In this document: piece after piece, positions 1 to 64,000 of the stretch | How the letters are laid out: every line of letters begins with the position of its first letter | Position numbering within the stretch: position 1 is the stretch's first letter | Origin: a virus | Length of the DNA: 64,000 bases | Strand: one strand, 5' to 3' | Virus record (IMG/VR): IMGVR_UViG_3300036770_001972 | Location: 1 to 64,000 of that record | Position numbers and translations under genes: made by a program | The notes under the pieces: generated by a model | The model's database searches: none | Seen by the model: the letters and a program-made list of their open reading frames with translations, nothing else | What the model was told of the DNA's origin: nothing

Positions 1-656
1 TCATGGAGGAGTTCAAGCGAGTCAAGCGGGTTCAGGTGATGAACCTCATCGTCCTGACTGACGGCGAGGCAAGCGATGACCTTGCCTACTACCCCGTCTC
101 GTCGGATGACTACCGAAAGAAGATGGGCACTGACTCCTACGGCTACGCCAAGCGCGGCAATGTGGTGTGGCGCGACAAGGCGAAGCGCAAGACCTACGAC
201 ACCTCGCGCAAGAGTGGCGGCGGCTACTACTACGGTCTCAACCGTGAGCAGCAGTCGGGTCTCCTCCTGAGCATCATTCAGGATCGGGTCGGCGGCAAGA
301 CCGTCTGCATCCACCTGATGGCTCCGAAGCACGGCAAGGAGTTCGTCCGAAGCCTCCACGCTGAGTACAACAATAAGACTGTTTACAAGTCGGATGCCGA
401 CCGCGCGGTTGCCGCTGAGAAGTCGGTCACCGCTTGGAAGGACAACGATTGGGTTGCGGTCGCCAACGGTCGCGGGTTCAGCGAGTACATCGTGATCCGC
501 GCCGAGACCAAGTGCGAGAACCCGACCCTTGATGATGTTGACCTCAAGTCGGATTCGGCTCTCCGTGACCTCCGCAAGGCGTTCACCAAGAGCATGGCTG
601 CGACCAAGGCGAACCGTCCGCTCCTCACGCGGGTTGCCGATCTCGTCAGCAAGTAA
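1..656 (+). CDS. C-terminal part of a von Willebrand A (vWA) domain protein, cut by window edge
   Basis: The reading frame is open from the first bases and ends at a TAA at 654-656. Near the start it reads MNLIVLTDGEASDD, the central hydrophobic strand plus TDGE turn typical of vWA domains. The N-terminal DxSxS metal site that should lie about 100 residues earlier is absent, so the gene almost certainly begins upstream and the ATG at 3 is internal. T4-like marine phages are known to carry CobT-like vWA proteins next to a CobS-like AAA+ ATPase; whether this is one cannot be seen here. The last ~40 residues are basic. The vWA call is fairly sure, the biological role is not. Confidence 0.6.
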   Translation, partial: MEEFKRVKRVQVMNLIVLTDGEASDDLAYYPVSSDDYRKKMGTDSYGYAKRGNVVWRDKAKRKTYDTSRKSGGGYYYGLNREQQSGLLLSIIQDRVGGKTVCIHLMAPKHGKEFVRSLHAEYNNKTVYKSDADRAVAAEKSVTAWKDNDWVAVANGRGFSEYIVIRAETKCENPTLDDVDLKSDSALRDLRKAFTKSMAATKANRPLLTRVADLVSK

Positions 657-667
657 GACTTCCCCAT

Positions 668-699
668 GCCTCCCTCCCCGTAGGAGGGGGGCGATTCCA
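668..699 (+). terminator. hairpin terminator with TTCCATA tail
   Basis: A stem of about 10 bp (668-677 with 683-692, one G-U pair, loop CCGTA) lies just after the vWA stop codon. It is followed by ATTCCATA rather than a long T run. The same arrangement (C-run/G-run stem, then TT..CATA) recurs at four other plus-strand operon boundaries. Confidence 0.5.
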
Positions 700-719
700 T
701 AAGAAAGGATATGACTCTC

Positions 720-950
720 ATGCGCTACCCCTACGATCCCGAGAACGACGATACCGACCTCCTCGCCCTTGACCCTGCCGACCCCGACAACTATGACGAT
801 GAGGACGAGTGGGGCGATGAGGACGAGGACTACACCGCCGACGAGGACGAGGACATCGAAGACTCCGACGAGTGGGACGAGGACGAAGACATCCTTGAGG
901 ACGATGAGGATGACGAGGATGACGAAGACGAGGACGATGACCACTACTGA
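720..950 (+). CDS. extremely acidic small protein
   Basis: The 76-residue product is dominated by Asp and Glu, with almost uninterrupted acidic runs from about residue 25 to the end. An AAAGGA box at 704-709 is 10 nt from the ATG at 720 but overlaps the spacing for the ATG at 711, so 720 is preferred. No domain is recognisable. Proteins of this composition can mimic DNA charge or bind basic proteins or divalent metals, which is inference only. It follows a terminator-like hairpin and precedes another small unknown gene with a 3 nt gap. Confidence 0.75.
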   Translation: MRYPYDPENDDTDLLALDPADPDNYDDEDEWGDEDEDYTADEDEDIEDSDEWDEDEDILEDDEDDEDDEDEDDDHY

Positions 951-953
951 ACC

Positions 954-1292
954 ATGACTACAACGACCTACCACGACTTCAAAGATCTTGGAATTCCCGA
1001 TGGTGTGATCATCGGGAATCCAATCTATATCGCTCAGGACGAACACACTCGCCAGTACCACACAGTCAACGCGAAGACCTTCATGGCTCTCTGCGATGGC
1101 TCATGGGAGCGCGATGAAGTCATGAGCATTTCATACACGGGCAACATTGCTCTGATCGATCCCGCGACTCAGATCGTCTGTCACATCTATGACAACGGTA
1201 AGACTCCGAGCGATGAGTTGCATGTGTTCGACCGCCTGATCGCTGATGAGATCGTGAAGTTGATCAGCGGAAAGCGAGGAGGAAAGCCATGA
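954..1292 (+). CDS. hypothetical protein, 112 aa
   Basis: The product is a soluble, mixed alpha/beta-looking protein with no recognised motif and a basic C-terminus (GKRGGK). It starts 3 nt after the acidic gene and has no convincing Shine-Dalgarno, so it may be translated by coupling. The codon pattern resembles its neighbours. Function is unknown. Confidence 0.7.
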   Translation: MTTTTYHDFKDLGIPDGVIIGNPIYIAQDEHTRQYHTVNAKTFMALCDGSWERDEVMSISYTGNIALIDPATQIVCHIYDNGKTPSDELHVFDRLIADEIVKLISGKRGGKP

Positions 1293-1334
1293 GTTAGTGA
1301 GTGAATTGGAGTTGACAATCTTTCGAGTTTTAAC

Positions 1335-1363
1335 TTGACCGCCAGCGGCGTTCGGTGTACGCT
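1335..1363 (+). promoter_or_regulatory. possible sigma70-type promoter
   Basis: TTGACC (1335-1340), 17 nt spacer, TACGCT (1358-1363). A second TTGACA lies at 1312-1317 without a matching -10. It would give a leader of about 125 nt before the gene at 1497; this leader is pyrimidine-rich and contains no other gene. Confidence 0.4.
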
Positions 1364-1496
1364 CGCTAACACTCACACGCTTCCCCACCTTTCCCCACCC
1401 TGCCCCACAGGGGGAAACGGCACTTTTACCCCCTACGAATTCCAATTTCCCCTTTCCCTATCCGTGAACCCCCGTCTGTACCCCCACCCGAATACC

Positions 1497-1802
1497 ATGA
1501 ACGCCACCACCCAAACCTCCCCAGTACATTCCGTTCGCATGGTGGATCCATCGGTTGGATACATCGACTTCACATGGACGGATACCGTATCCTCCATGGA
1601 TCCGATGTTGGATGGGGTATTCATTTCTTTTCGTCCGATGCTCATGGAGAAGCCCTACTACTCCATCTCCATCTCCATCGGAAAAGACAAGTACAACTTT
1701 CATCTCATCTCCAATGAGGGGCGTACATTCAGGCGTGACGATGCCCGAGTTCTATGGGCTGCTATCACCATGGATGGTTGGCAAGTGAAGGAGCAGTTCT
1801 GA
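1497..1802 (+). CDS. ARxxW-family small protein (member 1)
   Basis: This 101-residue protein begins at the ATG at 1497; the frame is open further upstream but the preceding region is low-complexity and looks non-coding. Residues ~18-30 contain VGYIDFTW, an FxW strand shared with members at 2859 and 3910. The C-terminus carries DDARVLWAAITMDGW, the hallmark of a family repeated 11 times in this window. It is likely a small beta-sheet protein with a C-terminal helix. It overlaps the next gene as TGATG. Function is unknown. Confidence 0.8.
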   Translation: MNATTQTSPVHSVRMVDPSVGYIDFTWTDTVSSMDPMLDGVFISFRPMLMEKPYYSISISIGKDKYNFHLISNEGRTFRRDDARVLWAAITMDGWQVKEQF

Positions 1803-2098
1803 TGACCACCCCGAATATCATTCCAAAGACCGCGACTCTTCATAACTCCGTTGATCCTTCTCAACACATTCTTTTCATGTGGATTGGGGAATGGGGATTC
1901 GTGAAGACCATCTATCAGATGGGCCATCAGGGATGGGATTCCAATATCATCGTAAAGGTCTCAAACGGATTGTCCATGGATCTGTTCCACAGTCAGGCAT
2001 ACAACCTCAATGTGGAGGATGCACGGGCTGCATGGGCATACCTTGTCGATGAGTTGGGGTGGAAGACATGGGAGGAGAGTGAAAATGGAAACCGATGA
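1802..2098 (+). CDS. ARxxW-family small protein (member 2)
   Basis: The ATG at 1802 overlaps the preceding stop (TGATG), pointing to translational coupling. The 98-residue product ends with EDARAAWAYLVDELGWK, the family motif, followed by a short polar tail. The N-terminal half is predicted beta-rich and divergent from the other members. Its 3' end overlaps the next gene by 14 nt. Confidence 0.8.
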   Translation: MTTPNIIPKTATLHNSVDPSQHILFMWIGEWGFVKTIYQMGHQGWDSNIIVKVSNGLSMDLFHSQAYNLNVEDARAAWAYLVDELGWKTWEESENGNR

Positions 2099-2390
2099 GA
2101 TGGACATCCACAAGTGGGTGAGCGAGAATCGGATTCCAAACGATATCGATGTCCATGTGCTTCGAAACTTGGAGCATGGGGATGTCGGCTTCTTTCATTC
2201 CAAGATACGAAAGGGCGTTTGCATTCGTTTCTATCCGAGGAGCGGGTCAAGGCAGATCAAGATTCATGTCATGCCGTTGGGATGTGGGGGCAAGAGTTTT
2301 ATGTTGGGCGAAGGCGAGAACGAGTACTTCACCAAGGAGGATGCCCGAACGATATGGAATGAATTGGTTTGTTTGGGGTTCGTTCGATGA
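2085..2390 (+). CDS. ARxxW-family small protein (member 3)
   Basis: A GGAGGAG box at about 2070-2076 precedes the ATG at 2085. The 101-residue product has a basic central region with alternating hydrophobic residues and ends KEDARTIWNELVCLGFVR; here the terminal GW of the family motif is GF. The stop overlaps the next start as ATGA. Role unknown, probably shared with its adjacent paralogues. Confidence 0.8.
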   Translation: METDEMDIHKWVSENRIPNDIDVHVLRNLEHGDVGFFHSKIRKGVCIRFYPRSGSRQIKIHVMPLGCGGKSFMLGEGENEYFTKEDARTIWNELVCLGFVR

Positions 2391-2827
2391 ACGGCGAGAC
2401 GGGAAGCAGTCCCTTGCCGTTCGATGTTTCTCATGACGAGGGTATGACTTCCCCCGCCGAGGTTGTCTGTCGGGTCTGCAACAAGTGCAAAAAGAGCAAA
2501 CCCTTGGACTGCTACTACAACGACAACGGGCGCAGGGACAAGTACAAGAAGCATCCCGTCTGCAAGGAGTGCGTGAAGGTGGGTGCCAATGTGGTGGCAC
2601 GGCTGAAGAAGACCGCCCCTGCCAAGCCGAGTGTCTGTGAGTGCTGCGGGAGGAATCCCGATGCCGACCCCGTCTGCCGAGGATGGTGCCTAGACCATGA
2701 CTATGCCACGCAGACCTTCCGAGGGTGGATCTGCCAAACTTGCAATATCGGACTTGGGCACTTTGGAGATTCGGTGGAGGGGCTGATGCGGGGAATCGAT
2801 TATTTACGCCGCACGGAAAAACCTTGA
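2387..2827 (+). CDS. recombination endonuclease VII-type HNH nuclease
   Basis: This 146-residue protein has the endonuclease VII layout. An N-terminal zinc region has CRVC, KCKKSK and CKEC pairs (~residues 28-63). The nuclease core then carries the Cys pairs CECCGR and CQTCN around LDHDYATQTFRGW, and the segment ends GLGHFGDSVEGLMRGIDYLRR. LDHDxAT..RG..C..CN is the beta-beta-alpha metal site. T4 endonuclease VII (gp49, 157 aa) resolves branched DNA before packaging, but many phages use this fold as a free nuclease. It overlaps the preceding gene by ATGA and ends just before a strong promoter. Confidence 0.93.
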   Translation: MNGETGSSPLPFDVSHDEGMTSPAEVVCRVCNKCKKSKPLDCYYNDNGRRDKYKKHPVCKECVKVGANVVARLKKTAPAKPSVCECCGRNPDADPVCRGWCLDHDYATQTFRGWICQTCNIGLGHFGDSVEGLMRGIDYLRRTEKP

Positions 2828-2852
2828 CACCGTCCCATTTTTGGAGTATACT
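2824..2852 (+). promoter_or_regulatory. sigma70-type promoter, start at the ATG (leaderless)
   Basis: TTGACA (2824-2829), 17 nt spacer, TATACT (2847-2852): near-consensus. Only six nt (CATAGT) separate the -10 box from the ATG at 2859, so transcription should start at or next to the first codon. It overlaps the end of the endonuclease gene. Confidence 0.8.
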
Positions 2853-2858
2853 CATAGT

Positions 2859-3113
2859 ATGGCAATCGTGAAGAAGATCTCCAATGATGTCCGCTCCCGT
2901 GCTTCCCTGCGGCACCCCGCCATCGGCACGGTGGAGTTCGGATGGGAAGATGAATGGGTTGTCGTGTGCTTCTATCCAATCAATCAGTCCATGCCCCTGT
3001 GGTCAGCGAACAAGTACACGCTGTTCGCCAATCGTCCCATGACCGTGGTGAAGGATGGCGCACGGCTGATATGGGATGATCTCGTCCTCAACCGTTGGGA
3101 GGATGTGCCATGA
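2859..3113 (+). CDS. ARxxW-family small protein (member 4)
   Basis: The 84-residue protein starts at the ATG at 2859, exactly where a near-consensus promoter should initiate, so its mRNA is predicted leaderless. It contains IGTVEFGW, matching the FxW strand of members 1 and 6, and ends VKDGARLIWDDLVLNRWEDVP, the family motif. It is followed by another member overlapping as ATGA. Function unknown. Confidence 0.82.
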   Translation: MAIVKKISNDVRSRASLRHPAIGTVEFGWEDEWVVVCFYPINQSMPLWSANKYTLFANRPMTVVKDGARLIWDDLVLNRWEDVP

Positions 3114-3397
3114 AGTGGGTGAACATCGGGGGTCGCGGATTCGATCCCATGGGTGAACCGACAGGTGAGCCATGGCTTGTCTTTTGGTATCTGCCCAAGC
3201 CCGAGCAGAGGGAGTATGTGTTGTTCTCTGCAAGCGGCAACATGAACCCCGTGGTACAGGGAACGGATGGCAATCCAATTTCCATCCCCATTCAGGCGCA
3301 TGAGAAGCGACACCTTCACATCGACCTTGCCCGAGCCTTGTGGGACTATGTGGTGGCGAACGGATGGACAGTCAAGGGAACAGGAGAAGAAAAATGA
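3110..3397 (+). CDS. ARxxW-family small protein (member 5)
   Basis: The 95-residue product starts at an ATG overlapping the previous stop. Its N-terminal half is rich in Trp, Gly and Pro, and the C-terminus is IDLARALWDYVVANGWTVK, a clean copy of the family motif. It is coupled downstream (ATGA) to a gene with a PEP-CTERM-like tail. Confidence 0.8.
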   Translation: MKWVNIGGRGFDPMGEPTGEPWLVFWYLPKPEQREYVLFSASGNMNPVVQGTDGNPISIPIQAHEKRHLHIDLARALWDYVVANGWTVKGTGEEK

Positions 3398-3849
3398 GCA
3401 TCTACTACCCAACCTCAACCGTCTACGGCATCGGTCAGCAGTACGCATTCTCGCAGGATCAGGGATCGACCTACCTTGGCTACTCCTACGGCGATGCGCT
3501 CACCTTCACCCCGAGACTGTCCGTCACGAATCCGATCAGCGAATCGATCATCCCTCCGACTGCTGCGAACTATCCGATTTCACCGAATCCATTGTTCATG
3601 GGTTCTTTTGATGGATTTTGGATTCATAAGTTGTACTTGGGCGACACCTTGGTCGCTACGGTGCAGACCGTGAACCAAGACATGTTCATCCCCATTCAGC
3701 ATGATCGGGTCGAAAGCGTATCCATGGGATTCGTGACAGAGAGCATTCCCTACGATGGGCCTGTCCGTCCTCCCGTCCCCGCCCCGAGCGTACTCTTGGC
3801 AGTTGGTCTTGGGTTTGCGATCCTTTCCCGAAAGGGAACCCGCCGATAA
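3394..3849 (+). CDS. protein with PEP-CTERM-like C-terminal tail but no signal peptide
   Basis: An AGGAGA box precedes the ATG at 3394. The first ~125 residues look like a beta-sandwich with Tyr, Ser, Thr and Pro. The last ~23 residues are PAPS, a hydrophobic stretch (VLLAVGLGFAIL) and SRKGTRR. This is the Pro-hydrophobic-Arg layout of PEP-CTERM sorting tails, as in the protein at 14803. Unlike that protein there is no N-terminal signal peptide, so export by the usual route is doubtful. It may be a captured host fragment or a tail-anchored protein. It ends an operon; a new promoter follows. Confidence 0.75.
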   Translation: MSIYYPTSTVYGIGQQYAFSQDQGSTYLGYSYGDALTFTPRLSVTNPISESIIPPTAANYPISPNPLFMGSFDGFWIHKLYLGDTLVATVQTVNQDMFIPIQHDRVESVSMGFVTESIPYDGPVRPPVPAPSVLLAVGLGFAILSRKGTRR

Positions 3850-3873
3850 CCCAAACACTTTTTTCGATTCCCC

Positions 3874-3902
3874 TTGACGAAACCCTCTTCGTAGGGTACT
3901 AT
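3874..3902 (+). promoter_or_regulatory. sigma70-type promoter, leaderless start
   Basis: TTGACG (3874-3879), 17 nt spacer, TACTAT (3897-3902), then seven nt to the ATG at 3910. The predicted start point coincides with the start codon. Confidence 0.65.
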
Positions 3903-3909
3903 TATTCAT

Positions 3910-4245
3910 ATGACGATCACCGCCACCGAGATCCGTCCCTACAAGACATCGTGGACAGACGAGCATGGCAAGGCGTTCTATGCCGACTCTGCGCGGCTTG
4001 GCAAGCGAGGTACGGGATGGGTGGAGTTCTCATGGTTTCCCGAGTTGAACGAGGTTCACTTTCGTTTCATCTCCGAGCCTGACTACCCCAACTACGACTA
4101 CCTTCTGCACATGATTCCCGAGGATGGAACCGTCACCGTGTATCGGAGCGTCCTGATCTCAAAGAAGCGATCCGTCGATACCATTCCGAAGGCGCGAGGA
4201 ATTTGGAATTCCTTGATTTGCGATGGATGGTCAACTCAGTACTAG
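3910..4245 (+). CDS. ARxxW-family small protein (member 6)
   Basis: This 111-residue product follows its promoter without a leader. It contains TGWVEFSW (FxW strand) and ends TIPKARGIWNSLICDGWSTQY, the family motif at the extreme C-terminus. A TAGGAGA box at its end serves the next gene. Confidence 0.82.
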   Translation: MTITATEIRPYKTSWTDEHGKAFYADSARLGKRGTGWVEFSWFPELNEVHFRFISEPDYPNYDYLLHMIPEDGTVTVYRSVLISKKRSVDTIPKARGIWNSLICDGWSTQY

Positions 4246-4255
4246 GAGACACACC

Positions 4256-4693
4256 ATGGAACAGAATCTCGACATCACCGAACGACTGACCCTCAAGCGT
4301 CCGTACTACACTCTCACTAGCGATGATCTTTCTGATGCTGCGGCAGAGATCATCGAACTCCGTCGAACCGTCCTGCGGCTTGAGGCTCAGTACGGCGTTC
4401 AGGCAAACAAAGCCGAGGAATTGGAGAAGAAGGTCGCCGTGCTTGACGAGGCGGTCGATTCCCTGATCGTGGAGCGCGACGAGGCATACAAGAGGATCGA
4501 CGCAATCAAGGAAGGCTACGAGGGCTGCTGCACCGCCTGTGAGCCTGTCGCCCTGCTGAATCGGCAGTTGCGGGAGGAGCGGGACTTGGCACGGCGTGAG
4601 GTCTGTCGATGGGAGGCGAAACACCTGTCGAAGACCGTAACCGAGTGCGCCCGTCTGAACGAATGGGATTGTTTCAAGGCGGAAACCAAGTGA
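4256..4693 (+). CDS. coiled-coil protein, WDCFK family (member 1)
   Basis: AGGAGA precedes the ATG at 4256. The 145 residues are mostly heptad-rich helix (about 35-80 and 105-125). The family signature follows: EERDLARREVCRW, a spacer, then NEWDCFK near the C-terminus. A pair of Cys (EGCCTACEP) lies in the middle. Three similar genes follow within 1.5 kb, so this is a tandem duplication. The stop codon overlaps a GTG start. Confidence 0.8.
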   Translation: MEQNLDITERLTLKRPYYTLTSDDLSDAAAEIIELRRTVLRLEAQYGVQANKAEELEKKVAVLDEAVDSLIVERDEAYKRIDAIKEGYEGCCTACEPVALLNRQLREERDLARREVCRWEAKHLSKTVTECARLNEWDCFKAETK

Positions 4694-5181
4694 CCGAACG
4701 CAACAGCGAGAGTCAGCGGGAATTGGATTCATACCGAGCCTATGAAATGGCAAGGGACAACTCCATTCCCCTTGGCACCATCTTCAAGACCACGGGCGGC
4801 TACCGACAGGGTGTCGTGGACGCAAGGAACGCATACTCCAAGAAAGAGGATAAGAAAGTGATCAAGACGAAGTCCAAGAAGAAGACTGCCAAGAAGACCA
4901 AGACCACCCGCACCACCAAGATGGAGCGTCTGCGTATCGCAGCAGAGAAGAATCGTCCCATGGGTATTAGAGTTGTCTCAGAAGGACGATGCGAGGTGGA
5001 GATCACCACGCTTTACAACTCCACGATGCACAAGCGCATGGGTGGTGTTCGTGCGGACTATTTTGACACTTCCGAACCCGCTTCACCGACCGTCTACATG
5101 GATAACCCGCACCAGTTGCGAATCCTTGCCGAGGCTCTGAACAGGGCAGCGGATTGGATGGAGGAGGAGATCAAGTGCTAG
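4690..5181 (+). CDS. protein with lysine-rich, H1-like central segment
   Basis: The likely start is the GTG at 4690, overlapping the preceding stop as GTGA and preceded by AAGGCGG; no ATG is placed near a ribosome site. The 163-residue product has an N-terminal helix and a segment (~residues 47-78) almost made of Lys and Thr, with repeated KK and TKT units as in histone-H1-like tails. The C-terminal domain ends in an amphipathic helix (ALNRAADWMEEEI). The basic segment suggests nucleic acid binding (inference). It sits inside the coiled-coil family cluster. Confidence 0.75.
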   Translation: MTERNSESQRELDSYRAYEMARDNSIPLGTIFKTTGGYRQGVVDARNAYSKKEDKKVIKTKSKKKTAKKTKTTRTTKMERLRIAAEKNRPMGIRVVSEGRCEVEITTLYNSTMHKRMGGVRADYFDTSEPASPTVYMDNPHQLRILAEALNRAADWMEEEIKC

Positions 5182-5468
5182 ACCGCTACAAAACACCACG
5201 AACCGACATAGCCGCCATGCGAGGATTAATAGACAATGATTTTGATGGAGGATTGATGCCCGCAGAAGTTGTTTCCGCAAAATTTGCCCGTAAATTGGAG
5301 ATGGAGATCACCCAACTCCGCAAGGAGCGTGACGAGGCGAGGCGGATTGCTTGTGATAATGAGGCAAGGCACAACTCCATGATGTTTGACAGTCCGAAGC
5401 ATAGCGATCCCCGCGCAATCGCGGAGTCCCATGGCTGGGATTGCTTCAAACAGGAGGACGGCAAGTGA
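5175..5468 (+). CDS. WDCFK-family small protein (member 2)
   Basis: The GTG at 5175 is chosen because GGAGG at 5163-5167 is 7 nt away and the codon overlaps the previous stop. The 97-residue product carries KERDEARRIACDNEARH and ends ESHGWDCFKQEDGK. The central helix is shorter than in member 1. Likely the same partner or fold as its paralogues; function unknown. Confidence 0.78.
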   Translation: MLDRYKTPRTDIAAMRGLIDNDFDGGLMPAEVVSAKFARKLEMEITQLRKERDEARRIACDNEARHNSMMFDSPKHSDPRAIAESHGWDCFKQEDGK

Positions 5469-5794
5469 ACACGGGCATGGAGTACGAGGACATCCTCATG
5501 CGTAACCAAGAGTTGATGGCAATCATCAACCGCTTGACCATTGAACGCGACGAACTTGTAACCAAAACTTACAAGTTGGAGAAAGAGCGCGATGATGCCC
5601 GAGAGCAGGAGGAGCGTTTCTCCGATGATGCCCTGCGCCTGATGCATGAACGCAACAATGCCCTACGAGAGCGCGATGAGGCGAGACAGAAGTTTTGCAA
5701 AATGATGTCAGATAACTCCCGCTTGGAATTCACAACTCCTCAATGGTTTGCTGAAGAAGAAGGTTGGGATTGCTATAAGAAGGAGGTTGAGTGA
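5465..5794 (+). CDS. WDCFK-family coiled-coil protein (member 3)
   Basis: AGGAGG at 5453-5458 lies 6 nt before a GTG at 5465, which overlaps the previous stop; the first ATG (5477) is too far. The 109 residues are almost entirely charged helix with repeated ERDE/ERDD units. The family signature RERDEARQKFCKM is followed by EEGWDCYKKEVE, with Tyr replacing Phe. Confidence 0.78.
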   Translation: MNTGMEYEDILMRNQELMAIINRLTIERDELVTKTYKLEKERDDAREQEERFSDDALRLMHERNNALRERDEARQKFCKMMSDNSRLEFTTPQWFAEEEGWDCYKKEVE

Positions 5795-6162
5795 TGGAAG
5801 TCACCATTGAAGACCAGTACGAACGGTGCTGCCGCGACCGCGATTCACTTGAGTCTATGATCGACTCGCTTCAGGAGGAGATTCGCAGACTGCGTTTTGA
5901 CCTGAACGGTGCAATGCGAGAACTGGAGCAAATCCGTCCAGTTGCCGACGAGCAATGGAACAGTTACAAGACCGCAGCGCGGCTACTCACGGAACGGGAT
6001 GAAGCCCGCAGGGAGATCTGCAATCGAACTTCCTACCCCGACAGGACTCCCGAGACCGAAGCCAAGATGCGGGGATGGGATTGCTTTCGTATAAACGGAA
6101 TTGTTGTTTCCAAAGAGAAGGCAGTCCCACCGAAGTTTGAACTTGGAGAGGATGACAAGTGA
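5794..6162 (+). CDS. WDCFK-family coiled-coil protein (member 4)
   Basis: The ATG at 5794 is 7 nt from AGGAGG (5781-5786); an in-frame GTG at 5791 is too close. The 122-residue product contains a heptad region, TERDEARREICNRT and MRGWDCFRING. About 25 residues extend beyond the motif, unlike the other members where it is terminal. The stop overlaps the next GTG start. Confidence 0.8.
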   Translation: MEVTIEDQYERCCRDRDSLESMIDSLQEEIRRLRFDLNGAMRELEQIRPVADEQWNSYKTAARLLTERDEARREICNRTSYPDRTPETEAKMRGWDCFRINGIVVSKEKAVPPKFELGEDDK

Positions 6163-6431
6163 ACAAGGAATTGATTGACCAAATCATCAAGGAGAACATG
6201 CCACCCGTTGTGCATGCCCCGTACAATTGGCAATCGATTGAGACGGCACCCAAGGACGGTCATCCCATCGACCTGTGGGTGACCTACTGCTGCTTCGGGC
6301 GAGAGCAGTCATACAGGGCTGCGAATGCTCATTGGTCGAAGCGGGAGAATGCATGGATGTATAGGTCGGGATACCCCATCGAAGAACAGGGTGCGAAGGT
6401 AACACATTGGATTCGGATAGGAAAGCCATGA
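6159..6431 (+). CDS. DUF551-like small protein
   Basis: It starts at a GTG (6159) overlapping the previous stop. The 90 residues contain NWQSIETAPKDGHPIDLWV and end VTHWIRIGKP. This is the pattern of DUF551-type proteins common in phages and prophages (W.s...aP.dg..v...., then THW..lp.P). Those have no established function. It is coupled by ATGA to the next gene. Confidence 0.75.
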   Translation: MNKELIDQIIKENMPPVVHAPYNWQSIETAPKDGHPIDLWVTYCCFGREQSYRAANAHWSKRENAWMYRSGYPIEEQGAKVTHWIRIGKP

Positions 6432-6871
6432 ACCGAAAAGAAGTCGAAGAGGTCTCGTACAAGATTCGTGAGTTGACCAAACGCAGCGATCTGTTTACCC
6501 CCGAAGTCATTGAGACTCTTTCCGAGGCATACCATGTCATCGGTGAGTTGGAGCGGCGACTCATCAAAATGGAAACCGCACCGTTCATGTACTTCGTGAA
6601 GTATGACATGGTCAATCGATCCACGGACACATGGATGCGTGTCACGGACGAATTCATGGAAGACCAATATCGAATCCGTGAGCCGATCCTTGCCAATTTG
6701 GTAGCCGACGAGATTCGCAGAGTCCACGAAAAGATGGTTGTTTATGGGACTACCAAGGTTCCCCCGACTGATCGGGAGGTAGCCGTTCGCAAGTGGGCAT
6801 TGGAAAAACTCGCTGAGTTGGACGAGGCGAACGAAAACAACAGTCATTTCCGCAAGACGGACGGCGAGTAG
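6428..6871 (+). CDS. hypothetical helical protein, 147 aa
   Basis: The ATG overlaps the preceding stop. The N-terminal 55 residues form charged helices (EEVSYKIRELTKRS..., ELERRLIKME), the middle has aromatic-rich strands, and the C-terminus is again helical. No domain is recognised. It ends the operon; the next gene has its own promoter. Confidence 0.72.
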   Translation: MNRKEVEEVSYKIRELTKRSDLFTPEVIETLSEAYHVIGELERRLIKMETAPFMYFVKYDMVNRSTDTWMRVTDEFMEDQYRIREPILANLVADEIRRVHEKMVVYGTTKVPPTDREVAVRKWALEKLAELDEANENNSHFRKTDGE

Positions 6872-6877
6872 CCGCCC

Positions 6878-6906
6878 TTGACAGATTCCCCATTCTTTGG
6901 TAGAGT
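6878..6906 (+). promoter_or_regulatory. sigma70-type promoter, leaderless start
   Basis: TTGACA (6878-6883), 17 nt spacer, TAGAGT (6901-6906), then six nt to the ATG at 6913. No ribosome binding site lies between the -10 box and the start codon. Confidence 0.6.
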
Positions 6907-6912
6907 ACTGAT

Positions 6913-7131
6913 ATGGATCACATTGTCTCCACAATCTCGTTGTCCAATCACCTGATCGCCCTCAACAACCTGTACACGGGAAGCGATTGGAAGACCGACC
7001 GTCACGCCCGTTCCTACCTCCGAACCATTCACAAGACTCTCGTCGGCATCGACCCGAACTCTTGGTATGTCAGCGATGAGGAGGAGGCTCTGATTGCCTT
7101 GGTTGGGGAAGACCTCAAGGAGTTTGTGTGA
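6913..7131 (+). CDS. hypothetical protein, 72 aa
   Basis: A small helical protein with several His and Asp, predicted to be made from a leaderless message. It has no motif I recognise. Its stop overlaps the GTG start of the following ARxxW gene, so the two are probably co-expressed. Confidence 0.7.
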   Translation: MDHIVSTISLSNHLIALNNLYTGSDWKTDRHARSYLRTIHKTLVGIDPNSWYVSDEEEALIALVGEDLKEFV

Positions 7132-7460
7132 ACGCTGTCGCTTCGGCAACACCCCGCAGCGATTTGCTGTACTTCCCGATCCCGCCACACTTCACGGGGA
7201 TGAAGCAGATCTATGCCCTGATGGATTCCGCAGACAAGCAGTCTACGGTTGTCTTTGGCGTTGATCCAACGGATTCCAGTTGGATCTACATGACTCTTCA
7301 GTCATCGACCGATAGGCACCTTGCCTACAAGTGCGATGGGTGGAACAGAATCCTCCGAGTGAAGGACGGAACGAGTCGATTCCCTGCCTTTCAAGCCCGT
7401 GCCCTGTGGGAGGAACTGACGGTGAAGCGGGGATGGCAAGTGATTCCAAACCAAGGCTAA
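7128..7460 (+). CDS. ARxxW-family small protein (member 7)
   Basis: The start is a GTG at 7128, 5 nt after AAGGAG and overlapping the previous stop. The 110-residue protein has aromatic-rich strands (SSWIYMTLQSS) and ends FQARALWEELTVKRGWQV, the family motif with one extra residue before GW. Its TAA stop is embedded in a late promoter element (CTAAATA). Confidence 0.78.
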   Translation: MNAVASATPRSDLLYFPIPPHFTGMKQIYALMDSADKQSTVVFGVDPTDSSWIYMTLQSSTDRHLAYKCDGWNRILRVKDGTSRFPAFQARALWEELTVKRGWQVIPNQG

Positions 7461-7463
7461 ATA
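7457..7463 (+). promoter_or_regulatory. late promoter element CTAAATA, leaderless
   Basis: CTAAATA overlaps the upstream stop codon and lies 5 nt before the ATG at 7469. No Shine-Dalgarno fits between them. Confidence 0.6.
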
Positions 7464-7468
7464 CTACC

Positions 7469-7858
7469 ATGGGTCTGACACAAGTCTACAGAGGGGCAGG
7501 AACGGGCAGACCGTTCTTCAAGAAGTACGGCAAGGTCTTCTACGACCAAACCAACTTGGGTATCGCCCTATGCAATGTTCAGAACTCCAAGGTTTGGGCG
7601 GGTTCTGCGACTAGCAAGGCACTTCTCACAATCGTAGGCACAAAGGCATTCATGGGGGCATCGACCTCCACTTGCCTCTATAACTATCAGAAGGGCATCA
7701 TTTACAAGGGCGCAGGAACCGACGAGCCGCTGTACAAGTGGGTGGGCACGACCTTGTACCAAGGCGCAAGCACCGCAAAGGTAGTAATGAATTGGACGGG
7801 CAACCCGTTCAGCCTTGCCGATCTGTTTGCCGCCATCACTCTTCTCAAAACCCGATAA
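7469..7858 (+). CDS. protein built of ~18-residue Gly-Ala-Ser-Thr repeats
   Basis: The 129 residues are mostly tandem units of the form (V/K)xYxGA(G/S)T..., seen as VYRGAGTGRP, VWAGSATSKA, AFMGASTSTC, IIYKGAGTDEP and TLYQGASTAKV, each followed by a hydrophobic strand ending in G-T or W-x-G. Five to six units cover residues 5-110. This suggests a small beta-solenoid or fibre-like fold. It alone in this early region is preceded by a late promoter element, so it may be a virion or lysis-time protein. No known family recognised. Confidence 0.8.
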   Translation: MGLTQVYRGAGTGRPFFKKYGKVFYDQTNLGIALCNVQNSKVWAGSATSKALLTIVGTKAFMGASTSTCLYNYQKGIIYKGAGTDEPLYKWVGTTLYQGASTAKVVMNWTGNPFSLADLFAAITLLKTR

Positions 7859-7865
7859 GATAGGA

Positions 7866-7893
7866 TTGCATCTTTCGCTCAGGAGGTTATACT
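7866..7893 (+). promoter_or_regulatory. possible promoter, leaderless start
   Basis: TTGCAT (7866-7871), 16 nt spacer, TATACT (7888-7893), then six nt to the ATG at 7900. An AGGAGG lies inside the spacer and would not be transcribed. Confidence 0.5.
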
Positions 7894-7899
7894 TTCTGA

Positions 7900-8124
7900 A
7901 TGCGAAAGATGGTTTCCAAGAAGACGCGACCGACCAAGGACAAGTACATGGAGCGGGCTGCATCTGCTGCCGTTCTCCTATGGGACTATGACGGCTACTA
8001 CGACCCCGTCACCAAGAAGGGCAACATCGTCGGTCTCGCTGAACTGATCGATGATGCATTCATGATTCTCAACGGCGGGGAGCATTGGGATGGCAGATCA
8101 TCCAAGAAGCGAACGCGAAAGTGA
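7900..8124 (+). CDS. hypothetical protein, 74 aa
   Basis: Basic at both ends (MRKMVSKKTRPTKDK and SSKKRTRK), with an acidic aromatic centre (LLWDYDGYYDP). No motif recognised. It overlaps the next gene by 35 nt in another frame, a longer overlap than is usual in this region. Confidence 0.65.
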   Translation: MRKMVSKKTRPTKDKYMERAASAAVLLWDYDGYYDPVTKKGNIVGLAELIDDAFMILNGGEHWDGRSSKKRTRK

Positions 8125-8290
8125 TACGCTGAAACTGATCGAATGGTACTTGGATCGATTCGTGGGATCCACCGCCGAGCAGATCGTCATGCAGCGATGC
8201 TATGGAGAAATCCTGTCGCTGCGAAAGCGTTGTGAAGAACTAGAAAGGCAACTCAATGAGCGAGACAACCGAACCAACACCAACACCTAA
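8090..8290 (+). CDS. hypothetical coiled-coil protein, 66 aa
   Basis: GGGGAG lies about 10 nt before the ATG at 8090. The product is a short helix-rich protein with a heptad stretch (EILSLRKRCEELERQLNER). It overlaps the preceding and the following gene by about 35 nt each. Confidence 0.62.
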   Translation: MADHPRSERESDTLKLIEWYLDRFVGSTAEQIVMQRCYGEILSLRKRCEELERQLNERDNRTNTNT

Positions 8291-8777
8291 GATCGGAATG
8301 GATGCATTCATGGAAGCCATCCAAAAGAAGGACGAGCATGGCAAATCCCTCTCCGACTACATGCGCGAGTCCATGGATGAGTTCCGCAAGGAGTCCAACT
8401 CATTTTGGGATGGTCTCTCCTACGATGACAAGTTGAAGGCGTTCTTTGCCGTGTGCGAACGCATTCATCAAGGCGACATCAAGGATCGGGGTTCATATCG
8501 CCATGTCCTGTACCAAGTCTTCGGATTCGCACCTGATGCTTACTCGCTTGGCATGGAGTGCGGATACCTCGACATTCATAACTGCATCTATACCGAGGAG
8601 GATCGGAAGATGGAGGACGAGCGCAACCGCATCGCCAACTCCGTGATGGAGTCCGAGCAATTCATGTGGCTCATGGCGGGATCGAATCATGTCGAATCAC
8701 AACTTGAAGACCTTCGTCCCGCTTACATGGCATGGAAGGATGCGGGTGGGAAGAACATCTTCAAGAAGGAGCCATGA
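8256..8777 (+). CDS. hypothetical protein, 173 aa
   Basis: A soluble, acidic, mostly helical protein with a TPTPTP-like N-terminal stretch. Aromatic residues are frequent (SFWDGLSYDDKLKAFF, VLYQVFGFAPDAYSLG). No family recognised. An AGGAG in its last codons is the ribosome site of the next gene. Confidence 0.75.
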   Translation: MSETTEPTPTPKIGMDAFMEAIQKKDEHGKSLSDYMRESMDEFRKESNSFWDGLSYDDKLKAFFAVCERIHQGDIKDRGSYRHVLYQVFGFAPDAYSLGMECGYLDIHNCIYTEEDRKMEDERNRIANSVMESEQFMWLMAGSNHVESQLEDLRPAYMAWKDAGGKNIFKKEP

Positions 8778-8778
8778 G

Positions 8779-9075
8779 ATGAACCGAGAACGCTACATCG
8801 AACTCAACAGCACGGGACAGGATCTCACCCCCGAAGAGTGGGATCAGGGTTGGCATTGGTGTGTTGAATGGGATGGCTTGCTTGTAGGCCCGAACAGCGA
8901 AGAGGCTCTTGTCTGCTCCTGCAACCATCCCGTCATCGAAGCATGGAAGGTCTCGCCCGAGGGACAGGAGATGATGCGCCAACTGGAGATTCGCAGCGAG
9001 AAGATGGACGAAGAGATGCTGAAGAAGGATCCGCTTGAATTCTTCAGCGACTTGGGGAACGCAGAACATGGATAA
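8779..9075 (+). CDS. hypothetical acidic protein, 98 aa
   Basis: AAGGAG at 8766-8771 places the start at the ATG at 8779. The product has an N-terminal Trp-rich part (EEWDQGWHWCVEWDG) and an acidic C-terminal helix. Function unknown. It overlaps the next gene by 8 nt. Confidence 0.75.
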   Translation: MNRERYIELNSTGQDLTPEEWDQGWHWCVEWDGLLVGPNSEEALVCSCNHPVIEAWKVSPEGQEMMRQLEIRSEKMDEEMLKKDPLEFFSDLGNAEHG

Positions 9076-9373
9076 AAGAGCCGACATGATCACCGTCTCC
9101 GAGGATGTCTTGTTTTGGGCATTCCGCTACTGCATCACTCGCAGCAGTTACGCCGCATCCGATGGCGTGAAGGCGATCCGCGACAACTGGGACTCTCTGT
9201 CCAATAACACGAAGATGCGGATTCAGGACGAGATCCGTAACTACGATTGGACGCACCAACACGACATCGATAAGTCCATGTGGCACAGTCTGTTATCGCT
9301 CCCCATCAAAAACATGGACAAAATGGTCGAATACCCGACCAACAGGGTTGACGGCAGGGTGGGTATAGAGTAA
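9068..9373 (+). CDS. conserved phage hypothetical protein, 101 aa
   Basis: Contains FWAFRYCITRSSYAASDGVKAIRDNWDSLSNNTKMRIQDEI in positions ~12-53. It resembles a common small phage protein with the pattern A.gR.tY....v...i..NWd.l...t...I..dI. I know no function for that family. It ends at 9373 inside the promoter of the next gene. Confidence 0.72.
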   Translation: MDKRADMITVSEDVLFWAFRYCITRSSYAASDGVKAIRDNWDSLSNNTKMRIQDEIRNYDWTHQHDIDKSMWHSLLSLPIKNMDKMVEYPTNRVDGRVGIE

Positions 9374-9376
9374 TCT
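9348..9376 (+). promoter_or_regulatory. sigma70-type promoter
   Basis: TTGACG (9348-9353), 17 nt spacer, TAATCT (9371-9376), overlapping the 3' end of the preceding gene. A leader of about 17 nt reaches the ATG at 9400. Confidence 0.55.
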
Positions 9377-9399
9377 TCTAGTGAAGAGAGAACTCCCCC

Positions 9400-9708
9400 A
9401 TGAAACAGACAGCCACCGCCGTCCTGACCCCTCCCGCCCCCGCGACCGAAACCGCCGAGAATCATTGGATGTCCTATAAGGATCGTCCCGCGACCATGTC
9501 GCTGCAAGAGATGGCGGTGTGGATGCTGACCAATAACCCGTCGATGGCTGTGTCCGTCCTGATGGGTGCCCTTGAGGAGAACGCGACCCTGCCCACGGGC
9601 ACGGACGGCAAACTCGTTGAGGTCACCGTGTGGGACGAGCAGGGCAACCCCGAGTACAACCTGACCGAGCAGGGACAGTTCTACTACGATCAGACCGTCC
9701 CTGAGTAA
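9400..9708 (+). CDS. hypothetical protein, 102 aa
   Basis: A Thr/Pro/Ala-rich N-terminus is followed by a helical centre (SLQEMAVWMLTNNPSMAVSVLMGALEE) and a beta-hairpin C-terminus with acidic and aromatic residues. No family recognised. It stands alone between its own promoter and a hairpin terminator. Confidence 0.75.
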   Translation: MKQTATAVLTPPAPATETAENHWMSYKDRPATMSLQEMAVWMLTNNPSMAVSVLMGALEENATLPTGTDGKLVEVTVWDEQGNPEYNLTEQGQFYYDQTVPE

Positions 9709-9731
9709 GACTTTCGGTTTCTCTCTCTGAG

Positions 9732-9758
9732 CCACCCCCGCCGTGGGGGTGGTTTCAT
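9732..9758 (+). terminator. hairpin terminator with TTTCATA tail
   Basis: An 8 bp stem (CCACCCCC at 9732-9739 with GGGGGTGG at 9745-9752, loop GCCGT) is followed by TTTCATA. Confidence 0.65.
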
Positions 9759-9766
9759 ACAAACAA

Positions 9767-9820
9767 CTGTCCTTCTGAGAAGGACAGATTTTCGCAAAAC
9801 TAGCCGTCTAAGAAGGACAG
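9767..9820 (+). promoter_or_regulatory. SD/anti-SD palindrome with repeated SD arm
   Basis: CTGTCCTTCT (9767-9776) and AGAAGGACAG (9778-9787) form a perfect 10 bp palindrome around one base. The second arm is repeated exactly at 9811-9820, where its AAGGA is the ribosome site of the gene at 9823. The first arm can therefore pair with either copy. Pairing with the distal copy would hide the ribosome site. It could also be an operator. Confidence 0.6.
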
Positions 9821-9822
9821 AT

Positions 9823-10101
9823 ATGCCGACCGCACCAAACCGCCCCCGCAACTCCCGCACCGCTAACGGACTCAAGCGAGGCGTTCGCATCGAATGGGAC
9901 AGCCCCAAGCCGAAGCGCAAGCCCGAGCCGAAGTTCGACCCAATCAAGTTCCTCAGCGACTGTGCCAACGATGCCGATGCGTACAGCGACAGGGAGCGTA
10001 CCGCGTTCCGCAAGGTGCTTGCGCGGGTGCAGGAACTGGAAGCCGAGGTCGCCGCGTACCGCGACACCGAGTGGGACAATCACACAAACGGAGCAGACTG
10101 A
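9823..10101 (+). CDS. hypothetical protein, 92 aa, basic N-terminus
   Basis: The first 40 residues are Arg/Lys/Pro-rich (KPKRKPEPK). The remainder is helical with a short coiled coil (VLARVQELEAEVAAYRD). Translation is likely set by the repeated AGAAGGACAG element immediately upstream. It overlaps the following membrane-peptide gene as TGATG. Function unknown. Confidence 0.75.
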   Translation: MPTAPNRPRNSRTANGLKRGVRIEWDSPKPKRKPEPKFDPIKFLSDCANDADAYSDRERTAFRKVLARVQELEAEVAAYRDTEWDNHTNGAD

Positions 10102-10220
10102 TGACTAAGAAGCAAATCATGAATTGGGTATGGGATCACCCCCTTACCACCACCATCATCATTTCGATTCCTGTAGGGATCGCCGTGATCGCTCTCGCAC
10201 TCAAGACCTACATCATCTAA
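10101..10220 (+). CDS. single-TM small membrane protein, 39 aa
   Basis: MTKKQIMNWVWDHP is followed by one strongly hydrophobic segment (LTTTIIISIPVGIAVIALAL). Positive charges before the segment suggest the N-terminus stays inside. It is sandwiched by TGATG and TAATG overlaps, so it is almost certainly translated. Candidates include an envelope or superinfection modifier; no direct evidence. Confidence 0.72.
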   Translation: MTKKQIMNWVWDHPLTTTIIISIPVGIAVIALALKTYII

Positions 10221-10369
10221 TGCGTAAGACCACCAAGAAGACTCAGTCCAAGCCCGTTGCGGAAACCGTAGTTTCGATCTGTTGTGATCTCATGATTGCG
10301 GGAGCATTCGTGATCATGTCAATCACCCTGTACAATCTCGTCACTCTGATGGCGAAGTACGGAAAGTGA
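10220..10369 (+). CDS. single-TM small membrane protein, 49 aa
   Basis: The start overlaps the previous stop (TAATG). A basic N-terminus (RKTTKKTQSK) precedes one TM segment from about residue 16 to 43 (VVSICCDLMIAGAFVIMSITLYNLVTLM). Paired with the preceding TM peptide, it may act in the same membrane. Function unknown. Confidence 0.72.
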   Translation: MRKTTKKTQSKPVAETVVSICCDLMIAGAFVIMSITLYNLVTLMAKYGK

Positions 10370-10370
10370 C

Positions 10371-10398
10371 TTGACAGCAACAGAACACTCGCTATACT
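10371..10398 (+). promoter_or_regulatory. sigma70-type promoter
   Basis: TTGACA (10371-10376), 16 nt spacer, TATACT (10393-10398). The leader to the ATG at 10440 is about 35 nt and contains CAAGGAAAG. Confidence 0.75.
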
Positions 10399-10439
10399 TG
10401 TAGCATCCCAACAAGGGAACCAAGGAAAGAATCGAAACC

Positions 10440-10667
10440 ATGCCACACCGTGTTGATCCCGAAGAGGACTTTGTTCCTACCCACCGTCACCGCACCTTCA
10501 CTCGCTACATTGTTCTGAGTGATGGCAAGACATTCGATGTACTCAGCGAATGTACCGAGATTGAGGTGCCTGATGACATCGATGATGTGGAAGGATACAT
10601 TCGCAATCGAATTCATAACGCCAATCATCCAACTTTTGATTGGCACAGCAAAGGCAAGACAGGCTGA
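10440..10667 (+). CDS. hypothetical protein, 75 aa
   Basis: A small soluble protein with a His-rich N-terminus (THRHRTFTRY) and an acidic centre (PDDIDDVEGY). It follows a near-consensus promoter with a ribosome-site-containing leader. No family recognised. Confidence 0.72.
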   Translation: MPHRVDPEEDFVPTHRHRTFTRYIVLSDGKTFDVLSECTEIEVPDDIDDVEGYIRNRIHNANHPTFDWHSKGKTG

Positions 10668-10714
10668 TTGTTAAGGGGCGGTTCAAATGTCCAAGACCGC
10701 AATATACCTGTCTC

Positions 10715-10906
10715 ATGGAACTACTCATCACAATTATGTCATGGACAGCAGCAGTTTGCGCTCTTTCAGCCTCCCACCTTTGGCTCTACAGTTGGTCGTA
10801 CCAACAGGGCTATGAAAAGGGAGAGCATGAAGGATTCGTAAGAGGCTTGAACAAGCAGCGTTCTTCAGGCACACGCAACAAGAACCGCCCCTTTGTGGGG
10901 GTGTGA
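10715..10906 (+). CDS. small membrane protein, 63 aa
   Basis: From the ATG at 10715 the product starts MELLITIMSWTAAVCALSAS, one TM or signal-anchor segment, followed by a basic polar tail with a GYEKGEHEGF segment. A TATACC six nt before the ATG hints at another leaderless promoter, but its -35 is poor. A weak G/C hairpin overlaps the stop codon. Confidence 0.6.
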   Translation: MELLITIMSWTAAVCALSASHLWLYSWSYQQGYEKGEHEGFVRGLNKQRSSGTRNKNRPFVGV

Positions 10907-10922
10907 TACAAAAGCATTCGTC

Positions 10923-11249
10923 ATGAATTCGCCCTCCACCACTCCGCACCTGAATTGTTTCCGCAACCAAGGCTTTCAGATTCGGTTTAGCAACGGCTAC
11001 ACCGTCTCTGTGCAGTTTGGGCACTTTCACTACTGTGCATCCCGAGACCTGAATGTCGCCTATGACGCATGGCGCACGGGCGACGATACTCACTTCTCAC
11101 CCAATGCTGAGGTTGCCGTCATGGATCCGAATGGGAACTTTCTCAAGTTCGATTCATGTACCGACCATGTCCGTGGACACACGGATCCCGATACCGTTGG
11201 CAAGATCATCGCATGGGTTTCGAACCTGAAGCCACAGGAGATCATCTGA
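10923..11249 (+). CDS. conserved phage hypothetical protein, 108 aa
   Basis: The central part (FRNQGFQIRFSNGYTVSVQFGHFHYC, then AEVAVMDPNGNFLKF) matches a small phage protein type I recall as FxNGyTvSVqfG...YC....aEvAv....G..., of unknown function. The C-terminus is a helix (DTVGKIIAWVSNL). The next gene begins 1 nt after its stop. Confidence 0.72.
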   Translation: MNSPSTTPHLNCFRNQGFQIRFSNGYTVSVQFGHFHYCASRDLNVAYDAWRTGDDTHFSPNAEVAVMDPNGNFLKFDSCTDHVRGHTDPDTVGKIIAWVSNLKPQEII

Positions 11250-11250
11250 G

Positions 11251-11649
11251 ATGAACGGGTGGAAAGACTACTTCCTCGTAGGTAACAACCAATACGGTGC
11301 GCCGTATGTCGTTGTATTCCGTGTCAACGAAGGATGTGATGTGGTTGGCATCTATGGATACACGCGAATTCATCCAATGTCGTTCAATCGGGATCCCCGT
11401 GTTGCTCCTCTGCTCCCTTCTGCCTTGGGAATGATTGTCACTTCCCCAAGATTCAACGCGACGAAATTCGCGGCGCGAATCATTTGGCAGGACTTGCTGA
11501 ACTACAAGCAATACAACATGAAGGAGACTTCCTTTTCGGATCTCTATCCCAATCATGTGTTCGATCCAGTTGAGATTGCAAAGCACACTAGGGAGTTTAC
11601 GCGACCTGATCAGTACTTCGTCAACACCCAGTACGCTTTGGAAGCGTGA
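11251..11649 (+). CDS. ARxxW-family protein (member 8), extended
   Basis: The first ~90 residues fit the family: beta-rich, ending FAARIIWQDLLNYKQY. About 40 extra residues follow the motif and the final GW is lost, which sets this member apart. A CAGGAG precedes the start. Its stop lies 1 nt before a CTAAATA late element. Confidence 0.78.
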   Translation: MNGWKDYFLVGNNQYGAPYVVVFRVNEGCDVVGIYGYTRIHPMSFNRDPRVAPLLPSALGMIVTSPRFNATKFAARIIWQDLLNYKQYNMKETSFSDLYPNHVFDPVEIAKHTREFTRPDQYFVNTQYALEA

Positions 11650-11656
11650 CTAAATA
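11650..11656 (+). promoter_or_regulatory. late promoter element CTAAATA
   Basis: CTAAATA 18 nt before the ATG of the GDP-fucose synthase gene, with AGAGG in the leader. It suggests late expression of the fcl/gmd pair. Confidence 0.55.
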
Positions 11657-11674
11657 CTCCAAGAGGTATTTGTC

Positions 11675-12604
11675 ATGGGTAAAACGCTGCTCACAGGCGG
11701 TTGGGGTCTCGTCGGTTCCGAGATCCCCGATAGTGAACAATACAAGAGACCCCGACACGCAAGCATGGACTTGTGTGGTTCTTATGACACGGATGTCCGC
11801 GATGCGATGCATCAATACGACATCAGCGAGGTCATTCACCTTGCAGCCAAGGTCGGCGGGGTAAAGGGCAACAACGACAACATGATGTCCTACTTCATGG
11901 ACAACATGGTGATGAACACGAACATTCTTCGTGCTTGCTCTGAGTTGAAGTCCATCAAGAAGGCAACTTTCATGCTCTCCACCTGTGTCTTCCCTGCAAA
12001 GGTGACATATCCCGTGGACGAGTTGCAACTCCATAACGGCGAACCACACCACACCAACTATGGATATGCATATGCAAAGCGTATGCTTGAGGTTGGTGCG
12101 CGTACCCTTCGTCAAAACGGAAAGCAAGCGCGATGCATCATCCCGTGCAACATCTACGGGAAGAACGACAACTATGACATCGTCAACGGGCATGTGATCC
12201 CGAGCCTGATTCATAAGTGCTACCTTGCCAAGAAGAACGACACCGAACTGGTCGTTTGGGGTAGTGGCGATGCGGAGCGCGAGTTCATCTATGCCCCCGA
12301 TATCGCACGGGCGGTCGTGGAGATTCATAACGATGAGCGCAAGGACGATGGACTAGACCTGATGATCGTCTCGCCCAACATCTCGTACAAGATCCGCGAC
12401 ATCGTATTCATGATCGCAGACTGCTTCGACTTCACGGGAAAGATTGTGTTTGACATCACTAGTCCCGAGGGTATACTTCGCAAACCTACATCTGCCCATA
12501 AGTTCAGGAAGTTCTATCCGAACTTCAAGTTCACGGGCATTGAGCAGGGAATCGCAGAGACATGCAAATTCGTAGAGGAGAACTATGACAGCCTTCGCAA
12601 ATGA
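11675..12604 (+). CDS. fcl: GDP-L-fucose synthase (GDP-4-keto-6-deoxymannose 3,5-epimerase/4-reductase)
   Basis: This 309-residue extended short-chain dehydrogenase has the Rossmann glycine motif TGGWGLVG (residues 7-14) and the family segment HLAAKVGGVKGN (55-66). The serine segment STCVFP follows (~102), with catalytic YxxxK as Y131-AYA-K135. The segment GDAEREFIYAPDIARA is the typical substrate-side region. It converts GDP-4-keto-6-deoxy-D-mannose to GDP-L-fucose using NADPH, the step after the adjacent gmd product, which its 3' end overlaps by 20 nt. Length is close to the usual ~320. Confidence 0.93.
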   Translation: MGKTLLTGGWGLVGSEIPDSEQYKRPRHASMDLCGSYDTDVRDAMHQYDISEVIHLAAKVGGVKGNNDNMMSYFMDNMVMNTNILRACSELKSIKKATFMLSTCVFPAKVTYPVDELQLHNGEPHHTNYGYAYAKRMLEVGARTLRQNGKQARCIIPCNIYGKNDNYDIVNGHVIPSLIHKCYLAKKNDTELVVWGSGDAEREFIYAPDIARAVVEIHNDERKDDGLDLMIVSPNISYKIRDIVFMIADCFDFTGKIVFDITSPEGILRKPTSAHKFRKFYPNFKFTGIEQGIAETCKFVEENYDSLRK

Positions 12605-13616
12605 GTGGAATGGAAAGACTGCCGTCATCACGGGAGTCAACGGACAGGACGGATCGTACCTAGCCGACATGCTTGTCGCCAAGGGCTACAAGGTGATCGG
12701 TCTCAAGCGTCGAACATCGACCATCACAACAAGTCGCATCGACCACCTGTACGACAACCCGTTGTTCAAGATGCATCACTATGACTTGCTTGATGGTGCT
12801 GCGGTGTCTCATATCATCTCGCAGTACAAGCCCGACGAGTTCTATAACTTGGCGGCACAGTCGCATGTCGCCGTGTCTTTCGAAATCCCCGAGTACACAT
12901 CGGACGGTATCGCGGGGGGCACACTCAAGATCCTTGAGGCTATTCGTAGTCTCAGCCCGACCACTCGCTTCTATCAGGCATCCTCATCCGAGATGTTTGG
13001 TGATAGCGATGATTACGATCCGAGCAGGGGTTATGACGAAGAGAGCCGCATGATGCCCGTCTCTCCGTATGCCGTGGCGAAGTTGCATGCTCATCATATG
13101 ACTCGCGTATATCGAAACGCATATGGTCTCCATGCATCGTCGGGCATTCTCTTCAACCATGAGAGTCCCCGCCGTGGCGAGACATTCGTGACCCGAAAGA
13201 TCACGATGGCGGCAGCGCGGATCAAGATGGGCTTGCAGAAGGAACTGCGTCTAGGCAACCTTGATGCCATGCGCGATTGGGGATTCGCGGGTGACTATGT
13301 CGAAGCCATGTGGCTCATGCTTCAGCAGCCCAAGGGAGATGACTATGTGATTGCCACTCAGCAGACACACAGCGTCCGAGAATTCCTTGACATCGTGTTC
13401 AAGGAGGCGGGGCTTGATTGGAAGGAGCATGTGGTTATCGACCCCAAATACTTCCGACCCAACGAGGTGCCGTTCCTCCTTGGCGACCCATCGAAGGCAA
13501 AGCGAGTCCTTGGTTGGGAGCCGAAGGTGAATATGAAACTTCTTGCAAAGATTATGTACAAAAGCGACCTTGCCGAGTTGACCAAACAGATGCAGGGCGG
13601 TATAGTACATGTGTGA
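12585..13616 (+). CDS. gmd: GDP-mannose 4,6-dehydratase
   Basis: A 343-residue protein with ITGVNGQDGSYLA (NADP-binding, ~15-27), NLAAQSHV (88-95), the active-site SSE at 134-136 (ASSSEMFG) and YxxxK as Y162-AVA-K166. FNHESPRRGETFVTRKI and RDWGFAGDYVEAMW are diagnostic of GMD. It makes GDP-4-keto-6-deoxy-D-mannose from GDP-mannose and feeds fcl just upstream. GAGGAG precedes the ATG. The two genes suggest fucose-type modification of the host surface or of virion proteins; a GT2 enzyme sits in the fibre cluster at 41.8 kb. Confidence 0.95.
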   Translation: MTAFANEWNGKTAVITGVNGQDGSYLADMLVAKGYKVIGLKRRTSTITTSRIDHLYDNPLFKMHHYDLLDGAAVSHIISQYKPDEFYNLAAQSHVAVSFEIPEYTSDGIAGGTLKILEAIRSLSPTTRFYQASSSEMFGDSDDYDPSRGYDEESRMMPVSPYAVAKLHAHHMTRVYRNAYGLHASSGILFNHESPRRGETFVTRKITMAAARIKMGLQKELRLGNLDAMRDWGFAGDYVEAMWLMLQQPKGDDYVIATQQTHSVREFLDIVFKEAGLDWKEHVVIDPKYFRPNEVPFLLGDPSKAKRVLGWEPKVNMKLLAKIMYKSDLAELTKQMQGGIVHV

Positions 13617-13663
13617 CGAAAGGGGTTCGCCCTTGCCGAAGTTCGCTGAGGCTAGTCACCGAG

Positions 13664-13690
13664 ACCCCCACCTAGTGTGGGGGTTCTCAT
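13664..13690 (+). terminator. hairpin terminator with TTCTCATA tail
   Basis: ACCCCCAC (13664-13671) pairs with GTGGGGGT (13677-13684), loop CTAGT, and outer GAG/CTC can extend the stem. It ends the fcl-gmd operon. A smaller AAGGG/CCCTT hairpin with a UUCG-containing loop lies just upstream. Confidence 0.65.
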
Positions 13691-13703
13691 ATAGGAGCAA
13701 ATC

Positions 13704-14054
13704 ATGACCCTACCATACGAACAGTACATTGCGATCACAAACACTCGCAACTTCCTGCTATCCCTCATGGATCCGCAGAAGACACCCAAGGCACCGAAGT
13801 ACCTCCGCATGGAGGCTCGTCGGCTACTCAAGCACTTCCCGAACGAGTACGAAGCCAACGACATGGTGAAGGCGCATACCGAAAGCACAAGCGGTGCCAC
13901 CGACAATCAGGTACGGGGCGATCCGATTGAGTACAGCCCTCGCTACGGTGGATGGATCTTTTGGGATGAGACTTGGACGCAGCCGAGCAAGGGGTTCCTT
14001 ACGCGGCGTGATGCAGAGGACGCTCTCAAGGCTTACTTGAAGACTCTTCTATGA
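13704..14054 (+). CDS. BPSL0761-like hypothetical protein, 116 aa
   Basis: The N-terminus (LPYEQYIAITNTRNFLLSL..., then YLRMEARRLLKHFPNEYE) follows the pattern of BPSL0761-type small proteins: MPyERtrav..tr.FL..L, then R.eArrlLRHyP. The C-terminus has a second segment, GWIFWDETWTQPSKGFLTRRDAEDAL. Function of the family is unknown. It is coupled (ATGA) to the next gene. Confidence 0.72.
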   Translation: MTLPYEQYIAITNTRNFLLSLMDPQKTPKAPKYLRMEARRLLKHFPNEYEANDMVKAHTESTSGATDNQVRGDPIEYSPRYGGWIFWDETWTQPSKGFLTRRDAEDALKAYLKTLL

Positions 14055-14323
14055 AACCGATCCACATCGTTGATCGACTGACGGATACCCACCGAGCAAT
14101 CAAGGGTGGTATGGAAGAGATCGGACGGGTTCGTATTGCCGATCTTCTCAAGGAAGCAAGGGATCGAATCCACGAACTGGAAGGTGATGTCTATTCATAC
14201 CCTCCCTCCGAGCATGCACCCGAAGGCACAACATGGCGCAAGGAGTACGAGGACTTCTATGATGTCATGCTCAAGATGACCCCCGAGGAGTTTGTGGAAT
14301 GGCAGACGGCAATGAAGGACTGA
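14051..14323 (+). CDS. hypothetical helical protein, 90 aa
   Basis: The ATG overlaps the preceding stop. The product is a charged helical protein with no recognised motif (RIADLLKEARDRIHELEGD in the middle). It overlaps the deaminase-like gene by 25 nt. Confidence 0.72.
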   Translation: MKPIHIVDRLTDTHRAIKGGMEEIGRVRIADLLKEARDRIHELEGDVYSYPPSEHAPEGTTWRKEYEDFYDVMLKMTPEEFVEWQTAMKD

Positions 14324-14688
14324 TTGAGTGTCCGTGCAATCTGTACGAACTGGCTAAGGAGATCTGTCTGCGAATCGACCGCCCGAAGAGGCATTGCAGC
14401 GTGATTCTTCATAAAGGTCGCGTTGTTGCCGTGGGGACGAACCAAATGAAGACCCATCCGCTTGCCCGTAAGTATGGATATCTTTTCGATGAGATGCATT
14501 CCGAATTGGATGCGTTTCGCAAGTGTGGAAACAAGCAGGGACTTGAACTTTGGAACTTTCGCTTCAACCGTTTTGGTCAGGAGCGGATTAGTCGCCCATG
14601 CACAAAGTGCCTTCCTTGGTGCGTGGAGGTGTTTGATCACATCTACTTTACAACGGGCGAGGGAATCGAAAGATTGCGTGTGAAATAA
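14299..14688 (+). CDS. cytidine/dCMP deaminase-like zinc protein
   Basis: This 129-residue protein has both halves of the deaminase zinc site: HSE (H67-S-E69, in DEMHSELDA) and PCxxC (P100-C101-T-K-C104). An N-terminal beta-strand pair (HCSVILHKGRVVAVGTNQ) fits the fold. Family enzymes deaminate CMP, dCMP or tRNA adenosine; a phage copy would most simply supply dUMP for dTTP synthesis. Length is short compared with T4 dCMP deaminase (193 aa), so the substrate is uncertain. GAGGAG precedes the start. Confidence 0.8.
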   Translation: MADGNEGLIECPCNLYELAKEICLRIDRPKRHCSVILHKGRVVAVGTNQMKTHPLARKYGYLFDEMHSELDAFRKCGNKQGLELWNFRFNRFGQERISRPCTKCLPWCVEVFDHIYFTTGEGIERLRVK

Positions 14689-14729
14689 AGGCAATTTACG
14701 CCCAAGATGAGAATTTTTCATTCTTGGGG

Positions 14730-14736
14730 CTAAATA
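14730..14736 (+). promoter_or_regulatory. late promoter element CTAAATA
   Basis: CTAAATA about 65 nt before the PEP-CTERM-like gene at 14803; the leader carries CAGGAG next to the start. Confidence 0.5.
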
Positions 14737-14802
14737 TGAACAGACCCGCATAGGTACAGCGGGAAACCCCAAATCGTTTCGAAACACGAAACAGGAGCAA
14801 GC

Positions 14803-15477
14803 ATGTCTGTCAGAGAGACTTGTGTGGCTACCGCACTTGCTGCGGCTTCTATCTGTGGTGCAGTCAACGCAGATTTCATCGTGGTCAACAATCCAGTTGT
14901 GGATACAGTTGGCTTCTACTCAGATGCATTCGATTCAAAGGGTGCATACTTCTACGCACAGAGTGGAGCGCAAGCATTCAGTCTTGAGGATTCCTATACC
15001 ACATCGTCGCTCAAGTGGTGGGGTTCGATGAACGGCTTCAACGATCAGGGAATCTCAAACATCGATTGCTTTCAGATCATCGTTTGGGATTCGAACTTTG
15101 AGTCCCAAGTGTTCAGTCAACGGATTGATTTGTCAAACATCACGATGACTGATACGGGCGACTTCAATTTCTTCGGTCAGCCTGTGTATGAGTTCTTCGT
15201 TCCGTTGGCGTTTCAGATCACGGCTGGCAACTATTTCATGAATATCGGCGCACAACTCAATGATGCGGCGGGAGATCAGTTCGTGTGGTCGCAGGGCGAG
15301 GATGTCGATGGCTTTTGGTATACCGATGCGAATGGACAGAACAAATGGGGCGATTGGCGACCCCTCCCAAACTTCATCGGGAATACCGCAGGAGGTGCAT
15401 TTGTCATGACTGCTCCTGCTCCTAGTGCGATTGCACTCTTGGGTTTGGCGGGTATCGTCGGTCGCCGCCGCCGCTGA
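14803..15477 (+). CDS. secreted protein with PEP-CTERM-like sorting tail
   Basis: The 224-residue product has a signal peptide (residues 1-23, cleavage likely after AVNA), a ~180-residue beta-rich body with many Asn, Asp and aromatic residues, and a C-terminal APAPSAIALLGLAGIVGRRRR-type tail. This layout (Pro-Ser, hydrophobic stretch, Arg cluster) is that of PEP-CTERM sorting signals. The APSA.ALLGLAG...RRR version is particularly common in Phycisphaerae. In hosts such proteins are exported and processed by an exosortase. A phage copy, behind a late element, suggests remodelling of the host surface late in infection or a captured host gene. CAGGAG precedes the ATG. Confidence 0.85.
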   Translation: MSVRETCVATALAAASICGAVNADFIVVNNPVVDTVGFYSDAFDSKGAYFYAQSGAQAFSLEDSYTTSSLKWWGSMNGFNDQGISNIDCFQIIVWDSNFESQVFSQRIDLSNITMTDTGDFNFFGQPVYEFFVPLAFQITAGNYFMNIGAQLNDAAGDQFVWSQGEDVDGFWYTDANGQNKWGDWRPLPNFIGNTAGGAFVMTAPAPSAIALLGLAGIVGRRRR

Positions 15478-15507
15478 GTCATAAGTGCATACAAATCAAG
15501 TAGAAAC

Positions 15508-15540
15508 GAACCCCTGTCGCAAGACGGGGGTTCTTTCATA
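15508..15540 (+). terminator. hairpin terminator with GCAA tetraloop and TTTCATA tail
   Basis: An 11 bp stem (15508-15518 with 15523-15533, one G-U pair) is closed by a GCAA tetraloop and followed by TTTCATA. It ends the PEP-CTERM-like gene. Confidence 0.75.
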
Positions 15541-15544
15541 AATA
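15538..15544 (+). promoter_or_regulatory. late promoter-like element ATAAATA
   Basis: ATAAATA overlaps the tail of the preceding terminator, about 90 nt before the holin-like gene. Confidence 0.45.
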
Positions 15545-15632
15545 GCCATACAACCAATGTGACCAAATTCTACCGCCACGGGCTGTGCATAGCACAATCC
15601 CGAGCGGCTTTTCATTGCCATAAGGAGGTTTT

Positions 15633-15836
15633 ATGGAACAGAAGTCAGGAACCAAGACCACCGAGTTTTGGGTAGCACTTGCTCCCGTGTTGATCGGACT
15701 GATCGAAGGACAGAAAGGTGACGCAGAGAACAGTCGTTACCTCATCGTCTGCGGTACGGCATTGGGATGCATGTATATCGCTAGCAGGACACTTTTAAAG
15801 TGGAATCCATCAAAAACAAAAGGAGGAGAACTATGA
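15633..15836 (+). CDS. holin-like small membrane protein
   Basis: The 67 residues begin with a polar KTTEFW segment and contain two hydrophobic segments (VALAPVLIGLI and YLIVCGTALGCMYIASRTLL). Similar small phage membrane proteins (K.GwKTTEFWl..., then ...y...Rt.lK) are often annotated as putative holins. AAGGAGG precedes the ATG. It is coupled to the cohesin/dockerin-type gene by a 4 nt overlap, so both are probably made late. Holin activity is inference from size and topology. Confidence 0.6.
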   Translation: MEQKSGTKTTEFWVALAPVLIGLIEGQKGDAENSRYLIVCGTALGCMYIASRTLLKWNPSKTKGGEL

Positions 15837-16594
15837 GAATCACGACAGCAATACTACTTGCTTTGGGAATTGCCGTATCCACACAAGCACAGACAGACCC
15901 AAATGCAAAGATCGACCTCACCATGATCGCACCGACGAGTGCTGTGGGTGTTAACGAGGAAATCGAAATACAGATTGTGGCTTCAGCACAGACTACACCA
16001 CAACGATACCTTGTCGCGGACATCGTCTTCGGTTGGAATCCAAGCGAACTTGAATTCATTGGTCTTTCCCATGTCGGTTCGCATCCGCTTCTATGGGTTC
16101 CCCCAAGCGGAATGCCATGTCCCTCTGGGTATCAGAACTGCGAGGGCATTGGTGGTGATTACACAGGAATCAACGAATCGATTCCGCCCACAGACGGCAA
16201 TGCCTTGTACTACGGATATGGAAAGTTAGGAAGCGTATGGATCATCGATGAACCCGTGCAGATAGTGAAATTGCGGTTCCGAGTCCTCACTTCGTTCTCT
16301 CAGAGCAATGTGTATTTCATACCCGAGATCAATATCAATGCCGAACAAAAGACCATCGTCTACGGCAGTTACATCCCTGGGCTTTCGACAACAGGTGTCT
16401 TGACGAATGCAACAGTTGTAGGGAGCATAAGAGAGGGCGATGTCGATGGGAACGGTGTGGTCAACTCCTCAGACTTGGCGCAGTTGATCGCTGCATGGGG
16501 ACAGACATCGTTCAAGGGAAACCCGTGCGACCTAAACGGTAACGGCGTGGTCGATTCTCCTGATTTGGGCATTCTGCTTGATAACTGGGGATAA
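15833..16594 (+). CDS. secreted cohesin-like/dockerin-type protein
   Basis: From the ATG at 15833 (AGGAG 4 nt upstream) the protein has a signal peptide (1-20). A beta-sandwich domain follows (~25-195) with cohesin-like strands (FGWNPSELEFIGLS, VQIVKLRFRVL). The C-terminus is a dockerin-type pair (~202-253): DVDGNGVVNSSDLAQLIAAWG and DLNGNGVVDSPDLGILLDNWG, each a calcium loop plus helix. This loop-helix-AWG form is characteristic of Planctomycetota secreted proteins. The tail recurs in the S8 protease at 20.6 kb. A role in binding other exported or surface proteins is inferred. Confidence 0.82.
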   Translation: MRITTAILLALGIAVSTQAQTDPNAKIDLTMIAPTSAVGVNEEIEIQIVASAQTTPQRYLVADIVFGWNPSELEFIGLSHVGSHPLLWVPPSGMPCPSGYQNCEGIGGDYTGINESIPPTDGNALYYGYGKLGSVWIIDEPVQIVKLRFRVLTSFSQSNVYFIPEININAEQKTIVYGSYIPGLSTTGVLTNATVVGSIREGDVDGNGVVNSSDLAQLIAAWGQTSFKGNPCDLNGNGVVDSPDLGILLDNWG

Positions 16595-16640
16595 GTCCGA
16601 TAAGTACTTGATAAGCGGGGATTTGACACCCGCATGTGCG

Positions 16641-16677
16641 CCCCCTCCCATCTTCACAGGGAGGGGGTTGCTTTTTT
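16641..16677 (+). terminator. rho-independent terminator
   Basis: A 9 bp perfect stem (CCCCCTCCC at 16641-16649 with GGGAGGGGG at 16659-16667) is followed by TTGCTTTTTT. It is the most canonical terminator in the window. Confidence 0.9.
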
Positions 16678-16689
16678 GGGGAATGGGGC

Positions 16690-16718
16690 TTGACAGGGGG
16701 GTAGACATACTGTATCTT
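16690..16718 (+). promoter_or_regulatory. sigma70-type promoter
   Basis: TTGACA (16690-16695), 17 nt spacer, TATCTT (16713-16718). A short leader with AAGGGA reaches the ATG at 16739. Confidence 0.7.
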
Positions 16719-16738
16719 TCTTATGTGAAGGGAACCAT

Positions 16739-17431
16739 ATGACCACGAAGACCCCAACCTCCACCGTCTCTGAACGCGACCGCCGCCTAGCCGAGGTCAA
16801 GAACGGGATCCCAAAGAAGGCGCGTCAGATTGCCGCCGACGAGTTGGGTGCCCTCTACAACGCCGCCAAGAGCGAGGCTGAAGCCCTCTACGCCGCGTCC
16901 CGCCCCGAGCCAAAGGTCGGTCAGGTGCGGATGATCGTCAGGGGCAAAGGCGAAGGCAAGAGCGGCAAGATCGTTTGGGTCGGCAAGACGAAGTGGGGCA
17001 ACCGAATTGCCGTTGCGACAAGCGACGAGCGTCTACCGAACGGACGCTACCGCGATGTTGTCTACGCCCGTCCTGCATGGACAAAGACGGTCGATGCCGC
17101 CCGTGATGCCCGTCTCGCGGAACTGAACAAGATCCTCAGCAACTGCGACCGCAAGGCGATGGGGTCGATCTATGACCGCGAACTGCTGCGCCTCTACCGC
17201 GAGGCTGCTGCCGCATGGAATGTCACCGAAGCCGTCCTGTTCAAGCGCACCATCGAAGTGATGGAGGAAGAGATCGCTAGGCTCAAGGAGTATGACTCCC
17301 GCCTGTGCGAGAATCATTGGGCATGCGATGGCCCTGCATACGGTCAGGTTGAGCGTCAGAGCGAAGGCATCAACCGAGAGATCAACGACCTGAGCGAGAT
17401 CGTCGCTCTCCTGAAGAGCAAGACCGCCTGA
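16739..17431 (+). CDS. hypothetical protein with KOW-like segment, 230 aa
   Basis: A basic protein whose centre (residues ~57-85, GQVRMIVRGKGEGKSGKIVW) follows the KOW/SH3-like pattern v.V..GkGkGk.GkV.wv seen in NusG and ribosomal proteins. Flanking regions are helical; the C-terminus has a short coiled coil (REINDLSEIVALLKSK). Nucleic-acid or RNA-polymerase binding is possible but unproven. Its stop overlaps a tiny downstream gene (TGATG). Confidence 0.75.
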   Translation: MTTKTPTSTVSERDRRLAEVKNGIPKKARQIAADELGALYNAAKSEAEALYAASRPEPKVGQVRMIVRGKGEGKSGKIVWVGKTKWGNRIAVATSDERLPNGRYRDVVYARPAWTKTVDAARDARLAELNKILSNCDRKAMGSIYDRELLRLYREAAAAWNVTEAVLFKRTIEVMEEEIARLKEYDSRLCENHWACDGPAYGQVERQSEGINREINDLSEIVALLKSKTA

Positions 17432-17514
17432 TGCTTCACGACTACCTAACAACTTCCGATGAACGCAAGAAGATCGTTCTGTTGACGATCCTCGCGTACA
17501 TTGCGCTGCTTTGA
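17431..17514 (+). CDS. 27-residue membrane peptide
   Basis: ATG overlaps the previous stop (TGATG) and gives MLHDYLTTSDERKK followed by a hydrophobic end (IVLLTILAYIALL). The coupling and clean amphipathic layout support translation, though the gene is very short. It could be a toxin-like or regulatory peptide; nothing more can be read. Confidence 0.5.
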   Translation: MLHDYLTTSDERKKIVLLTILAYIALL

Positions 17515-17520
17515 TTTCCG

Positions 17521-18039
17521 ATGTCAACACCGAAACTGCACATCCTTACAACCACACATGGCGATGCTGTACTCATAGCGATTTACAACCCCGAGCGGGT
17601 ATGCATTCGCGGAGCAGAACGCAGCATGGGTCGCGCATGGGCTGATGGAACCTACAACGCCCAACAGGCTAGGTCGCTGTGGGATGCCATCATTGGTGAT
17701 GGCGGTGCGATCATCGACACCACTCTCCTGAACGCACTTCTTCCACAGATTGTCAGCGAGACCACCAAGGTTTTGGACTCGCAGATCGAATGGCTGAAGA
17801 CTGCTCTTGATACGAAGAGCAAGGAAGTGGAGCATGAGAGGGCGCAGCACGACAAGTCAAGAGAGCGATACGCAAAGAACGAAGCGCAACTTCAACAGGA
17901 ACTGCATCATGCTGTTGAAGAGTTCTATAGAAACCAAGATCACATTCAGTTTCTGAAGGGTGAACTTGGCGACTATATGAAAATCGCCTGTAAACACGAA
18001 ACTGCCGATTACGGCGATGGTGGGTTTGTCGATGAATGA
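17521..18039 (+). CDS. ARxxW-family domain fused to a coiled coil (member 9)
   Basis: Residues 1-65 are beta-rich and carry the family motif YNAQQARSLWDAIIGDG. The rest (to 172) is a long charged coiled coil (DSQIEWLKTALDTKSKEVEHER...). This is the only member with a fused helical region, so the ARxxW unit behaves as a module. It overlaps the next gene by 8 nt. Confidence 0.78.
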   Translation: MSTPKLHILTTTHGDAVLIAIYNPERVCIRGAERSMGRAWADGTYNAQQARSLWDAIIGDGGAIIDTTLLNALLPQIVSETTKVLDSQIEWLKTALDTKSKEVEHERAQHDKSRERYAKNEAQLQQELHHAVEEFYRNQDHIQFLKGELGDYMKIACKHETADYGDGGFVDE

Positions 18040-18337
18040 TTACACCGATACTGGCCCTTGGGTTCTTCGATGGGATCGTCACCCGACGAAGAGAGTCATG
18101 TTTGAAAAAGACTTCAGCGGCGGTAAGCCGTTTATCAAGATTTCAGGCACAGGCTTCCAAGGCTTGGACGATCCCCCTCCGCGTCTTGTCATTCCGCACA
18201 CATCCCTTGGTGATTGGTCTATCGACCTGAACAACGATGACAGTTGCTACCTGATCGGTATTGAATTTGCCCGTGAGATTTGGCAGCGTATGCTAGACAT
18301 GGGTTGGATTCAGATCGATTACACTTCCCCCATCTGA
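18032..18337 (+). CDS. ARxxW-family small protein (member 10)
   Basis: The start is uncertain between ATGs at 18017 and 18032; both have weak ribosome sites and 18032 gives the compact 101-residue form. The product has Trp-rich N-terminal strands (GPWVLRWDRH) and ends EFAREIWQRMLDMGWIQIDY, the family motif. The next gene starts 2 nt after its stop. Confidence 0.75.
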   Translation: MNDYTDTGPWVLRWDRHPTKRVMFEKDFSGGKPFIKISGTGFQGLDDPPPRLVIPHTSLGDWSIDLNNDDSCYLIGIEFAREIWQRMLDMGWIQIDYTSPI

Positions 18338-18339
18338 TC

Positions 18340-18588
18340 ATGAGTCACTTCTACGCACAAATCGTTGAATCGTCCCGCAAGACTGTTCCTACCGCGAGGG
18401 GGCACAAGTCAACTGGCATTCAAACTCTTACACAGTCATACAACGGACAGATTCGTGTCCGCATGTGGCACGACCCCAAGACCAACGAGGACAAGTATGA
18501 GGTCATCCTTCAGCCGCATGGCTACAAGGAATCCGATGGCGGCATCGTCCTCGCAACAGGGGTTATTTCGGACGATAACGCCCCTTGA
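18340..18588 (+). CDS. conserved phage hypothetical protein (MSHFY type), 82 aa
   Basis: It begins MSHFYAQI and contains GHKSTGIQTLTQSYNGQIRVRM and LQPHG. This matches a very widespread small phage protein (MSHFyg.iqgsrG..tr.GtKssG......sw.g.i.v.......v...phg) whose function is unknown. It ends the operon before a new promoter. Confidence 0.8.
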   Translation: MSHFYAQIVESSRKTVPTARGHKSTGIQTLTQSYNGQIRVRMWHDPKTNEDKYEVILQPHGYKESDGGIVLATGVISDDNAP

Positions 18589-18629
18589 TTATCGGACGCA
18601 GTAATTCCTCCCCGAACTGGAATAGTGGC

Positions 18630-18657
18630 TTGACTTTTCCTCGGAGTTTGGTATTCT
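18630..18657 (+). promoter_or_regulatory. sigma70-type promoter
   Basis: TTGACT (18630-18635), 16 nt spacer, TATTCT (18652-18657); the leader carries AGGAGGT ahead of the ATG at 18680. Confidence 0.72.
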
Positions 18658-18679
18658 TTAGATGTAGGAGGTAACCACC

Positions 18680-18889
18680 ATGACCAACGACCTTTACACC
18701 CTGACGAACGAGCGAGAAGGTACTCGCTACGAGTTCAAGCGGGGAACTGGTGATGTTTGGGGTGGCATGTACCTAGTCACCCGTGTTTGGCTTGCCGATA
18801 ACGAGCGAGAGTACATGGGTGCCTATGACAAGAGTGCCGCCCGTAAGTATTGGGACAGTCTCGTCGCCAGCGGCTTCGTGAAGGCTTGA
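18680..18889 (+). CDS. ARxxW-family small protein (member 11, shortest)
   Basis: At 69 residues this is the minimal member: a short beta region (YEFKRGTGDVWGGMYLVTRVW) and the motif KSAARKYWDSLVASGFVKA, with GF instead of GW. It has its own promoter and an AGGAGG. Its TGA stop lies within the -35 box of the next promoter. Confidence 0.8.
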   Translation: MTNDLYTLTNEREGTRYEFKRGTGDVWGGMYLVTRVWLADNEREYMGAYDKSAARKYWDSLVASGFVKA

Positions 18890-18914
18890 CAAGAGCCGAA
18901 CGATTCGATATGAT
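18886..18914 (+). promoter_or_regulatory. sigma70-type promoter
   Basis: TTGACA (18886-18891, overlapping the preceding stop), 17 nt spacer, TATGAT (18909-18914). The leader contains AAAGGAA before the ATG at 18939. Confidence 0.78.
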
Positions 18915-18938
18915 TCGGGTGTGAAAGGAACTCCCACC

Positions 18939-19328
18939 ATGACAACCACGACCGCCTCAGTCAACCTACTAACCGCCTCCACCAACCTCCCCGCTTCGTG
19001 GGGAGACAAGAGCCTAGCCCTGCTTCGGCTAGACCGTTGGCTGTGGTCGGCGCAGGATCTCGTCAACAAGAACTACGCGACCCACTTTTCGAACCTCACG
19101 CCGTCTCTGCTAGAGATGTCTGATGGTCGCCGCTACATCCGCATCGACAGCATCGCTGACGGTGGCAGGGGGCAGCGGTCGGTGTGGGCTTTCATCGACA
19201 AGAAGACGGGCGACATTCTGAGAGCGGCAGGATACAAGGCTCCTGCCAAGCATGCCCGTGGCAACCTGTTCGACGCTCAGGGCGGTCTCGGTGGCTTGAC
19301 CCCCTACGGCCCGAAGTACCTCAAGTAA
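18939..19328 (+). CDS. conserved phage hypothetical protein, 129 aa
   Basis: The ATG at 18939 has an AAAGGAA box; an upstream in-frame GTG at 18921 is less likely. The C-terminal half (VWAFIDKKTGDIL, AAGYKAPAKHARGNLFD, then LTPYGPKYL) matches a conserved small phage protein I recall as Vh.FvdK.tGDv.k.a.wk.PAK..RGnif. Its function is unknown. An independent promoter and terminator frame it as a single-gene unit. Confidence 0.78.
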   Translation: MTTTTASVNLLTASTNLPASWGDKSLALLRLDRWLWSAQDLVNKNYATHFSNLTPSLLEMSDGRRYIRIDSIADGGRGQRSVWAFIDKKTGDILRAAGYKAPAKHARGNLFDAQGGLGGLTPYGPKYLK

Positions 19329-19343
19329 CCTCCCTCGGTGCGA

Positions 19344-19374
19344 CCCCCTCATGCGACGAGGGGGCTTTTCCATA
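19344..19374 (+). terminator. hairpin terminator with TTTTCCATA tail
   Basis: CCCCCTC (19344-19350) pairs with GAGGGGG (19358-19364), followed by CTTTTCCATA. Confidence 0.7.
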
Positions 19375-19385
19375 GAAAGAAAACC

Positions 19386-19607
19386 ATGAACAACGACTAC
19401 ACCAAGAATCTCCTGCTTTTTGTTCTCGCTGCATCTGCGATTTCGTTCACGCTTGTATCCCTGCTGTCGGCGGGATACCTAGCCCTGTATCACTTTCTGC
19501 GCGATCACTTCGGTCTAGGCTTTTGGCAAGTGGTCTTTCTCTACGCAGGGTTCGTCACGGCACTCTCACTACTGAGCGTACTAGCCAAGTCAAGCAGTAG
19601 ATCCTGA
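19386..19607 (+). CDS. two-TM membrane protein, 73 aa
   Basis: Two hydrophobic segments (~8-36 and ~48-68; FVLAASAISFTLVSLLSAGYLALY and VVFLYAGFVTALSLLSVLA) are joined by a short charged loop. Size and topology would allow a holin or antiholin, but it lies in the early strand after a terminator and no family is recognised. Its 3' end overlaps the convergent lipoprotein gene by 18 nt. Confidence 0.7.
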   Translation: MNNDYTKNLLLFVLAASAISFTLVSLLSAGYLALYHFLRDHFGLGFWQVVFLYAGFVTALSLLSVLAKSSSRS

Positions 19608-20549
19608 AGCGGGATCCTGATTCGTTGTAGAAGGGGCGCGGAGTGCTTTCCGTGCCTCTTCTAGTTTTTTGAATCCGTTCTGTTCCTTGATCTTAGCGAT
19701 GATCTCCTTGGTCAAGTCGGATTGAACCTGAGCGGCTACACCATTGACACCGAAGATGCGCTCTTGCTCGTCAGGGGTCATGGTCTCCTTGAGAATTTGA
19801 ATCATTTCCACGATCTCACGAACGGCTGTTCCGTTCCGCTTGGCATTGATGGTTGACCATGCAATCATTCCGATTGCCGTCAAGAATCCCAACACCAAAA
19901 GCACCGCACCGACAAGCGCGATCTCCTCCATGTAGTACTGAGATGCAGAAGCAAACCCAATCATGAGAAGTCCTATGAATGAAAGGGATGCTCCATATGT
20001 CTTGTTGAGGAAGAACGCGACTGCGGCTCCACCCGCGATCAACAGAAACCCGATGACCCAAAACATACTGATGTAGCCATATAACTTCTCCATGGCTTTC
20101 ACCTTGCTTTGGTCAAGCATGACCTGAAGGCTCGTCAACGACTTCTCCAATTGATTCACTTCAGCAGTCAGTTTATTCAACTTATCGGTCTCTCGCTGTA
20201 GATCGTCAGCGGCCTCAATAATGTTGGTTGCCTTGCTGTCAATCCGTGTCAGCGCATCCCCCGCCAAATCGACCGTAGAGGGCTTTGGGGCGGCAGAGGG
20301 GGCTGTGTCACGGTTCGGGGCTACGGACGGCTGTAGAGCCAATCCCTGCCTCACCGTGGCGGTCTCCGCGAGAATTGCTCCCGCGTCTCGCTTGATGTCT
20401 CCTATCGAATCCTGAGCATGGTCGATAACCGAGTTCAGCGCAGCGGATGATGCCCCCGTGGACGGGCTGACCCGATTGGGAACCGTATTGCAAGATGCGA
20501 TACTTGATGTGAGTAGTGCCCCAAGGATAAGGTTTGATATCGATCTCAT
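19590..20549 (-). CDS. lipoprotein with coiled coil and three TM segments
   Basis: From the ATG at 20549 (319 aa) the product has a lipoprotein signal peptide (residues 1-20, SSIAS-C) and a Ser/Pro/Ala-rich exported stretch. Long amphipathic helices follow (~95-155, ending LNKLTAEVNQLEKSLTSLQVML), then three TM segments (~160-245) and a ~75-residue basic/acidic cytoplasmic tail. Outer-membrane lipid anchor plus coiled coil plus C-terminal TM is the topology of unimolecular spanins, though these have a single TM and are shorter. It follows the S8 protease gene by 8 nt. A leaderless late start is predicted. Confidence 0.78.
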   Translation of the reverse strand: MRSISNLILGALLTSSIASCNTVPNRVSPSTGASSAALNSVIDHAQDSIGDIKRDAGAILAETATVRQGLALQPSVAPNRDTAPSAAPKPSTVDLAGDALTRIDSKATNIIEAADDLQRETDKLNKLTAEVNQLEKSLTSLQVMLDQSKVKAMEKLYGYISMFWVIGFLLIAGGAAVAFFLNKTYGASLSFIGLLMIGFASASQYYMEEIALVGAVLLVLGFLTAIGMIAWSTINAKRNGTAVREIVEMIQILKETMTPDEQERIFGVNGVAAQVQSDLTKEIIAKIKEQNGFKKLEEARKALRAPSTTNQDPASGSTA

Positions 20550-20554
20550 ACTGC

Positions 20555-20561
20555 TATTTAG
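20555..20561 (-). promoter_or_regulatory. late promoter element CTAAATA, leaderless
   Basis: On the minus strand CTAAATA overlaps the TAA stop of the S8 protease gene (CCC-TAA-ATA) and lies 5 nt before the ATG of the lipoprotein gene. Confidence 0.6.
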
Positions 20562-21979
20562 GGACAGGCCCCCCAAGCAGAAAGTAGCATTCCAAGATCG
20601 CTCCCATCAACAAAACCGTCTCCATTGATATCGTTTTGATTTGTTCCCCACGAAGCCAAAAGAATTCCCAAGTCACTTCCATTCACCAAACGATCTCCTG
20701 TGAAGTCTGCGGGGCAAGACATGGGCTGTGCTGCACGAACTGCGGCATCTGCGTCTAGCATTCCCCATCCCGTGAGGGTGTCAAATCCCGCCGTACCAAT
20801 GTCCCTGCATGTTGACTGCATGATCGATTCCACCTGTGCTGCCGAAAGAGAAGGATTGACTGAAAGAATCAATGCCGCTACCCCTGCTGCATATGGCGAA
20901 GAGAACGATGTGCCGTCGATGATTGTGTAGTCTCCCGATCCATATCCATTCGATCCTGTTCGATCCGTTGTAAAGATATACTGACCCGCAGCGACGAATG
21001 CCAGTTTGCTGCCGTATGACGAGAACGATGCCTTCTGACCACTTCGATTCGATGCACCGACTGCTATCACTCCGTTTGATCGTGCAGGGAATCCAATGTT
21101 CGTGTTTCCTGAATTGCCCGAACTTGCGAAGTTGACCACTCCCGCATTTCGTGCAGCGACATATGCATTCGTCATGGCAGTCGATGCCGTGCCATAGTCA
21201 TTGCTGTTGTTCGTGACACGGACACCGTTTGCGATTCCCCAGTTGATTGCATTGACAGTCCACGATGTCTGTCCCTGCCACGATCCGCTGCATGGCGTAA
21301 CTGCTGTTCCCACCTTTGCGGATATGACCTTGCAGTCAGGCGCAACACCAACCGTGCCGATTGAGTTGTTGATGATCCCCGTGATACACCCTGCCACGGA
21401 AGTGCCATGATTGTCACATTCGTTGGTAGGGCCGCCACCCAAGATGCCATTTACGGCACCTGTGGTGAAGTCACGACCCGCTTGTTGGTTGATGTCGGGA
21501 TGATCCTGCTGTATGCCCGTTTCGAATACGAGGATGCGAATCGTGGGAGACCCCTTGGTGATCGACCATGCATTCGTGGTGTTCATGTCAAAGTTGATGA
21601 GTCCACCCGACTGCCCTATGTTGCGATGTCCCCAACATTGCGAAAAGCCCGCATCGTTTGGAATGACCTCATGCCGCGTGGCGGTGAACAGACGATCCTC
21701 CTCAACGAATTCGATATTGGGATTTGTCTTCAACGAAGCAATTGCACCGCGCATCGAATCGATGCTGTCCATGTTGACGAGTGTTAGATTCGGGATATGA
21801 GAGTAGTGTTCGGCACTTTCGATACCGTCGATCTCTGACAGTACGGAATCCTTATCTGCTCCATCCTTCCATTGGACGAAGAAGGTGTCGATGCTTTGCT
21901 GTGGTTGTGGCTGTGCCCGTCGAATGTCTCCACCACCGAGCATGATCAGGCTTGCGAGAATCGCTAGGATTGTTTTCAT
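20558..21979 (-). CDS. secreted subtilisin-like (S8) serine protease with dockerin-type tail; catalytic Asp replaced by Glu
   Basis: AGGAGG precedes the ATG at 21979. The 473-residue protein has a signal peptide (1-~17) and an I9-like propeptide (~30-100, ending NPNIEFVEEDRLF). The S8 domain (~110-415) and a dockerin-type pair (~422-473; NGSDLGILLASWG and DINGDGFVDGSDLGMLLSAWG) follow. Active-site His191 (DNHGTSVAG), oxyanion Asn289 (SSGNSG) and Ser358 (DGTSFSSP) are intact. The catalytic Asp of the (V/I)DTG motif is Glu153 in ILVFETG, read from a GAA codon. Whether this Glu supports activity is not known from sequence. Likely role: degrading or processing host envelope proteins late in infection. 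Confidence 0.92.
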   Translation of the reverse strand: MKTILAILASLIMLGGGDIRRAQPQPQQSIDTFFVQWKDGADKDSVLSEIDGIESAEHYSHIPNLTLVNMDSIDSMRGAIASLKTNPNIEFVEEDRLFTATRHEVIPNDAGFSQCWGHRNIGQSGGLINFDMNTTNAWSITKGSPTIRILVFETGIQQDHPDINQQAGRDFTTGAVNGILGGGPTNECDNHGTSVAGCITGIINNSIGTVGVAPDCKVISAKVGTAVTPCSGSWQGQTSWTVNAINWGIANGVRVTNNSNDYGTASTAMTNAYVAARNAGVVNFASSGNSGNTNIGFPARSNGVIAVGASNRSGQKASFSSYGSKLAFVAAGQYIFTTDRTGSNGYGSGDYTIIDGTSFSSPYAAGVAALILSVNPSLSAAQVESIMQSTCRDIGTAGFDTLTGWGMLDADAAVRAAQPMSCPADFTGDRLVNGSDLGILLASWGTNQNDINGDGFVDGSDLGMLLSAWGACP

Positions 21980-22045
21980 GATTACCTCCTGCACTAGTAC
22001 GAATGACATGCCGTGATGTGTTCACGGAAAACCAAATTGGCATTA

Positions 22046-22053
22046 CTATTTAT
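22046..22053 (-). promoter_or_regulatory. late promoter-like element ATAAATAG
   Basis: ATAAATAG on the minus strand, about 65 nt before the S8 protease ATG, whose leader carries AGGAGG. Confidence 0.5.
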
Positions 22054-22079
22054 CCCGTTTAAACACATAAACACTCTTT

Positions 22080-22391
22080 ATGACCCACCAGTTCCCCAAC
22101 CAAAAGCGTGTATACATCAAGACGCACATTTACAAAGTCGGCGGGGAGATCTCGCCATTGATGCTCTTTCGCATCACTTCAAGGGACATCAATAAGTACG
22201 AGAAGGAGGGATGGAGCGAGGTCTTGATGTCGTTCAGGCAACGCGGCGAAACCATCTCCATCCAGTACACGGGGATTCCATCTAAAGGAGTAAATCATGC
22301 CACGCAGAACAGCGATAGTGAAACCAAAGAGACCAAAGAAGTCAACCCCTTCCTTGAAACCCTCCGACAGGCGTTCTCGTTCTTCCGTTAA
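22080..22391 (+). CDS. possible small protein on the early strand inside the late region
   Basis: A 103-residue frame on the plus strand between two minus-strand late genes. The first ~70 residues have a natural-looking mixture (GGEISPLMLFRITSRDINKYEKEGWSEV). The end overlaps the better-supported basic ORF in another frame. There is no clear ribosome site. I give it about even odds of being real. Confidence 0.42.
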   Translation: MTHQFPNQKRVYIKTHIYKVGGEISPLMLFRITSRDINKYEKEGWSEVLMSFRQRGETISIQYTGIPSKGVNHATQNSDSETKETKEVNPFLETLRQAFSFFR

Positions 22392-22434
22392 GAGTCCACG
22401 GAAATCCGCTGCCCCACGCAAGCCGCGTCCTTAA
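22297..22434 (+). CDS. 45-residue Arg/Lys/Ser/Pro-rich basic protein
   Basis: AAAGGAG sits 6 nt before the ATG at 22297, a strong ribosome site. The product (MPRRTAIVKPKRPKKSTP... to APRKPRP) has about 40% Arg and Lys plus many Ser and Pro. It looks like a protamine- or histone-tail-like nucleic-acid-binding peptide. Its TAA and the stop of the convergent gp3-like gene share the palindrome TTAA at 22431-22434. It lies on the opposite strand from the surrounding structural genes. Confidence 0.6.
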   Translation: MPRRTAIVKPKRPKKSTPSLKPSDRRSRSSVKSPRKSAAPRKPRP

Positions 22435-22979
22435 ATCGGCACCGTCTGATAGGTATCGAATACGAAGTTCACCGTTGCTGTCATTGGTGACGGTTCGCTT
22501 TCGTTGTGTGTCAGAGTGAAGCCCGAGATCTTCGTGGGTATGAGATTGCTGAAGGTCATCATGAGAATGGGGTTCTTCTTGTTGTTGAGGAAGAACAGTT
22601 TCCCGTGATTCACATTGCCCTTGTATTCGGGCACGATCTCCTTGAAGTCGCGGTATGGAACTCCCGACCGCATCCACTTGACCATCTCCATGTAGTTGCG
22701 GAAGTTCTCATCGATGATGAATCGAATCGATATGTCAGAAGGTGCCCCACCACCAGGGAACTTGATGTCATTCGCAGCGAACAGGTGGTTGTACACGGCG
22801 GGTGTCGAAGATAGATTCGGTGTCTGAACAGCCGTGCAGAAGTATGTCACAGTAGGTACCTTCTCGCATATGAAGCGGAAGTTGGTGCTTGCTGCCAAGT
22901 TGGTATTCAGCGGATTGTTTCCGAGAGTACCGAAGTTGGTCAGTTCGGGGAGCCAGTTCTTTACTTCAGGTGATGCCAT
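22431..22979 (-). CDS. gp3: gp3-like tail completion/tube terminator protein (copy 2)
   Basis: The start is the ATG at 22979, overlapping the stop of copy 1 (TGATG). The 182-residue product contains ISIRFIIDENFRNYMEMVKWM and LFFLNNKKNPILMMTFSNLIPTKISG. These correspond to T4 gp3 VRFIVDEELKSWIGIYEWM and LYILDNSKTEIVMSINFYKPWVSDLSE. T4 gp3 (176 aa) caps the tail tube and joins the tail to the neck. Either copy could be the true terminator; the other may serve as another tube-fold protein (for example a gp54-like initiator). Confidence 0.8.
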   Translation of the reverse strand: MASPEVKNWLPELTNFGTLGNNPLNTNLAASTNFRFICEKVPTVTYFCTAVQTPNLSSTPAVYNHLFAANDIKFPGGGAPSDISIRFIIDENFRNYMEMVKWMRSGVPYRDFKEIVPEYKGNVNHGKLFFLNNKKNPILMMTFSNLIPTKISGFTLTHNESEPSPMTATVNFVFDTYQTVPI

Positions 22980-23524
22980 CACGGATCCTTGATGTCGTAT
23001 GAGGTGAACTGGAATGTTGCATCGCAAGTGATGATCGGTGCGTCAGCAACGGCAGAGTTAAACGGAATGTTGCTGAGTCCCGTGATCATGAGTCCGTCGA
23101 ACAGGATCCTCGCAACAGGATTCTTCTTATTGTTCAGCATCAACAACTGACCCGAATCGGTAATCAGGTTCAGCATTCTAGCCTGAGAGCCATCCTTGAA
23201 GAAGTCATAGTAGTTCAAAGACTTCTTGAACCATTCCGACATCTCAAACCAATTGCTGAAGTCTTCGTTCACTATGAACTTGACCGTCATGTCCCCGTGA
23301 TCGATCTTGTTGCCGAAGAACTTTAGTGAAGGAGCAAACGGCACAGGAACACGAATTGGATCCATCGATAGATCAGGGAACGAGACTTCGGTACAGAAGT
23401 ACACACCCTTGCGAACCTTGGGAATCATCAACCGAAAGTTGGTTGAGAAGGCAGGGTTCGTGTTGTCAGGCTGTCGATTCAGACTGCCATGGACGATATC
23501 GTCGGGTAACTTAGGAACAGTCAT
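22979..23524 (-). CDS. gp3: gp3-like tail completion/tube terminator protein (copy 1)
   Basis: This 181-residue protein shares with copy 2 the segments NFR(L/F), YFCT, a KFIV-NEDFSNWFEMSEW region and LLMLNNKKNPVARILFDGLMITGLS, all in the same order as T4 gp3. Its N-terminal ~25 residues (LNRQPDNTNPAFSTNFRLM) parallel copy 2 (LGNNPLNTNLAASTNFRFI). The gene follows gp23. A CTAAATA box six nt before the ATG predicts a leaderless message. Confidence 0.82.
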   Translation of the reverse strand: MTVPKLPDDIVHGSLNRQPDNTNPAFSTNFRLMIPKVRKGVYFCTEVSFPDLSMDPIRVPVPFAPSLKFFGNKIDHGDMTVKFIVNEDFSNWFEMSEWFKKSLNYYDFFKDGSQARMLNLITDSGQLLMLNNKKNPVARILFDGLMITGLSNIPFNSAVADAPIITCDATFQFTSYDIKDP

Positions 23525-23530
23525 CGATAG

Positions 23531-23537
23531 TATTTAG
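23531..23537 (-). promoter_or_regulatory. late promoter element CTAAATA, leaderless
   Basis: CTAAATA on the minus strand, 6 nt from the ATG of gp3 copy 1; no ribosome site lies between. Confidence 0.6.
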
Positions 23538-23617
23538 AAAGGAAAGGGGCTGTGAGGATTTCTCCCCACAGCCCCCGCGAAATTCCCCTGCCGAAGCAGG
23601 ATTCTTGTCTCTACCTA

Positions 23618-24973
23618 TCAGAAGAGGTTTGTGACCTTGACGATGCGGTAGTAGATGTTCTTGCGCGTAGCATCGGCCGAGTACGGATCCGAGACCGAAG
23701 AACCGTTCTTGATCGTCGCAAACGGGTTGTTGACCAAGCCGTAGCGAGTCTTGAAGCCGATCTTGGGCTGGAAGGAGTTCTCACCGACTGCGCGTACCAT
23801 CTGTAGCGGAACATAGGGGCAGTAGAACATGCCTGCGTCATAAGCAGACGATCCCTTATAGCCTGCCATGAAGAAGTCATGAGAGGTTGTCATGGACGAA
23901 TAGGGATCGATGTAGACGCGCAACTTGCCGTTGAGGACACCCGCAAAGGTGTTGCCTGTGTCATCAACATTGAGGTTGGTGCTGAGGGCGGGGGCGTAGT
24001 CAAGAACGCCTGCCATGCTCAGAGCCGAGGCAACATCCGAGGAGCAGACAATGAAGTTGCCCTTTCCACGGCGGGTTTCCTTGGCGATCTGATTGCACTC
24101 ACGCTCAATCTGGAAGAGCAGACCCTTGAACTTCTCAACGCTCCAACGACCGTTGGAATCGACATTGAGGTCGAAGACACCCTGTGTCTGAGTCGTGCCG
24201 CTCTTGGCACCCAACTTGGCGTTGGCGTAGATCACGCGAACGACTTCGCGGTTGATCTCAGCGAGGATTTCGCTGGACAGGATGTTGGCGAGTTCGGTCT
24301 CAGCGTCGAGGCCGTGGATCGCCTTGAGATCCTGAGCGAGTTCCATCGTGTACTCAGCCTTAAGAGCGCGGGTCTTTGCTTCGACCGTTGTCTTCTCAAT
24401 GCTGAACGCCATCTGCGGGAATGGGTTCGAAGCGGAGTCACCGAGGGCTTCACCCTTATAGGTGCTGTAACCCTTGGTACCAACGACACCCGAGGGAGTG
24501 CCGAGACCGTTTACGGGATCAACGCCACCAACCTCAAAGGGATCGGTGTTGTAGACACCCGCAGCGGTTGTACCCGTGGAACCCGATCCACCGAAGGCGG
24601 TGTCGGCTTCCTGATACAGAGCCTCAGGGCCGTTCTGATCGATGTAGCGGGAGCGCATTGCGAAGATAAGCCCAGTTGGGCCGCTCATCGGCTGCACACC
24701 GCAGATGTCGTAAGCAATGAGGTTTGGCATTGCGCGACGAACGAGCGAGATGAGGATGGGATCCCAACGAGCAACATTGCCGCTGTTCTCCTGTCCAACA
24801 GACTGTGCGCCGCTGAAGTTCGTTGGCGCAGACTCGCGGAGGTACTGCTCTTGGTTCTCCAAGAGCATGGTTGTAACTGCCTTGCGGTAGTTGTCCTTGA
24901 TTGCGGGAAGATCCGCATGCTCAAGAATTGGTTGCCACTTCTTCTGAAGTGCTTCGGAAATGGTGAGTTCCAT
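23618..24973 (-). CDS. gp23: major capsid protein (T4 gp23-like)
   Basis: The 451-residue product has the gp23 N-terminal region (SEALQKKWQPILEHADLPAIKDNYRKAVT). It also has the strongly conserved block NVARWDPILISLVRRAMPNLIAYDICGVQPMSGPTGLIFAMR and the C-terminal segment GFKTRYGLVNNPFA. It is shorter than T4 gp23 (521 aa), as in other marine T4-like phages. By analogy gp21 should remove the N-terminal peptide; a (L/I)xE site ending at LRE47 is a candidate. AAGGAG precedes the ATG and a CTAAATA lies about 45 nt upstream. Confidence 0.97.
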   Translation of the reverse strand: MELTISEALQKKWQPILEHADLPAIKDNYRKAVTTMLLENQEQYLRESAPTNFSGAQSVGQENSGNVARWDPILISLVRRAMPNLIAYDICGVQPMSGPTGLIFAMRSRYIDQNGPEALYQEADTAFGGSGSTGTTAAGVYNTDPFEVGGVDPVNGLGTPSGVVGTKGYSTYKGEALGDSASNPFPQMAFSIEKTTVEAKTRALKAEYTMELAQDLKAIHGLDAETELANILSSEILAEINREVVRVIYANAKLGAKSGTTQTQGVFDLNVDSNGRWSVEKFKGLLFQIERECNQIAKETRRGKGNFIVCSSDVASALSMAGVLDYAPALSTNLNVDDTGNTFAGVLNGKLRVYIDPYSSMTTSHDFFMAGYKGSSAYDAGMFYCPYVPLQMVRAVGENSFQPKIGFKTRYGLVNNPFATIKNGSSVSDPYSADATRKNIYYRIVKVTNLF

Positions 24974-25016
24974 TTAAGTTTCTCCTTGGTAGTAACTGGT
25001 TAAAGACTAACTTTGA

Positions 25017-25023
25017 TATTTAG
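25017..25023 (-). promoter_or_regulatory. late promoter element CTAAATA for gp23
   Basis: CTAAATA on the minus strand about 43 nt before the gp23 ATG. A second, weaker GTAAATA (25033-25039) overlaps the stop of gp22. Confidence 0.65.
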
Positions 25024-25035
25024 CGTAAGTGCTAT

Positions 25036-26133
25036 TTACCTTTTTGCAATACGGCGAAGCGTGTCGGTATAAGCCTTCATCGATTCGCTAAGGTTCTCGA
25101 CTTGACCGCCAACGGGGGTCTCATCGATGCTCTCTTCTGCGGTGGCAGCAACTTCTTCTGTCAGGACAGTCTTGTTGCTCTTGCCGCTGAAATAGGACTC
25201 CTTGATGATCTCCAACTTGTTGCGGACATCATCCTCTTCGCCCTCAAGCGTCACACCCTCTGCGAGTGTACGGAAACGCTCCTTCTGAGTGACCGTGAGA
25301 TCGGAAGCCATCTCGTCAAGGATCTGCTCCCGACGATAGGACTTGACCTCTTCAGCCAACTTGACATTCTTCATGATCTCCTCGTCAAGACGAGCCTTAA
25401 GTTCATCGGCTGTCTCTGCCATCTTGTCAGCAAGATCAACCTTTGCCTCAGGAACCATGATGTCATGCTCAACGAAGAGGTTGCGAAGACCACTCATGAA
25501 CTCCTCAGCGACCTCTGTGCGGATGCCCTTCTCAACGGAGAGACGGTTCTCCTCAAGCCACTCTTCGATGACATACGAGAGATACGAATCCAACTGCTCG
25601 GTGAGAGCCTTCTTGGACTCTTCGATCTCCTCAACAAGACGGTTGTTGTACTGCTCTTCCAACTCTGTCTTGATCTCTTCGACGCGCTCGTTGATAGCAG
25701 CCTCAAAGATAGTGGAAGCCTTGGTCTTGAAGTCTTCGGTTAGTTCCTCGCCGTCGAACATGGCGGTCATGTGGACATCCAAGTCCTCACGCATAGCCTT
25801 CTTCGACTTGACGCTAGCCATCAACTTAGCCTTGGCATCGCCGCCTGCGGCACCGACATCAACTGGGCCTGGGATTACTGCGCCCTTGCCTGTGCCATCC
25901 TTGTAGAGGCCTGCGAACTTGCCGCTGCCTGCACCTGTGGTGGAAGCATTGGCAACGCCGCCCTTGACCTCTTCCTCTTCTTCTTCCTCAGCCATGCCCT
26001 TCTTAGCAGAAACATTCTTCATCTGCTTGGTCTTGGCATCGGCGGTATCTGTAGCCTCGTCAAGCGAATCGGTCTCTTCGACCTCTTCCTCGTCAAGGAT
26101 GATTTCTTCGATTTCATCGTTCTCGTAATCCAT
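25036..26133 (-). CDS. gp22: prohead core scaffolding protein (T4 gp22-like)
   Basis: The 365-residue, highly acidic and helical product sits between gp21 and gp23 as in T4. The core region (GEELTEDFKTKASTIFEAAINERVEEIKTELEEQYN, ~125-160) and extended coiled coils match gp22 scaffolds. T4 gp22 is 269 aa; the extra ~95 N-terminal residues are acidic, with a poly-Glu run. They hold GLYKDGTGKGAVIPGPVDV, also found in the small head protein at 28.1 kb. AAGGAG precedes the ATG. Confidence 0.92.
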   Translation of the reverse strand: MDYENDEIEEIILDEEEVEETDSLDEATDTADAKTKQMKNVSAKKGMAEEEEEEEVKGGVANASTTGAGSGKFAGLYKDGTGKGAVIPGPVDVGAAGGDAKAKLMASVKSKKAMREDLDVHMTAMFDGEELTEDFKTKASTIFEAAINERVEEIKTELEEQYNNRLVEEIEESKKALTEQLDSYLSYVIEEWLEENRLSVEKGIRTEVAEEFMSGLRNLFVEHDIMVPEAKVDLADKMAETADELKARLDEEIMKNVKLAEEVKSYRREQILDEMASDLTVTQKERFRTLAEGVTLEGEEDDVRNKLEIIKESYFSGKSNKTVLTEEVAATAEESIDETPVGGQVENLSESMKAYTDTLRRIAKR

Positions 26134-26154
26134 GGGGTTCTCCTTGGTATTGGT

Positions 26155-26162
26155 TATTTATA
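26155..26162 (-). promoter_or_regulatory. late promoter, exact TATAAATA
   Basis: TATAAATA on the minus strand, identical to the T4 late consensus, about 21 nt before the gp22 ATG with AAGGAG in the leader. Confidence 0.75.
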
Positions 26163-26179
26163 TGGTTGAAACACTTGGC

Positions 26180-26824
26180 TCACAGTTTGTCGATGAAACG
26201 CTTGAAAGCCTTGACCATCTGTTCTTCCAACTTGCGGGAGGAAGCCTTGTTGATGGATTGCTTGATTTCATCGATTTCTTTGGCAACGAGAAGTCCGTTC
26301 TCGTAGATCCACTCCCGACCTTCCATCACTCCACGGACGAAAGCCTCAGGGGCTGAAGGATCTGCAACAATGTCAGCGGCTGTGGAAAGACGGAAATCAT
26401 CCTTCACATAGTTCGCACCATTCTTTTCTTCAAGAGAACCGACACCACGGGAGGAAACGCCCAACTTGGCACCCTCGTCCATCAGGTTCTTTACGATCTT
26501 TCCATATGGCGTATCCATGATTTTGGCTTTGCCATAGAAGTTCTTGCCATCGGGAGCCAACTCCACGATCATGTGGGAGACTCGCTCTAGGTTGATAGTC
26601 GGCCCTTCGGGGTGACCAAGTTCACCGAATCCTCTCTTTTGCTCCACGAATTCCTTGCGGTATTGCTCGACCTTATCCTTCAGCATCTTGAATTCATAGA
26701 CACGCCCGTTGCGGTTCTTGATATCACCCTGAAGGAAAGTGCCTTCGATGAAGTATGATTTCTGACCGTTCTTCTCTTCGGTCAGGATTTCGATGTTTTC
26801 GTTGACTTCGCAGATGAGTTTCAT
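26180..26824 (-). CDS. gp21: prohead core protease (T4 gp21-like)
   Basis: The 214-residue protein (T4 gp21: 212) has FLQGDIKNRNGRVYEF, the catalytic His in GELGHPEGP (His71) and the Ser in LGVSSRGVGSL (Ser124/125). These are the signature of the T4 prohead endopeptidase (S77) family. It cleaves core and capsid proteins after (L/I)xE sites and itself during head maturation. AAAGGAG precedes the ATG. Confidence 0.96.
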   Translation of the reverse strand: MKLICEVNENIEILTEEKNGQKSYFIEGTFLQGDIKNRNGRVYEFKMLKDKVEQYRKEFVEQKRGFGELGHPEGPTINLERVSHMIVELAPDGKNFYGKAKIMDTPYGKIVKNLMDEGAKLGVSSRGVGSLEEKNGANYVKDDFRLSTAADIVADPSAPEAFVRGVMEGREWIYENGLLVAKEIDEIKQSINKASSRKLEEQMVKAFKRFIDKL

Positions 26825-26836
26825 CTGTATGCTCCT

Positions 26837-27289
26837 TTAGATCGTGAACTCAAGAATGATGGTTCCGTTTGCGGTAGTGAATTCGTTTCCACTATTATCT
26901 AGGCTTATTGTGATGGTGCCAGACTCCAGTTGTGTCTTCACGCCTGTCCTTCTATGGGAAAGCCTAGGTTCAAAGAAAAGTTCACTATCAATTCCTGTTG
27001 CAAACAGACAATCTCCTGCATTCTGCCCGTATGTCCCTGCCGTGTATGTGTTTCCCCAACGGGCAGTCCAATACCATCCCGCAACAGGAGAACCATTGGA
27101 TGTTGACATCACAGAGTGAAGTTTGGCCGTGCCGTCCGCTGTAAGACCGAAATTCTCAGGATCCAAGAATGCAGATCCTGTCAGCCCTATCGTGACACTT
27201 TCTGCTGTTGCTGTGGGGACTTCACTAGCGATGATCTTGGTGACATATCGCTTGTTTGTTCTGAGAATGTCCTGTTTAATCAGAGGCAT
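26837..27289 (-). CDS. small head-cluster beta protein, paralogue B
   Basis: The ATG overlaps the stop of the upstream paralogue (TGATG). The 150 residues are beta-rich and begin with a basic helix-like segment (IKQDILRTNKRYVTKIIA). They share ITIGLTGSAF-like and C-terminal GTIILEF segments with the next-listed protein. Lying between protease and portal genes, it may be a capsid decoration or head fibre protein; inference from position only. Confidence 0.75.
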   Translation of the reverse strand: MPLIKQDILRTNKRYVTKIIASEVPTATAESVTIGLTGSAFLDPENFGLTADGTAKLHSVMSTSNGSPVAGWYWTARWGNTYTAGTYGQNAGDCLFATGIDSELFFEPRLSHRRTGVKTQLESGTITISLDNSGNEFTTANGTIILEFTI

Positions 27290-27675
27290 CAGAGTACAAA
27301 TTCAAGAATGATCGTGCCTGTCACGGTTGTTGGCGTGATTGTCATAACTCCTGTTGGAGTCGTTGCATTATTCGGAATTGTGAATCTCTCAAAGACAAAA
27401 TCGATGTTTCCCGCAGCAGCAGAATCGAAAGCAGTAGCACCAGGCGTTCCAGCCCATGTCAAGGTGTAACGATTTCCGCAAGAAGACTTGATCGATGCCA
27501 ACTTAGCGGTGGTTGCGGTGATGCCGTCTGTCATTGCAATCACATCACCCGTCAATCCGTTGGCGAATGCAGATCCCGTGACTCCGAATGAAATCGCTGT
27601 GTTATGGGCATTCAACTGAAACTTCTTTACAAGTCTCTTCTGAGTTCCCACCAATGTTTGTTCTGTGTAAGCCAT
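27289..27675 (-). CDS. small head-cluster beta protein, paralogue A
   Basis: This 128-residue protein begins with LVGTQKRLVKKFQLNAHNTAISFGVTGSAF and ends TGTIILEFVL. It parallels its neighbour (RTNKRYVTKIIA..., TIGLTGSAF, GTIILEFTI). GAGGAG precedes the ATG, which overlaps the previous stop (TAATG). Two adjacent homologues suggest duplication of a head-associated protein. Function unknown. Confidence 0.77.
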   Translation of the reverse strand: MAYTEQTLVGTQKRLVKKFQLNAHNTAISFGVTGSAFANGLTGDVIAMTDGITATTAKLASIKSSCGNRYTLTWAGTPGATAFDSAAAGNIDFVFERFTIPNNATTPTGVMTITPTTVTGTIILEFVL

Positions 27676-28109
27676 TAGTCGTTCTCCTCGTTTGCTTTTG
27701 CAAAGTTGACTGCGTTTGCATAGGTATCTTTGCTCTCGGTTGCGAGAACGAGGAATGCAGTCTGATTCTCTTCGCTCAACCTGTCATACATTGACGCAAT
27801 TGCCTCTGCATGACGAACTGTCACCTTTTGTGCGCTGTTGTCCATCAGTTGCACGGTAGTTTCCTTGCCGTTACTGATGCATTCTGTGATTGCAGCAAGA
27901 AGCCTGTTTGCCATGCCTCTACAATACACCTCTTCCATGTATTCGTTTGCAGACTGCTTCACGAACCGAAGAGCCTTTGGATCATCCGATGACACTATTG
28001 CGGTAGACTCCTTGATCTCCACCGCAGCCTTGTCGCCAAGAACGGAGAAAGCGGCTGCGAATTCCTCCGCAGCCTTATTGCTCTTGAACTTGACACTTAC
28101 CTTTGCCAT
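27675..28109 (-). CDS. hypothetical head-cluster protein, 144 aa
   Basis: An alpha/beta protein: N-terminal strand VSVKFKSNKAAEEFAAAF, a Cys-containing helix (YMEEVYCRGMANRLLAAITECI) and an acidic C-terminus (FAKANEEND). No recognised family. It is coupled to both neighbours (TGATG and TAATG), so it is made with the head genes. Confidence 0.75.
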   Translation of the reverse strand: MAKVSVKFKSNKAAEEFAAAFSVLGDKAAVEIKESTAIVSSDDPKALRFVKQSANEYMEEVYCRGMANRLLAAITECISNGKETTVQLMDNSAQKVTVRHAEAIASMYDRLSEENQTAFLVLATESKDTYANAVNFAKANEEND

Positions 28110-28582
28110 CAGCCCTTCCAGTTCGCTTTCACATAGTCGAAGAACTTCTTCTTCTTGTCATCGTCCATCTTTGCAGGAGACGATGCGCCGAACTTCTTGA
28201 GAGCCTTGTCGAAGAAAGCACGATATGCCTTCTGCTTGGGGCTGAGTTCTTCCTCAGCCATGGTGTACTTCTCGCCCTTCATGGCGACTGCACTTTCCAT
28301 TGACTCCTTGGGCGAACCCATGAGAGTCTTCTTCTTCTCGCGGAGAGACTTGTACTTCTCAACGATCTTCATCGCTTCGTGGAAGTTGATGTCTACTGGA
28401 GGAGGAATGACGGCACCCTTGCCACTACCATCATCGTAAAGACCGCCGAACTTGTTCTCCTGCATTGCGCGATTGCGCTGCTCACGCAACTTTCGTGCGC
28501 TCTCAAGACGCATTACTGTCTCGCGGTATGCACGGGTGCGACCGTCGATATCGACCTTCTCGTTAATGTTCTTGTCAGACAT
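28109..28582 (-). CDS. probable prohead core component, 157 aa
   Basis: A basic, helical protein with three parts: a charged N-terminal helix (ETVMRLESARKLREQRNRAMQEN), the motif GLYDDGSGKGAVIPPPVDI (~48-66), and a C-terminal KKKFFDYVKANWKG. The middle motif is shared almost word for word with the gp22-like scaffold, which suggests both are incorporated in, or processed from, the same core. Its place between portal and protease matches the gp67/gp68 core genes of T4, but no direct similarity is visible. Confidence 0.78.
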   Translation of the reverse strand: MSDKNINEKVDIDGRTRAYRETVMRLESARKLREQRNRAMQENKFGGLYDDGSGKGAVIPPPVDINFHEAMKIVEKYKSLREKKKTLMGSPKESMESAVAMKGEKYTMAEEELSPKQKAYRAFFDKALKKFGASSPAKMDDDKKKKFFDYVKANWKG

Positions 28583-28593
28583 GGGTTCCTCTC

Positions 28594-29301
28594 TTACTTT
28601 CCACCAAATGATGGCTTCTTGGCTTTCTTTGGATCAGCGGGCTTTCCTGTCTCAAGTTCTTTCTTCTTGAGATCAGCATCTGCGACTTCGTTTGGCTTAC
28701 CCGCATCGACGGGAGCAGCGACTTGCGATACACCCGCTGCCTTGTCCTTCTTGATCTGTGCGGTCATGTTTGCAGCAAGCGTTGGATCCTTCTTGACATC
28801 CTTCACCATGCCGTCAATGTAATTCTTGGTCGCGCTCATCGCCGCCTTCGGACCAGGGAAGAATTCCCAACGGCGACCATTGATGTAGACGCGAACTGGC
28901 TTGCCAAAACCAGTTCCAAGTTGCTTGATCAACACATCCTGACCCTTGTACTTCTGAGACGAGTGATAGAACTCCTTCTCAAAATTCGGGTCAAGGGAGA
29001 TATCGTCCTTGGCTGATCCCGCAGCGGTTGGAACGATCTTCAGATCTCCTGCTTTGATAGGCGTGGTCACGGGTGGGGCAGAGGGTGCGCCAGGTAGGTT
29101 TTCGGGAAGTGGTTGAGGTGCTTCCCCCTTTTCGCCCACACCCGTGACGATTTGTCCTGAGAGTGCCTTCTTCAGTTCTTCGATCTTGTCATGGATACGA
29201 GAGGCCAACTCCTTCTGAATGAGGCTCTTGAACTTCGGAGCCTCCTTCTTGATGAGGGTTTCGATGACCGACTTGAGGAGTTTGTCTGTATCGTTTTCCA
29301 T
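28594..29301 (-). CDS. probable core/head protein, 235 aa
   Basis: The first ~50 residues are amphipathic helices (DKLLKSVIETLIKKEAPKFKSLIQKELASRI). A Pro-rich linker (~58-82) follows, then a domain with PVRVYINGRRWEFFPGPKAAM, and finally a Lys/Asp/Pro-rich tail. It lies directly after the portal gene. The layout suits an internal core protein; no family recognised. Confidence 0.75.
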   Translation of the reverse strand: MENDTDKLLKSVIETLIKKEAPKFKSLIQKELASRIHDKIEELKKALSGQIVTGVGEKGEAPQPLPENLPGAPSAPPVTTPIKAGDLKIVPTAAGSAKDDISLDPNFEKEFYHSSQKYKGQDVLIKQLGTGFGKPVRVYINGRRWEFFPGPKAAMSATKNYIDGMVKDVKKDPTLAANMTAQIKKDKAAGVSQVAAPVDAGKPNEVADADLKKKELETGKPADPKKAKKPSFGGK

Positions 29302-29310
29302 TCAGACCCC

Positions 29311-30813
29311 TTATACGAGACCGAACTGCGATGTATCGGGTTCGATCTTTCCTGCGTTGCGCTCTTTTTCGATTTCCTTATCCATCTGCTTGATTTCGGC
29401 TTCGTTGAAACCAAGCACATTCTTACGAATCCATTCGTGAGAATAATACTTACCTATGTATGGTTTGATATTGCCCAGTTCCTCCACCTGTTGGCGGCGC
29501 AACTCGGCGTTCTTGAGTTCCGTGAAGAGGTTGTCCTTGAGGAAGTCAAAGTAGATCGCTTCCTTCATCTCGTTCCACTCGTCGGCGGTGATCACTTTCT
29601 TTAGGATCAACTGCTTTCTGAGGATGTCGAAGAAGAACTCACAGAACTTGGTTCTGAGCCTGTGAATGTACTTTGTGAACCGTACCTCATCGCGTGTGAT
29701 TTCCGTGGAACGACCAAGCATGAATTGCTTGTCCTGCTCCAAGCGGCTTACGGGCACCGAAAGGGCACGGTACAGTTTCTTTTGGAAGTACACGACATCT
29801 GTCAGTTCTCCAAGATTCTGACCGCCCTGTAGGGTGGTGATTTCAGTACCACGGCTACCCTCGCGGCGAGGCAACCAATAGTCCTCAAGCATCGACATGA
29901 ACTTCTTGTCATCACGAATCTCTCCCGTAGCCGCGTCATAGACGAGACGGTTGCGATAGCGATTCATGAGATCCTTGACATACTGCTCTGCCTTCGTCTT
30001 GGGAAGGTTACCGACATCGATGTAGAAGATACGGCGTTCAGGGGCACGGCTGATGCGATAGATGACGATGGCATCTTCCAACATTCGAAGTTGGTTGAGG
30101 GGCTTGATCGCCTTGTGGAGGAATCCAACCGTTCTCTTGTAGCGGCTGTCCATGAGACCCGACGAGCAGAATGCAATTGCATCCTCGCTGATCTTGATGC
30201 CCGATGGATTTCCTCCTGCACGGGGATTGTCCTTGTTGTACAAGTAGAAATCCTTGTACCCCGTGATAATCTTCGTGCCGTTCTTCATCGTCTCCTTGGT
30301 GTATTCGCGGATCTTCTGAATGTTCATTGGATCCACATAACGCAGTTCAAGGATGCCCTTCTGCGGGTTCTCCTCATCGATGATTAAGTGAAAGAAGATC
30401 TTTCCATCGACATACCATCGGCGGAAGATCTCAGTTCCCTTGGTCTCAAACTGCATAACACGAAGGATGTTGCGGAACTCTTCGTGAATTCTCTCCTTGA
30501 CATTGTCGCTAGCCTTCAGTCGGTCTAGGACAATCTTCACGGGAGACTTCTTCTCACCCACCACGATTGCCTCATTCACCACATCGTCTACTGCTACTTC
30601 AACGATGGGATCCTGAGCCATTTCGCGGTACTTCATGGTCAGTTCGAAATCGTTGCGGACGGTGCCGTCAAGATCGACATATTGACCATAGAAACCACCC
30701 GCTTCAACAGGAATAGCCCCGTCATCGAATGTCGGAACGACAAACGACTTCAGGGCCTTTTCCTGCTTCTTCTCTTGCTTAGAACGCTCTAGGCGAAATC
30801 CGAAAAGTTCCAT
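29311..30813 (-). CDS. gp20: portal vertex protein (T4 gp20-like)
   Basis: The 500-residue product (T4 gp20: 524) contains DPIVEVAVDDVVNEAIV, GTEIFRRWYVDGKIFFHLIID, YVDPMNIQKIRE, and RAPERRIFYIDVGNLPKTKAEQYVKDLMNRYRNRLVYDA, all hallmark portal blocks. It forms the dodecameric DNA channel and nucleates prohead assembly. The order gp19-gp20-core-gp21-gp22-gp23 is that of T4. Confidence 0.97.
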   Translation of the reverse strand: MELFGFRLERSKQEKKQEKALKSFVVPTFDDGAIPVEAGGFYGQYVDLDGTVRNDFELTMKYREMAQDPIVEVAVDDVVNEAIVVGEKKSPVKIVLDRLKASDNVKERIHEEFRNILRVMQFETKGTEIFRRWYVDGKIFFHLIIDEENPQKGILELRYVDPMNIQKIREYTKETMKNGTKIITGYKDFYLYNKDNPRAGGNPSGIKISEDAIAFCSSGLMDSRYKRTVGFLHKAIKPLNQLRMLEDAIVIYRISRAPERRIFYIDVGNLPKTKAEQYVKDLMNRYRNRLVYDAATGEIRDDKKFMSMLEDYWLPRREGSRGTEITTLQGGQNLGELTDVVYFQKKLYRALSVPVSRLEQDKQFMLGRSTEITRDEVRFTKYIHRLRTKFCEFFFDILRKQLILKKVITADEWNEMKEAIYFDFLKDNLFTELKNAELRRQQVEELGNIKPYIGKYYSHEWIRKNVLGFNEAEIKQMDKEIEKERNAGKIEPDTSQFGLV

Positions 30814-30839
30814 TATGTAGATACCTCATGACCTTTCAA

Positions 30840-31466
30840 TTAGGTGGTTACGCCTTCGACTTCGAAGTACTGGTAAGCAATCGTGACATCGAATGTGGAA
30901 GGCTCAGACTGCGCTCCCATGTCCATCGTTGTTTCAGCGATGGTTGTGGGCCAGCATCCGACCATCTTGTAACGAGCGATGGGGTTGCCTTCACGGGTGA
31001 GTGGCGTAATCGTCCAATCGGTCATGAACTGATTCATGGAGTTCGCACCGACATTGGTGCGGTTCGTGTTCATGAGGTTCATCCAAGCCTCAAAAGACTT
31101 ACGCAATCCATAGGTGCCATCGTTGTAGCAGGAGATCGACCAATCTGCGAAAGTGCGGTCGCCTGGATACTTGAATGGTCTGCCCATGTAGAAGGCTTGG
31201 TTGGTGTTGAGCGTAGAAGATGGAATCTTGGAAGCCTTGCACAGGAACGAGACCTGTGCAGAGGGGCTACCGCCACCCGCTGCCGCAGCAACGGCATTGA
31301 TGGCTCCACCGACTGCTCCACCGAAGAGGGCACCCGCAACTGCGGCTGCACCCTGAATCGCCTGCGTGTTACCACCAGGGAAGTTGCCTTGGACTAGGAA
31401 CAGGTTGTTTCTAGCAAGACCGTTGATGAGGTTGGCGCGAAATGCGTCGATGCTGAACTGTGACAT
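30840..31466 (-). CDS. gp19: tail tube protein (T4 gp19-like) with Gly/Ala-rich insertion
   Basis: The 208-residue product aligns with T4 gp19 (163 aa) from NNLFLVQGNF through VSFLCKASKIPSS, PGDRTFADWSISCYND and GCWPTTIAETTMD to STFDVTIAYQYFE. The extra length is mainly a ~36-residue insertion (~33-70) of Gly and Ala (AVAGALFGGAVGGAINAVAAAAGGG) between the first two strands, with GxxxG spacing. AAGGAG and an upstream CTAAATA drive it. It polymerises into the inner tube of the contractile tail. Confidence 0.95.
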   Translation of the reverse strand: MSQFSIDAFRANLINGLARNNLFLVQGNFPGGNTQAIQGAAAVAGALFGGAVGGAINAVAAAAGGGSPSAQVSFLCKASKIPSSTLNTNQAFYMGRPFKYPGDRTFADWSISCYNDGTYGLRKSFEAWMNLMNTNRTNVGANSMNQFMTDWTITPLTREGNPIARYKMVGCWPTTIAETTMDMGAQSEPSTFDVTIAYQYFEVEGVTT

Positions 31467-31483
31467 TTAGGACTCCTTATGGG

Positions 31484-31490
31484 TATTTAG
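31484..31490 (-). promoter_or_regulatory. late promoter element CTAAATA for gp19
   Basis: CTAAATA on the minus strand, 17 nt before the gp19 ATG, with AAGGAG between. Confidence 0.65.
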
Positions 31491-31511
31491 TGGGGTTTCC
31501 TGCATCACAAA

Positions 31512-33410
31512 TCAGGCACCGACCTCGCTGAAGTTCACGCCTGTACGGGTGGCGATGAAGTTCAACTGGATGAAGTTGATGCTGCGATTCGGCTTGATGT
31601 AGATATCAGCGACGAACCGATTGCTATCGATAACTTCAGGTGTGTTGTTCTTCTCGTCACATACGACCTTGAAGTCGATGAGACCACGCCGAGCCTGAAC
31701 ATCACGCATGAACGGCTCAATGAGAGAACGGAACTGCGCCCGTGTGAAGGCATCGTTGAACTCAAAGAGGCTGTACTTGGCAGCGGTGGAGATTGCCTTC
31801 TCAAGCACGATGAACAGACGGCGCACATTGATGCGGTCGAATGCAGATGGCTTGGAAAGAGCAGTCTTGTCGCCGTAAAGGACGGTGCCTTCACCCGAGA
31901 AGGTGGCAACTGGATTGATGCCATTCTTGTACAGGGTGTCGCGGGAAGCCTGACGGGGTTGGAAAGCCAACTTGATCACCCCACGAACCTGACCACGGTT
32001 GAACCCTGCGGGGCTGTACCAAGGATCGAAGGTTGCATCGGTACGAGCGCAGAGACCCGCGATGTCGCCGTTCAGCGGCACCCAACGGTTCTTGTCGTTG
32101 TAGATGTCGTACATGTACTTGTAACCGCTGTCGATCACGCAGTACGAGGACGAACCGATGTTGTTGCGGTACTGTAGCGAACGATCCAACTTGACCTGAT
32201 CGGTCTCGTTTGGATCCTTGTTGGGTACCGAGAAGAAAGCAACGCAATCCTTACGGGCATCGACAATGTCTTTGATCGAAGGAGCGACGAGATCTGCAAC
32301 TGCGGCAGTTGTATCGTTGCTGTTCGGAGTAAAGGTCTTGTCGGGGCCGCCGATGAGCAGATTGCAGTCAACAGTCTCTGCGTCTGCGAAGAGGCGATAT
32401 CCCTCAGGATCCGAATCCGAATCCTGACCGAAAGCGATCTTCATGTAATCGGTGAGATCGGCCGTCTTTCCATCCTTACCGCCCTTGAGTTGCCATACGC
32501 CTACTCCGAAGGTTCCGTTCGTAGCGGTGACACCCGAAGTTGCGGCAAGAGATGCGGTGGTGTAGTACTTGAGCGAATCGCCCGTTCCCCATGCACCCGT
32601 CGAACCTCTGAAAAGATCATTGAAGGATGTATTGGTTGCCTTATTGACGGCAGCAATGTACTTCGATGTACGGTTGATGCGGTCAACATAGTAGTTGCTC
32701 GTACCATCCGAAGAAACAACACCAGGGAGGAAGGACAATCCTTGGAACTTCTCAAGAATCGTGTTGCGAGTTCCCGAGAGAAGACCATTCTTGTCGATGA
32801 CGATCAAGTGGAACTCGTCGTTTGCGCCGCCCAAGTCAGAAACATAAGTCGTGCTATTTGGCTTGGCATCGAACTGGGTTCCGTATACCCAATCGCTGAA
32901 ATCATGTCCCGCAGCGGTATAGCCCGAAGCAGTAATGCCTGCACCTGTGACAGCGACAGTTGCGCCACCGCAGATCTGAACTTCTAGAGTGTTGCCGAGT
33001 GCGCCTGGATAACGAGCAACGAACGAGCCAATCTTGGTGACATCGGCAAACTCAAACTTATCGTCGTTTTCGATCATTGCGGCATCGGAATCCCAACCGC
33101 TGTCGCTAGTGGCACCTGTGTAGCCATATCCGTTCGCATTGACCATCTCGTCAATCTTGGCACGAACGACCTGAAGGTTGTTGCCGTATCCAAGGAAGTT
33201 GGCGGCAGGGAACCACCACTCAGCGACATTGTCATCGGGTGCGCCGAATAGTTGTACGAGGTTGTTCTCGCTGTCAACGAGGATGCGCTTGTTGCATGGG
33301 CCCCAATTGAATAGACCCACGATGCCTGCATTGGTTGTGGCAACAGCAGGGACGATTGTGGTCAAGTCCTTCTCTGTTACATTCACGCCTGGGGAAAGTT
33401 GGAATGCCAT
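31512..33410 (-). CDS. gp18: tail sheath protein (T4 gp18-like)
   Basis: The 632-residue product (T4 gp18: 659) starts FQLSPGVNVTEKDLTTIVPAVATTNAGIVGLFNWGP, the usual sheath N-terminus. It ends with the conserved domain INVRRLFIVLEKAISTAAKYSLFEFNDAFTRAQFRSLIEPFMRDVQARRGL...YIKPNRSINFIQLNF. It forms the contractile sheath around gp19. AAGGAG precedes the ATG. Confidence 0.97.
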   Translation of the reverse strand: MAFQLSPGVNVTEKDLTTIVPAVATTNAGIVGLFNWGPCNKRILVDSENNLVQLFGAPDDNVAEWWFPAANFLGYGNNLQVVRAKIDEMVNANGYGYTGATSDSGWDSDAAMIENDDKFEFADVTKIGSFVARYPGALGNTLEVQICGGATVAVTGAGITASGYTAAGHDFSDWVYGTQFDAKPNSTTYVSDLGGANDEFHLIVIDKNGLLSGTRNTILEKFQGLSFLPGVVSSDGTSNYYVDRINRTSKYIAAVNKATNTSFNDLFRGSTGAWGTGDSLKYYTTASLAATSGVTATNGTFGVGVWQLKGGKDGKTADLTDYMKIAFGQDSDSDPEGYRLFADAETVDCNLLIGGPDKTFTPNSNDTTAAVADLVAPSIKDIVDARKDCVAFFSVPNKDPNETDQVKLDRSLQYRNNIGSSSYCVIDSGYKYMYDIYNDKNRWVPLNGDIAGLCARTDATFDPWYSPAGFNRGQVRGVIKLAFQPRQASRDTLYKNGINPVATFSGEGTVLYGDKTALSKPSAFDRINVRRLFIVLEKAISTAAKYSLFEFNDAFTRAQFRSLIEPFMRDVQARRGLIDFKVVCDEKNNTPEVIDSNRFVADIYIKPNRSINFIQLNFIATRTGVNFSEVGA

Positions 33411-33444
33411 CTCAGTCTCCTTGGATTGGTTTGATAGACGGGGG

Positions 33445-33451
33445 TATTTAT
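33445..33451 (-). promoter_or_regulatory. late promoter element ATAAATA for gp18
   Basis: ATAAATA on the minus strand about 34 nt before the sheath ATG; the leader includes AAGGAG. Confidence 0.6.
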
Positions 33452-33475
33452 TCGTTTGACCATTTCACCCTAGCG

Positions 33476-35152
33476 TCACATGATTTCTTCTGCATCGTCC
33501 ATCCATGATCTATCCCGTCTTGATTGTTTAGGTTTCTGCGTAGATTCGCTAGCAAGCATCCTTGCCGCTTCGTCCATTTCATCGTCAACGCTATCCAAGA
33601 AGCCGAAAGGAGTCAGATCCTCCTCCAGTTTCTTGAGTTTTTCCTCAAATAGTCGTTTGCGGACATCTAGGTTGACCAAGTCCTTGAAGTACTCTTGGGT
33701 GGTCAGCCATCCAAACATGACCAAGCAAGCCATCAGATCGTCGTGGTAGCCGTCCGTAGCCTCGTAAGACCCCGCCTTGGCGATGTAAGTGCTGATCTCA
33801 GAAATGATATCGAAATCGTTTACTATCAATTTGTCGCCTTCGATCATCTCCTTGATCACCGAGCATCCCGCCTTCTTGACTTGGCTGCTCATCTTGATGC
33901 CGTTGTAGGTTCTGCCCCCACCGAAGCCTTCACCGACCTTCTGCCCCTTCTTGCCCTTGATGGAGATGGTGACGATATTCTCATACTCCAATTCATCCTT
34001 TAGAATGTCTGCAACTTGTTGCCCAGTATCGTTGATTTCCACCATCACATATGCATCGTTGTATTTCTCAGCAATCGTCTTAATGAGGTTGGGAAATACT
34101 GGGATTGGAATAGTATTGTTTCGATACTTGGCAACAACCTTGTACGGCATGGCGGTGACATCCAAGACCACCATGGCGTTGTAGTCCTGTCCGATGGCTC
34201 TACTGGAGTCAACCAAACCCGCATAGATGTGACCCTTCATGGGATGCTCGTAGATCGCCAAGCCATCCTCTGTCTCCATCAGGGGTGTTTGGAATGCCAA
34301 TGACGCAATCTTGGACGCTCTGATAAGTGTTTCCTGAGAACCAAGGAACTGACACTCGTATTCCGAGTACCATTGCCGCTCCGAGGTGTTCTTGATCGTC
34401 GTTTCCTTGAACTTGTCATCACGCCCTGGGACTTGCCACCAATGTGCCTCAACGGGCACGAATTCGGATTTGCCGTTCTTGGCGTTCTGCCACATCTTGT
34501 AGAACAGATTCAATCCATTGGGCGTGGAAACGATTACGGTCTTTGATGTCTTACCCGAAGTGATCGTTGGATATACGGATGTGAAGAACTCTTCTGCGAT
34601 CTGCTCAGGGACGAATGCAAACTCGTCAAGCATCAAGAAGTTGTATGACGAACCACGAACTGCACTTGATGATGTGGATGAGCAAACAACCTTGGATCCG
34701 TTCTCCAATGTAACGCTAGTCTTATTCCATTCGATGATGCCCTGCTGCAACCACTTCGGAAGGTTCTCATACGCGACCTTGAACCGATCCATGATTTCCG
34801 TGGCGGTCTTCAGTTTGTTTGCAAGAATAGCGGCTTTGTATGTCGGATTGAACAACACCATGTGCAGAATGCAAGCCACCAATGTTGCCGTCTTTCCGCT
34901 CTGACGGGGAATCTTGCAGATCGTGAATCGATTGTCGAATACCGAACGGGCGATGTCTTTCTGAAAGTCATACAACCTGAAGGGCATGAGACCTTCATCG
35001 ATAGTTACGACCTTGATGTATGTCTCAATGAAATAGATCGGGTCTTCGGAGCATTTGATGTACTCCTCCAACTGCTCTTTCGTGAATTCTTGCTTTACAT
35101 AAGCACCCTTGAGAAGTGGGTTGCCTAGGTATGTTTCATGATCATTGCTCAT
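33476..35152 (-). CDS. gp17: terminase large subunit (T4 gp17-like)
   Basis: The 558-residue packaging motor/nuclease has Walker A RQSGKT (83-88), Walker B LMLDE (173-177) and a motif III-like VSTPNG (208-213). The RNase H-type nuclease carries Asp315 (GLVDSSRAIGQD), Glu372 (VMVEIND) and Asp471/472 (YHDDL). T4 gp17 is 610 aa. It translocates DNA through the gp20 portal and cuts concatemers. The ATG lies 11 nt inside the end of gp16, as expected for a coupled terminase pair. Confidence 0.98.
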   Translation of the reverse strand: MSNDHETYLGNPLLKGAYVKQEFTKEQLEEYIKCSEDPIYFIETYIKVVTIDEGLMPFRLYDFQKDIARSVFDNRFTICKIPRQSGKTATLVACILHMVLFNPTYKAAILANKLKTATEIMDRFKVAYENLPKWLQQGIIEWNKTSVTLENGSKVVCSSTSSSAVRGSSYNFLMLDEFAFVPEQIAEEFFTSVYPTITSGKTSKTVIVSTPNGLNLFYKMWQNAKNGKSEFVPVEAHWWQVPGRDDKFKETTIKNTSERQWYSEYECQFLGSQETLIRASKIASLAFQTPLMETEDGLAIYEHPMKGHIYAGLVDSSRAIGQDYNAMVVLDVTAMPYKVVAKYRNNTIPIPVFPNLIKTIAEKYNDAYVMVEINDTGQQVADILKDELEYENIVTISIKGKKGQKVGEGFGGGRTYNGIKMSSQVKKAGCSVIKEMIEGDKLIVNDFDIISEISTYIAKAGSYEATDGYHDDLMACLVMFGWLTTQEYFKDLVNLDVRKRLFEEKLKKLEEDLTPFGFLDSVDDEMDEAARMLASESTQKPKQSRRDRSWMDDAEEIM

Positions 35153-35591
35153 CTACGATATCACCTCTGTCGAGGGCTTTCTTCTGCTCCCGAATCATTT
35201 TCTGTAGGTCGGCTGTGCTTCCGACATAGATTGAGTTGTTAGTTACGGTGGTTGTCTTGCCCTTCTCTTCTTTCTTGATGTCCTTCATGCGGCGATGAAG
35301 ATCCATGAGCCGATTGTTGGCTTCAAGAGAAGACTGAATCAATTGGGCAATCACTTCGTATGCGCGGGGCTGTTGGCTGTCCTGTGCCAACTCGCTGATC
35401 CCTTCGATTGCCTCTTGAGACTTTTCGATGATGCACTTCAGGTTGCGACGAACCTCGTCATAATCTCTGTCTGCATCGGTAGGATTGTATTGATGGTCTA
35501 CCGAAATCGCCTTCACGGGGACTATTTCAGTTGGCTCAGGATTCGTTTCGATTCCCAAAGTCTTTGCGATGTTCATGTCGATGTTGCTCAC
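35142..35591 (-). CDS. gp16: terminase small subunit (T4 gp16-like)
   Basis: AGGAGG lies 4 nt before a GTG at 35591, giving MSNIDMNIAKTLGI..., which lines up with T4 gp16 MEGLDINKLLDI. An upstream in-frame start at 35618 would run into gp15 and lacks a ribosome site. The 149-residue product has YDEVRRNLKCII and a central coiled coil (NRLMDLHRRMKDIKKEEK), followed by IYVGSTADLQKMI, as in gp16 (VFMGSPTELMDEI). It forms a ring that stimulates gp17. Confidence 0.92.
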   Translation of the reverse strand: MSNIDMNIAKTLGIETNPEPTEIVPVKAISVDHQYNPTDADRDYDEVRRNLKCIIEKSQEAIEGISELAQDSQQPRAYEVIAQLIQSSLEANNRLMDLHRRMKDIKKEEKGKTTTVTNNSIYVGSTADLQKMIREQKKALDRGDIVDEQ

Positions 35592-35602
35592 ATTTCCTCC
35601 TG

Positions 35603-36460
35603 TCAACTTGCACCCCATGCTGTCGGTGGATACTCACGGATGTATACCTGTGCGTGTGTTGCACCCGCACCTGTCCACCCTGCGGTCAGAGAAGGTGCAT
35701 AGCCACCCGCAGTAATTCCCGCCGCAGCGGATACCCCAATGTCTGCATATGGCTTGAAAGCCGCAGTAGATGTCGTGCTTGGGGAGAAGTCCTTCGTATC
35801 GAAGATGTTGACATTCGTGTTGAGAATGAGCGGGGCTTCCTTGACAGGCCCGTACAGATACATCTTGGCAATGAACTGAATCGTTGCAAAGTTGACCTTG
35901 CGCTGTGAATAATCACCATAAGACCCATCATCACCCTCTGTCAATGCGACTGAAGACAGGACAATTGGAACATCCACATCGATATCCATTCCGTCGATTG
36001 CCTTGATCGTGAAGACATATTCAGGGGTGAAGTATGGAAGAATCTGCTCGACAATCTGCAAGCAATCGTCCATGCTCTTCGTCATTGCGCTGAGAGTCAT
36101 GTTCATGTTGTATGGAACGCGCTCCCACCGCTTCTTGAGCGATCCCCGATCTCCCGCGTTGTATCCAACAGTCTGTTGTACGCTGTTCAACTTGCGCGAG
36201 GAGTCATAAGCAAGAGACGAAATCTCAAACGCCATGCGCGGCAGATATGTCTCCAAACGCACTTGCTGCTGATCGAAGTCTGTTCCGATGCGATCAAGAC
36301 GCTTGAGGAACTTCTGCTGCGGCCCGTATGCGATAGGAACACGAATGCGCTCCTTCTCGTTTCCACTCGCATCATTGCGAACGAGATGCACATTGTTGAA
36401 TAGTGAGGCAAAGCCAACCACTACCTTTCGGACGGTACCGTGATAGTAATACTCAAGCAT
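35603..36460 (-). CDS. gp15: tail sheath stabiliser/completion protein (T4 gp15-like)
   Basis: The 285-residue product (T4 gp15: 272) contains RIRVPIAYGPQQKFLKRLD, VRLETYLPRMAFEISSLAYD, DDCLQIVEQILPYFTPEYVFTI and VPIVLSSVALTEGDDGSYGDYSQRKVNF, in gp15 order. It forms the hexameric ring at the top of the tail that meets gp14/gp13. The C-terminal ~40 residues are Gly/Ala/Thr-rich and divergent. Confidence 0.95.
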   Translation of the reverse strand: MLEYYYHGTVRKVVVGFASLFNNVHLVRNDASGNEKERIRVPIAYGPQQKFLKRLDRIGTDFDQQQVRLETYLPRMAFEISSLAYDSSRKLNSVQQTVGYNAGDRGSLKKRWERVPYNMNMTLSAMTKSMDDCLQIVEQILPYFTPEYVFTIKAIDGMDIDVDVPIVLSSVALTEGDDGSYGDYSQRKVNFATIQFIAKMYLYGPVKEAPLILNTNVNIFDTKDFSPSTTSTAAFKPYADIGVSAAAGITAGGYAPSLTAGWTGAGATHAQVYIREYPPTAWGAS

Positions 36461-36463
36461 CGA

Positions 36464-37357
36464 TCATGGATCTCCGAATGGGTTGGCTTCATCGAAGTTG
36501 AAGACGGAATTCGCTTCGGTTTCGATCTCTTCGTTCTTGGCTTCGTCAAGGATGCCCATCGTGTCATCCTTGGAGACAATTGGGGCATACAGGTTGACAC
36601 CCGCTTTGGCTATGTAGGCGGTTGCTCCCTTTTCCGTTTCTTCGATCCAAGTACCAACAACATTGGATAGAGATATTCGGAGCGGAGTGATACTAGGCTC
36701 ATACGAGTAGACCACCGCCCTCGCAGACGCTCCCGCAGTTGAACCTGTAATTGATCCATTCGCGTATTGATAAACGCTGTCGCCTTCTGCAAAAGATCCT
36801 GTTCCATAGATCCCCCCAAGGTTGAGGTTGACTTTGAATCCCGTCTCGTCGTTGATTGCGTCGAGTTCGGGAACTCCAGTATTGAAGTCCTCTTCGGAAT
36901 ACTGGAAGAGTTCGCATGTCAATTGATAGGAGTAGAGTTTGCCCAACTGATAGAAGGGATTCTCATGCTCCACGAACTTCACCTCAAACAAACCCTTGCT
37001 GATTGGAAGGTAGAGTAAGTCTCCTTCCAAGGGTCTATCCATACCTGTTTCGCGCTTGAAACGCTTTCTGGAAACGGTGAACTTTACGCTGTCACGGATC
37101 TCAAAGCCAAACTTGGTAAAGGTATCGCCTCCTTCAAATGCTGTAGTCGTATCCATGTACATTTCGATCATCTTGAAATTGGTGAACCGCGAATACTGCG
37201 ACTCTCCAAACAGATCGTCCCGCGTTACCATCTCGCGGGGAATGTAGTACATCTCCTGCCCATAGATCTTGATTGCCTCTACCGTGAGGTCTTCTACAAG
37301 ATTCTGCTCGGGCTGATATGTCTTTGTGTTGACACGGATGTACGGATTTAGTGCCAT
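36464..37357 (-). CDS. gp14: neck protein (T4 gp14-like)
   Basis: The 297-residue product (T4 gp14: 256) carries NPYIRVNTKTYQPEQNLVEDL and IYGQEMYYIPREMVTRDDLFGE, then LEGDLLYLPISKGLFEVKFVEHENPFYQLGK. T4 gp14 has the matching MRGVECYYVPREYV..., [30 protein letters not shown]. A beta-rich insertion (~185-255) accounts for the extra length. It joins head to tail with gp13. AAGGAA precedes the ATG. Confidence 0.95.
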   Translation of the reverse strand: MALNPYIRVNTKTYQPEQNLVEDLTVEAIKIYGQEMYYIPREMVTRDDLFGESQYSRFTNFKMIEMYMDTTTAFEGGDTFTKFGFEIRDSVKFTVSRKRFKRETGMDRPLEGDLLYLPISKGLFEVKFVEHENPFYQLGKLYSYQLTCELFQYSEEDFNTGVPELDAINDETGFKVNLNLGGIYGTGSFAEGDSVYQYANGSITGSTAGASARAVVYSYEPSITPLRISLSNVVGTWIEETEKGATAYIAKAGVNLYAPIVSKDDTMGILDEAKNEEIETEANSVFNFDEANPFGDP

Positions 37358-37366
37358 TCTTATTCC

Positions 37367-38221
37367 TTATCCCATGATGAAATCAACAGGCAGTTCGCCC
37401 TTCAGGATGATTTCCTTCTCAATCTCTTCCTTCTGCTGCCAAGAGTCCTTCATCATTGACTGACCGTCAAGGGTGATGTCACCAGGCAACTTGATGCCGT
37501 TGTACTTAGAGAGGTTCACTCCCCATTGCCAACGAACCAATGCGACCAAATACTTCTTCAGCAAGCGGTCGTTGTATACTTCGGGATACACGCGAGGATC
37601 AAGGATGCGATACGCTTCGATGATCAAATACATTCCCGCATTCAATTGCCGTCTGTCGCTGTCCAAGTACAACTTGTTCGCCACGCGATTGAAACGAATG
37701 CTCTTGTCGGGCGACAGGAACTGACGAAGCAACTGTAGGTATTGCTGCGTCATGTCGTACTGCACCAAGTCAATGGTGCCGAAGGTATAAAGATCGTTTA
37801 GTGCGTATTGGTACCGCACATCGAACATACCCACCGACTGTTGGGTGAACGGGAAGATGCGGGTGACGCTGACGATCAGGTTCTGTAGAAGGACATTCTC
37901 AGGGCATTCGGGGTCTTGGCTAGTCTGAATAGCCTCACTATCCTCAAAGCCCGATCCATCGGCTGTTTCCGACTGCACATTGTCGGCGGTAAATGAAATA
38001 TACCCGTTGTCAATGTCCGTTTGGGACAACTTGTACTTCAGGTAAACCTTCTCAACCCCGTCAAAGTGATACTCGGAGAAAAATTGGAGAGCATCGTTGA
38101 GACGATCCTCCAACTGTTCATCCGCGATGTTGATTTCAACTACGGGGTGACCGTTTGCGCGTAGTGCGTACTCTCTTAGTTCCGCTCTCGTTGAGATCAG
38201 TCCGCTGCTGCAACTCGACAT
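37367..38221 (-). CDS. gp13: neck protein (T4 gp13-like)
   Basis: The 284-residue product (T4 gp13: 309) begins with TRAELREYALRANGHPVVEINIADEQLEDRLNDALQFFSEYHFDGV, the typical gp13 start in marine T4-like phages. GGAGGA lies 8 nt before the ATG at 38221, which supports this start although it lies 86 nt inside the upstream gene in another frame. A CTAAATA is just upstream. It builds the neck ring with gp14. Confidence 0.92.
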   Translation of the reverse strand: MSSCSSGLISTRAELREYALRANGHPVVEINIADEQLEDRLNDALQFFSEYHFDGVEKVYLKYKLSQTDIDNGYISFTADNVQSETADGSGFEDSEAIQTSQDPECPENVLLQNLIVSVTRIFPFTQQSVGMFDVRYQYALNDLYTFGTIDLVQYDMTQQYLQLLRQFLSPDKSIRFNRVANKLYLDSDRRQLNAGMYLIIEAYRILDPRVYPEVYNDRLLKKYLVALVRWQWGVNLSKYNGIKLPGDITLDGQSMMKDSWQQKEEIEKEIILKGELPVDFIMG

Positions 38222-38561
38222 TTGGCGTTTCCTCCACAGGATATTTAGCCTTTATGTCGGGTTCAGGCATGGACTCTTTCTTGGCTGCTTCTACATCAGC
38301 CGCCACCTGTTGATTCTCCTTGGTGACTTCGACAAGCAGTCTGAAGAAATCGTCTATGCGGGAGAGATATCTTTCCCCATCTTCCCACACTCCGACTACA
38401 GTCCAAGAGTTGTTCTCGGTTCTGTAGTGTCTGCGCTTTCCATCGTAAAACATCACAATCAGACCATTTGGATGCTGATAGGCGGGTTCCAAACGCTTGA
38501 ACAGTTCAAGGGGAACCTTGAGACCGTTCAGATAGATGTTGTCTTTGTCGTGCTTGAACAT
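38136..38561 (-). CDS. hypothetical protein, 141 aa, overlapping gp13
   Basis: The N-terminal ~75 residues form a compact domain (LNGLKVPLELFKRLEPAYQHPNGLIVMFYDGKRRHYRTENNSWTVVGVWEDGERYLSRIDDFF). The rest is charged, disordered and ends in an Arg/Ser-rich tail. The last 86 nt are also gp13 coding sequence. No family recognised; its place between fibre and neck genes suggests a small virion or assembly protein. Confidence 0.75.
   Translation of the reverse strand: MFKHDKDNIYLNGLKVPLELFKRLEPAYQHPNGLIVMFYDGKRRHYRTENNSWTVVGVWEDGERYLSRIDDFFRLLVEVTKENQQVAADVEAAKKESMPEPDIKAKYPVEETPNVELQQRTDLNESGTKRVRTTRKRSPRS
38242..38248 (-). promoter_or_regulatory. late promoter element CTAAATA for gp13
   Basis: CTAAATA on the minus strand, inside the 141-aa gene and 20 nt before the gp13 ATG, with GGAGGA between. 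Confidence 0.6.
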
Positions 38562-38564
38562 CGA

Positions 38565-41500
38565 TTAGAACGGAAGTTGTTCCGAATCTCCCTTGATTAC
38601 TTCATGGATTGTGGCTGTATCGACCATCGCGCTCAAATCCGTCTGACTGACTGTCATGACGATCTTGGAGTTGATTCCCTGAACACGACCTGTACCGATG
38701 AAGCGGGGTGTTTGGACTCCTGTCACAAAGTCGGTGCCCGTCTTGCCCTTTGAAAGTCCTGTGGTGGAAAGCAAGTCGGGGCTTGAAACATTCGAATTGA
38801 TTGCAAGTACCGCAAACTTGTTTTCCTCCGTTCCCTGCCCAATTCCAGTTGTCTCACCGCCCTTGCTAGTACCCACATCCGAAAGAATGCGGACGAAATC
38901 CTTGATTCTCACATTTGCATTGACTGCAAGAATACCAGGCCCGATGATATCGGCATCACCAACAACAACATTTCCATTCAACACCGTAGTTGGGGCACGA
39001 TTGCCTTTGATGTGCGTCTTGCCGATCTTGTCCAAATCACGGGTGATGTTGATTGTGCCGCCATTATCGGTGATCACGGGGAACGAATTGCGAGAGAAGA
39101 TTGCACCCGCTGCCTCTGCATTAGACCCGCTATCGGCAGCAAGACCATAGTAAGAATCCGACACCGTGCAATGCTTCAGAACGATGGTTCCACCATTCGT
39201 GGCATGCGCGGCAACTGGATAGTTCAGGAACATGGAGTCCCTAGCCTTGATGGTTCCACCATCAGTCTGCAAACCGATTGCGTTGCTGTATGCCCCACCC
39301 GTAATGAATGATGCCAAGGAAGCATCGGTCATCGCTGCTGTGGTGGAGTGATTGATAAACGCAATACCATCACCATCTGTTCCACCAACCGCCCAATCGC
39401 CAATGTATGTCCGTGTGTTTCTTCCTGAGAACACAGCACCATTTGAAGATGTTGTATGGATGGTAACACCGTATACATCAACCGAATTGATGTAGTTGGT
39501 GAATGTCTGATTCAGCAGATTGCCGAATGTCATCGAACCCTCGTTCTTGACATGCAGCGTGAAATACTGTCCGCTGATTCCAACGACTTCGTGTCCACCG
39601 ACGATCATGTTCATCAGACCGCCCGTGCCGCTTGTGACTCCGTCGAATCCTGAAGAGATGCCGTTGGAATTTGTCATACCACCGACAAGGGCTAGTGGTG
39701 GAAGGAAGCGAACTGCACTTCCCGTTGCCGCAATCATGCTTTGTGCCGTGCCGATGTTTACCTGAAGTGCAAACCGCGTGGTGTCTGTTGCTCCAAGTGC
39801 TGTATACAGAGGTAGGAATGTGATTCCCTGAACGGTCTGTGTAACAAGGCTTCCTTGTTCTGCACGGATGTACAAGTCGCGGTCAATGTAGTTGAACCAC
39901 GGCTGATTCAATGTGTACACACCGCGAGTCAGGATGATGTCAAAAGGTGTTGCAAATGCAGATGCAGAGTCGTTGATCACCGATAGGTTGTACACGGAGG
40001 ATCGATTGATCTTGACATTTGGATTCGGGGAAACCGTAAGTGGCTTCGTGAATCTCCCGTATGGGAAGGTGCTTTCATTCACAGAGTCGGTCGGATCTCT
40101 GTAATAGAAAGGTGCCTCTGTTGTCGGTGCGATGTTGCTTGCAGAGAATACCGACATCGCATAAGAGAAGTCTGTTGGATACAGAGGATCCATGGATAGA
40201 TTCTGCGACAAGAAAGTCCTCGCGGGATTGCCGACGATGCCGTTCTTGTACACGGATTCGGGTGCCAACCAAATAGATTTTGGCAGATCACCGCCTACAA
40301 ATTGACAGACGCAATCCGCACCATCTGCTCCCGCAGGGCCTTGCGGGCCTGCTGGGCCTTGCGGGCCCTGACTGCCGTCTTGTCCGTCTTGTCCATCCGC
40401 TCCATCATTACCCGCAGGGCCTTGAGGGCCTTGAGGGCCTGTCTCGCCAGTTGCGCCAGTTGCGCCAGTATGACCGCGAGGGCCAATTTCAATCCCAGGT
40501 CCTTGGAATTGGCGATGTCGAATGATCCAGTTCGTAGCCACATACGGCGGCATCAAAGAGATTGGCTCATTGTCTGCCGTGAATCCTGCTTCATATGATG
40601 TCGTTTGAGCAACATCTACTGTTCTCTGAGAGGCAGCAATTGCCACACGATTGGTCGCACCTGAAGAGGAAGACTCTGTAGTGTAGAGATAGTTTCCGTG
40701 ATCGGGAATCTCGTTCGATGCCAACAGGTGGGTATCATCACCACCAATCTCTCCCCGCTTCAACTCAGTCAGACCTGACGAGTATCCCACGCCGAATGCA
40801 GTTCTAGCCCGCATGTCGGGAATAAAGAACCGCTCCGATGTTGCACCAGTTGCCTCTCCCACCTCAAGCGACTGAATCGTCACTTGAGAACTTGCGACTG
40901 CTCCGCTGAAATCAACGGGAGTGCAGCCAGGGTAATTTCTTGCATATTGGAAGCGAACTTCGGTTGTGTTTGCCGCAGTCAGCGTTCCGATTGCAAAGTC
41001 ATTCGTTCCACCCCAACCAATCTTATACTCAAGATATGTGTCATTGTCATATGCATCAACCAATCCATGTGCGGTTGTGCCTGGATAGTCTTCATGTCCC
41101 TCCGTTGAGAAAGAAATGATGACATCCCGAGCCGTGTTACCCATCGGGCCTGTTGTGCTTGAGACGAGACCCGTTACCTTGTACTTGTCCCCGATGATCT
41201 CATACAGATGGCTATAGATTTCGCCATCCATGGGATTCTCTCCGACCTTACGGACGGCAGCACCATCACAGATTCTCCAAGTGGAGGGTACTGTTTGGAA
41301 ACTTCCTGCCCATGGGATCATCGATCCAACGGGAGAGTACAGCGATGCACTTGATGTCTGTGGGAGTGCATTGATCACGAATCCCTTGTCGGTATCCGTG
41401 GCGACGATCATTCCTTGAATGTATGACGCACCATCGAAAGGACGAATCGGGGTCAGATACCCCGCATTTGTCGGTGACAGATAGTAGACATTTCCTGCGG

Positions 41501-41789
41501 TGAGGCTTGTTGCACCGTCATCAATGTCCAAGGCGGCTCCTTCGAAATCGATTTCGCCTTGGTAGACTACTGTGATCGATTCCGTCGAAGCCGCCTCGAC
41601 AACACCCACCGTCTGAGATGTCTCCAAATCATCGGCAAGACCTAGAGCGAATCCTGTAACGCCGCCCGTATAGACTACGACATTACCCGCTGCGAAACCG
41701 TGCCCTGAGGGGACAGTCCAAGTGTTGAGGATTCTGCGGCCATCACTACCGCCGCCGCCGCCGATGATTGGGATTGCACTATATGCCAT
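38565..41789 (-). CDS. large tail fibre with collagen-like repeat and tail-collar domain
   Basis: The 1074-residue protein has an N-terminal SH3-like attachment region (HGFAAGNVVVYTGG..., NVYYLSPTNAGYLTP; ~20-135). A phage tail-collar domain follows (~150-365; PVGSMIPWAGSFQTVPSTWRICDGA ... FFIPDMRARTAFGVG). Then come 19 Gly-X-Y triplets (~434-491) ending in CVC, and a ~550-residue beta-helix-like C-terminus rich in Gly, Asn and Thr. The collagen-like stalk should trimerise and the C-terminal part probably binds the host surface. It shares the first two modules with the fibre at 43.5 kb. A CTAAATA lies upstream. Confidence 0.9.
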   Translation of the reverse strand: MAYSAIPIIGGGGGSDGRRILNTWTVPSGHGFAAGNVVVYTGGVTGFALGLADDLETSQTVGVVEAASTESITVVYQGEIDFEGAALDIDDGATSLTAGNVYYLSPTNAGYLTPIRPFDGASYIQGMIVATDTDKGFVINALPQTSSASLYSPVGSMIPWAGSFQTVPSTWRICDGAAVRKVGENPMDGEIYSHLYEIIGDKYKVTGLVSSTTGPMGNTARDVIISFSTEGHEDYPGTTAHGLVDAYDNDTYLEYKIGWGGTNDFAIGTLTAANTTEVRFQYARNYPGCTPVDFSGAVASSQVTIQSLEVGEATGATSERFFIPDMRARTAFGVGYSSGLTELKRGEIGGDDTHLLASNEIPDHGNYLYTTESSSSGATNRVAIAASQRTVDVAQTTSYEAGFTADNEPISLMPPYVATNWIIRHRQFQGPGIEIGPRGHTGATGATGETGPQGPQGPAGNDGADGQDGQDGSQGPQGPAGPQGPAGADGADCVCQFVGGDLPKSIWLAPESVYKNGIVGNPARTFLSQNLSMDPLYPTDFSYAMSVFSASNIAPTTEAPFYYRDPTDSVNESTFPYGRFTKPLTVSPNPNVKINRSSVYNLSVINDSASAFATPFDIILTRGVYTLNQPWFNYIDRDLYIRAEQGSLVTQTVQGITFLPLYTALGATDTTRFALQVNIGTAQSMIAATGSAVRFLPPLALVGGMTNSNGISSGFDGVTSGTGGLMNMIVGGHEVVGISGQYFTLHVKNEGSMTFGNLLNQTFTNYINSVDVYGVTIHTTSSNGAVFSGRNTRTYIGDWAVGGTDGDGIAFINHSTTAAMTDASLASFITGGAYSNAIGLQTDGGTIKARDSMFLNYPVAAHATNGGTIVLKHCTVSDSYYGLAADSGSNAEAAGAIFSRNSFPVITDNGGTINITRDLDKIGKTHIKGNRAPTTVLNGNVVVGDADIIGPGILAVNANVRIKDFVRILSDVGTSKGGETTGIGQGTEENKFAVLAINSNVSSPDLLSTTGLSKGKTGTDFVTGVQTPRFIGTGRVQGINSKIVMTVSQTDLSAMVDTATIHEVIKGDSEQLPF

Positions 41790-41825
41790 TAGTGGAGTTC
41801 CTACCTTTAATAGTCAGACTGCCAC

Positions 41826-41832
41826 TATTTAG
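41826..41832 (-). promoter_or_regulatory. late promoter element CTAAATA
   Basis: CTAAATA on the minus strand 36 nt before the collagen-like fibre ATG, with an AGGAAC in the leader. Confidence 0.62.
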
Positions 41833-41841
41833 CGACAATCT

Positions 41842-43068
41842 TTACCCCTGATCGCCCTCGTTCAGGATGGCATCGGTAGCGAACTTGAGATTCGCCTCAA
41901 TGCGCTCCTTCTGATCGGGCGGGAACTTGCCCTGTTGGAGCAACTGAATGCTTGCAATACGGGATTCGCGGTAGTGTCCCGTCCAAAACGCCGCGATTGC
42001 AAACTCATCCAACATTGCCCAATCGTAGATTCCCTGCCCGACGAAAAGGGCACCTTCGGGGTATCTAACCTTTAGACCCTGCTTGGCGAACCGATAGCCC
42101 TGATCGAACCGTGAGAATGCACGGCAGAGACGGGCAGCAGCCCAAAGGCTTTCTGCTCTCCAAGGAGCGACCTGATATGCCTTGAAGTAGACCTGAATGA
42201 TGTTGTCAACAGGCTTCTCCAAGATTTCCATGATACGACCCGCCTGATAGAGGCTGTAGAAGACCTCTTCATTCCAACCACCGAGATCTGCTCTCTTGAG
42301 ATATGCCGCCAAAGCGGGTTCCCATTGCTGCGAGTCACGGTACGACTGAGCAAGATAGAAGTGATAACGATTGAAGTCCTTCTCTTCGACCTTGCCTGTG
42401 GCGAGAGCCGCTTCGAACTTCTCAGCATCCTTCTTGTACTTCTCAGGATCCGAGGAACGGGCACCGTCCTGAATCGGGGTGTTCATGAATCCACGGGCAA
42501 AGTCGCGGGTGCCGATTGGATCATGGCAGTCCACATACTCATGGAGAACACCACGGTAGTAGAACCGCTTCTTGTTGCTTGTCATCTGCGGACGGTGATA
42601 TCGAGTCTGTCCGAAGTGGGCGAAGATGTTGTATAGATCGGCATTCAGGGTTTCCTTGAACTTCATCGGATCGAAGCCTGGCTCATACACCAAGATCTCA
42701 TCCGCATCAATCATGTATGCATAGTCGGTGTCGGTCTTCTGACACAGTTCAAGAGCCTCGCTGCGGTTGTGACCGAAGTCAACCCACGGACGCTCATGGA
42801 GTTCTCCCTTGATGCCGTTGCGCTCAAAGAAGTCCTTGATCTTTTGCTGTGTGCCGTCTGTCGATCCTGTGTCAACGATGACCCAGTAATCGATGATCGG
42901 AAGTACAGAAGAGAGGCACCGCTCAATGACATGAGCCTCGTTCTTGACGATCATGCAAAGGCTGATCGTCTTGTGCTTCTTGTCGTTCGTGGTTGCTGTT
43001 GTGACCGCGTCTGTGGGGGAGGTCGAAACAACATTCGTCGGTGCGTCAATCGTCATAGTCTCGCTCAT
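41842..43068 (-). CDS. family 2 glycosyltransferase with TPR-like C-terminus
   Basis: The ATG at 43068 is preferred because GGAGAT lies 7 nt away; an upstream ATG at 43080 has no ribosome site. The 408-residue protein has the GT2 core: ISLCMIVKNEAHVIERCLSSV, VDTGSTDGTQQKI, RSEALELC and the metal-binding D-x-D in YMIDADE (~34-150). The C-terminal half is helical repeats (FYLAQSYRDSQQWEPALAAYLKR). It probably transfers a sugar from an NDP-sugar. Given gmd/fcl at 11.7 kb, GDP-fucose-linked modification of the neighbouring fibres is a possibility, not shown. Confidence 0.9.
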   Translation of the reverse strand: MSETMTIDAPTNVVSTSPTDAVTTATTNDKKHKTISLCMIVKNEAHVIERCLSSVLPIIDYWVIVDTGSTDGTQQKIKDFFERNGIKGELHERPWVDFGHNRSEALELCQKTDTDYAYMIDADEILVYEPGFDPMKFKETLNADLYNIFAHFGQTRYHRPQMTSNKKRFYYRGVLHEYVDCHDPIGTRDFARGFMNTPIQDGARSSDPEKYKKDAEKFEAALATGKVEEKDFNRYHFYLAQSYRDSQQWEPALAAYLKRADLGGWNEEVFYSLYQAGRIMEILEKPVDNIIQVYFKAYQVAPWRAESLWAAARLCRAFSRFDQGYRFAKQGLKVRYPEGALFVGQGIYDWAMLDEFAIAAFWTGHYRESRIASIQLLQQGKFPPDQKERIEANLKFATDAILNEGDQG

Positions 43069-43101
43069 TACAATCTCCATGATGAAAGGGGGTGTGTCAG
43101 A

Positions 43102-43108
43102 TATTTAG
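43102..43108 (-). promoter_or_regulatory. late promoter element CTAAATA
   Basis: CTAAATA on the minus strand about 33 nt before the glycosyltransferase ATG. Confidence 0.6.
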
Positions 43109-43145
43109 TGCGCCCAAGGTCAATGCTCAAAAGACCTTGTTGAGA

Positions 43146-43487
43146 TTACGGAATTTTCGTAACTTCGGGATAGACCGTAATCATGCCCTGCACAACTCTT
43201 TGGACAGTCGCGCTTCCGTTTGAGTGCAATTCGACATCATAAAACCAAACTCCTGCTTTGGCATTCGCAGATGCGGTAGGCCCCAAAGAAACCGTGATGT
43301 TTCCTGTTGCTCCTGTGATTGATGCCGTGAAGTTTATGCCTGTTGTCGATGAATAGAACCTACGCATCTGTGCGTATGCCGTGTATCCCGAGGCAATATC
43401 CAATGGAAGACCGTCATCCCCCTTCACCACATAAGAGAAGGAGAAATTTGATCCCTGATCCATGTCTCTATTGATCGTTTGTGCCAT
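43146..43487 (-). CDS. small beta-rich virion-associated protein, 113 aa
   Basis: The sequence (DQGSNFSFSYVVKGDDGLPLDIASGYTAYAQMRRFYSSTTGINFTASI... ending RVVQGMITVYPEVTKIP) follows a widespread marine phage pattern: QGsdF...v...D..G....LtGYta.aqmRk.y.s.....f........G.i.l.l......G...yDve.......rv..G.v.v.pevTr. These are usually next to fibre genes. It resembles upper-baseplate/fibre-adaptor proteins; exact role unknown. Confidence 0.78.
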   Translation of the reverse strand: MAQTINRDMDQGSNFSFSYVVKGDDGLPLDIASGYTAYAQMRRFYSSTTGINFTASITGATGNITVSLGPTASANAKAGVWFYDVELHSNGSATVQRVVQGMITVYPEVTKIP

Positions 43488-43501
43488 AAGTGATTAGCCT
43501 A

Positions 43502-46500
43502 TTAGGGTTTCTTGCCGATTGCCATCCACGACGCACCGATCAGATAGTTAAGATTTCCCTCACTTGCCTTGCCCAACACAATCACACCGCCGTTTGCAGT
43601 CATTGCTGCAATTTGACCGTATGAATCTCCTGCCCCATTGAATTGAGAATATCGCGGGGTAACATTGCAAGACCATGCAACAGTTGCGAACGGAGTTGGC
43701 CAAGTTATGCTCTTGTAAAGATTGCCGCTTGAATTCGTAAGTTCTGCGCGGGGGACAAATCCCCATTGAATAAGAATTCCACCTGGTAGTTCTGTATATC
43801 CATTCTCTTGATCAGAATATGCAGATGACTGTGAGCCACCAGTTCCCGTTTGATACCAAACAAAGCCTTCGGGATATCCTGCGGTACTTGTTGGTGGTGC
43901 AGCAGAACTGACATTATGCATCGGGCGACAGGAAACTTCACCTGTCTTGTAGTCGATGACAAGATTGCGGGAATCTGCATCTCTCTGATTCTGATCGTAG
44001 AATGCAGTTGGGCCTGTAAGACCAAAATTGAGGGCAGGGTACATACGCACATTGCATGTACTGCCACCCGTGATCATCAGAGAATTGCTGCCCGAAAGCG
44101 AGATACGAGCAGACTCATTGATGAAGAGTCTGTTGCCGACATAGTAATCTGCACTTACACCACCCGCCACAATCGCATCGACGCTGTCTGCGCCACCCAA
44201 TCCTTGGATATTGATGTTGCCCGTAACGGTCAATGTACCATGGAAGGTATCGTCTGCATCGCGGCGAAGAACTCTAGCATTCGTGCGGAACTGCACCCTA
44301 TCGGCTTCGGTAAGAGTACGAGCCGCACCACCCTCTACCGTGTGGTTGATGTCGTAGCGAATGTAGTAGTTGTCGTGATTGTGACCCGTTAGGATCGTCG
44401 CCTGTAGACCTTTCTTGGAGCGAATGATCCAATGCAAGCCGACATATGGGGGATAGATGCTGAACGGCGAAGGTTCAACACCAGTTCCTTGTAGACCGCC
44501 AGTTTCCGCAGTAGAAGATCCATACGAAGTGCTGAACTGATCCGTCTGCACCACGCTATTAAGTGAGTGCGTGTGTGGGGGGATGTTGTTCTCAAGCAGG
44601 ATGACCTCTTCTTCGCCACCCACGGTTCCCAAGGAGATCGCGGGGGAGATCACACCGCTGCCGCTCAAGCCCGTGCCATTCGATACACCAAATGCAGTCC
44701 GTCTCCGCATGTCGGGAAGGAAGAACACAGATCTGCCAACGGTCGATCCAACAGAGCGACCATAGACCTTGATTTCTGTATCTTCAACAACTTCGGTGAA
44801 AGGAGAGGATGCGAAAGAGACTCTGCGAGTGGCTTCGGTGACTGTGGCGACAATTACCGATGCGCTACCAGTTGTCCATACGAGCCGCAACGCATCTCCA
44901 ACCGCCAAACCGCGAGTATCGCCGTCGATGGTAATGGTACTTGCATCATAGACCGTTGCATCTGCATAATGGTTTTGACCAATTGCGGAATATAGATCAT
45001 TCCACTCGTTCTGAGACTTTGCCTTGCCATCGCAAAGCAACCAACCATCGGGAATCTGATCTATAGCACCCGCAAATGGCTGAACTGCGCCGATTGGAGC
45101 AACCGAACGAAGATAAACCAAATCACTTGGTGTATCACCAACAATGACACCCGTATAGTTGATGACATATCCCGAGTCGTATCCTGTTGCGAGGAAGATA
45201 GCCTTGCGTACTTCCCCCGCCTGTACTTCATATGCACCACCATCGGGATCGCTGATGAGGCGACCACCAACATCGGGGTGCAGATAGTATGCCTGACCAG
45301 TAGCAAGAGGATAAAGACCCGTCAAGCCACCGCTGCCTGTCAATCCCTTGATGAATCCCTTCGTGACGAGACTGAAACAATCGCCGCTGACACTTTCAAC
45401 CATGCCGATTGCTTCTGCATTGGGAACTGTGTTTGCCTGAGCGAATGTAAGAGTGCCGTCAAGATCGAATCGCAGAACATGCCCGACTTGGAACGCATGT
45501 CCTGTTTGGCAGAAACGCTTGCGAATAGCGTCTGCGCGAATCCAATCTTCATGCAAGCGACCGTCATCCAACGAAACTGGAATAGACCATGGAGTTGCTG
45601 TCGTGAGTGCATGGGCACCGTCGAGTTGATCTGCATTGAACCACTTGACCCAATTTGTCACGGGGATATTGGGGTAAACAGCAGGCCCTGTGCTGCCCGA
45701 GTAAACTACTCCGAATGTGATTCCCGCTTCGCCCGTGGCACTATGCCACATGGTAAGTTGCTGACCTACTTGATATTTGGTAAATGGTGTTTCAGTTCCA
45801 TTGAAACCAAGGTAGGTATAGGTATTGTCCGCAGCCCCATATCCATAAGAAGCAAACTTGGAGGAAACGACATGTGCGTCTGCACCAGTTACACCAATGT
45901 TTGTGTTGCTGAAGAAGCCGTACCAATCTACGCTTCCGATGGGGGCACTCTTTAGCCATACCCAATCTTTGTCACCCTGCAAGCCCTTTACGCGGATTCC
46001 AGCGGGCTGAAGCAGAGTATCGCTATAGAAGTCAGTTCCATCTACAACATCGCCCGATACTGTTACGGTTTGTTGATAGGCGGTTCCAGTAACAACCAAT
46101 TTACCAGTTGCAATGATGTCGCCAACTCCACCTTCGCTAAAAGCCCCCAATCGAATAGTTCCTGTCGTGCCTGAGGGGGAGACAGACCAATTCGAAACTT
46201 GCCCAATTGTTGTTGCGTTGGCTTCTGTCGGTGGATTGATAGTATCGTGATAAAAGGCTGTGCTTCCAACATCGAACGATGTTCCAGTAAGGCTTGATCC
46301 CGAAATCGTGAACTGGACATACCGAGCGTATGCCAATTCAATCAGTTTATCTTCAATACGCAGATCATTCGAATCGATGTAAGAAATGTCATCTTGAACA
46401 TTCAAGTTGCCGATGATGTTGACATTGCCCTGAATTGTAAAATCGCCGTTGCCGCTGTCACCGAACACAACCGTATTCGGAAGCATACGATTTGCAGTTG

Positions 46501-46897
46501 TTCTCTTTGGCGTTCCCGCAGGCCCCTGTCTTTGGTCGCTGAAATCGCTGAAGATCACATAATCATCGATGGCAGGATTGGCAGAAGCACCAGTACCAAG
46601 ATCCTCTAGCCGAATGGCATCGATGATTACCTTGTTATAGTTGTTCGTAAACGCAGGAACACCAATGCCGATACCCGCACCAGGGTTGACTGAAATTGTG
46701 ACAACGCCGTTGTAATAGCCACCCGAACAGCCCGTTTCTCTGATCAAACCGCCATTGGTCGGGCCTACAGCAACATCGTAGACATTGATTGCGCTTGCGG
46801 CTTCAATGATCTCATTCGTTCTGTCGAACCATGTGTTGAAGGTATCGGACAGGACGAGTGGCTGAATGTTAATCAGGTCTGCTGCTGTACAGGACAT
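43502..46897 (-). CDS. large tail fibre with tail-collar domain
   Basis: The 1131-residue protein starts with a coil (LSDTFNTWFDRTNEIIEAASAINVYDVAVG) and strands including VVFGDSGNGDFTIQGNVNIIGNLNVQDDISYIDSNDLRIEDKLIELA, typical of T4-like cyanophage fibres. An SH3-like module (~455-590; GHAFQVGHVLRFDLDG..., AYYLHPDVGGRL) precedes a tail-collar domain (~600-775; GAVQPFAGAIDQIPDGWLLCDG ... FFLPDMRRRTAFGVS, NIPPHTHSLN). The C-terminal ~350 residues resemble a knob with a final globular tip. It is likely a host-recognition fibre. Confidence 0.9.
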   Translation of the reverse strand: MSCTAADLINIQPLVLSDTFNTWFDRTNEIIEAASAINVYDVAVGPTNGGLIRETGCSGGYYNGVVTISVNPGAGIGIGVPAFTNNYNKVIIDAIRLEDLGTGASANPAIDDYVIFSDFSDQRQGPAGTPKRTTANRMLPNTVVFGDSGNGDFTIQGNVNIIGNLNVQDDISYIDSNDLRIEDKLIELAYARYVQFTISGSSLTGTSFDVGSTAFYHDTINPPTEANATTIGQVSNWSVSPSGTTGTIRLGAFSEGGVGDIIATGKLVVTGTAYQQTVTVSGDVVDGTDFYSDTLLQPAGIRVKGLQGDKDWVWLKSAPIGSVDWYGFFSNTNIGVTGADAHVVSSKFASYGYGAADNTYTYLGFNGTETPFTKYQVGQQLTMWHSATGEAGITFGVVYSGSTGPAVYPNIPVTNWVKWFNADQLDGAHALTTATPWSIPVSLDDGRLHEDWIRADAIRKRFCQTGHAFQVGHVLRFDLDGTLTFAQANTVPNAEAIGMVESVSGDCFSLVTKGFIKGLTGSGGLTGLYPLATGQAYYLHPDVGGRLISDPDGGAYEVQAGEVRKAIFLATGYDSGYVINYTGVIVGDTPSDLVYLRSVAPIGAVQPFAGAIDQIPDGWLLCDGKAKSQNEWNDLYSAIGQNHYADATVYDASTITIDGDTRGLAVGDALRLVWTTGSASVIVATVTEATRRVSFASSPFTEVVEDTEIKVYGRSVGSTVGRSVFFLPDMRRRTAFGVSNGTGLSGSGVISPAISLGTVGGEEEVILLENNIPPHTHSLNSVVQTDQFSTSYGSSTAETGGLQGTGVEPSPFSIYPPYVGLHWIIRSKKGLQATILTGHNHDNYYIRYDINHTVEGGAARTLTEADRVQFRTNARVLRRDADDTFHGTLTVTGNINIQGLGGADSVDAIVAGGVSADYYVGNRLFINESARISLSGSNSLMITGGSTCNVRMYPALNFGLTGPTAFYDQNQRDADSRNLVIDYKTGEVSCRPMHNVSSAAPPTSTAGYPEGFVWYQTGTGGSQSSAYSDQENGYTELPGGILIQWGFVPRAELTNSSGNLYKSITWPTPFATVAWSCNVTPRYSQFNGAGDSYGQIAAMTANGGVIVLGKASEGNLNYLIGASWMAIGKKP

Positions 46898-46904
46898 TTG
46901 CTAT

Positions 46905-47108
46905 TCACCGTTCCTCAATGAGTTTTGACATGAGTGCCTTTAGTTCAGACAGTTCATGTTCCAACCTATTTATCCGATCCTTCTGAGCCTTGGCTTCTTG
47001 CTTTCGTCTCTCATATGCCTTTATCGAATCCTTATCCGTGGAAAGCAACGCCCCCGAGCGCATGTCTCTTACCAATTTTTCATTCTGCACAGGGATCTTG
47101 TGTGTCAT
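46905..47108 (-). CDS. short coiled-coil protein in fibre cluster, 67 aa
   Basis: MTHKIPVQNEKLVRDMRSGALLSTD is followed by one long coiled coil (YERRKQEAKAQKDRINRLEHELSELKALMSKLIEER). Similar small proteins (N...LvRD..s.AilntD...Y...K..r......e...L..ev..LK.LI..L) sit near wedge/fibre genes in marine T4-like phages. The start overlaps the previous stop as ATGA. Role unknown. Confidence 0.78.
   Translation of the reverse strand: MTHKIPVQNEKLVRDMRSGALLSTDKDSIKAYERRKQEAKAQKDRINRLEHELSELKALMSKLIEER
46967..46973 (-). promoter_or_regulatory. late promoter element ATAAATA
   Basis: ATAAATA on the minus strand inside the coiled-coil gene, about 70 nt before the fibre gene that starts at 46897. Confidence 0.5.
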
Positions 47109-50100
47109 GTTGCGATCATCCGTAGATTGCGGATCTTTGGAACTGCGGCACCGTTGTCATCTCCGAACATCACTACCTTGATTGAGAATGTCTTGAACTT
47201 CTGAAGAGTCGTGTATCCAATGTTTGTGAAAGTGACCTCGCGGAAATCCGAGTCGGAGGACGAAACCCCTGTATCTGTGGATGTCAGTTCGACATAGTTC
47301 ACATTGTCATAGTCGGGTTCACCAACAGGAACTGGACGGACGAACACCTTGACGGACGAGGCATTTGTGTTGCCCTTCTTCGGATTGCACAGCGACATCG
47401 AAACCGTAATGTTTTCGGCTTCCATACCACTCTCCAAGGTGACCTTCTTGCTGATGTAACGGGCGGCTGTGCGGTAACCCGAAGCAACCCCCTCGTTTGT
47501 CGGCTCCAATTCTCCGTTGTACGATCCACTTGAACTGTCTGTTACTGTTTGATTGTTGATCGTGTTGCTTACGGTGATGAAACTGGACTTCTGTAGATCA
47601 AAGATCGGAGACACATACCCGTTCGAACTTGCGGACAGGGTGGCTACAATCTCCGATACATTGCCTTCGCCCGTAGACGAGGAAACTGTGTGATAACCAC
47701 TCGCAGGAATGGTATTCTTGTTTGGAGTAAGGCTTGCGTAGTTCACGGGTGGAGAAGCCTGAACCTCAACTGCATATGCAATTCCCGTATCTTCGGGAGT
47801 CGAATCGACTGCATTCAATCTGAACTCGTTGATGTTCAGATTTGCAGAGCCGCTTGAGATTGCAGAATTCTGCACCGTTACGGTACCGCTGCTGCTGAAC
47901 TTACAGACCTTTAGGCGCAATGCAAGAGTTTCGTTTTCGCTCTTTGCATACTTGCCTGAGTTCTGTGGCTTGAACAGCGACCGCATCATCGGCTGCTTGA
48001 TCACACCGATCTTTGGATCCTCTTCGGATGCTCTGATGATTGTGGATCCAATCGATCCCTTCAGAAGGGCATAATTCGAAGAGTTTGTTGAAACGCAGAC
48101 CGCATACTCCTTCGCGGGAAGAAGATAGACGGGAGTGCTGAACGGGAAGTTCGTTGCATCTGCATCACCGTCTTCGATTAGATCCACCGTAGAAATGCTT
48201 CCATCGTTGTACTTGACAGATGTGGCAAACGGCAGCACCTTCGATGGGTGTGGGTATCCCGAAACGGTGGGTCGAATCTGCACAGTCACGGGGATCGTGC
48301 TAAGTGCATCAACACTCTCAAAGTAGAGATCGACCGACTTTAGGAAGATACCTTGGGGATACTTGACGGGATCGACATAGAATGTCTGCGACAGCGGCTC
48401 AGAATAGCCACGAATCTCACCCGAACTTGTAAGCATTTCTGATAGGTTCGAAACTACCTTTTCAGTCTTGACTGACTTTCTTCGGGTTTCGGCAATACGG
48501 GTTGCCAACAGACCATCCTCTGACAGAGAATCATATGCACCTTCGACTGCATATGTGGCTTCTGCTGCCATCGTGGAGGAGGCGACAGAATCCGCAGAGG
48601 CAACATCCGTGATGCGAATGTTGTGCCGTCCGACCAAGAAGTTCTGTTCATATACGCCTGTCGAAGCGTTTGGATAGTTGAACAGATACTTGATCGATGC
48701 TTCACCATTTTCAGTAGTAACTTGACTTCCACCCGTGCAGTATGGGGTGACATTCATGTCATCGCAGAAGACATAGAATGTGGTGCTTGGCTTGAGTCCC
48801 TTGGCGGTGAGGGTGATTTCCTGCTGACGAGCAACGGGCAGAACATCACGGGCTACCGTCTTGTTTGCCACAATCTTCTTCATGCTCTCAGGAGCAACAG
48901 AAGAGTTAACGCTGTTCAAAGACAATCCTTCAGCCTTGGCAGACAGCAACTTGTTTCGGACTAGATTGGGGCGATTGTTCTTGGAGTTCTGATTCTCCTT
49001 GCCGAACCAAATCGATTCCCAATCATTGAACCGAGTGCCGAATCCATAGTTGGAGTTGACTTCCCAGTTGTCATTCTCGCCCTCTACATTGACACGAACC
49101 TTTGGCTGCTTCGTGGTGTCGTACCATGTATCCGCTGCGGGGCTGATCGACAGATGCCCCATGTAGTTGATTACATTGAACGGATTGATCTGAATCGACT
49201 CGCTTGCCAACAGATGGGAGATTTCAGGAGACTGTGTGAAGGAGAGGGTATAGACACCATCGGTGGCATTGCCAGTAACCGAGGATACAACTGCTCCCGT
49301 CAGTCCATATGAGCGAGTAGAGAACGGTGGACGCAGTTCGTTGTTTTCATAATCAACGCTTGCGGCAAACATCGGATCTGCATTGTCAGCGACTGCGTGT
49401 CCCTTGAACTGATCGACCAAGATGCCGCGCTTTGGCATCTCATCTCCGTTTTCATCACGGATGCTCTTTGCCTTTGCTTCTTGCTCTAGAAGGCTAAGTG
49501 TTGTGTAGTACTCAACAGCCTCAATGCGCTTCTCAAGATCACCAATATCCCGCATCGTGTATCGCTTGTTCTCAACATAACGAATCGATGCGTCATTGCT
49601 GTTGAATGTGTACGGATTGACCTGTACGGTGTACAAAGTCATCGCATTCGGATCGTCCGCAGGAATGTCGGCGTTGAGAGACGGCGTTCCCGAGATGACT
49701 GCAAAATTGCGATCCCGAGTCAAGACGATCTTGTCTGTTCTTGGGAGATAATGCGTATAGGTGAAGTCGTTATCGTTTGCTGCCGAATTCGTGGGAATCC
49801 ACGGCGTAGCCATGATATCTCCACTCAGGCTTCTGTCGGGACGGAAGTCAATGCAGTCGCGCAACTTGTACTGTGTGCCCGTGGACTTGCTCGTATAGGT
49901 CGGGATGTTCTCATAATCGGGATACGAAGCAACCGTATATGCACCATATACATTTTCGTGAGAGTAGTACTTGAAGGTTGCGTAGAAAGGCCCAGTAACG
50001 CCTGTAACCCCTGCGCCGAGAGTCAGGCGAGACCAATCATAGAACGAGTCGCGCTGACCGTTGTCTAGAGTGAAATACGAGTTCAGGCTGATCCCCGAAC

Positions 50101-52057
50101 TTGCACCCTTTGTTCCCGTGATTGACAGAAGTTCGATGACATCCGTGTATCCGTTCAGGAAGAGAGTATCAGATGTGCTGCCTCTCTCGTCACCTGTCAA
50201 CGAAGACCCCCACGCGCCCGTGAGCGTGAGGCTTACTGTCTGTTCTGTCTTGTCGCGGATGTAGTTCACCATAGCCGTGGAATCATTGCCTGGTTCCTGT
50301 GTGGCGTATGTGAATACCTTTGTTCCTGCCGCAGCATTTGTAACAGTAACGGATAGTTCCGTGACATTTGCACCACGGGCGGCAGTTCCTGCAAGAACCT
50401 TGCCAGTTCCGTCGAAAACCAACACATCCGAGTCGGGAAGGCTTACAGTCGTATTGATCGGGAACTGAAGACCAGGGTCATATGAGTTGATCGTGTATGT
50501 GAATGACGATGTCGGTGCTGTTCTTGAATCATATCCAACGATTGCATAGTCACCCGAAGAGAACGAGGTGACTCCCGAACCTTCAGGAACCTGATACAGA
50601 AGAATGTCTTGACTCTCGTTTTCCAATCCCGCACTTCCCGTGAGGGTAAACATGTGCGCCGTCAAACTGGGAAGGTGAATACGAACTGTTTCTTCGAATG
50701 ATGCCGTACCCGACATCTTGATGTCATACAACGACAAGTTGTAGACACTAGCCGAATATGGCTCCACCCAACGCATTCTTGCAGAGCCGATGACATCAAG
50801 AGCCGAACCGCTTGCACCGCGAGACAGGTTGATTGTTGGGTGTTTGGTGGGATCTTCAATTGGGTTAAACGATCCCGTGATGCCCGAGAATTCAACCTTT
50901 GTGTATGGGCCAATCGATCTGTTGAAATCGCGGGTGACTGTTCTTTCGTGGGACTCCCCACGGGCACATGGGATGTTCAATTTTGTCTTTGCCTGAGTTT
51001 CAAACTCATATCCAAAGACATATGCTTTGCCCGAGGACAATTCCGCCTTCAGTACGGTGTTTCCGCCGCTAGAAGTTGGGCCGTTCAAAGTGAGTTCGAA
51101 CGGATTGACTGTGTAGTTGCCCGATTCGTCGTATGTCCGTCTTGCAAGGGTATCCTCAAGGACTGCATAATCGGGGTACTTTTCGATCTTAACGATGTCG
51201 CCATCGACAACTCGCATGAACTCAATGAATCCAACGCGAGAGAAGTTGTCAACGGAACTCGTATCTGATGCTGTGAATCCATTCTGAGCGACATTGAGTT
51301 CGATCTTGAATCGATCCGAGCCTGGTGCGGCATAGTTGTAAAAGCCGAAAGCGGGATCGTTCAATGATGTATCGTCAGTCGCGGTGACGAAACTCTTGTC
51401 AACAGAGAAGCCAATACGGGTCGTTGGGTTGTTGTAGTTACGGATTAGGCTACCCGCGCTGCCCGTGAGGGTATATGCACCAATCGACTGTGAATCATTC
51501 AGTACGAAATAGCCTTCGACAAATCGAACGCCTCGTTCAACTGAGGCAACCAACGCATCACCAATGAAGCAGCAAGAAGGCCCCGTGATCGATGCTGTGA
51601 TCCCAACACCGTTTGATGCTGTTGCGGCGATGACATCGTTTGCATCGAAAGTCGCCCCGCCCTCCATGTACTCAAAGAAAAGAACAGGTCTGTTTTCCTC
51701 CAAAGTGCTTCCCGAAAGACCCACTTCGGCATGAACCACACGCGCCCGAGCCTTGCCCGAAGAACTAATGACAGCACCAATGAAGTCGGCAGGATCCTCT
51801 GTCGATCCTCCCAATTCAACCTTTGCGTACTTGACGCGATTTTCGCTGATCTGACCATCAAGAACGATGCTTCCCTCTTCGAAAACATGGGATCCCATTC
51901 TTTCGATTTGGTTCTGAAGGAGCGTCTGAATCTGCGTCAGTTCTCTTGCCTGAACACCGTAGCCAGGGCGGAACATCAACCGAAGGAACTTCTTGTCCTC
52001 CGAGAAGTCATCGTAATAGGGGTCTACATTGAATAGGCTTGGGTCGTATGACGGCAT
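47105..52057 (-). CDS. very large baseplate/fibre-associated structural protein (DUF4815-type N-terminus)
   Basis: The 1650-residue product starts NVDPYYDDFSEDKKFLRLMFRPGYGVQARELTQIQTLLQNQIERMGSHVFEEGSIVLDG. This is the N-terminal block I recall as DUF4815 in T4-like marine phages, where the gene lies beside gp8 and the fibres. The middle consists of Ser/Thr/Gly-rich beta-domains, with REVEAYTTLSLLEQEAKAKSIRDENG-like helices near residue 840. The C-terminus looks like a jelly-roll. It probably forms the peripheral baseplate or fibre connector. GAGGT precedes the ATG. Confidence 0.88.
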   Translation of the reverse strand: MPSYDPSLFNVDPYYDDFSEDKKFLRLMFRPGYGVQARELTQIQTLLQNQIERMGSHVFEEGSIVLDGQISENRVKYAKVELGGSTEDPADFIGAVISSSGKARARVVHAEVGLSGSTLEENRPVLFFEYMEGGATFDANDVIAATASNGVGITASITGPSCCFIGDALVASVERGVRFVEGYFVLNDSQSIGAYTLTGSAGSLIRNYNNPTTRIGFSVDKSFVTATDDTSLNDPAFGFYNYAAPGSDRFKIELNVAQNGFTASDTSSVDNFSRVGFIEFMRVVDGDIVKIEKYPDYAVLEDTLARRTYDESGNYTVNPFELTLNGPTSSGGNTVLKAELSSGKAYVFGYEFETQAKTKLNIPCARGESHERTVTRDFNRSIGPYTKVEFSGITGSFNPIEDPTKHPTINLSRGASGSALDVIGSARMRWVEPYSASVYNLSLYDIKMSGTASFEETVRIHLPSLTAHMFTLTGSAGLENESQDILLYQVPEGSGVTSFSSGDYAIVGYDSRTAPTSSFTYTINSYDPGLQFPINTTVSLPDSDVLVFDGTGKVLAGTAARGANVTELSVTVTNAAAGTKVFTYATQEPGNDSTAMVNYIRDKTEQTVSLTLTGAWGSSLTGDERGSTSDTLFLNGYTDVIELLSITGTKGASSGISLNSYFTLDNGQRDSFYDWSRLTLGAGVTGVTGPFYATFKYYSHENVYGAYTVASYPDYENIPTYTSKSTGTQYKLRDCIDFRPDRSLSGDIMATPWIPTNSAANDNDFTYTHYLPRTDKIVLTRDRNFAVISGTPSLNADIPADDPNAMTLYTVQVNPYTFNSNDASIRYVENKRYTMRDIGDLEKRIEAVEYYTTLSLLEQEAKAKSIRDENGDEMPKRGILVDQFKGHAVADNADPMFAASVDYENNELRPPFSTRSYGLTGAVVSSVTGNATDGVYTLSFTQSPEISHLLASESIQINPFNVINYMGHLSISPAADTWYDTTKQPKVRVNVEGENDNWEVNSNYGFGTRFNDWESIWFGKENQNSKNNRPNLVRNKLLSAKAEGLSLNSVNSSVAPESMKKIVANKTVARDVLPVARQQEITLTAKGLKPSTTFYVFCDDMNVTPYCTGGSQVTTENGEASIKYLFNYPNASTGVYEQNFLVGRHNIRITDVASADSVASSTMAAEATYAVEGAYDSLSEDGLLATRIAETRRKSVKTEKVVSNLSEMLTSSGEIRGYSEPLSQTFYVDPVKYPQGIFLKSVDLYFESVDALSTIPVTVQIRPTVSGYPHPSKVLPFATSVKYNDGSISTVDLIEDGDADATNFPFSTPVYLLPAKEYAVCVSTNSSNYALLKGSIGSTIIRASEEDPKIGVIKQPMMRSLFKPQNSGKYAKSENETLALRLKVCKFSSSGTVTVQNSAISSGSANLNINEFRLNAVDSTPEDTGIAYAVEVQASPPVNYASLTPNKNTIPASGYHTVSSSTGEGNVSEIVATLSASSNGYVSPIFDLQKSSFITVSNTINNQTVTDSSSGSYNGELEPTNEGVASGYRTAARYISKKVTLESGMEAENITVSMSLCNPKKGNTNASSVKVFVRPVPVGEPDYDNVNYVELTSTDTGVSSSDSDFREVTFTNIGYTTLQKFKTFSIKVVMFGDDNGAAVPKIRNLRMIAT

Positions 52058-52069
52058 TTGCTTACCTCA

Positions 52070-54469
52070 TCAGAAGTCGATGACTATCTTTATCTCTTCC
52101 TTTTGTTCAAAACCGCGTTGAATCGGCTTCATATTCTGTATGTATAGGGTCTCTCCCGAACGATACTTGAGTTCCCCTGTGTGTACTATTTGTTGGACTT
52201 GAGCGGACGCGGTGGTTGACTCATCCACGAAGTAGGGCGTTGTCATGCCAACATAGAACTTACCCTGCGTTCCAGTTACGCGAAGGGTGCCTGTTGTGCC
52301 TGATGCCCCCGCCGACCAATCCATTACATATCCATTTGCCGATCCCGTGTTTCCGTAAGCAAACGCGGTATAGTCATCTTCTCTGAATGACTGTGAATCG
52401 AATTGATTATTTCCGTCATACAACATGACTAGTGATGTTGTCTGATCGTAGACGCTGCTTCCATCCGTTGATGTTGGAACTCCACTCTTGCAGCAATCTG
52501 AATGTGCCTCAAGAATACGAATGACGCTATCAACCGCTACAATCTCTGCCACGCCACTAAGCCCCGTTCCCACGAACCCGCTATACAGAGGATCTACCTG
52601 AGTGAGCCGTTCTCCCTGCTTGAATGTGCCCTGTGGTTCTTCCAAGTAGAGATATCCCGATTTATTCGACCCCAAAGACGGTTCCCATGCATAGACCTCT
52701 CCCGTTGCGCGGGAGGGGGGAGCAGATGTTTCGTAGTTTCCGACACCGATGGCGATGTATCCGCGAGTGAAATCTGTGCCGTTTCCGAGGAATGCAGCAT
52801 CCGTTGGTGCCACTCTGAGTCGAAGAAGGCGGCGACCTTCGGTTCCCGCTACTGTCTTTTCACGAACATTCATGATGGTCAAGCCGTTTACGGTTCCACC
52901 AAACTTGAACTCACCATCTCTGATGTTCGTAAGCACCAATTCACTTGTTCCGCTGTGTCCTGAAGCACCGCTGCGCCAAGAGACGATTTCTCCATATGCT
53001 CCGCTATATCCTGCTCCAGTTGCCTGTTGTGCTGTTGCTCCTGCGATAAAAGATCCCGACACCCCGCTATCGTAGAAGTTGATTCGGACATGCTTTTCCT
53101 CTAGCAGAGGATTGAGGATCAAGCCAAACTGACGGTATTCGTTTTCCGTGCTTACCTTCTCATTCTCGCTGCGGAAATAGTCCTTGACGATCATGATGGA
53201 GGATGCGCCAAGTTCCTTCACGGGATCCGAACCATGTCCATTTGGGGGAGACATAACAGGTTCGGCCAAGTCCTGCAAGAAGACCTTTTCTGTAGGAACA
53301 TCCAACCCCTTGACGAATTCCAAGGATGCAAATGTGTAGTTCTTGCCGCCATCAACCAACTCAATCGAATCGATCAATCGGATAGTCTCAAAGAACTCCG
53401 TGCAAGCGGTAACGCCGTTTGCACCAAGAACATCGGATCCCGCAGTCAGACCAAAGCGAACAGAGACTTCTGCGCTTGTACTGTATGGGTTCGATGTGTT
53501 TACATTTGCCTCACCATCACCAACTACCTTGATGTAAGGAACGATAGAGAATGTGCTTGGACTTCCACCACCCGAAACACTTGCTGAGAACGGGTCTGCA
53601 ACCGTGACAAATGCGGAACTGCCGTCTGTTGGGGTAAACGATGTAATGACCCGCCGCTGACCCAATCCCTGACCGTTGTCAATCGATAGAACCATGTCCT
53701 CATAGTATCCCTCTTGGAGGAATAGGAACTTGGATGCCAAGGTAATTCCAGTTGCTCCCAACGCAACATCCGCAACTACCGTATTGCTTGCGGATGGGAA
53801 TACGCAATTTGTGGAGACAACGAAGGGCTGAACATCGGTGTTCATCTTGATGAAGGCGATTTCGCCGTCAACAGCATCCTCCTGAACTCTCCATTGCAAG
53901 ATTCTCTCGTCGTTGCTGCGGAGATATTCAACAAACTCCACGGGCATGTAGCCGATGGAATCTCCCTGTGTCTTGGTAAGGAACTTTCTCTTAGACTCAG
54001 GAATCTGATAAAGGAACTTCCAACGATAGCCGTCTGAAAGCCGCCTGATCCGCGAGTCTGTGTGCATCGGTGCCACAAGAGACGGTGAGTTGTTTGCATT
54101 GTCAATGCACTTGTATACTCTCTCCTCGTCAACCAATGCATAAAATGGTGCGGGGTTGAGGTCATCGAACAGGTCGATGTTGTCGCGGTAGGCGGTGTAT
54201 ACAGCCCCTGGAGTCCAATCATAGCGACGAACGACCAAGGAAACATCCGAGCGATCAATTCTCTTGTGGGCGAAGATGCCTCTCCAAAAGTCCGTATCGT
54301 CTCTTACCGAATCAACACTTCGGGGGGGATTCTCATCGTCTGTCCACGCAACAACCTTGCCGATTGAGAGAAACAGATTGTTTTCATCAACATCGCCATA
54401 GATGTCAAGAAGAGAACGAGCGGCAATCCGCTTGTGGTTTTGACGAAATGGGTCGCAGGATCCAGCCAT
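52070..54469 (-). CDS. gp8: baseplate wedge protein (T4 gp8-like, extended)
   Basis: The 799-residue protein matches T4 gp8 (334 aa) over its N-terminal ~200 residues: FLSIGKVVAWTDDENPPRSVDSVRDDTDFWRGIFAHKRI, VSLVVRRYDWTPG, VYKCIDNANNSPS, RLSDGYRWKFLYQIPES and YMPVEFVEYL. About 550 further residues of Gly/Ser/Thr-rich beta structure follow, as in marine relatives. It belongs to the wedge with gp6 and gp25. A CTAAATA lies 7 nt before the ATG, with no ribosome site between. Confidence 0.9.
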   Translation of the reverse strand: MAGSCDPFRQNHKRIAARSLLDIYGDVDENNLFLSIGKVVAWTDDENPPRSVDSVRDDTDFWRGIFAHKRIDRSDVSLVVRRYDWTPGAVYTAYRDNIDLFDDLNPAPFYALVDEERVYKCIDNANNSPSLVAPMHTDSRIRRLSDGYRWKFLYQIPESKRKFLTKTQGDSIGYMPVEFVEYLRSNDERILQWRVQEDAVDGEIAFIKMNTDVQPFVVSTNCVFPSASNTVVADVALGATGITLASKFLFLQEGYYEDMVLSIDNGQGLGQRRVITSFTPTDGSSAFVTVADPFSASVSGGGSPSTFSIVPYIKVVGDGEANVNTSNPYSTSAEVSVRFGLTAGSDVLGANGVTACTEFFETIRLIDSIELVDGGKNYTFASLEFVKGLDVPTEKVFLQDLAEPVMSPPNGHGSDPVKELGASSIMIVKDYFRSENEKVSTENEYRQFGLILNPLLEEKHVRINFYDSGVSGSFIAGATAQQATGAGYSGAYGEIVSWRSGASGHSGTSELVLTNIRDGEFKFGGTVNGLTIMNVREKTVAGTEGRRLLRLRVAPTDAAFLGNGTDFTRGYIAIGVGNYETSAPPSRATGEVYAWEPSLGSNKSGYLYLEEPQGTFKQGERLTQVDPLYSGFVGTGLSGVAEIVAVDSVIRILEAHSDCCKSGVPTSTDGSSVYDQTTSLVMLYDGNNQFDSQSFREDDYTAFAYGNTGSANGYVMDWSAGASGTTGTLRVTGTQGKFYVGMTTPYFVDESTTASAQVQQIVHTGELKYRSGETLYIQNMKPIQRGFEQKEEIKIVIDF

Positions 54470-54476
54470 TGCTTTG

Positions 54477-54483
54477 TATTTAG
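54477..54483 (-). promoter_or_regulatory. late promoter element CTAAATA, leaderless
   Basis: CTAAATA on the minus strand overlaps the TAA stop of the upstream wedge gene and lies 7 nt before the gp8-like ATG. Confidence 0.6.
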
Positions 54484-56708
54484 AGTGCTTCCTCTACACT
54501 ATCAGAAACTGTTATTTCGGGTGTTGGTGGCGGTACGAATTCATACGCAAAGAGGTGGATCTTCCTTGTGCCAGGGATCAATCTGTCCTGTTCATCCAAG
54601 ATATCCATTCGAAGGGTGTGTCTTCCATCCTTGACCAACTTCAAAACTGTTTGACGGCTGTTGATCGAAAGTGTGCTTCGGAGTTTGTTGTCCAAGTAGA
54701 CTTTGATGCTCTTTGCCTTGTAGTAGGAAAGATTCCCTTCATTTTCGATTGTAAACTTCACAAGAAGTGTCCTGAAGAAGTTGTAATCGCTTTCTGATGT
54801 ACCAACTGGGACTTTGGGATTGTTGGCGATCAATCCCTCTGCGGGTGTGTTGATTGCAATCTTTGGCACGGCGACATTCACGAAGTTTTCGTTTCGGCAA
54901 TCAAACTCTTGTCCCTGTGGCATGTTGAAGAATGCTCGGGCGGTGATCTTTCGGAACTCGCTGTTTTCATCGTACTCAAGCAATGCATACTTGAAGTCAT
55001 AAGGCTCGGTGTAGTAAAGCCCATTTGGGCAACGATTGATTTCCCCGTTGCAAGGCTCTGAGACATCTGCCGTGATATTGAGCGGCGTAACTGTGGATAG
55101 AAGATCTCCTGCCCATTTGCCAATATCCTCTATTCTCCATCCCTCTTTGCGATATGACCACTCTGACCACCCGCCGTTTTGGGACAGGAAGTCATTGATT
55201 TGTGTATTCCAAATCTTTGCAATGTGGTAGCCACGGGAGACCATCTTGTTGGGGTGAGGATACACAATCCAAAACGGATCGGCATTTGGGAAATCATCCT
55301 CGTATAGGATTCCACTCGTTGCACCGACAAATGCAATGTTGTTTGTCATCGGATTGCCTTGCAAAGCCAATCCATTTCCAGTTCCACGAATCAAAATATC
55401 GTGTGTATCGGGGGAGTATCCCGCAGCAGTCAGACCGCCCCCCGTCACGCCTGTGAGAAACCACAGGGAAAGGTCATCGAAGGTTTGGAATGTGTATGGC
55501 ACATAGTGTCCAATGATCGGCACATGATATGACATGAGAGCGGATGCATTCTGTAAGTCTGCCTCCGCGCACCGCTTGATGAGAACAGACCCAAACATGG
55601 CTGTTCCAATTGGGTGTACCAATCTACGAATGATCTCTCTGTATTTGTCAACTACCACCTCAGTCTTCAGAACATACGACCAGTTTTGGTAGAAGTGATT
55701 ATCCTGAAGAACTTTGTTTGTGCTGAGTCTGCCGTCATTGTTGGCGTAATATCCCGCAGACTGACAAAGGGCACCGACAGTTACCGTTCCGCTGAATCCC
55801 GAACCACGAACTGTATCGATGGCAATCGTGGGCGCGACCTTGTAGTTGATTCCGAAGTCATTGATGTCGATCTTTCGAATCGATCCCGACCCATCGACTT
55901 CGACAACTGTTCCAACAGCCTGTTGACCGCTGTCTCCGCTTGCCGCAACAAATCTGACTCTGTCGCCAATTTCATAGTCGCTGCCGCCATTAGAAATCGA
56001 CAACGACGAGATAACGCTATAGACAGAAACCTCATGGAATGACTCTTCGCCATCCGTAAAATCAATACCTAGGTTTCCCGCAGTAAAAGTTCCGTTACGA
56101 CCCGAAATCAAGAGTTCTGCTACTGGAAAGTTGTCGATCTGATAGACATTGACATCGACAACACGGGCGGTTGCCAAGATAGCCCCGCTTGCACTCTTCT
56201 GTGTGATGTTATTTCCTGCTGCGCGATAGATCGTGTCGCCCAATGCATTCGATATTCTAAGGTAGTTGTTCTGCGTCCATCTTCCCGAAGAAGACCGCAA
56301 GATGTCCGTCTTGGGATAGTAGAACTCTACCGATGTGTCGTACAGAATACGAAACAAGAACTCGTATGACTTTTCGGTTCCCTTGGCAAGATAGAACTGC
56401 TTGATGTTCTTCATCAGCCGCCGTGGATCAACTGGCTGATTGGTGGTCTTGCTGATTGCAAGGCTCTCGGGGAAGTTCAGTAGGTACTGGGTGCGAAACT
56501 CCTCAACAAACTGATCCAAAGTGGTATCGATGTCGGGGATGTCGTGCATCGCCATGGGCGAAAGCACCTTGCCATCGTTTCGCTTCAATCCCAACCATTC
56601 ATAGTATGCAGACAGAAATGCCACAAGCGTAGGATGATCCACCCGTACAAACTCAGGGAGTCTGTCGGAAACCAAGTGGGAAAGGTTGCGATCACCGTCA
56701 ATGCTCAT
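54480..56708 (-). CDS. baseplate wedge-cluster structural protein (possible gp7 counterpart)
   Basis: The 742-residue product starts HLVSDRLPEFVRVDHPTLVAFLSAYYEWLG and includes LMKNIKQFYLAKGTEKSYEFLFRILYDTSVEFYYPKTDIL, a pattern of wedge proteins in marine T4-like phages. A Gly-rich beta-domain follows (SISNGGSDYEIGDRVRF...), and an Ig-like C-terminus ends LDEQDRLIPGTRKIHLFAYEF. Its place between gp6 and gp8 is that of T4 gp7 (1032 aa), but no clear gp7 similarity is visible. Confidence 0.85.
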   Translation of the reverse strand: MSIDGDRNLSHLVSDRLPEFVRVDHPTLVAFLSAYYEWLGLKRNDGKVLSPMAMHDIPDIDTTLDQFVEEFRTQYLLNFPESLAISKTTNQPVDPRRLMKNIKQFYLAKGTEKSYEFLFRILYDTSVEFYYPKTDILRSSSGRWTQNNYLRISNALGDTIYRAAGNNITQKSASGAILATARVVDVNVYQIDNFPVAELLISGRNGTFTAGNLGIDFTDGEESFHEVSVYSVISSLSISNGGSDYEIGDRVRFVAASGDSGQQAVGTVVEVDGSGSIRKIDINDFGINYKVAPTIAIDTVRGSGFSGTVTVGALCQSAGYYANNDGRLSTNKVLQDNHFYQNWSYVLKTEVVVDKYREIIRRLVHPIGTAMFGSVLIKRCAEADLQNASALMSYHVPIIGHYVPYTFQTFDDLSLWFLTGVTGGGLTAAGYSPDTHDILIRGTGNGLALQGNPMTNNIAFVGATSGILYEDDFPNADPFWIVYPHPNKMVSRGYHIAKIWNTQINDFLSQNGGWSEWSYRKEGWRIEDIGKWAGDLLSTVTPLNITADVSEPCNGEINRCPNGLYYTEPYDFKYALLEYDENSEFRKITARAFFNMPQGQEFDCRNENFVNVAVPKIAINTPAEGLIANNPKVPVGTSESDYNFFRTLLVKFTIENEGNLSYYKAKSIKVYLDNKLRSTLSINSRQTVLKLVKDGRHTLRMDILDEQDRLIPGTRKIHLFAYEFVPPPTPEITVSDSVEEAL

Positions 56709-56714
56709 GCTTGA

Positions 56715-58640
56715 TTACCGTGTAAATGGAGAATCACTTGCACTTCTATCTATTGTGGTCTTTTCGGGCACCGCGTTGATTGAGATTCCTAGATCATCGA
56801 TGATGATGATCTGATTTCTCCTTGCAAAGATGTCTTTCTTCTCGGGAGTTACTGTGACCTTTAGCGATGTTTGTCCGTCATCCAAGTACTCGGGGATGAA
56901 GTTTCGAAGTGAGATTGTTCCCGTCGAATAGTCGATGCTGCCGATGTTCTTCAGAACAACTACTTTAGAAGATCCGACTTGCTTGTAGACGCGGACATTT
57001 CCGTAGCCATCGTCATCCAAGAAGCAATCCACGATTGGCTTGACAACTGCCGTCGATGTTGCATCTCTGTATCCAAATAAAGTGCTAGAAAGAATCGGGG
57101 TATAGCCGTCTACTGGGTGTAGAAGTGGGTTGTCAAAACGGATGGTATATGGAGCAGCCCGACCCAAGTTTGGCTCAAACTGCTTCGAAAGAGTGATTTC
57201 AGTTGAGTTTGAGTTGATCGCGGGTGCAGAACCATCGATGATGGACGAGAACTTGGAGAGTCTGAAGTTGCGTTGGAAGAGTCCCAAGTAGTTGGTGCTG
57301 TATGCCTTGATAAGAGACGAGATGCGAGTTTCGACACCCGACTTGTTCAAGGTGGTCTTTGATTCGTCGTAGTAGACGGTCACCGCTGGATTGATGTAAA
57401 GAATGTCGGGATCGACAACCTCGGGCGTGATGGTCACAAGGTTTCTCTGCCCCAAAATGGTTCGCTCAATTGCTTGCTTCTCGGTACTGGAAAGGCGTGT
57501 TCCTACTTTTGGCTTGATGCTGATGAACACCTTTCCGTACTGAGGCGGATCATTCTCTTCTCCACCCCAAATGAAGAACGAGTCTGCTCGGCTTGCGTAC
57601 TCGCGCCCAAGGATTGCCTTGTAGTCATCTGCCGTTACCGCACGGTCTTGCGCTTGATAGTTTCTCGGGGCGTAATAGCGGATCGACTCAATGTCCTCGC
57701 TGTCTTCTCCTCCGAAAGAAACCTGAACCTTGTCATCATCGTCCGTCTTGATTCGGACTTCATCGACGCGGCTATCGTTAGAGGTAATTGCCCTCTTCAC
57801 GCTAGTCTCGTCGTATCCAATCCCATTCCCAGCCGAACCATTCGTAACCAAGTAGCGAAGTGTAACGACATTTCCGTTTTCGATTGCCTTGCCGATCACA
57901 CCATCACCAAAATAGACTTCCCAAAACCCATCGCGGCTCTCCTGAATGAAGAACACATTCGATGAGGAGTCCAACTTGTTGATGTCAATTGCCCTCTTCC
58001 AAAGTTGTGCAGAACCCGTGGTATCTGTTTGGGATCGTTGTACCAATACCACCAAGGTATCGATATCGACATTCAGATCGGGGATCGCAAACTTCGCTTC
58101 CGACCCCCCCTGCGTGTTGGCGACATACGCAACTTGCTTGAGATAGCCCTGATACAGGGTGACATCCTGAACAATGTTTTCCCCACCACGACGAACTGCT
58201 TTGTAGGTCTCTAGGTTGACAAAATTGACTGCCTTCCCATCGACATCCTTGCCACGAAACACGGTTCCCTGCTCCACAAACTCTCTGCCCTGAATGACTC
58301 TTTGGGTGAAGGGGGAAGTAACATCGTCCGTGCCCATCGAAATATCAACCACCAATTGGGCTGCTTTCTTCGATCTTGGCGTGTAGTTGAGATGCTTCGC
58401 CAAGGACACAACAGAGGGTCGCATGACAGCCGAATCGATGAACGACTCGTTCGCTGCCATGTTTGCATAGAACGCCTGATAGTGCGTGTTGTATGCCAAC
58501 AGATCCAAGACGATTGACAGCGCAGAGCCTTCAAAGTTGTAGTCCTTAAATTGCTCTTGACCCTGAAGATACGCCTTGAGGTTGTTCTTGATTTCGTCAA
58601 ACTCAAGCGACTGAATTGGTGTATTGGAACTGTTGTTCAT
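56715..58640 (-). CDS. gp6: baseplate wedge protein (T4 gp6-like)
   Basis: The 641-residue product (T4 gp6: 660) begins EFDEIKNNLKAYLQGQEQFKDYNFEGSALSIVLDLLAYNTHYQAFYANMAANESFIDSAVMR. That block defines the gp6/gpJ-type wedge protein. AVTADDYKAILGREY lies in the conserved middle, and a gp6-like C-terminal beta-domain follows. It forms the inner ring of the baseplate. Start overlaps the gp25 stop (ATGA). Confidence 0.95.
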   Translation of the reverse strand: MNNSSNTPIQSLEFDEIKNNLKAYLQGQEQFKDYNFEGSALSIVLDLLAYNTHYQAFYANMAANESFIDSAVMRPSVVSLAKHLNYTPRSKKAAQLVVDISMGTDDVTSPFTQRVIQGREFVEQGTVFRGKDVDGKAVNFVNLETYKAVRRGGENIVQDVTLYQGYLKQVAYVANTQGGSEAKFAIPDLNVDIDTLVVLVQRSQTDTTGSAQLWKRAIDINKLDSSSNVFFIQESRDGFWEVYFGDGVIGKAIENGNVVTLRYLVTNGSAGNGIGYDETSVKRAITSNDSRVDEVRIKTDDDDKVQVSFGGEDSEDIESIRYYAPRNYQAQDRAVTADDYKAILGREYASRADSFFIWGGEENDPPQYGKVFISIKPKVGTRLSSTEKQAIERTILGQRNLVTITPEVVDPDILYINPAVTVYYDESKTTLNKSGVETRISSLIKAYSTNYLGLFQRNFRLSKFSSIIDGSAPAINSNSTEITLSKQFEPNLGRAAPYTIRFDNPLLHPVDGYTPILSSTLFGYRDATSTAVVKPIVDCFLDDDGYGNVRVYKQVGSSKVVVLKNIGSIDYSTGTISLRNFIPEYLDDGQTSLKVTVTPEKKDIFARRNQIIIIDDLGISINAVPEKTTIDRSASDSPFTR

Positions 58641-59029
58641 CTTAGCCTCTGTAGAGCGACTGTTGTAGAGAAGACTTTCTGCACATTCTTAATGGTGAAG
58701 TGAATCGTGATTCGGATCTCATTCCTATCTATTACATCAACCACATCAACGATGGCGTTGCTGACTCGCGGCTCGTACCGCTGAATTGTGTCTCCGATTC
58801 TTCTCTTAAGTTCGATTAGCATGATCGGATCAACCAGTTCAAACAGCAGATCCTGAATGCCTGAACTAATCTCGGGGTGAAATGGCTTCTCTCCACGGCG
58901 ATACAGCAGAAGGTTGCGGAGTGACCGCTTGATGGCTTCCTCATCCTTACGCAAAGAGACATCGCCCGACAGCGGATTGCGGTCAAAGTTGATGTCTAGG
59001 TCTATGGATGTGTTCTGTGCTTTTGCCAT
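58637..59029 (-). CDS. gp25: baseplate wedge protein (gp25-like)
   Basis: This 130-residue protein (T4 gp25: 132) has SLRKDEEAIKRSLRNLLLYRRGEKPFHPEISSGIQDLLFEL and the EPR motif in RYEPRVSNAIVDVVDV, both diagnostic of the GPW/gp25 family. It anchors the sheath to the wedge core with gp6. CTAAGGT precedes the ATG. Confidence 0.96.
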   Translation of the reverse strand: MAKAQNTSIDLDINFDRNPLSGDVSLRKDEEAIKRSLRNLLLYRRGEKPFHPEISSGIQDLLFELVDPIMLIELKRRIGDTIQRYEPRVSNAIVDVVDVIDRNEIRITIHFTIKNVQKVFSTTVALQRLR

Positions 59030-59031
59030 TG

Positions 59032-59676
59032 TTACCTTAGAGCCAGTTCAAGTTCTGTGTAATCTCGGGATTGTTCGAATGTTGAAGACAGTTCCTTTAC
59101 TTCATCCATCGTGGGTAGTTTGTTTGCCTCAAACCATTCCAGTTCGATGAATCCAACATACAGGTCTTCTTTCATGATCGGAAGAATCGCATATGCAACG
59201 ATGCCGTTTGACTTGTTGTACGAGCGGAAATAGCCTTCCCGCATCGACTCTGTCATGTGTAGTCTTGGATTGTTCTCCCGCATCGTCTCCACCAAATCCC
59301 AAAACATGGTGACAAGGATGTTCTGTAGATTGGCACCATCGTATGGAACTCCTCGCTCACATGATTCATGTGTGATTGAGAACTTCTTCATCGGTGTGCC
59401 ATCTAGGAACTTACCTCCATTGTGAAAGTGACCGATTCGCGCCCTGCATGCATTTGCCTTTACACGAAGACCTGTGAGTGTTTCGTGAATGATCGTATGC
59501 TTTGCTTGGAAACTGGAACTTCTGCTTCCTCCAATAGAAGCCTCCTCCATTTCCCTCCGCTTCTCTACATGAAAGCGTCTCTTTGCATAGAACACTCCTG
59601 CAATAAGACCGCTTATGATTCCCGATGCGGCGATACCTACTTCAAACCAAGTCTGTAGCGATGTGAACATCTCCAT
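59032..59676 (-). CDS. membrane-anchored protein inside the baseplate operon, 214 aa
   Basis: The N-terminus has one TM segment (~9-29; VGIAASGIISGLIAGVFYA) followed by a basic stretch (KRRFHVEKRR). The C-terminal ~160 residues form a soluble alpha/beta domain containing CRARIGHFHNGGKFLDGTPMKKFSITHE and IVAYAILPIMKEDLYVGFIELEW, reminiscent of GAF/PAS-type sensor folds (tentative). It is embedded between gp25 and the PAAR gene with 2-3 nt gaps. It may act in the host membrane or on assembly at the membrane. Confidence 0.75.
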   Translation of the reverse strand: MEMFTSLQTWFEVGIAASGIISGLIAGVFYAKRRFHVEKRREMEEASIGGSRSSSFQAKHTIIHETLTGLRVKANACRARIGHFHNGGKFLDGTPMKKFSITHESCERGVPYDGANLQNILVTMFWDLVETMRENNPRLHMTESMREGYFRSYNKSNGIVAYAILPIMKEDLYVGFIELEWFEANKLPTMDEVKELSSTFEQSRDYTELELALR

Positions 59677-59679
59677 CTC

Positions 59680-59967
59680 TCATCCCCCGCAGTAGACATT
59701 TTTGCTTCCCCGCGCACATGCGGATCCACAATGGACAGGATCAGCCACCCTAGCAGCGGGTCGGCTATTGATAAAGACGGAAGAGGATCCCTCTGCCGTT
59801 TTGCTAGTATGGCATGAATCGCCACAGCAATGCGTTGCCCAACCGTCACCCTTGCGATGCCAACCAAGACTATTCACGAATACATTCTTAGAACCCTCGA
59901 CATTACGACGAGGGGGGAAGCATCCATGTCCTGAGCAGATATCGGTGTGTCTGTGAGCGGCTGGCAT
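59680..59967 (-). CDS. PAAR-type baseplate spike tip protein
   Basis: The 95-residue protein is His-, Cys- and Gly-rich and contains two PAAR-like halves: GSKNVFVNSLGWHRKGDGW and GSSSVFINSRPAARVADPVHCG, plus a terminal GSKNVYCGG. The sequence PAARVAD gives the family its name. PAAR proteins form the pointed, metal-binding tip on a gp5/VgrG spike. The gp5-like gene lies 1.5 kb upstream in the same operon. AAGGAG precedes the ATG. Confidence 0.95.
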   Translation of the reverse strand: MPAAHRHTDICSGHGCFPPRRNVEGSKNVFVNSLGWHRKGDGWATHCCGDSCHTSKTAEGSSSVFINSRPAARVADPVHCGSACARGSKNVYCGG

Positions 59968-59976
59968 CTATTCTCC

Positions 59977-60759
59977 TTAGCAATTTGGAAAGTACCCCCG
60001 CTCCTTCATGGTGGCGAGATACTGTTTGTTCGTCACGGGATTTCCATCTATGAACATCTGATTCCTGATATTTAGGATGAACTCATCCCTGTCAGATGAC
60101 CAATTGTTGCTCGTATCGATTACGAACTCACCATCGATGTATCTGCTCGTCAGAGAAGAATCAAATGCCCGTGCGATGAAGATGATTCCCTTTGGTATCG
60201 GGAATCCTGCCCTATACAGAGAAGCCGAACCACGAACCGCGTAGTTGTCCTCTGTGAACTTTCTCGGGCCCTGTTCTCCAAAATTGAAGTTGAATGTCTG
60301 TGCTGCCCGAACATCTCTAGGATCTTCGGGTATCCCCTGTGGATTGGTAAGTCCAAATTCCTCGGGAAAGATATCGTCCAAGTCATCGATCTTCCCGAAC
60401 ATGTATCCTGTGTCGATGTCTAGCGTCAGGCTAGGGGGAAACACACCGCTAACGATTGCAAACTTCAGATCGCCACCAGTTGTTGGCGGTGCGCCCACAT
60501 AGGACACATAGGATGCTCTCAATTGGATCGTAGTTCTGCATCCGACATCAGGGTCTTGCGGTCGAATCACCTTCTGCTGTTCATAGATCGGGCGAGACGG
60601 GGAGGTCTCGTTGTATGACTTGTTCAGGATAGCGGGACTCAACCATTGGATATCTCCCGTAACGGAGGAAAGCGACTCGTCCTGTTCAACGATGTTCAGT
60701 TCTCCAAATCCTGCGGGATAGTAGTATTCGATAGGCTGTGCGCCCGTCATACTAGCCAT
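59977..60759 (-). CDS. hypothetical baseplate-cluster structural protein, 260 aa
   Basis: The N-terminal region (IEYYYPAGFGELNIVEQDE) is followed by a segment with Ig-like SGVFPPSLTLDIDTGYMFGKID. This matches the putative Ig pattern (G.lP.glslD..tG.i.G.....) found in phage structural proteins. The rest is mixed beta. Position between PAAR and gp5 genes points to the central baseplate. AGGAG precedes the ATG, which overlaps the previous stop. Confidence 0.78.
   Translation of the reverse strand: MASMTGAQPIEYYYPAGFGELNIVEQDESLSSVTGDIQWLSPAILNKSYNETSPSRPIYEQQKVIRPQDPDVGCRTTIQLRASYVSYVGAPPTTGGDLKFAIVSGVFPPSLTLDIDTGYMFGKIDDLDDIFPEEFGLTNPQGIPEDPRDVRAAQTFNFNFGEQGPRKFTEDNYAVRGSASLYRAGFPIPKGIIFIARAFDSSLTSRYIDGEFVIDTSNNWSSDRDEFILNIRNQMFIDGNPVTNKQYLATMKERGYFPNC
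60069..60075 (-). promoter_or_regulatory. late promoter element CTAAATA (internal)
   Basis: CTAAATA on the minus strand inside the 260-aa gene, about 100 nt before the PAAR gene start. It may give extra late transcription of PAAR and the genes after it. Confidence 0.45.
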
Positions 60760-61478
60760 CAGAACTCTCCTAGGTCGATTTCATCATCCAAACTCTTGAC
60801 TGTCACATCGGGAGATTCAATTACGATGTTTGGATTAGTACCGTATGGAACGGGTTCTGCAATGAAAGCATCCACGGGTTCTTCCGCAGGCTGTGACAAT
60901 GCAGATCCAAGTTGTGGCTGCGACTGTGGTGTTGGTATCGCTTCGGGTTTGCCGCAGGATATGGTTGGGATGTTGCTCTGAATCGCTGCGCCGATATCTG
61001 CAATAGTGTCGTTGATCTTGCCAACAACACCCACAATAGCCTCGGATGCGATCTGTAGTGTTGGGAGGGTGATTCCGTTGATTCCCGCCATGATGTCGTT
61101 CAGCGATGGCAAGCCACCAATGCTTGCATTCGGGATGTCCAAATCCAAAGACGGCACCTTCCCCAAGAATCCGCAAATGTCGATATCGGGAACTTGGGAC
61201 ATGTCTCCTCTCTCGGTAGTCAGTTCGTTGATCGACTTCTTCGATTCGTTGAAATCAGTCGCCACGGGGACATTCACCATCCCACGGATACTCACCGCCT
61301 CGCTTGTCTTCACCGATGACTTCTGTGCTGCGTCCAATGCTGCGTAGGTCTTCAGTTGATTCTGCTGATCGAATTGATAGGTTTCGATGTCTTCCGAAGA
61401 ATACACAGAACCCTGCGTACTCCTAGATGGAGTTGCGCTTGCGATTGGAATAGACAAGTTTGGTCTTGAAAAAGACAT
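60759..61478 (-). CDS. hypothetical baseplate-cluster protein, 239 aa
   Basis: An N-terminal Ser/Thr/Pro-rich region is followed by a short helix, then a segment with repeated hydrophobic/Gly/Ile turns (SIGGLPSLNDIMAGINGITLPTLQIASEAIVGVVGKINDTIADIGAAI). The C-terminus is Pro/Gln/Asp-rich and acidic. No family recognised. It starts in overlap with the gp5 stop (TAATG) and ends in overlap with the next gene, so it is part of the hub operon. Confidence 0.77.
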   Translation of the reverse strand: MSFSRPNLSIPIASATPSRSTQGSVYSSEDIETYQFDQQNQLKTYAALDAAQKSSVKTSEAVSIRGMVNVPVATDFNESKKSINELTTERGDMSQVPDIDICGFLGKVPSLDLDIPNASIGGLPSLNDIMAGINGITLPTLQIASEAIVGVVGKINDTIADIGAAIQSNIPTISCGKPEAIPTPQSQPQLGSALSQPAEEPVDAFIAEPVPYGTNPNIVIESPDVTVKSLDDEIDLGEF

Positions 61479-62713
61479 TAGTCCTTATTCCTCACTTGCA
61501 AATCGGATGGGCTGAGTTTTTCGATTAGTCCATTGACCAATCCACGCAACTTGTCCATGAGAGTTTGTACATTTGACGAGTTCTCACCCTCGGGATTCAA
61601 GTCGATTCTCGGAGCCATGATGACCATGTTTCCTTCGCTAGAGAGCGTATAGGTTCCCTTGACCTTCTGAAGGAAGTTGCCGCCGACATCTACCGTCATG
61701 TTTCCTCGGGCGTACATCTTCGTGTCTCCCTGAACCTCAATCTCCAAGTCCTTGCCCATCATGATCTTCATCGTCTTGTCCGCATTGAACGAGCAGTTTC
61801 CCTTTACAAGAATCATCTTGTCATTCAGGGTGATGTCCCATGCGTTTCCGACAACCTTGTGTACCTCGCTGCCTCTCGGGTGAATCTCCGTAAAGGTGCC
61901 TGAGCAATGGTACCAATGCATTCTCTCTGCCCCTGGGGTATCGTCATACTCGACAATGTGTCCCGCCTGAGACTCATAGACATTGTTGAAGGGATACTGG
62001 GCTGCATATGGTGTCTCGGGTTCTGCCCAAAATCCATAGAGTGCCGACACGCAGAATTCGATGCTGTCTTTCTTCTTTTTGACAATCGTGTTCTCAATCT
62101 GCTCGTTTCTTGCCAACCTGTTCGTGTCTGCTTCTCCCATTCGTGAGATAAGCGGATACATCCCCTGCGGATCAGCAAACCCGCGACCTGTATCGATGGT
62201 CGGATTCTTGGGCAACTGATACGACTTGAGTCCGACATCGTTCTTTGCCTCGTCCAACGACGAGATGATCTCTGCCTTCTTGCTTTCGATCTGATTGATG
62301 TAGATCTGCTTGACATCCTCGGGATCCACAAACGGCAGATTTGGCAGATTCGACAGTTCGTTTGGAACTGGAATGTTTACGGTGTTGATCCCGCCGATTG
62401 TGCCAAACACAACTGGCTCTTGCGAATTCATTCCATCTCGGAAGAACCCCACCACCCATGTTCCTTGAAGCAGACCCGTAGGAGACCACCCTTTGCCCGA
62501 AACGCTTGCGCTCGTCACGGGCATGATCACATGCGCCCAAGGAAGATTGTCGGTGGGAATCTGAGTCTTGTCATCCGTGTGCCACCCAAGTACGCGCACA
62601 CGGACGCGACCCAACTTGAGTGGATCGTAGATGTCTTCCACGACACCTTGCCACCACACGAAGCCGTTCTTGCCCATGTAGTCCGCTCTCATTGGTTCTT
62701 GGTTGCTGCTCAT
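61478..62713 (-). CDS. gp5: baseplate central spike protein (gp5-like) without lysozyme domain
   Basis: The 411-residue protein has the gp5 OB-fold (~18-125; WWQGVVEDIYDPLKLGRVRVRVLGWH ... GTWVVGFFRDGMNSQEPVVFGTIGG). A charged helical linker (~130-235) follows, then a beta-helix with short alternating repeats (~255-385; TKMYARGNMTVDVGGNFLQKVKGTYTLSSEGNMVIMAP). T4 gp5 (575 aa) carries a lysozyme between these parts; no lysozyme motif (E...D...T) is visible here. With the hub protein above and PAAR below it makes the cell-piercing needle. Confidence 0.93.
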   Translation of the reverse strand: MSSNQEPMRADYMGKNGFVWWQGVVEDIYDPLKLGRVRVRVLGWHTDDKTQIPTDNLPWAHVIMPVTSASVSGKGWSPTGLLQGTWVVGFFRDGMNSQEPVVFGTIGGINTVNIPVPNELSNLPNLPFVDPEDVKQIYINQIESKKAEIISSLDEAKNDVGLKSYQLPKNPTIDTGRGFADPQGMYPLISRMGEADTNRLARNEQIENTIVKKKKDSIEFCVSALYGFWAEPETPYAAQYPFNNVYESQAGHIVEYDDTPGAERMHWYHCSGTFTEIHPRGSEVHKVVGNAWDITLNDKMILVKGNCSFNADKTMKIMMGKDLEIEVQGDTKMYARGNMTVDVGGNFLQKVKGTYTLSSEGNMVIMAPRIDLNPEGENSSNVQTLMDKLRGLVNGLIEKLSPSDLQVRNKD

Positions 62714-64000
62714 GATGTCTCCAAATTCAACTCTGCCTTCTTGTAGTCGGCAATCGGTTCTGCGAACGAATCACGCGACAATGTCATCGTCATAGTATGT
62801 TCACGATCTGTTACGAGATGCTTTACGGTGGTGACCAAGTAGCGACCCTTGAGGTAGTCATCTTCGTAGTTGTCTTGATTCTTCGTTGCTTCCTTTGCAA
62901 TCGTCCTGAAGTTGATCACCTGACCCGCCTTGACATTCGTATCGCCGTAACAGGAAACTATGAGATTGATCGAATTCAGTTGGTTGAGTAGAGACTGCCT
63001 GAGCAATACCGTTTCATCGGGATCGTGAACCTGTGCAAGTCCCGCCATCGAATAAGATGACTTTGGATAGAATCGAATGTGCGATTCCACGGAGTCTGTG
63101 TAATCGATCTTCTGCATCGGAATGAGAGGGTTCTTCTCAAGATGTGCAGCATCATTCATAAACGACTTGTCATACTTGAACTGCGAGGTAGACCATGTCT
63201 TGGTTGTCATGTCATGGGTCATGATCGCTGACGCAAGCATTCCCAAGTTCTGTTGCTTGATCTTGTCCGTCATGTCTTCCACGACCAACGAGTGAATGTT
63301 GCGAAGTTCAGACTCAAGCATTCTTGCCCCATCGTCGCTACGGAACCCATCGGGATAGTTTGTGTATGTAAACGCGGCATCGGCTGTCTTTAGACCCGAC
63401 AGGGGGACGAAATGGTGCCCGTCTGAGTTTTGAAACAGCACATAATCACACATGGAGGTGTCGGCTCTCGCTCTAGCCCTATGTGCAAGCCAATTGATTG
63501 CATACAGGGGCGACCAATAGGGAATCACATACGAGCGATTGTCGAAGGTCTCTGTAACCGTCTTGAGATGGATCTTGTCATCATCGAAGGCTTCCCGTGC
63601 AAGCCCGATTGCGCCGCCTACGATAGCCCCAGCCACGCTCCCTGCAATCGGGATGGGGATCATACTGCCAACCAAGCCCCCTGCTGCCGCGCCTCCTGCG
63701 AGGGCTGAAATGAGACCGTTGTTTTCGCCGTTATCGACCGCCAAAAACTCGTCAAAGATGTTCTCCACCATCTTGGACACGGGCATGTTTCGATATGATT
63801 TCGAAACCTTTGTTTGCATGCTTTTGATCGCCTGTTGAGCGACAAACTCAATGCGAACCATCTGTGTTGATTCCTGTGCAGTCTCGGTCAGCACCGAAAT
63901 TTTGTATGTTCGAAACACCATCTTCACGGGCTGACTGCCGCCCATGGGCGTTCGATAGATGATTGTCAGAGTCTCGGCACCGATGATCGGAAAGTTCTTT
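62710..64000 (-). CDS. gp27: baseplate hub protein (T4 gp27-like), N-terminus beyond window
   Basis: The frame stays open through the last base; the residues before the first ATG (at 63945) read NFPIIGAETLTIIYRTP, so the gene starts outside the window. Matches to T4 gp27 are structural in order: MVRIEFVAQQAI, KMVENIFDEFL, NRSYVIPYWSPLYAINWLAHRARA and DYVLFQNSDGHHFVPL. A Gly/Ala-rich insertion (~90-130 of the visible part; GGAAAGGLVGSMIPIPIAGSVAGAIVGGAIGLA) is unusual. It forms the trimeric hub that holds gp5. The stop overlaps gp5 (ATGA). Confidence 0.85.
   Translation of the reverse strand, partial: KNFPIIGAETLTIIYRTPMGGSQPVKMVFRTYKISVLTETAQESTQMVRIEFVAQQAIKSMQTKVSKSYRNMPVSKMVENIFDEFLAVDNGENNGLISALAGGAAAGGLVGSMIPIPIAGSVAGAIVGGAIGLAREAFDDDKIHLKTVTETFDNRSYVIPYWSPLYAINWLAHRARARADTSMCDYVLFQNSDGHHFVPLSGLKTADAAFTYTNYPDGFRSDDGARMLESELRNIHSLVVEDMTDKIKQQNLGMLASAIMTHDMTTKTWSTSQFKYDKSFMNDAAHLEKNPLIPMQKIDYTDSVESHIRFYPKSSYSMAGLAQVHDPDETVLLRQSLLNQLNSINLIVSCYGDTNVKAGQVINFRTIAKEATKNQDNYEDDYLKGRYLVTTVKHLVTDREHTMTMTLSRDSFAEPIADYKKAELNLETS

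Follow-up and report, generated by a model that had tools for sequence, protein, structure and literature searches.

Can a subtilisin-type protease work when the aspartate of its catalytic triad is replaced by glutamate? Textbooks treat the triad as fixed, and an altered acid is commonly taken to mean that function has been lost. The question is raised by a gene at positions 20558 to 21979 (minus strand) of the window, the 64,000-nucleotide stretch analyzed here, which is part of the 102-kb virus record IMGVR_UViG_3300036770_001972. The gene encodes a 473-amino-acid S8 subtilase of the E-H-S (Glu-His-Ser) type. A preliminary description of the sequence had offered three readings of the altered acid: that the enzyme uses the longer side chain, that it relies on another residue, or that it is a pseudoenzyme. 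The first is the best supported of the three, by the invariant Glu, His, Asn, and Ser, by purifying selection, by the recurrence of the change, and by the Glu subtilase SprP. From the sequence evidence, we consider it very probable that the window subtilase is catalytically active, and probable that an active, secreted subtilisin-type serine protease with a Ser-His-Glu triad is the whole explanation.

The reading frame begins with an ATG at 21979, 4 bases behind a strong Shine-Dalgarno sequence (AGGAGGT, 21984 to 21990, minus strand, as are all parts of the gene). Sequence and model together place a signal peptide region and linker at residues 1 to 27 (21899 to 21979); in the model, residues 2 to 13 form a hydrophobic helix and residues 8 to 25 have low confidence. 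An inhibitor/chaperone-type prodomain follows at residues 28 to 104 (21668 to 21898), assigned by model and profile, with the usual strand-helix-strand-strand-helix-strand fold over residues 32 to 94 and a weak Fervidolysin_NPro-like match. The catalytic domain spans residues 105 to 415 (20735 to 21667). Membership in S8 is indicated by a match to Pfam PF00082 (2.2e-41) and by a phmmer match to 3whi (1.7e-38). Structural modeling, which the preliminary description had proposed, yielded a subtilisin fold and, apart from it, an alpha/beta prodomain (AlphaFold2, pLDDT 89.5); a Foldseek comparison of the model with solved subtilisins gave a probability of 1.00 (1.2e-27 to 3vv3). The dockerin tail claimed for the protein held in part: residues 425 to 470 show two dockerin-like repeats, within a C-terminal tail of residues 420 to 473 (20561 to 20722), but the PF00404 score of 14.0 bits lies below the cut-off of 22.9, short of a type I dockerin.

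Alignment places Glu153 (GAA, 21521 to 21523), which lies within RILVFETGIQQDHPD, at the position of subtilisin Asp32, so that the Asp expected in the D-[TS]-G motif of S8 enzymes is absent from this protein and from all phage copies. The remaining S8 residues are present: His191 (21407 to 21409) corresponds to subtilisin His64, the oxyanion residue Asn289 (21113 to 21115) to Asn155, and the nucleophile Ser358 (20906 to 20908) to Ser221. The frame, codon, and residue numbers of the preliminary description, and its statement that His, Asn, and Ser are intact, thus all hold.

We aligned the window protein with 30 IMG/VR sequences, for a total of 31 phage copies that are 58 to 99% identical. The count of Glu at this site, another check proposed in the preliminary description, gave Glu at position 153 in 31 of 31 phage copies, while the bacterial relatives are nearly all Asp. 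The full E-H-N-S set was found in 30 of the 31, the exception being a fragment that stops short of the Ser. Most of the tabulated phage copies use GAA and two use GAG; with Glu in every copy and two codons in use, a sequencing or assembly error was rejected. Synonymous sites are close to saturated among the phage copies; for pairs with measurable dS, dN/dS in the catalytic domain was ∼0.04 to 0.10, with a value of up to 0.20 in one near-saturated pair. The phage family is under strong purifying selection, and these ratios and the intact frames led us to reject a pseudogene or relaxed selection. A scan of all viral contigs for the motif E-T-G-[VI]-x-x-[ND]-H-P-D returned 19 stretches, only on contigs of the window subtilase's family, and the Asp version of the motif was found in 79 stretches of the same collection. 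Searches of plasmid and phage collections returned distant S8 matches only.

The closest bacterial relatives, ∼40 to 54% identical, come from Planctomycetota (mainly Phycisphaerae), Zixibacteria, and a few other groups, and nearly all carry Asp. In motif scans, the Glu form was found in none of 392 Planctomycetota genomes and in 3 of 132 Zixibacteria genomes, and the Asp form occurred 31 times, in 21 of 149 Planctomycetota genomes; no Glu motif was found in 22 genomes that contain Asp relatives. Among Bacteroidota, 1 of 296 genomes had the Glu motif, in a degenerate S8 protein (L241, genome G583) that reads ESG at the acid position and has lost its His and Ser motifs; this protein is likely a true pseudo-subtilase. 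A separate Asp-type relative, L058, has Asp in place of the oxyanion Asn (D-H-D-S), a pattern that we take to be that of the known PC2-type variant.

A phylogenetic tree built without column 153 contained three Glu groups: the phage clade (support 100/99), two Zixibacteria species, and a copy from the RBG-1 Zixibacteria genome, which is sister to an Asp paralogue of the same genome (100/99). The well-supported branches force three Asp-to-Glu changes, and a single change was recovered in 0 of 200 bootstrap trees. A single Glu clade was rejected by the AU test (P = 0.0027) and again (P = 0.0018) with a second tree that included additional Zixibacteria rows, omitted columns 153, 223, 224, and 236, and gave the same three origins. 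Glu therefore arose at least three times within a subfamily of Asp ancestors. In effect, nature has repeatedly tried the exchange of Asp for Glu within this one subfamily and has retained the outcome.

Two further positions, both in the substrate cleft, vary with the acid. Gly224 (21308 to 21310, aligned with subtilisin Leu96) and Gly236 (21272 to 21274, aligned with subtilisin Gly102) are both Gly in all Glu rows and thus across all Glu lineages, and in 3 of the 33 Asp rows of the tree; nearly all Asp relatives are bulkier there, mostly with Phe, Met, or Ala at 224 and with Ser, Ala, Thr, or Phe at 236. The only Asp sequences with both Gly residues are L023, L033, and L223, two of which (L023 and L223) are closer to one Glu group than any other Asp sequence is. 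It is important to note that the link was found post hoc among ∼330 columns, that its chance figure of 0.005 is rough and fails correction, and that a test on independent pairs has three pairs, which puts significance out of reach. In subtilisin, Leu96 forms part of the wall of the S2 pocket, next to His64 and Asp32. In a crystal study of subtilisin Carlsberg, the 98-102 loop was found to narrow the S2 pocket (PMC5821440). Resting on three events and a post hoc column scan, the pattern suggests that the Gly pair may be a permissive background that preceded the acid change. Loss of a bulky side chain at 224, in the S2 cleft beside the catalytic His, may have made room for the longer acid, and Glu153 would then orient and polarize His191, as Asp32 does its counterpart in subtilisin. 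A more ambitious version, in which the switch is repeatable given the permissive pair, the Glu triad is adaptive (in rate, pH, or specificity), and phages spread the gene as a mobile envelope-acting enzyme, seems to us rather unlikely. As one genome holds an Asp paralogue beside its Glu copy and candidate permissive residues exist, the effect of a longer acid on a subtilisin is directly testable.

Activity is probable because the Glu is conserved in every phage relative and originated recurrently, and the competing explanations must be weighed against this. Loss of catalysis, with the protein left to bind a substrate or to block a host receptor, would account for a catalytic acid that differs from the usual residue, and pseudo-subtilases are known (for example, CspC; PMC6636752). 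Against this stand the His, Asn, and Ser, invariant in all phage copies that reach them, the retained prodomain, and a replacement that is both conservative and recurrent. Moreover, the degenerate Bacteroidota protein lost its His and Ser motifs along with its Asp, unlike the phage family, which keeps them; we consider a pseudoenzyme, as the preliminary description had suggested, quite improbable. Reliance on another residue is a very improbable alternative. It would have the enzyme active, with Glu153 a bystander and His191 oriented by another acid, such as Asp189 or a rebuilt residue of the cleft. Asp189 and Asn190, which adjoin His191, are indeed invariant, but they are equally invariant in the Asp relatives and hence are no substitute gained with the Glu. 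No new acid is common to the three Glu lineages.

A further explanation is compatible with an active Ser-His-Glu enzyme and would refine it. The Glu form may be a slow or pH-shifted protease, retained because delayed autoprocessing would let activity arise only outside the cell or late in infection. That the swap recurs and is kept suggests a benefit rather than drift, whereas SprP, also a Glu subtilase, cuts standard substrates readily (PMC3937732). We regard this refinement as possible but doubtful.

SprP (PA1242) of Pseudomonas aeruginosa is the nearest functional precedent for the Ser-His-Glu triad that we favor. It is an exported E-H-S subtilase with the putative triad E262/H299/S499 and is able to break down skim-milk protein and to hydrolyze Suc-AAPF-pNA; activity is lost in the S499A variant (PMC3937732). 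A subsequent study purified and characterized the enzyme (PMC4618607). Compared by description, it shares export and a Glu-His-Ser triad with the window protein, and it differs in having a 233-amino-acid Pseudomonas-type domain of unknown function before its S8 domain and no described dockerin-like tail. Descent of the window family from the group of SprP is unlikely because the Glu arose within an Asp subfamily. The preliminary description named the existence of many active Glu-bearing relatives as grounds for refutation. This is borne out in part, in that SprP, a distant Glu subtilase, is active; literature searches found no other assayed Glu subtilase.

The unusual combination noted in the preliminary description is less so than it seemed, given that a subset of prokaryotic subtilases was named E-H-S as early as 2007 (Siezen, Renckens, and Boekhorst, Proteins 67:681, cited in PMC3937732). 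By the definition quoted there, in which Glu takes the place of the acid and the His and Ser are retained, the window protein belongs to that subset, with which it shares the S8 fold. As far as that account of the subset goes, the window family differs in being phage carried, in belonging to a Planctomycetota/Zixibacteria subfamily, and in having acquired Glu inside that subfamily from Asp ancestors; E-H-S proteins did not form one clade here. Thus, the Glu-type kind, though rare, is already known, and what is new is a phage-carried Glu subtilase family, the recurrent origin of the Glu, and the linked Gly pair. Subtilisin E, subtilisin NAT, and deseasin MCP-01 (S8A) share the prodomain and catalytic domain with the window protein and differ in their Asp32 triad, in Leu96 versus Gly224, and in the absence of a dockerin-like tail. 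Sedolisins (S53, Ser-Glu-Asp) also have the clan SB fold and a Glu in the triad (PMC11593635), but their Glu serves as the base, in the place of His, and their acid is located on a different segment. The window family keeps its His and has Glu in the acid's own position; the S53 arrangement of a Glu base and an Asp acid on one helix with an S53-motif Ser is absent, and the profile and motifs are those of S8. Among phage proteins, the window subtilase matches the "protease" PHROG 3677 (3.3e-45), and the other phage subtilases examined with a D-T-G...HPD motif have Asp, unlike the window family.

The record encodes a T4-type capsid, portal, prohead protease, sheath, tail tube, and terminase. Within the window group, the subtilase gene is preceded by the tail-tube genes, and its end overlaps a gene for a lipoprotein-like membrane protein. 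The assignment to a late region stands for the window phage, where capsid, tail-tube, portal, and prohead-protease genes adjoin, but in other T4-like phages structural genes are not adjacent, so that late timing, which this setting suggests for the window phage, may not extend to the whole family. Other records place the gene in at least four more contexts; examples are a site adjoining a ribonucleotide reductase gene and a site several kilobases upstream of a gene for DNA polymerase. Across T4-like phages, the family thus occurs in no fewer than five gene contexts. The larger records with other contexts are still T4-like phages. We rejected the possibility that the carriers are unrelated phages, as a T4-type capsid protein was found in 9 of 17 records searched. 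The terminases of five other records are 52 to 64% identical to that of the window, and only the gene position differs. Relative to the window, G556 has a terminase 64% and a protease 60% identical, and G549 and G551 have terminases 56 to 57% and proteases 76 to 78% identical. Protease identity is thus out of step with terminase identity, which suggests transfer of the gene between phages.

The tail module of the subtilase occurs as dozens of repeats in one Phycisphaeraceae genome, and the PEP-CTERM-like tail of a neighboring phage protein matches the same genome; from these matches we infer a Phycisphaerae-like host. More broadly, the hosts of the T4-like phages that carry the subtilase are probably Planctomycetota. 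The gene may have been captured from a bacterial subfamily of the Phycisphaerae/Zixibacteria type. Its product would be exported by Sec and its prodomain removed autocatalytically, and the tail would direct it to the surface of the host cell, as with the host's own secreted proteins. There it could cleave proteins of the envelope or surface late in infection, an envelope role that we put forward tentatively. A secreted protease appears to move among T4-like phages, probably of Planctomycetota, a group whose infection biology is little known.

Several neighboring genes deserve mention. The product of the membrane gene that overlaps the end of the protease gene (19590 to 20576, minus strand) has a lipoprotein-like signal, a coiled coil, and several membrane helices, with no family above the cut-off, and might be a lysis protein. 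The membrane gene stays beside the protease in close relatives (L077, L079, L085, L003, L004, L012, and L015). In L077, it is followed by a gene for a 441-amino-acid protein of no assigned family (10018 to 11340, plus strand); similar-sized genes follow it in L079 and L004, and none does in the window. Two secreted host-like proteins are encoded on the plus strand of the window, one with a true dockerin domain (15800 to 16594; PF00404, 1.5e-8) and one ending in a PEP-CTERM-like tail that is similar to a Phycisphaeraceae protein (14803 to 15477). The window also contains a pair of distinct tail-tube genes side by side, each matching PHROG 45 (22431 to 23027 and 22979 to 23524, minus strand), and two adjacent nucleotide-sugar epimerase-like genes (11675 to 13616, plus strand; PHROG 540). 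In the related phage L085, a 357-amino-acid protein (18260 to 19330, minus strand) combines a trypsin-like GGDSGSP motif with a C-terminal dockerin domain, the dockerin alone scoring above a Pfam cut-off. In another T4-like phage, L091, a Trypsin_2 family gene (9164 to 9958, plus strand) lies directly upstream of the subtilase gene.
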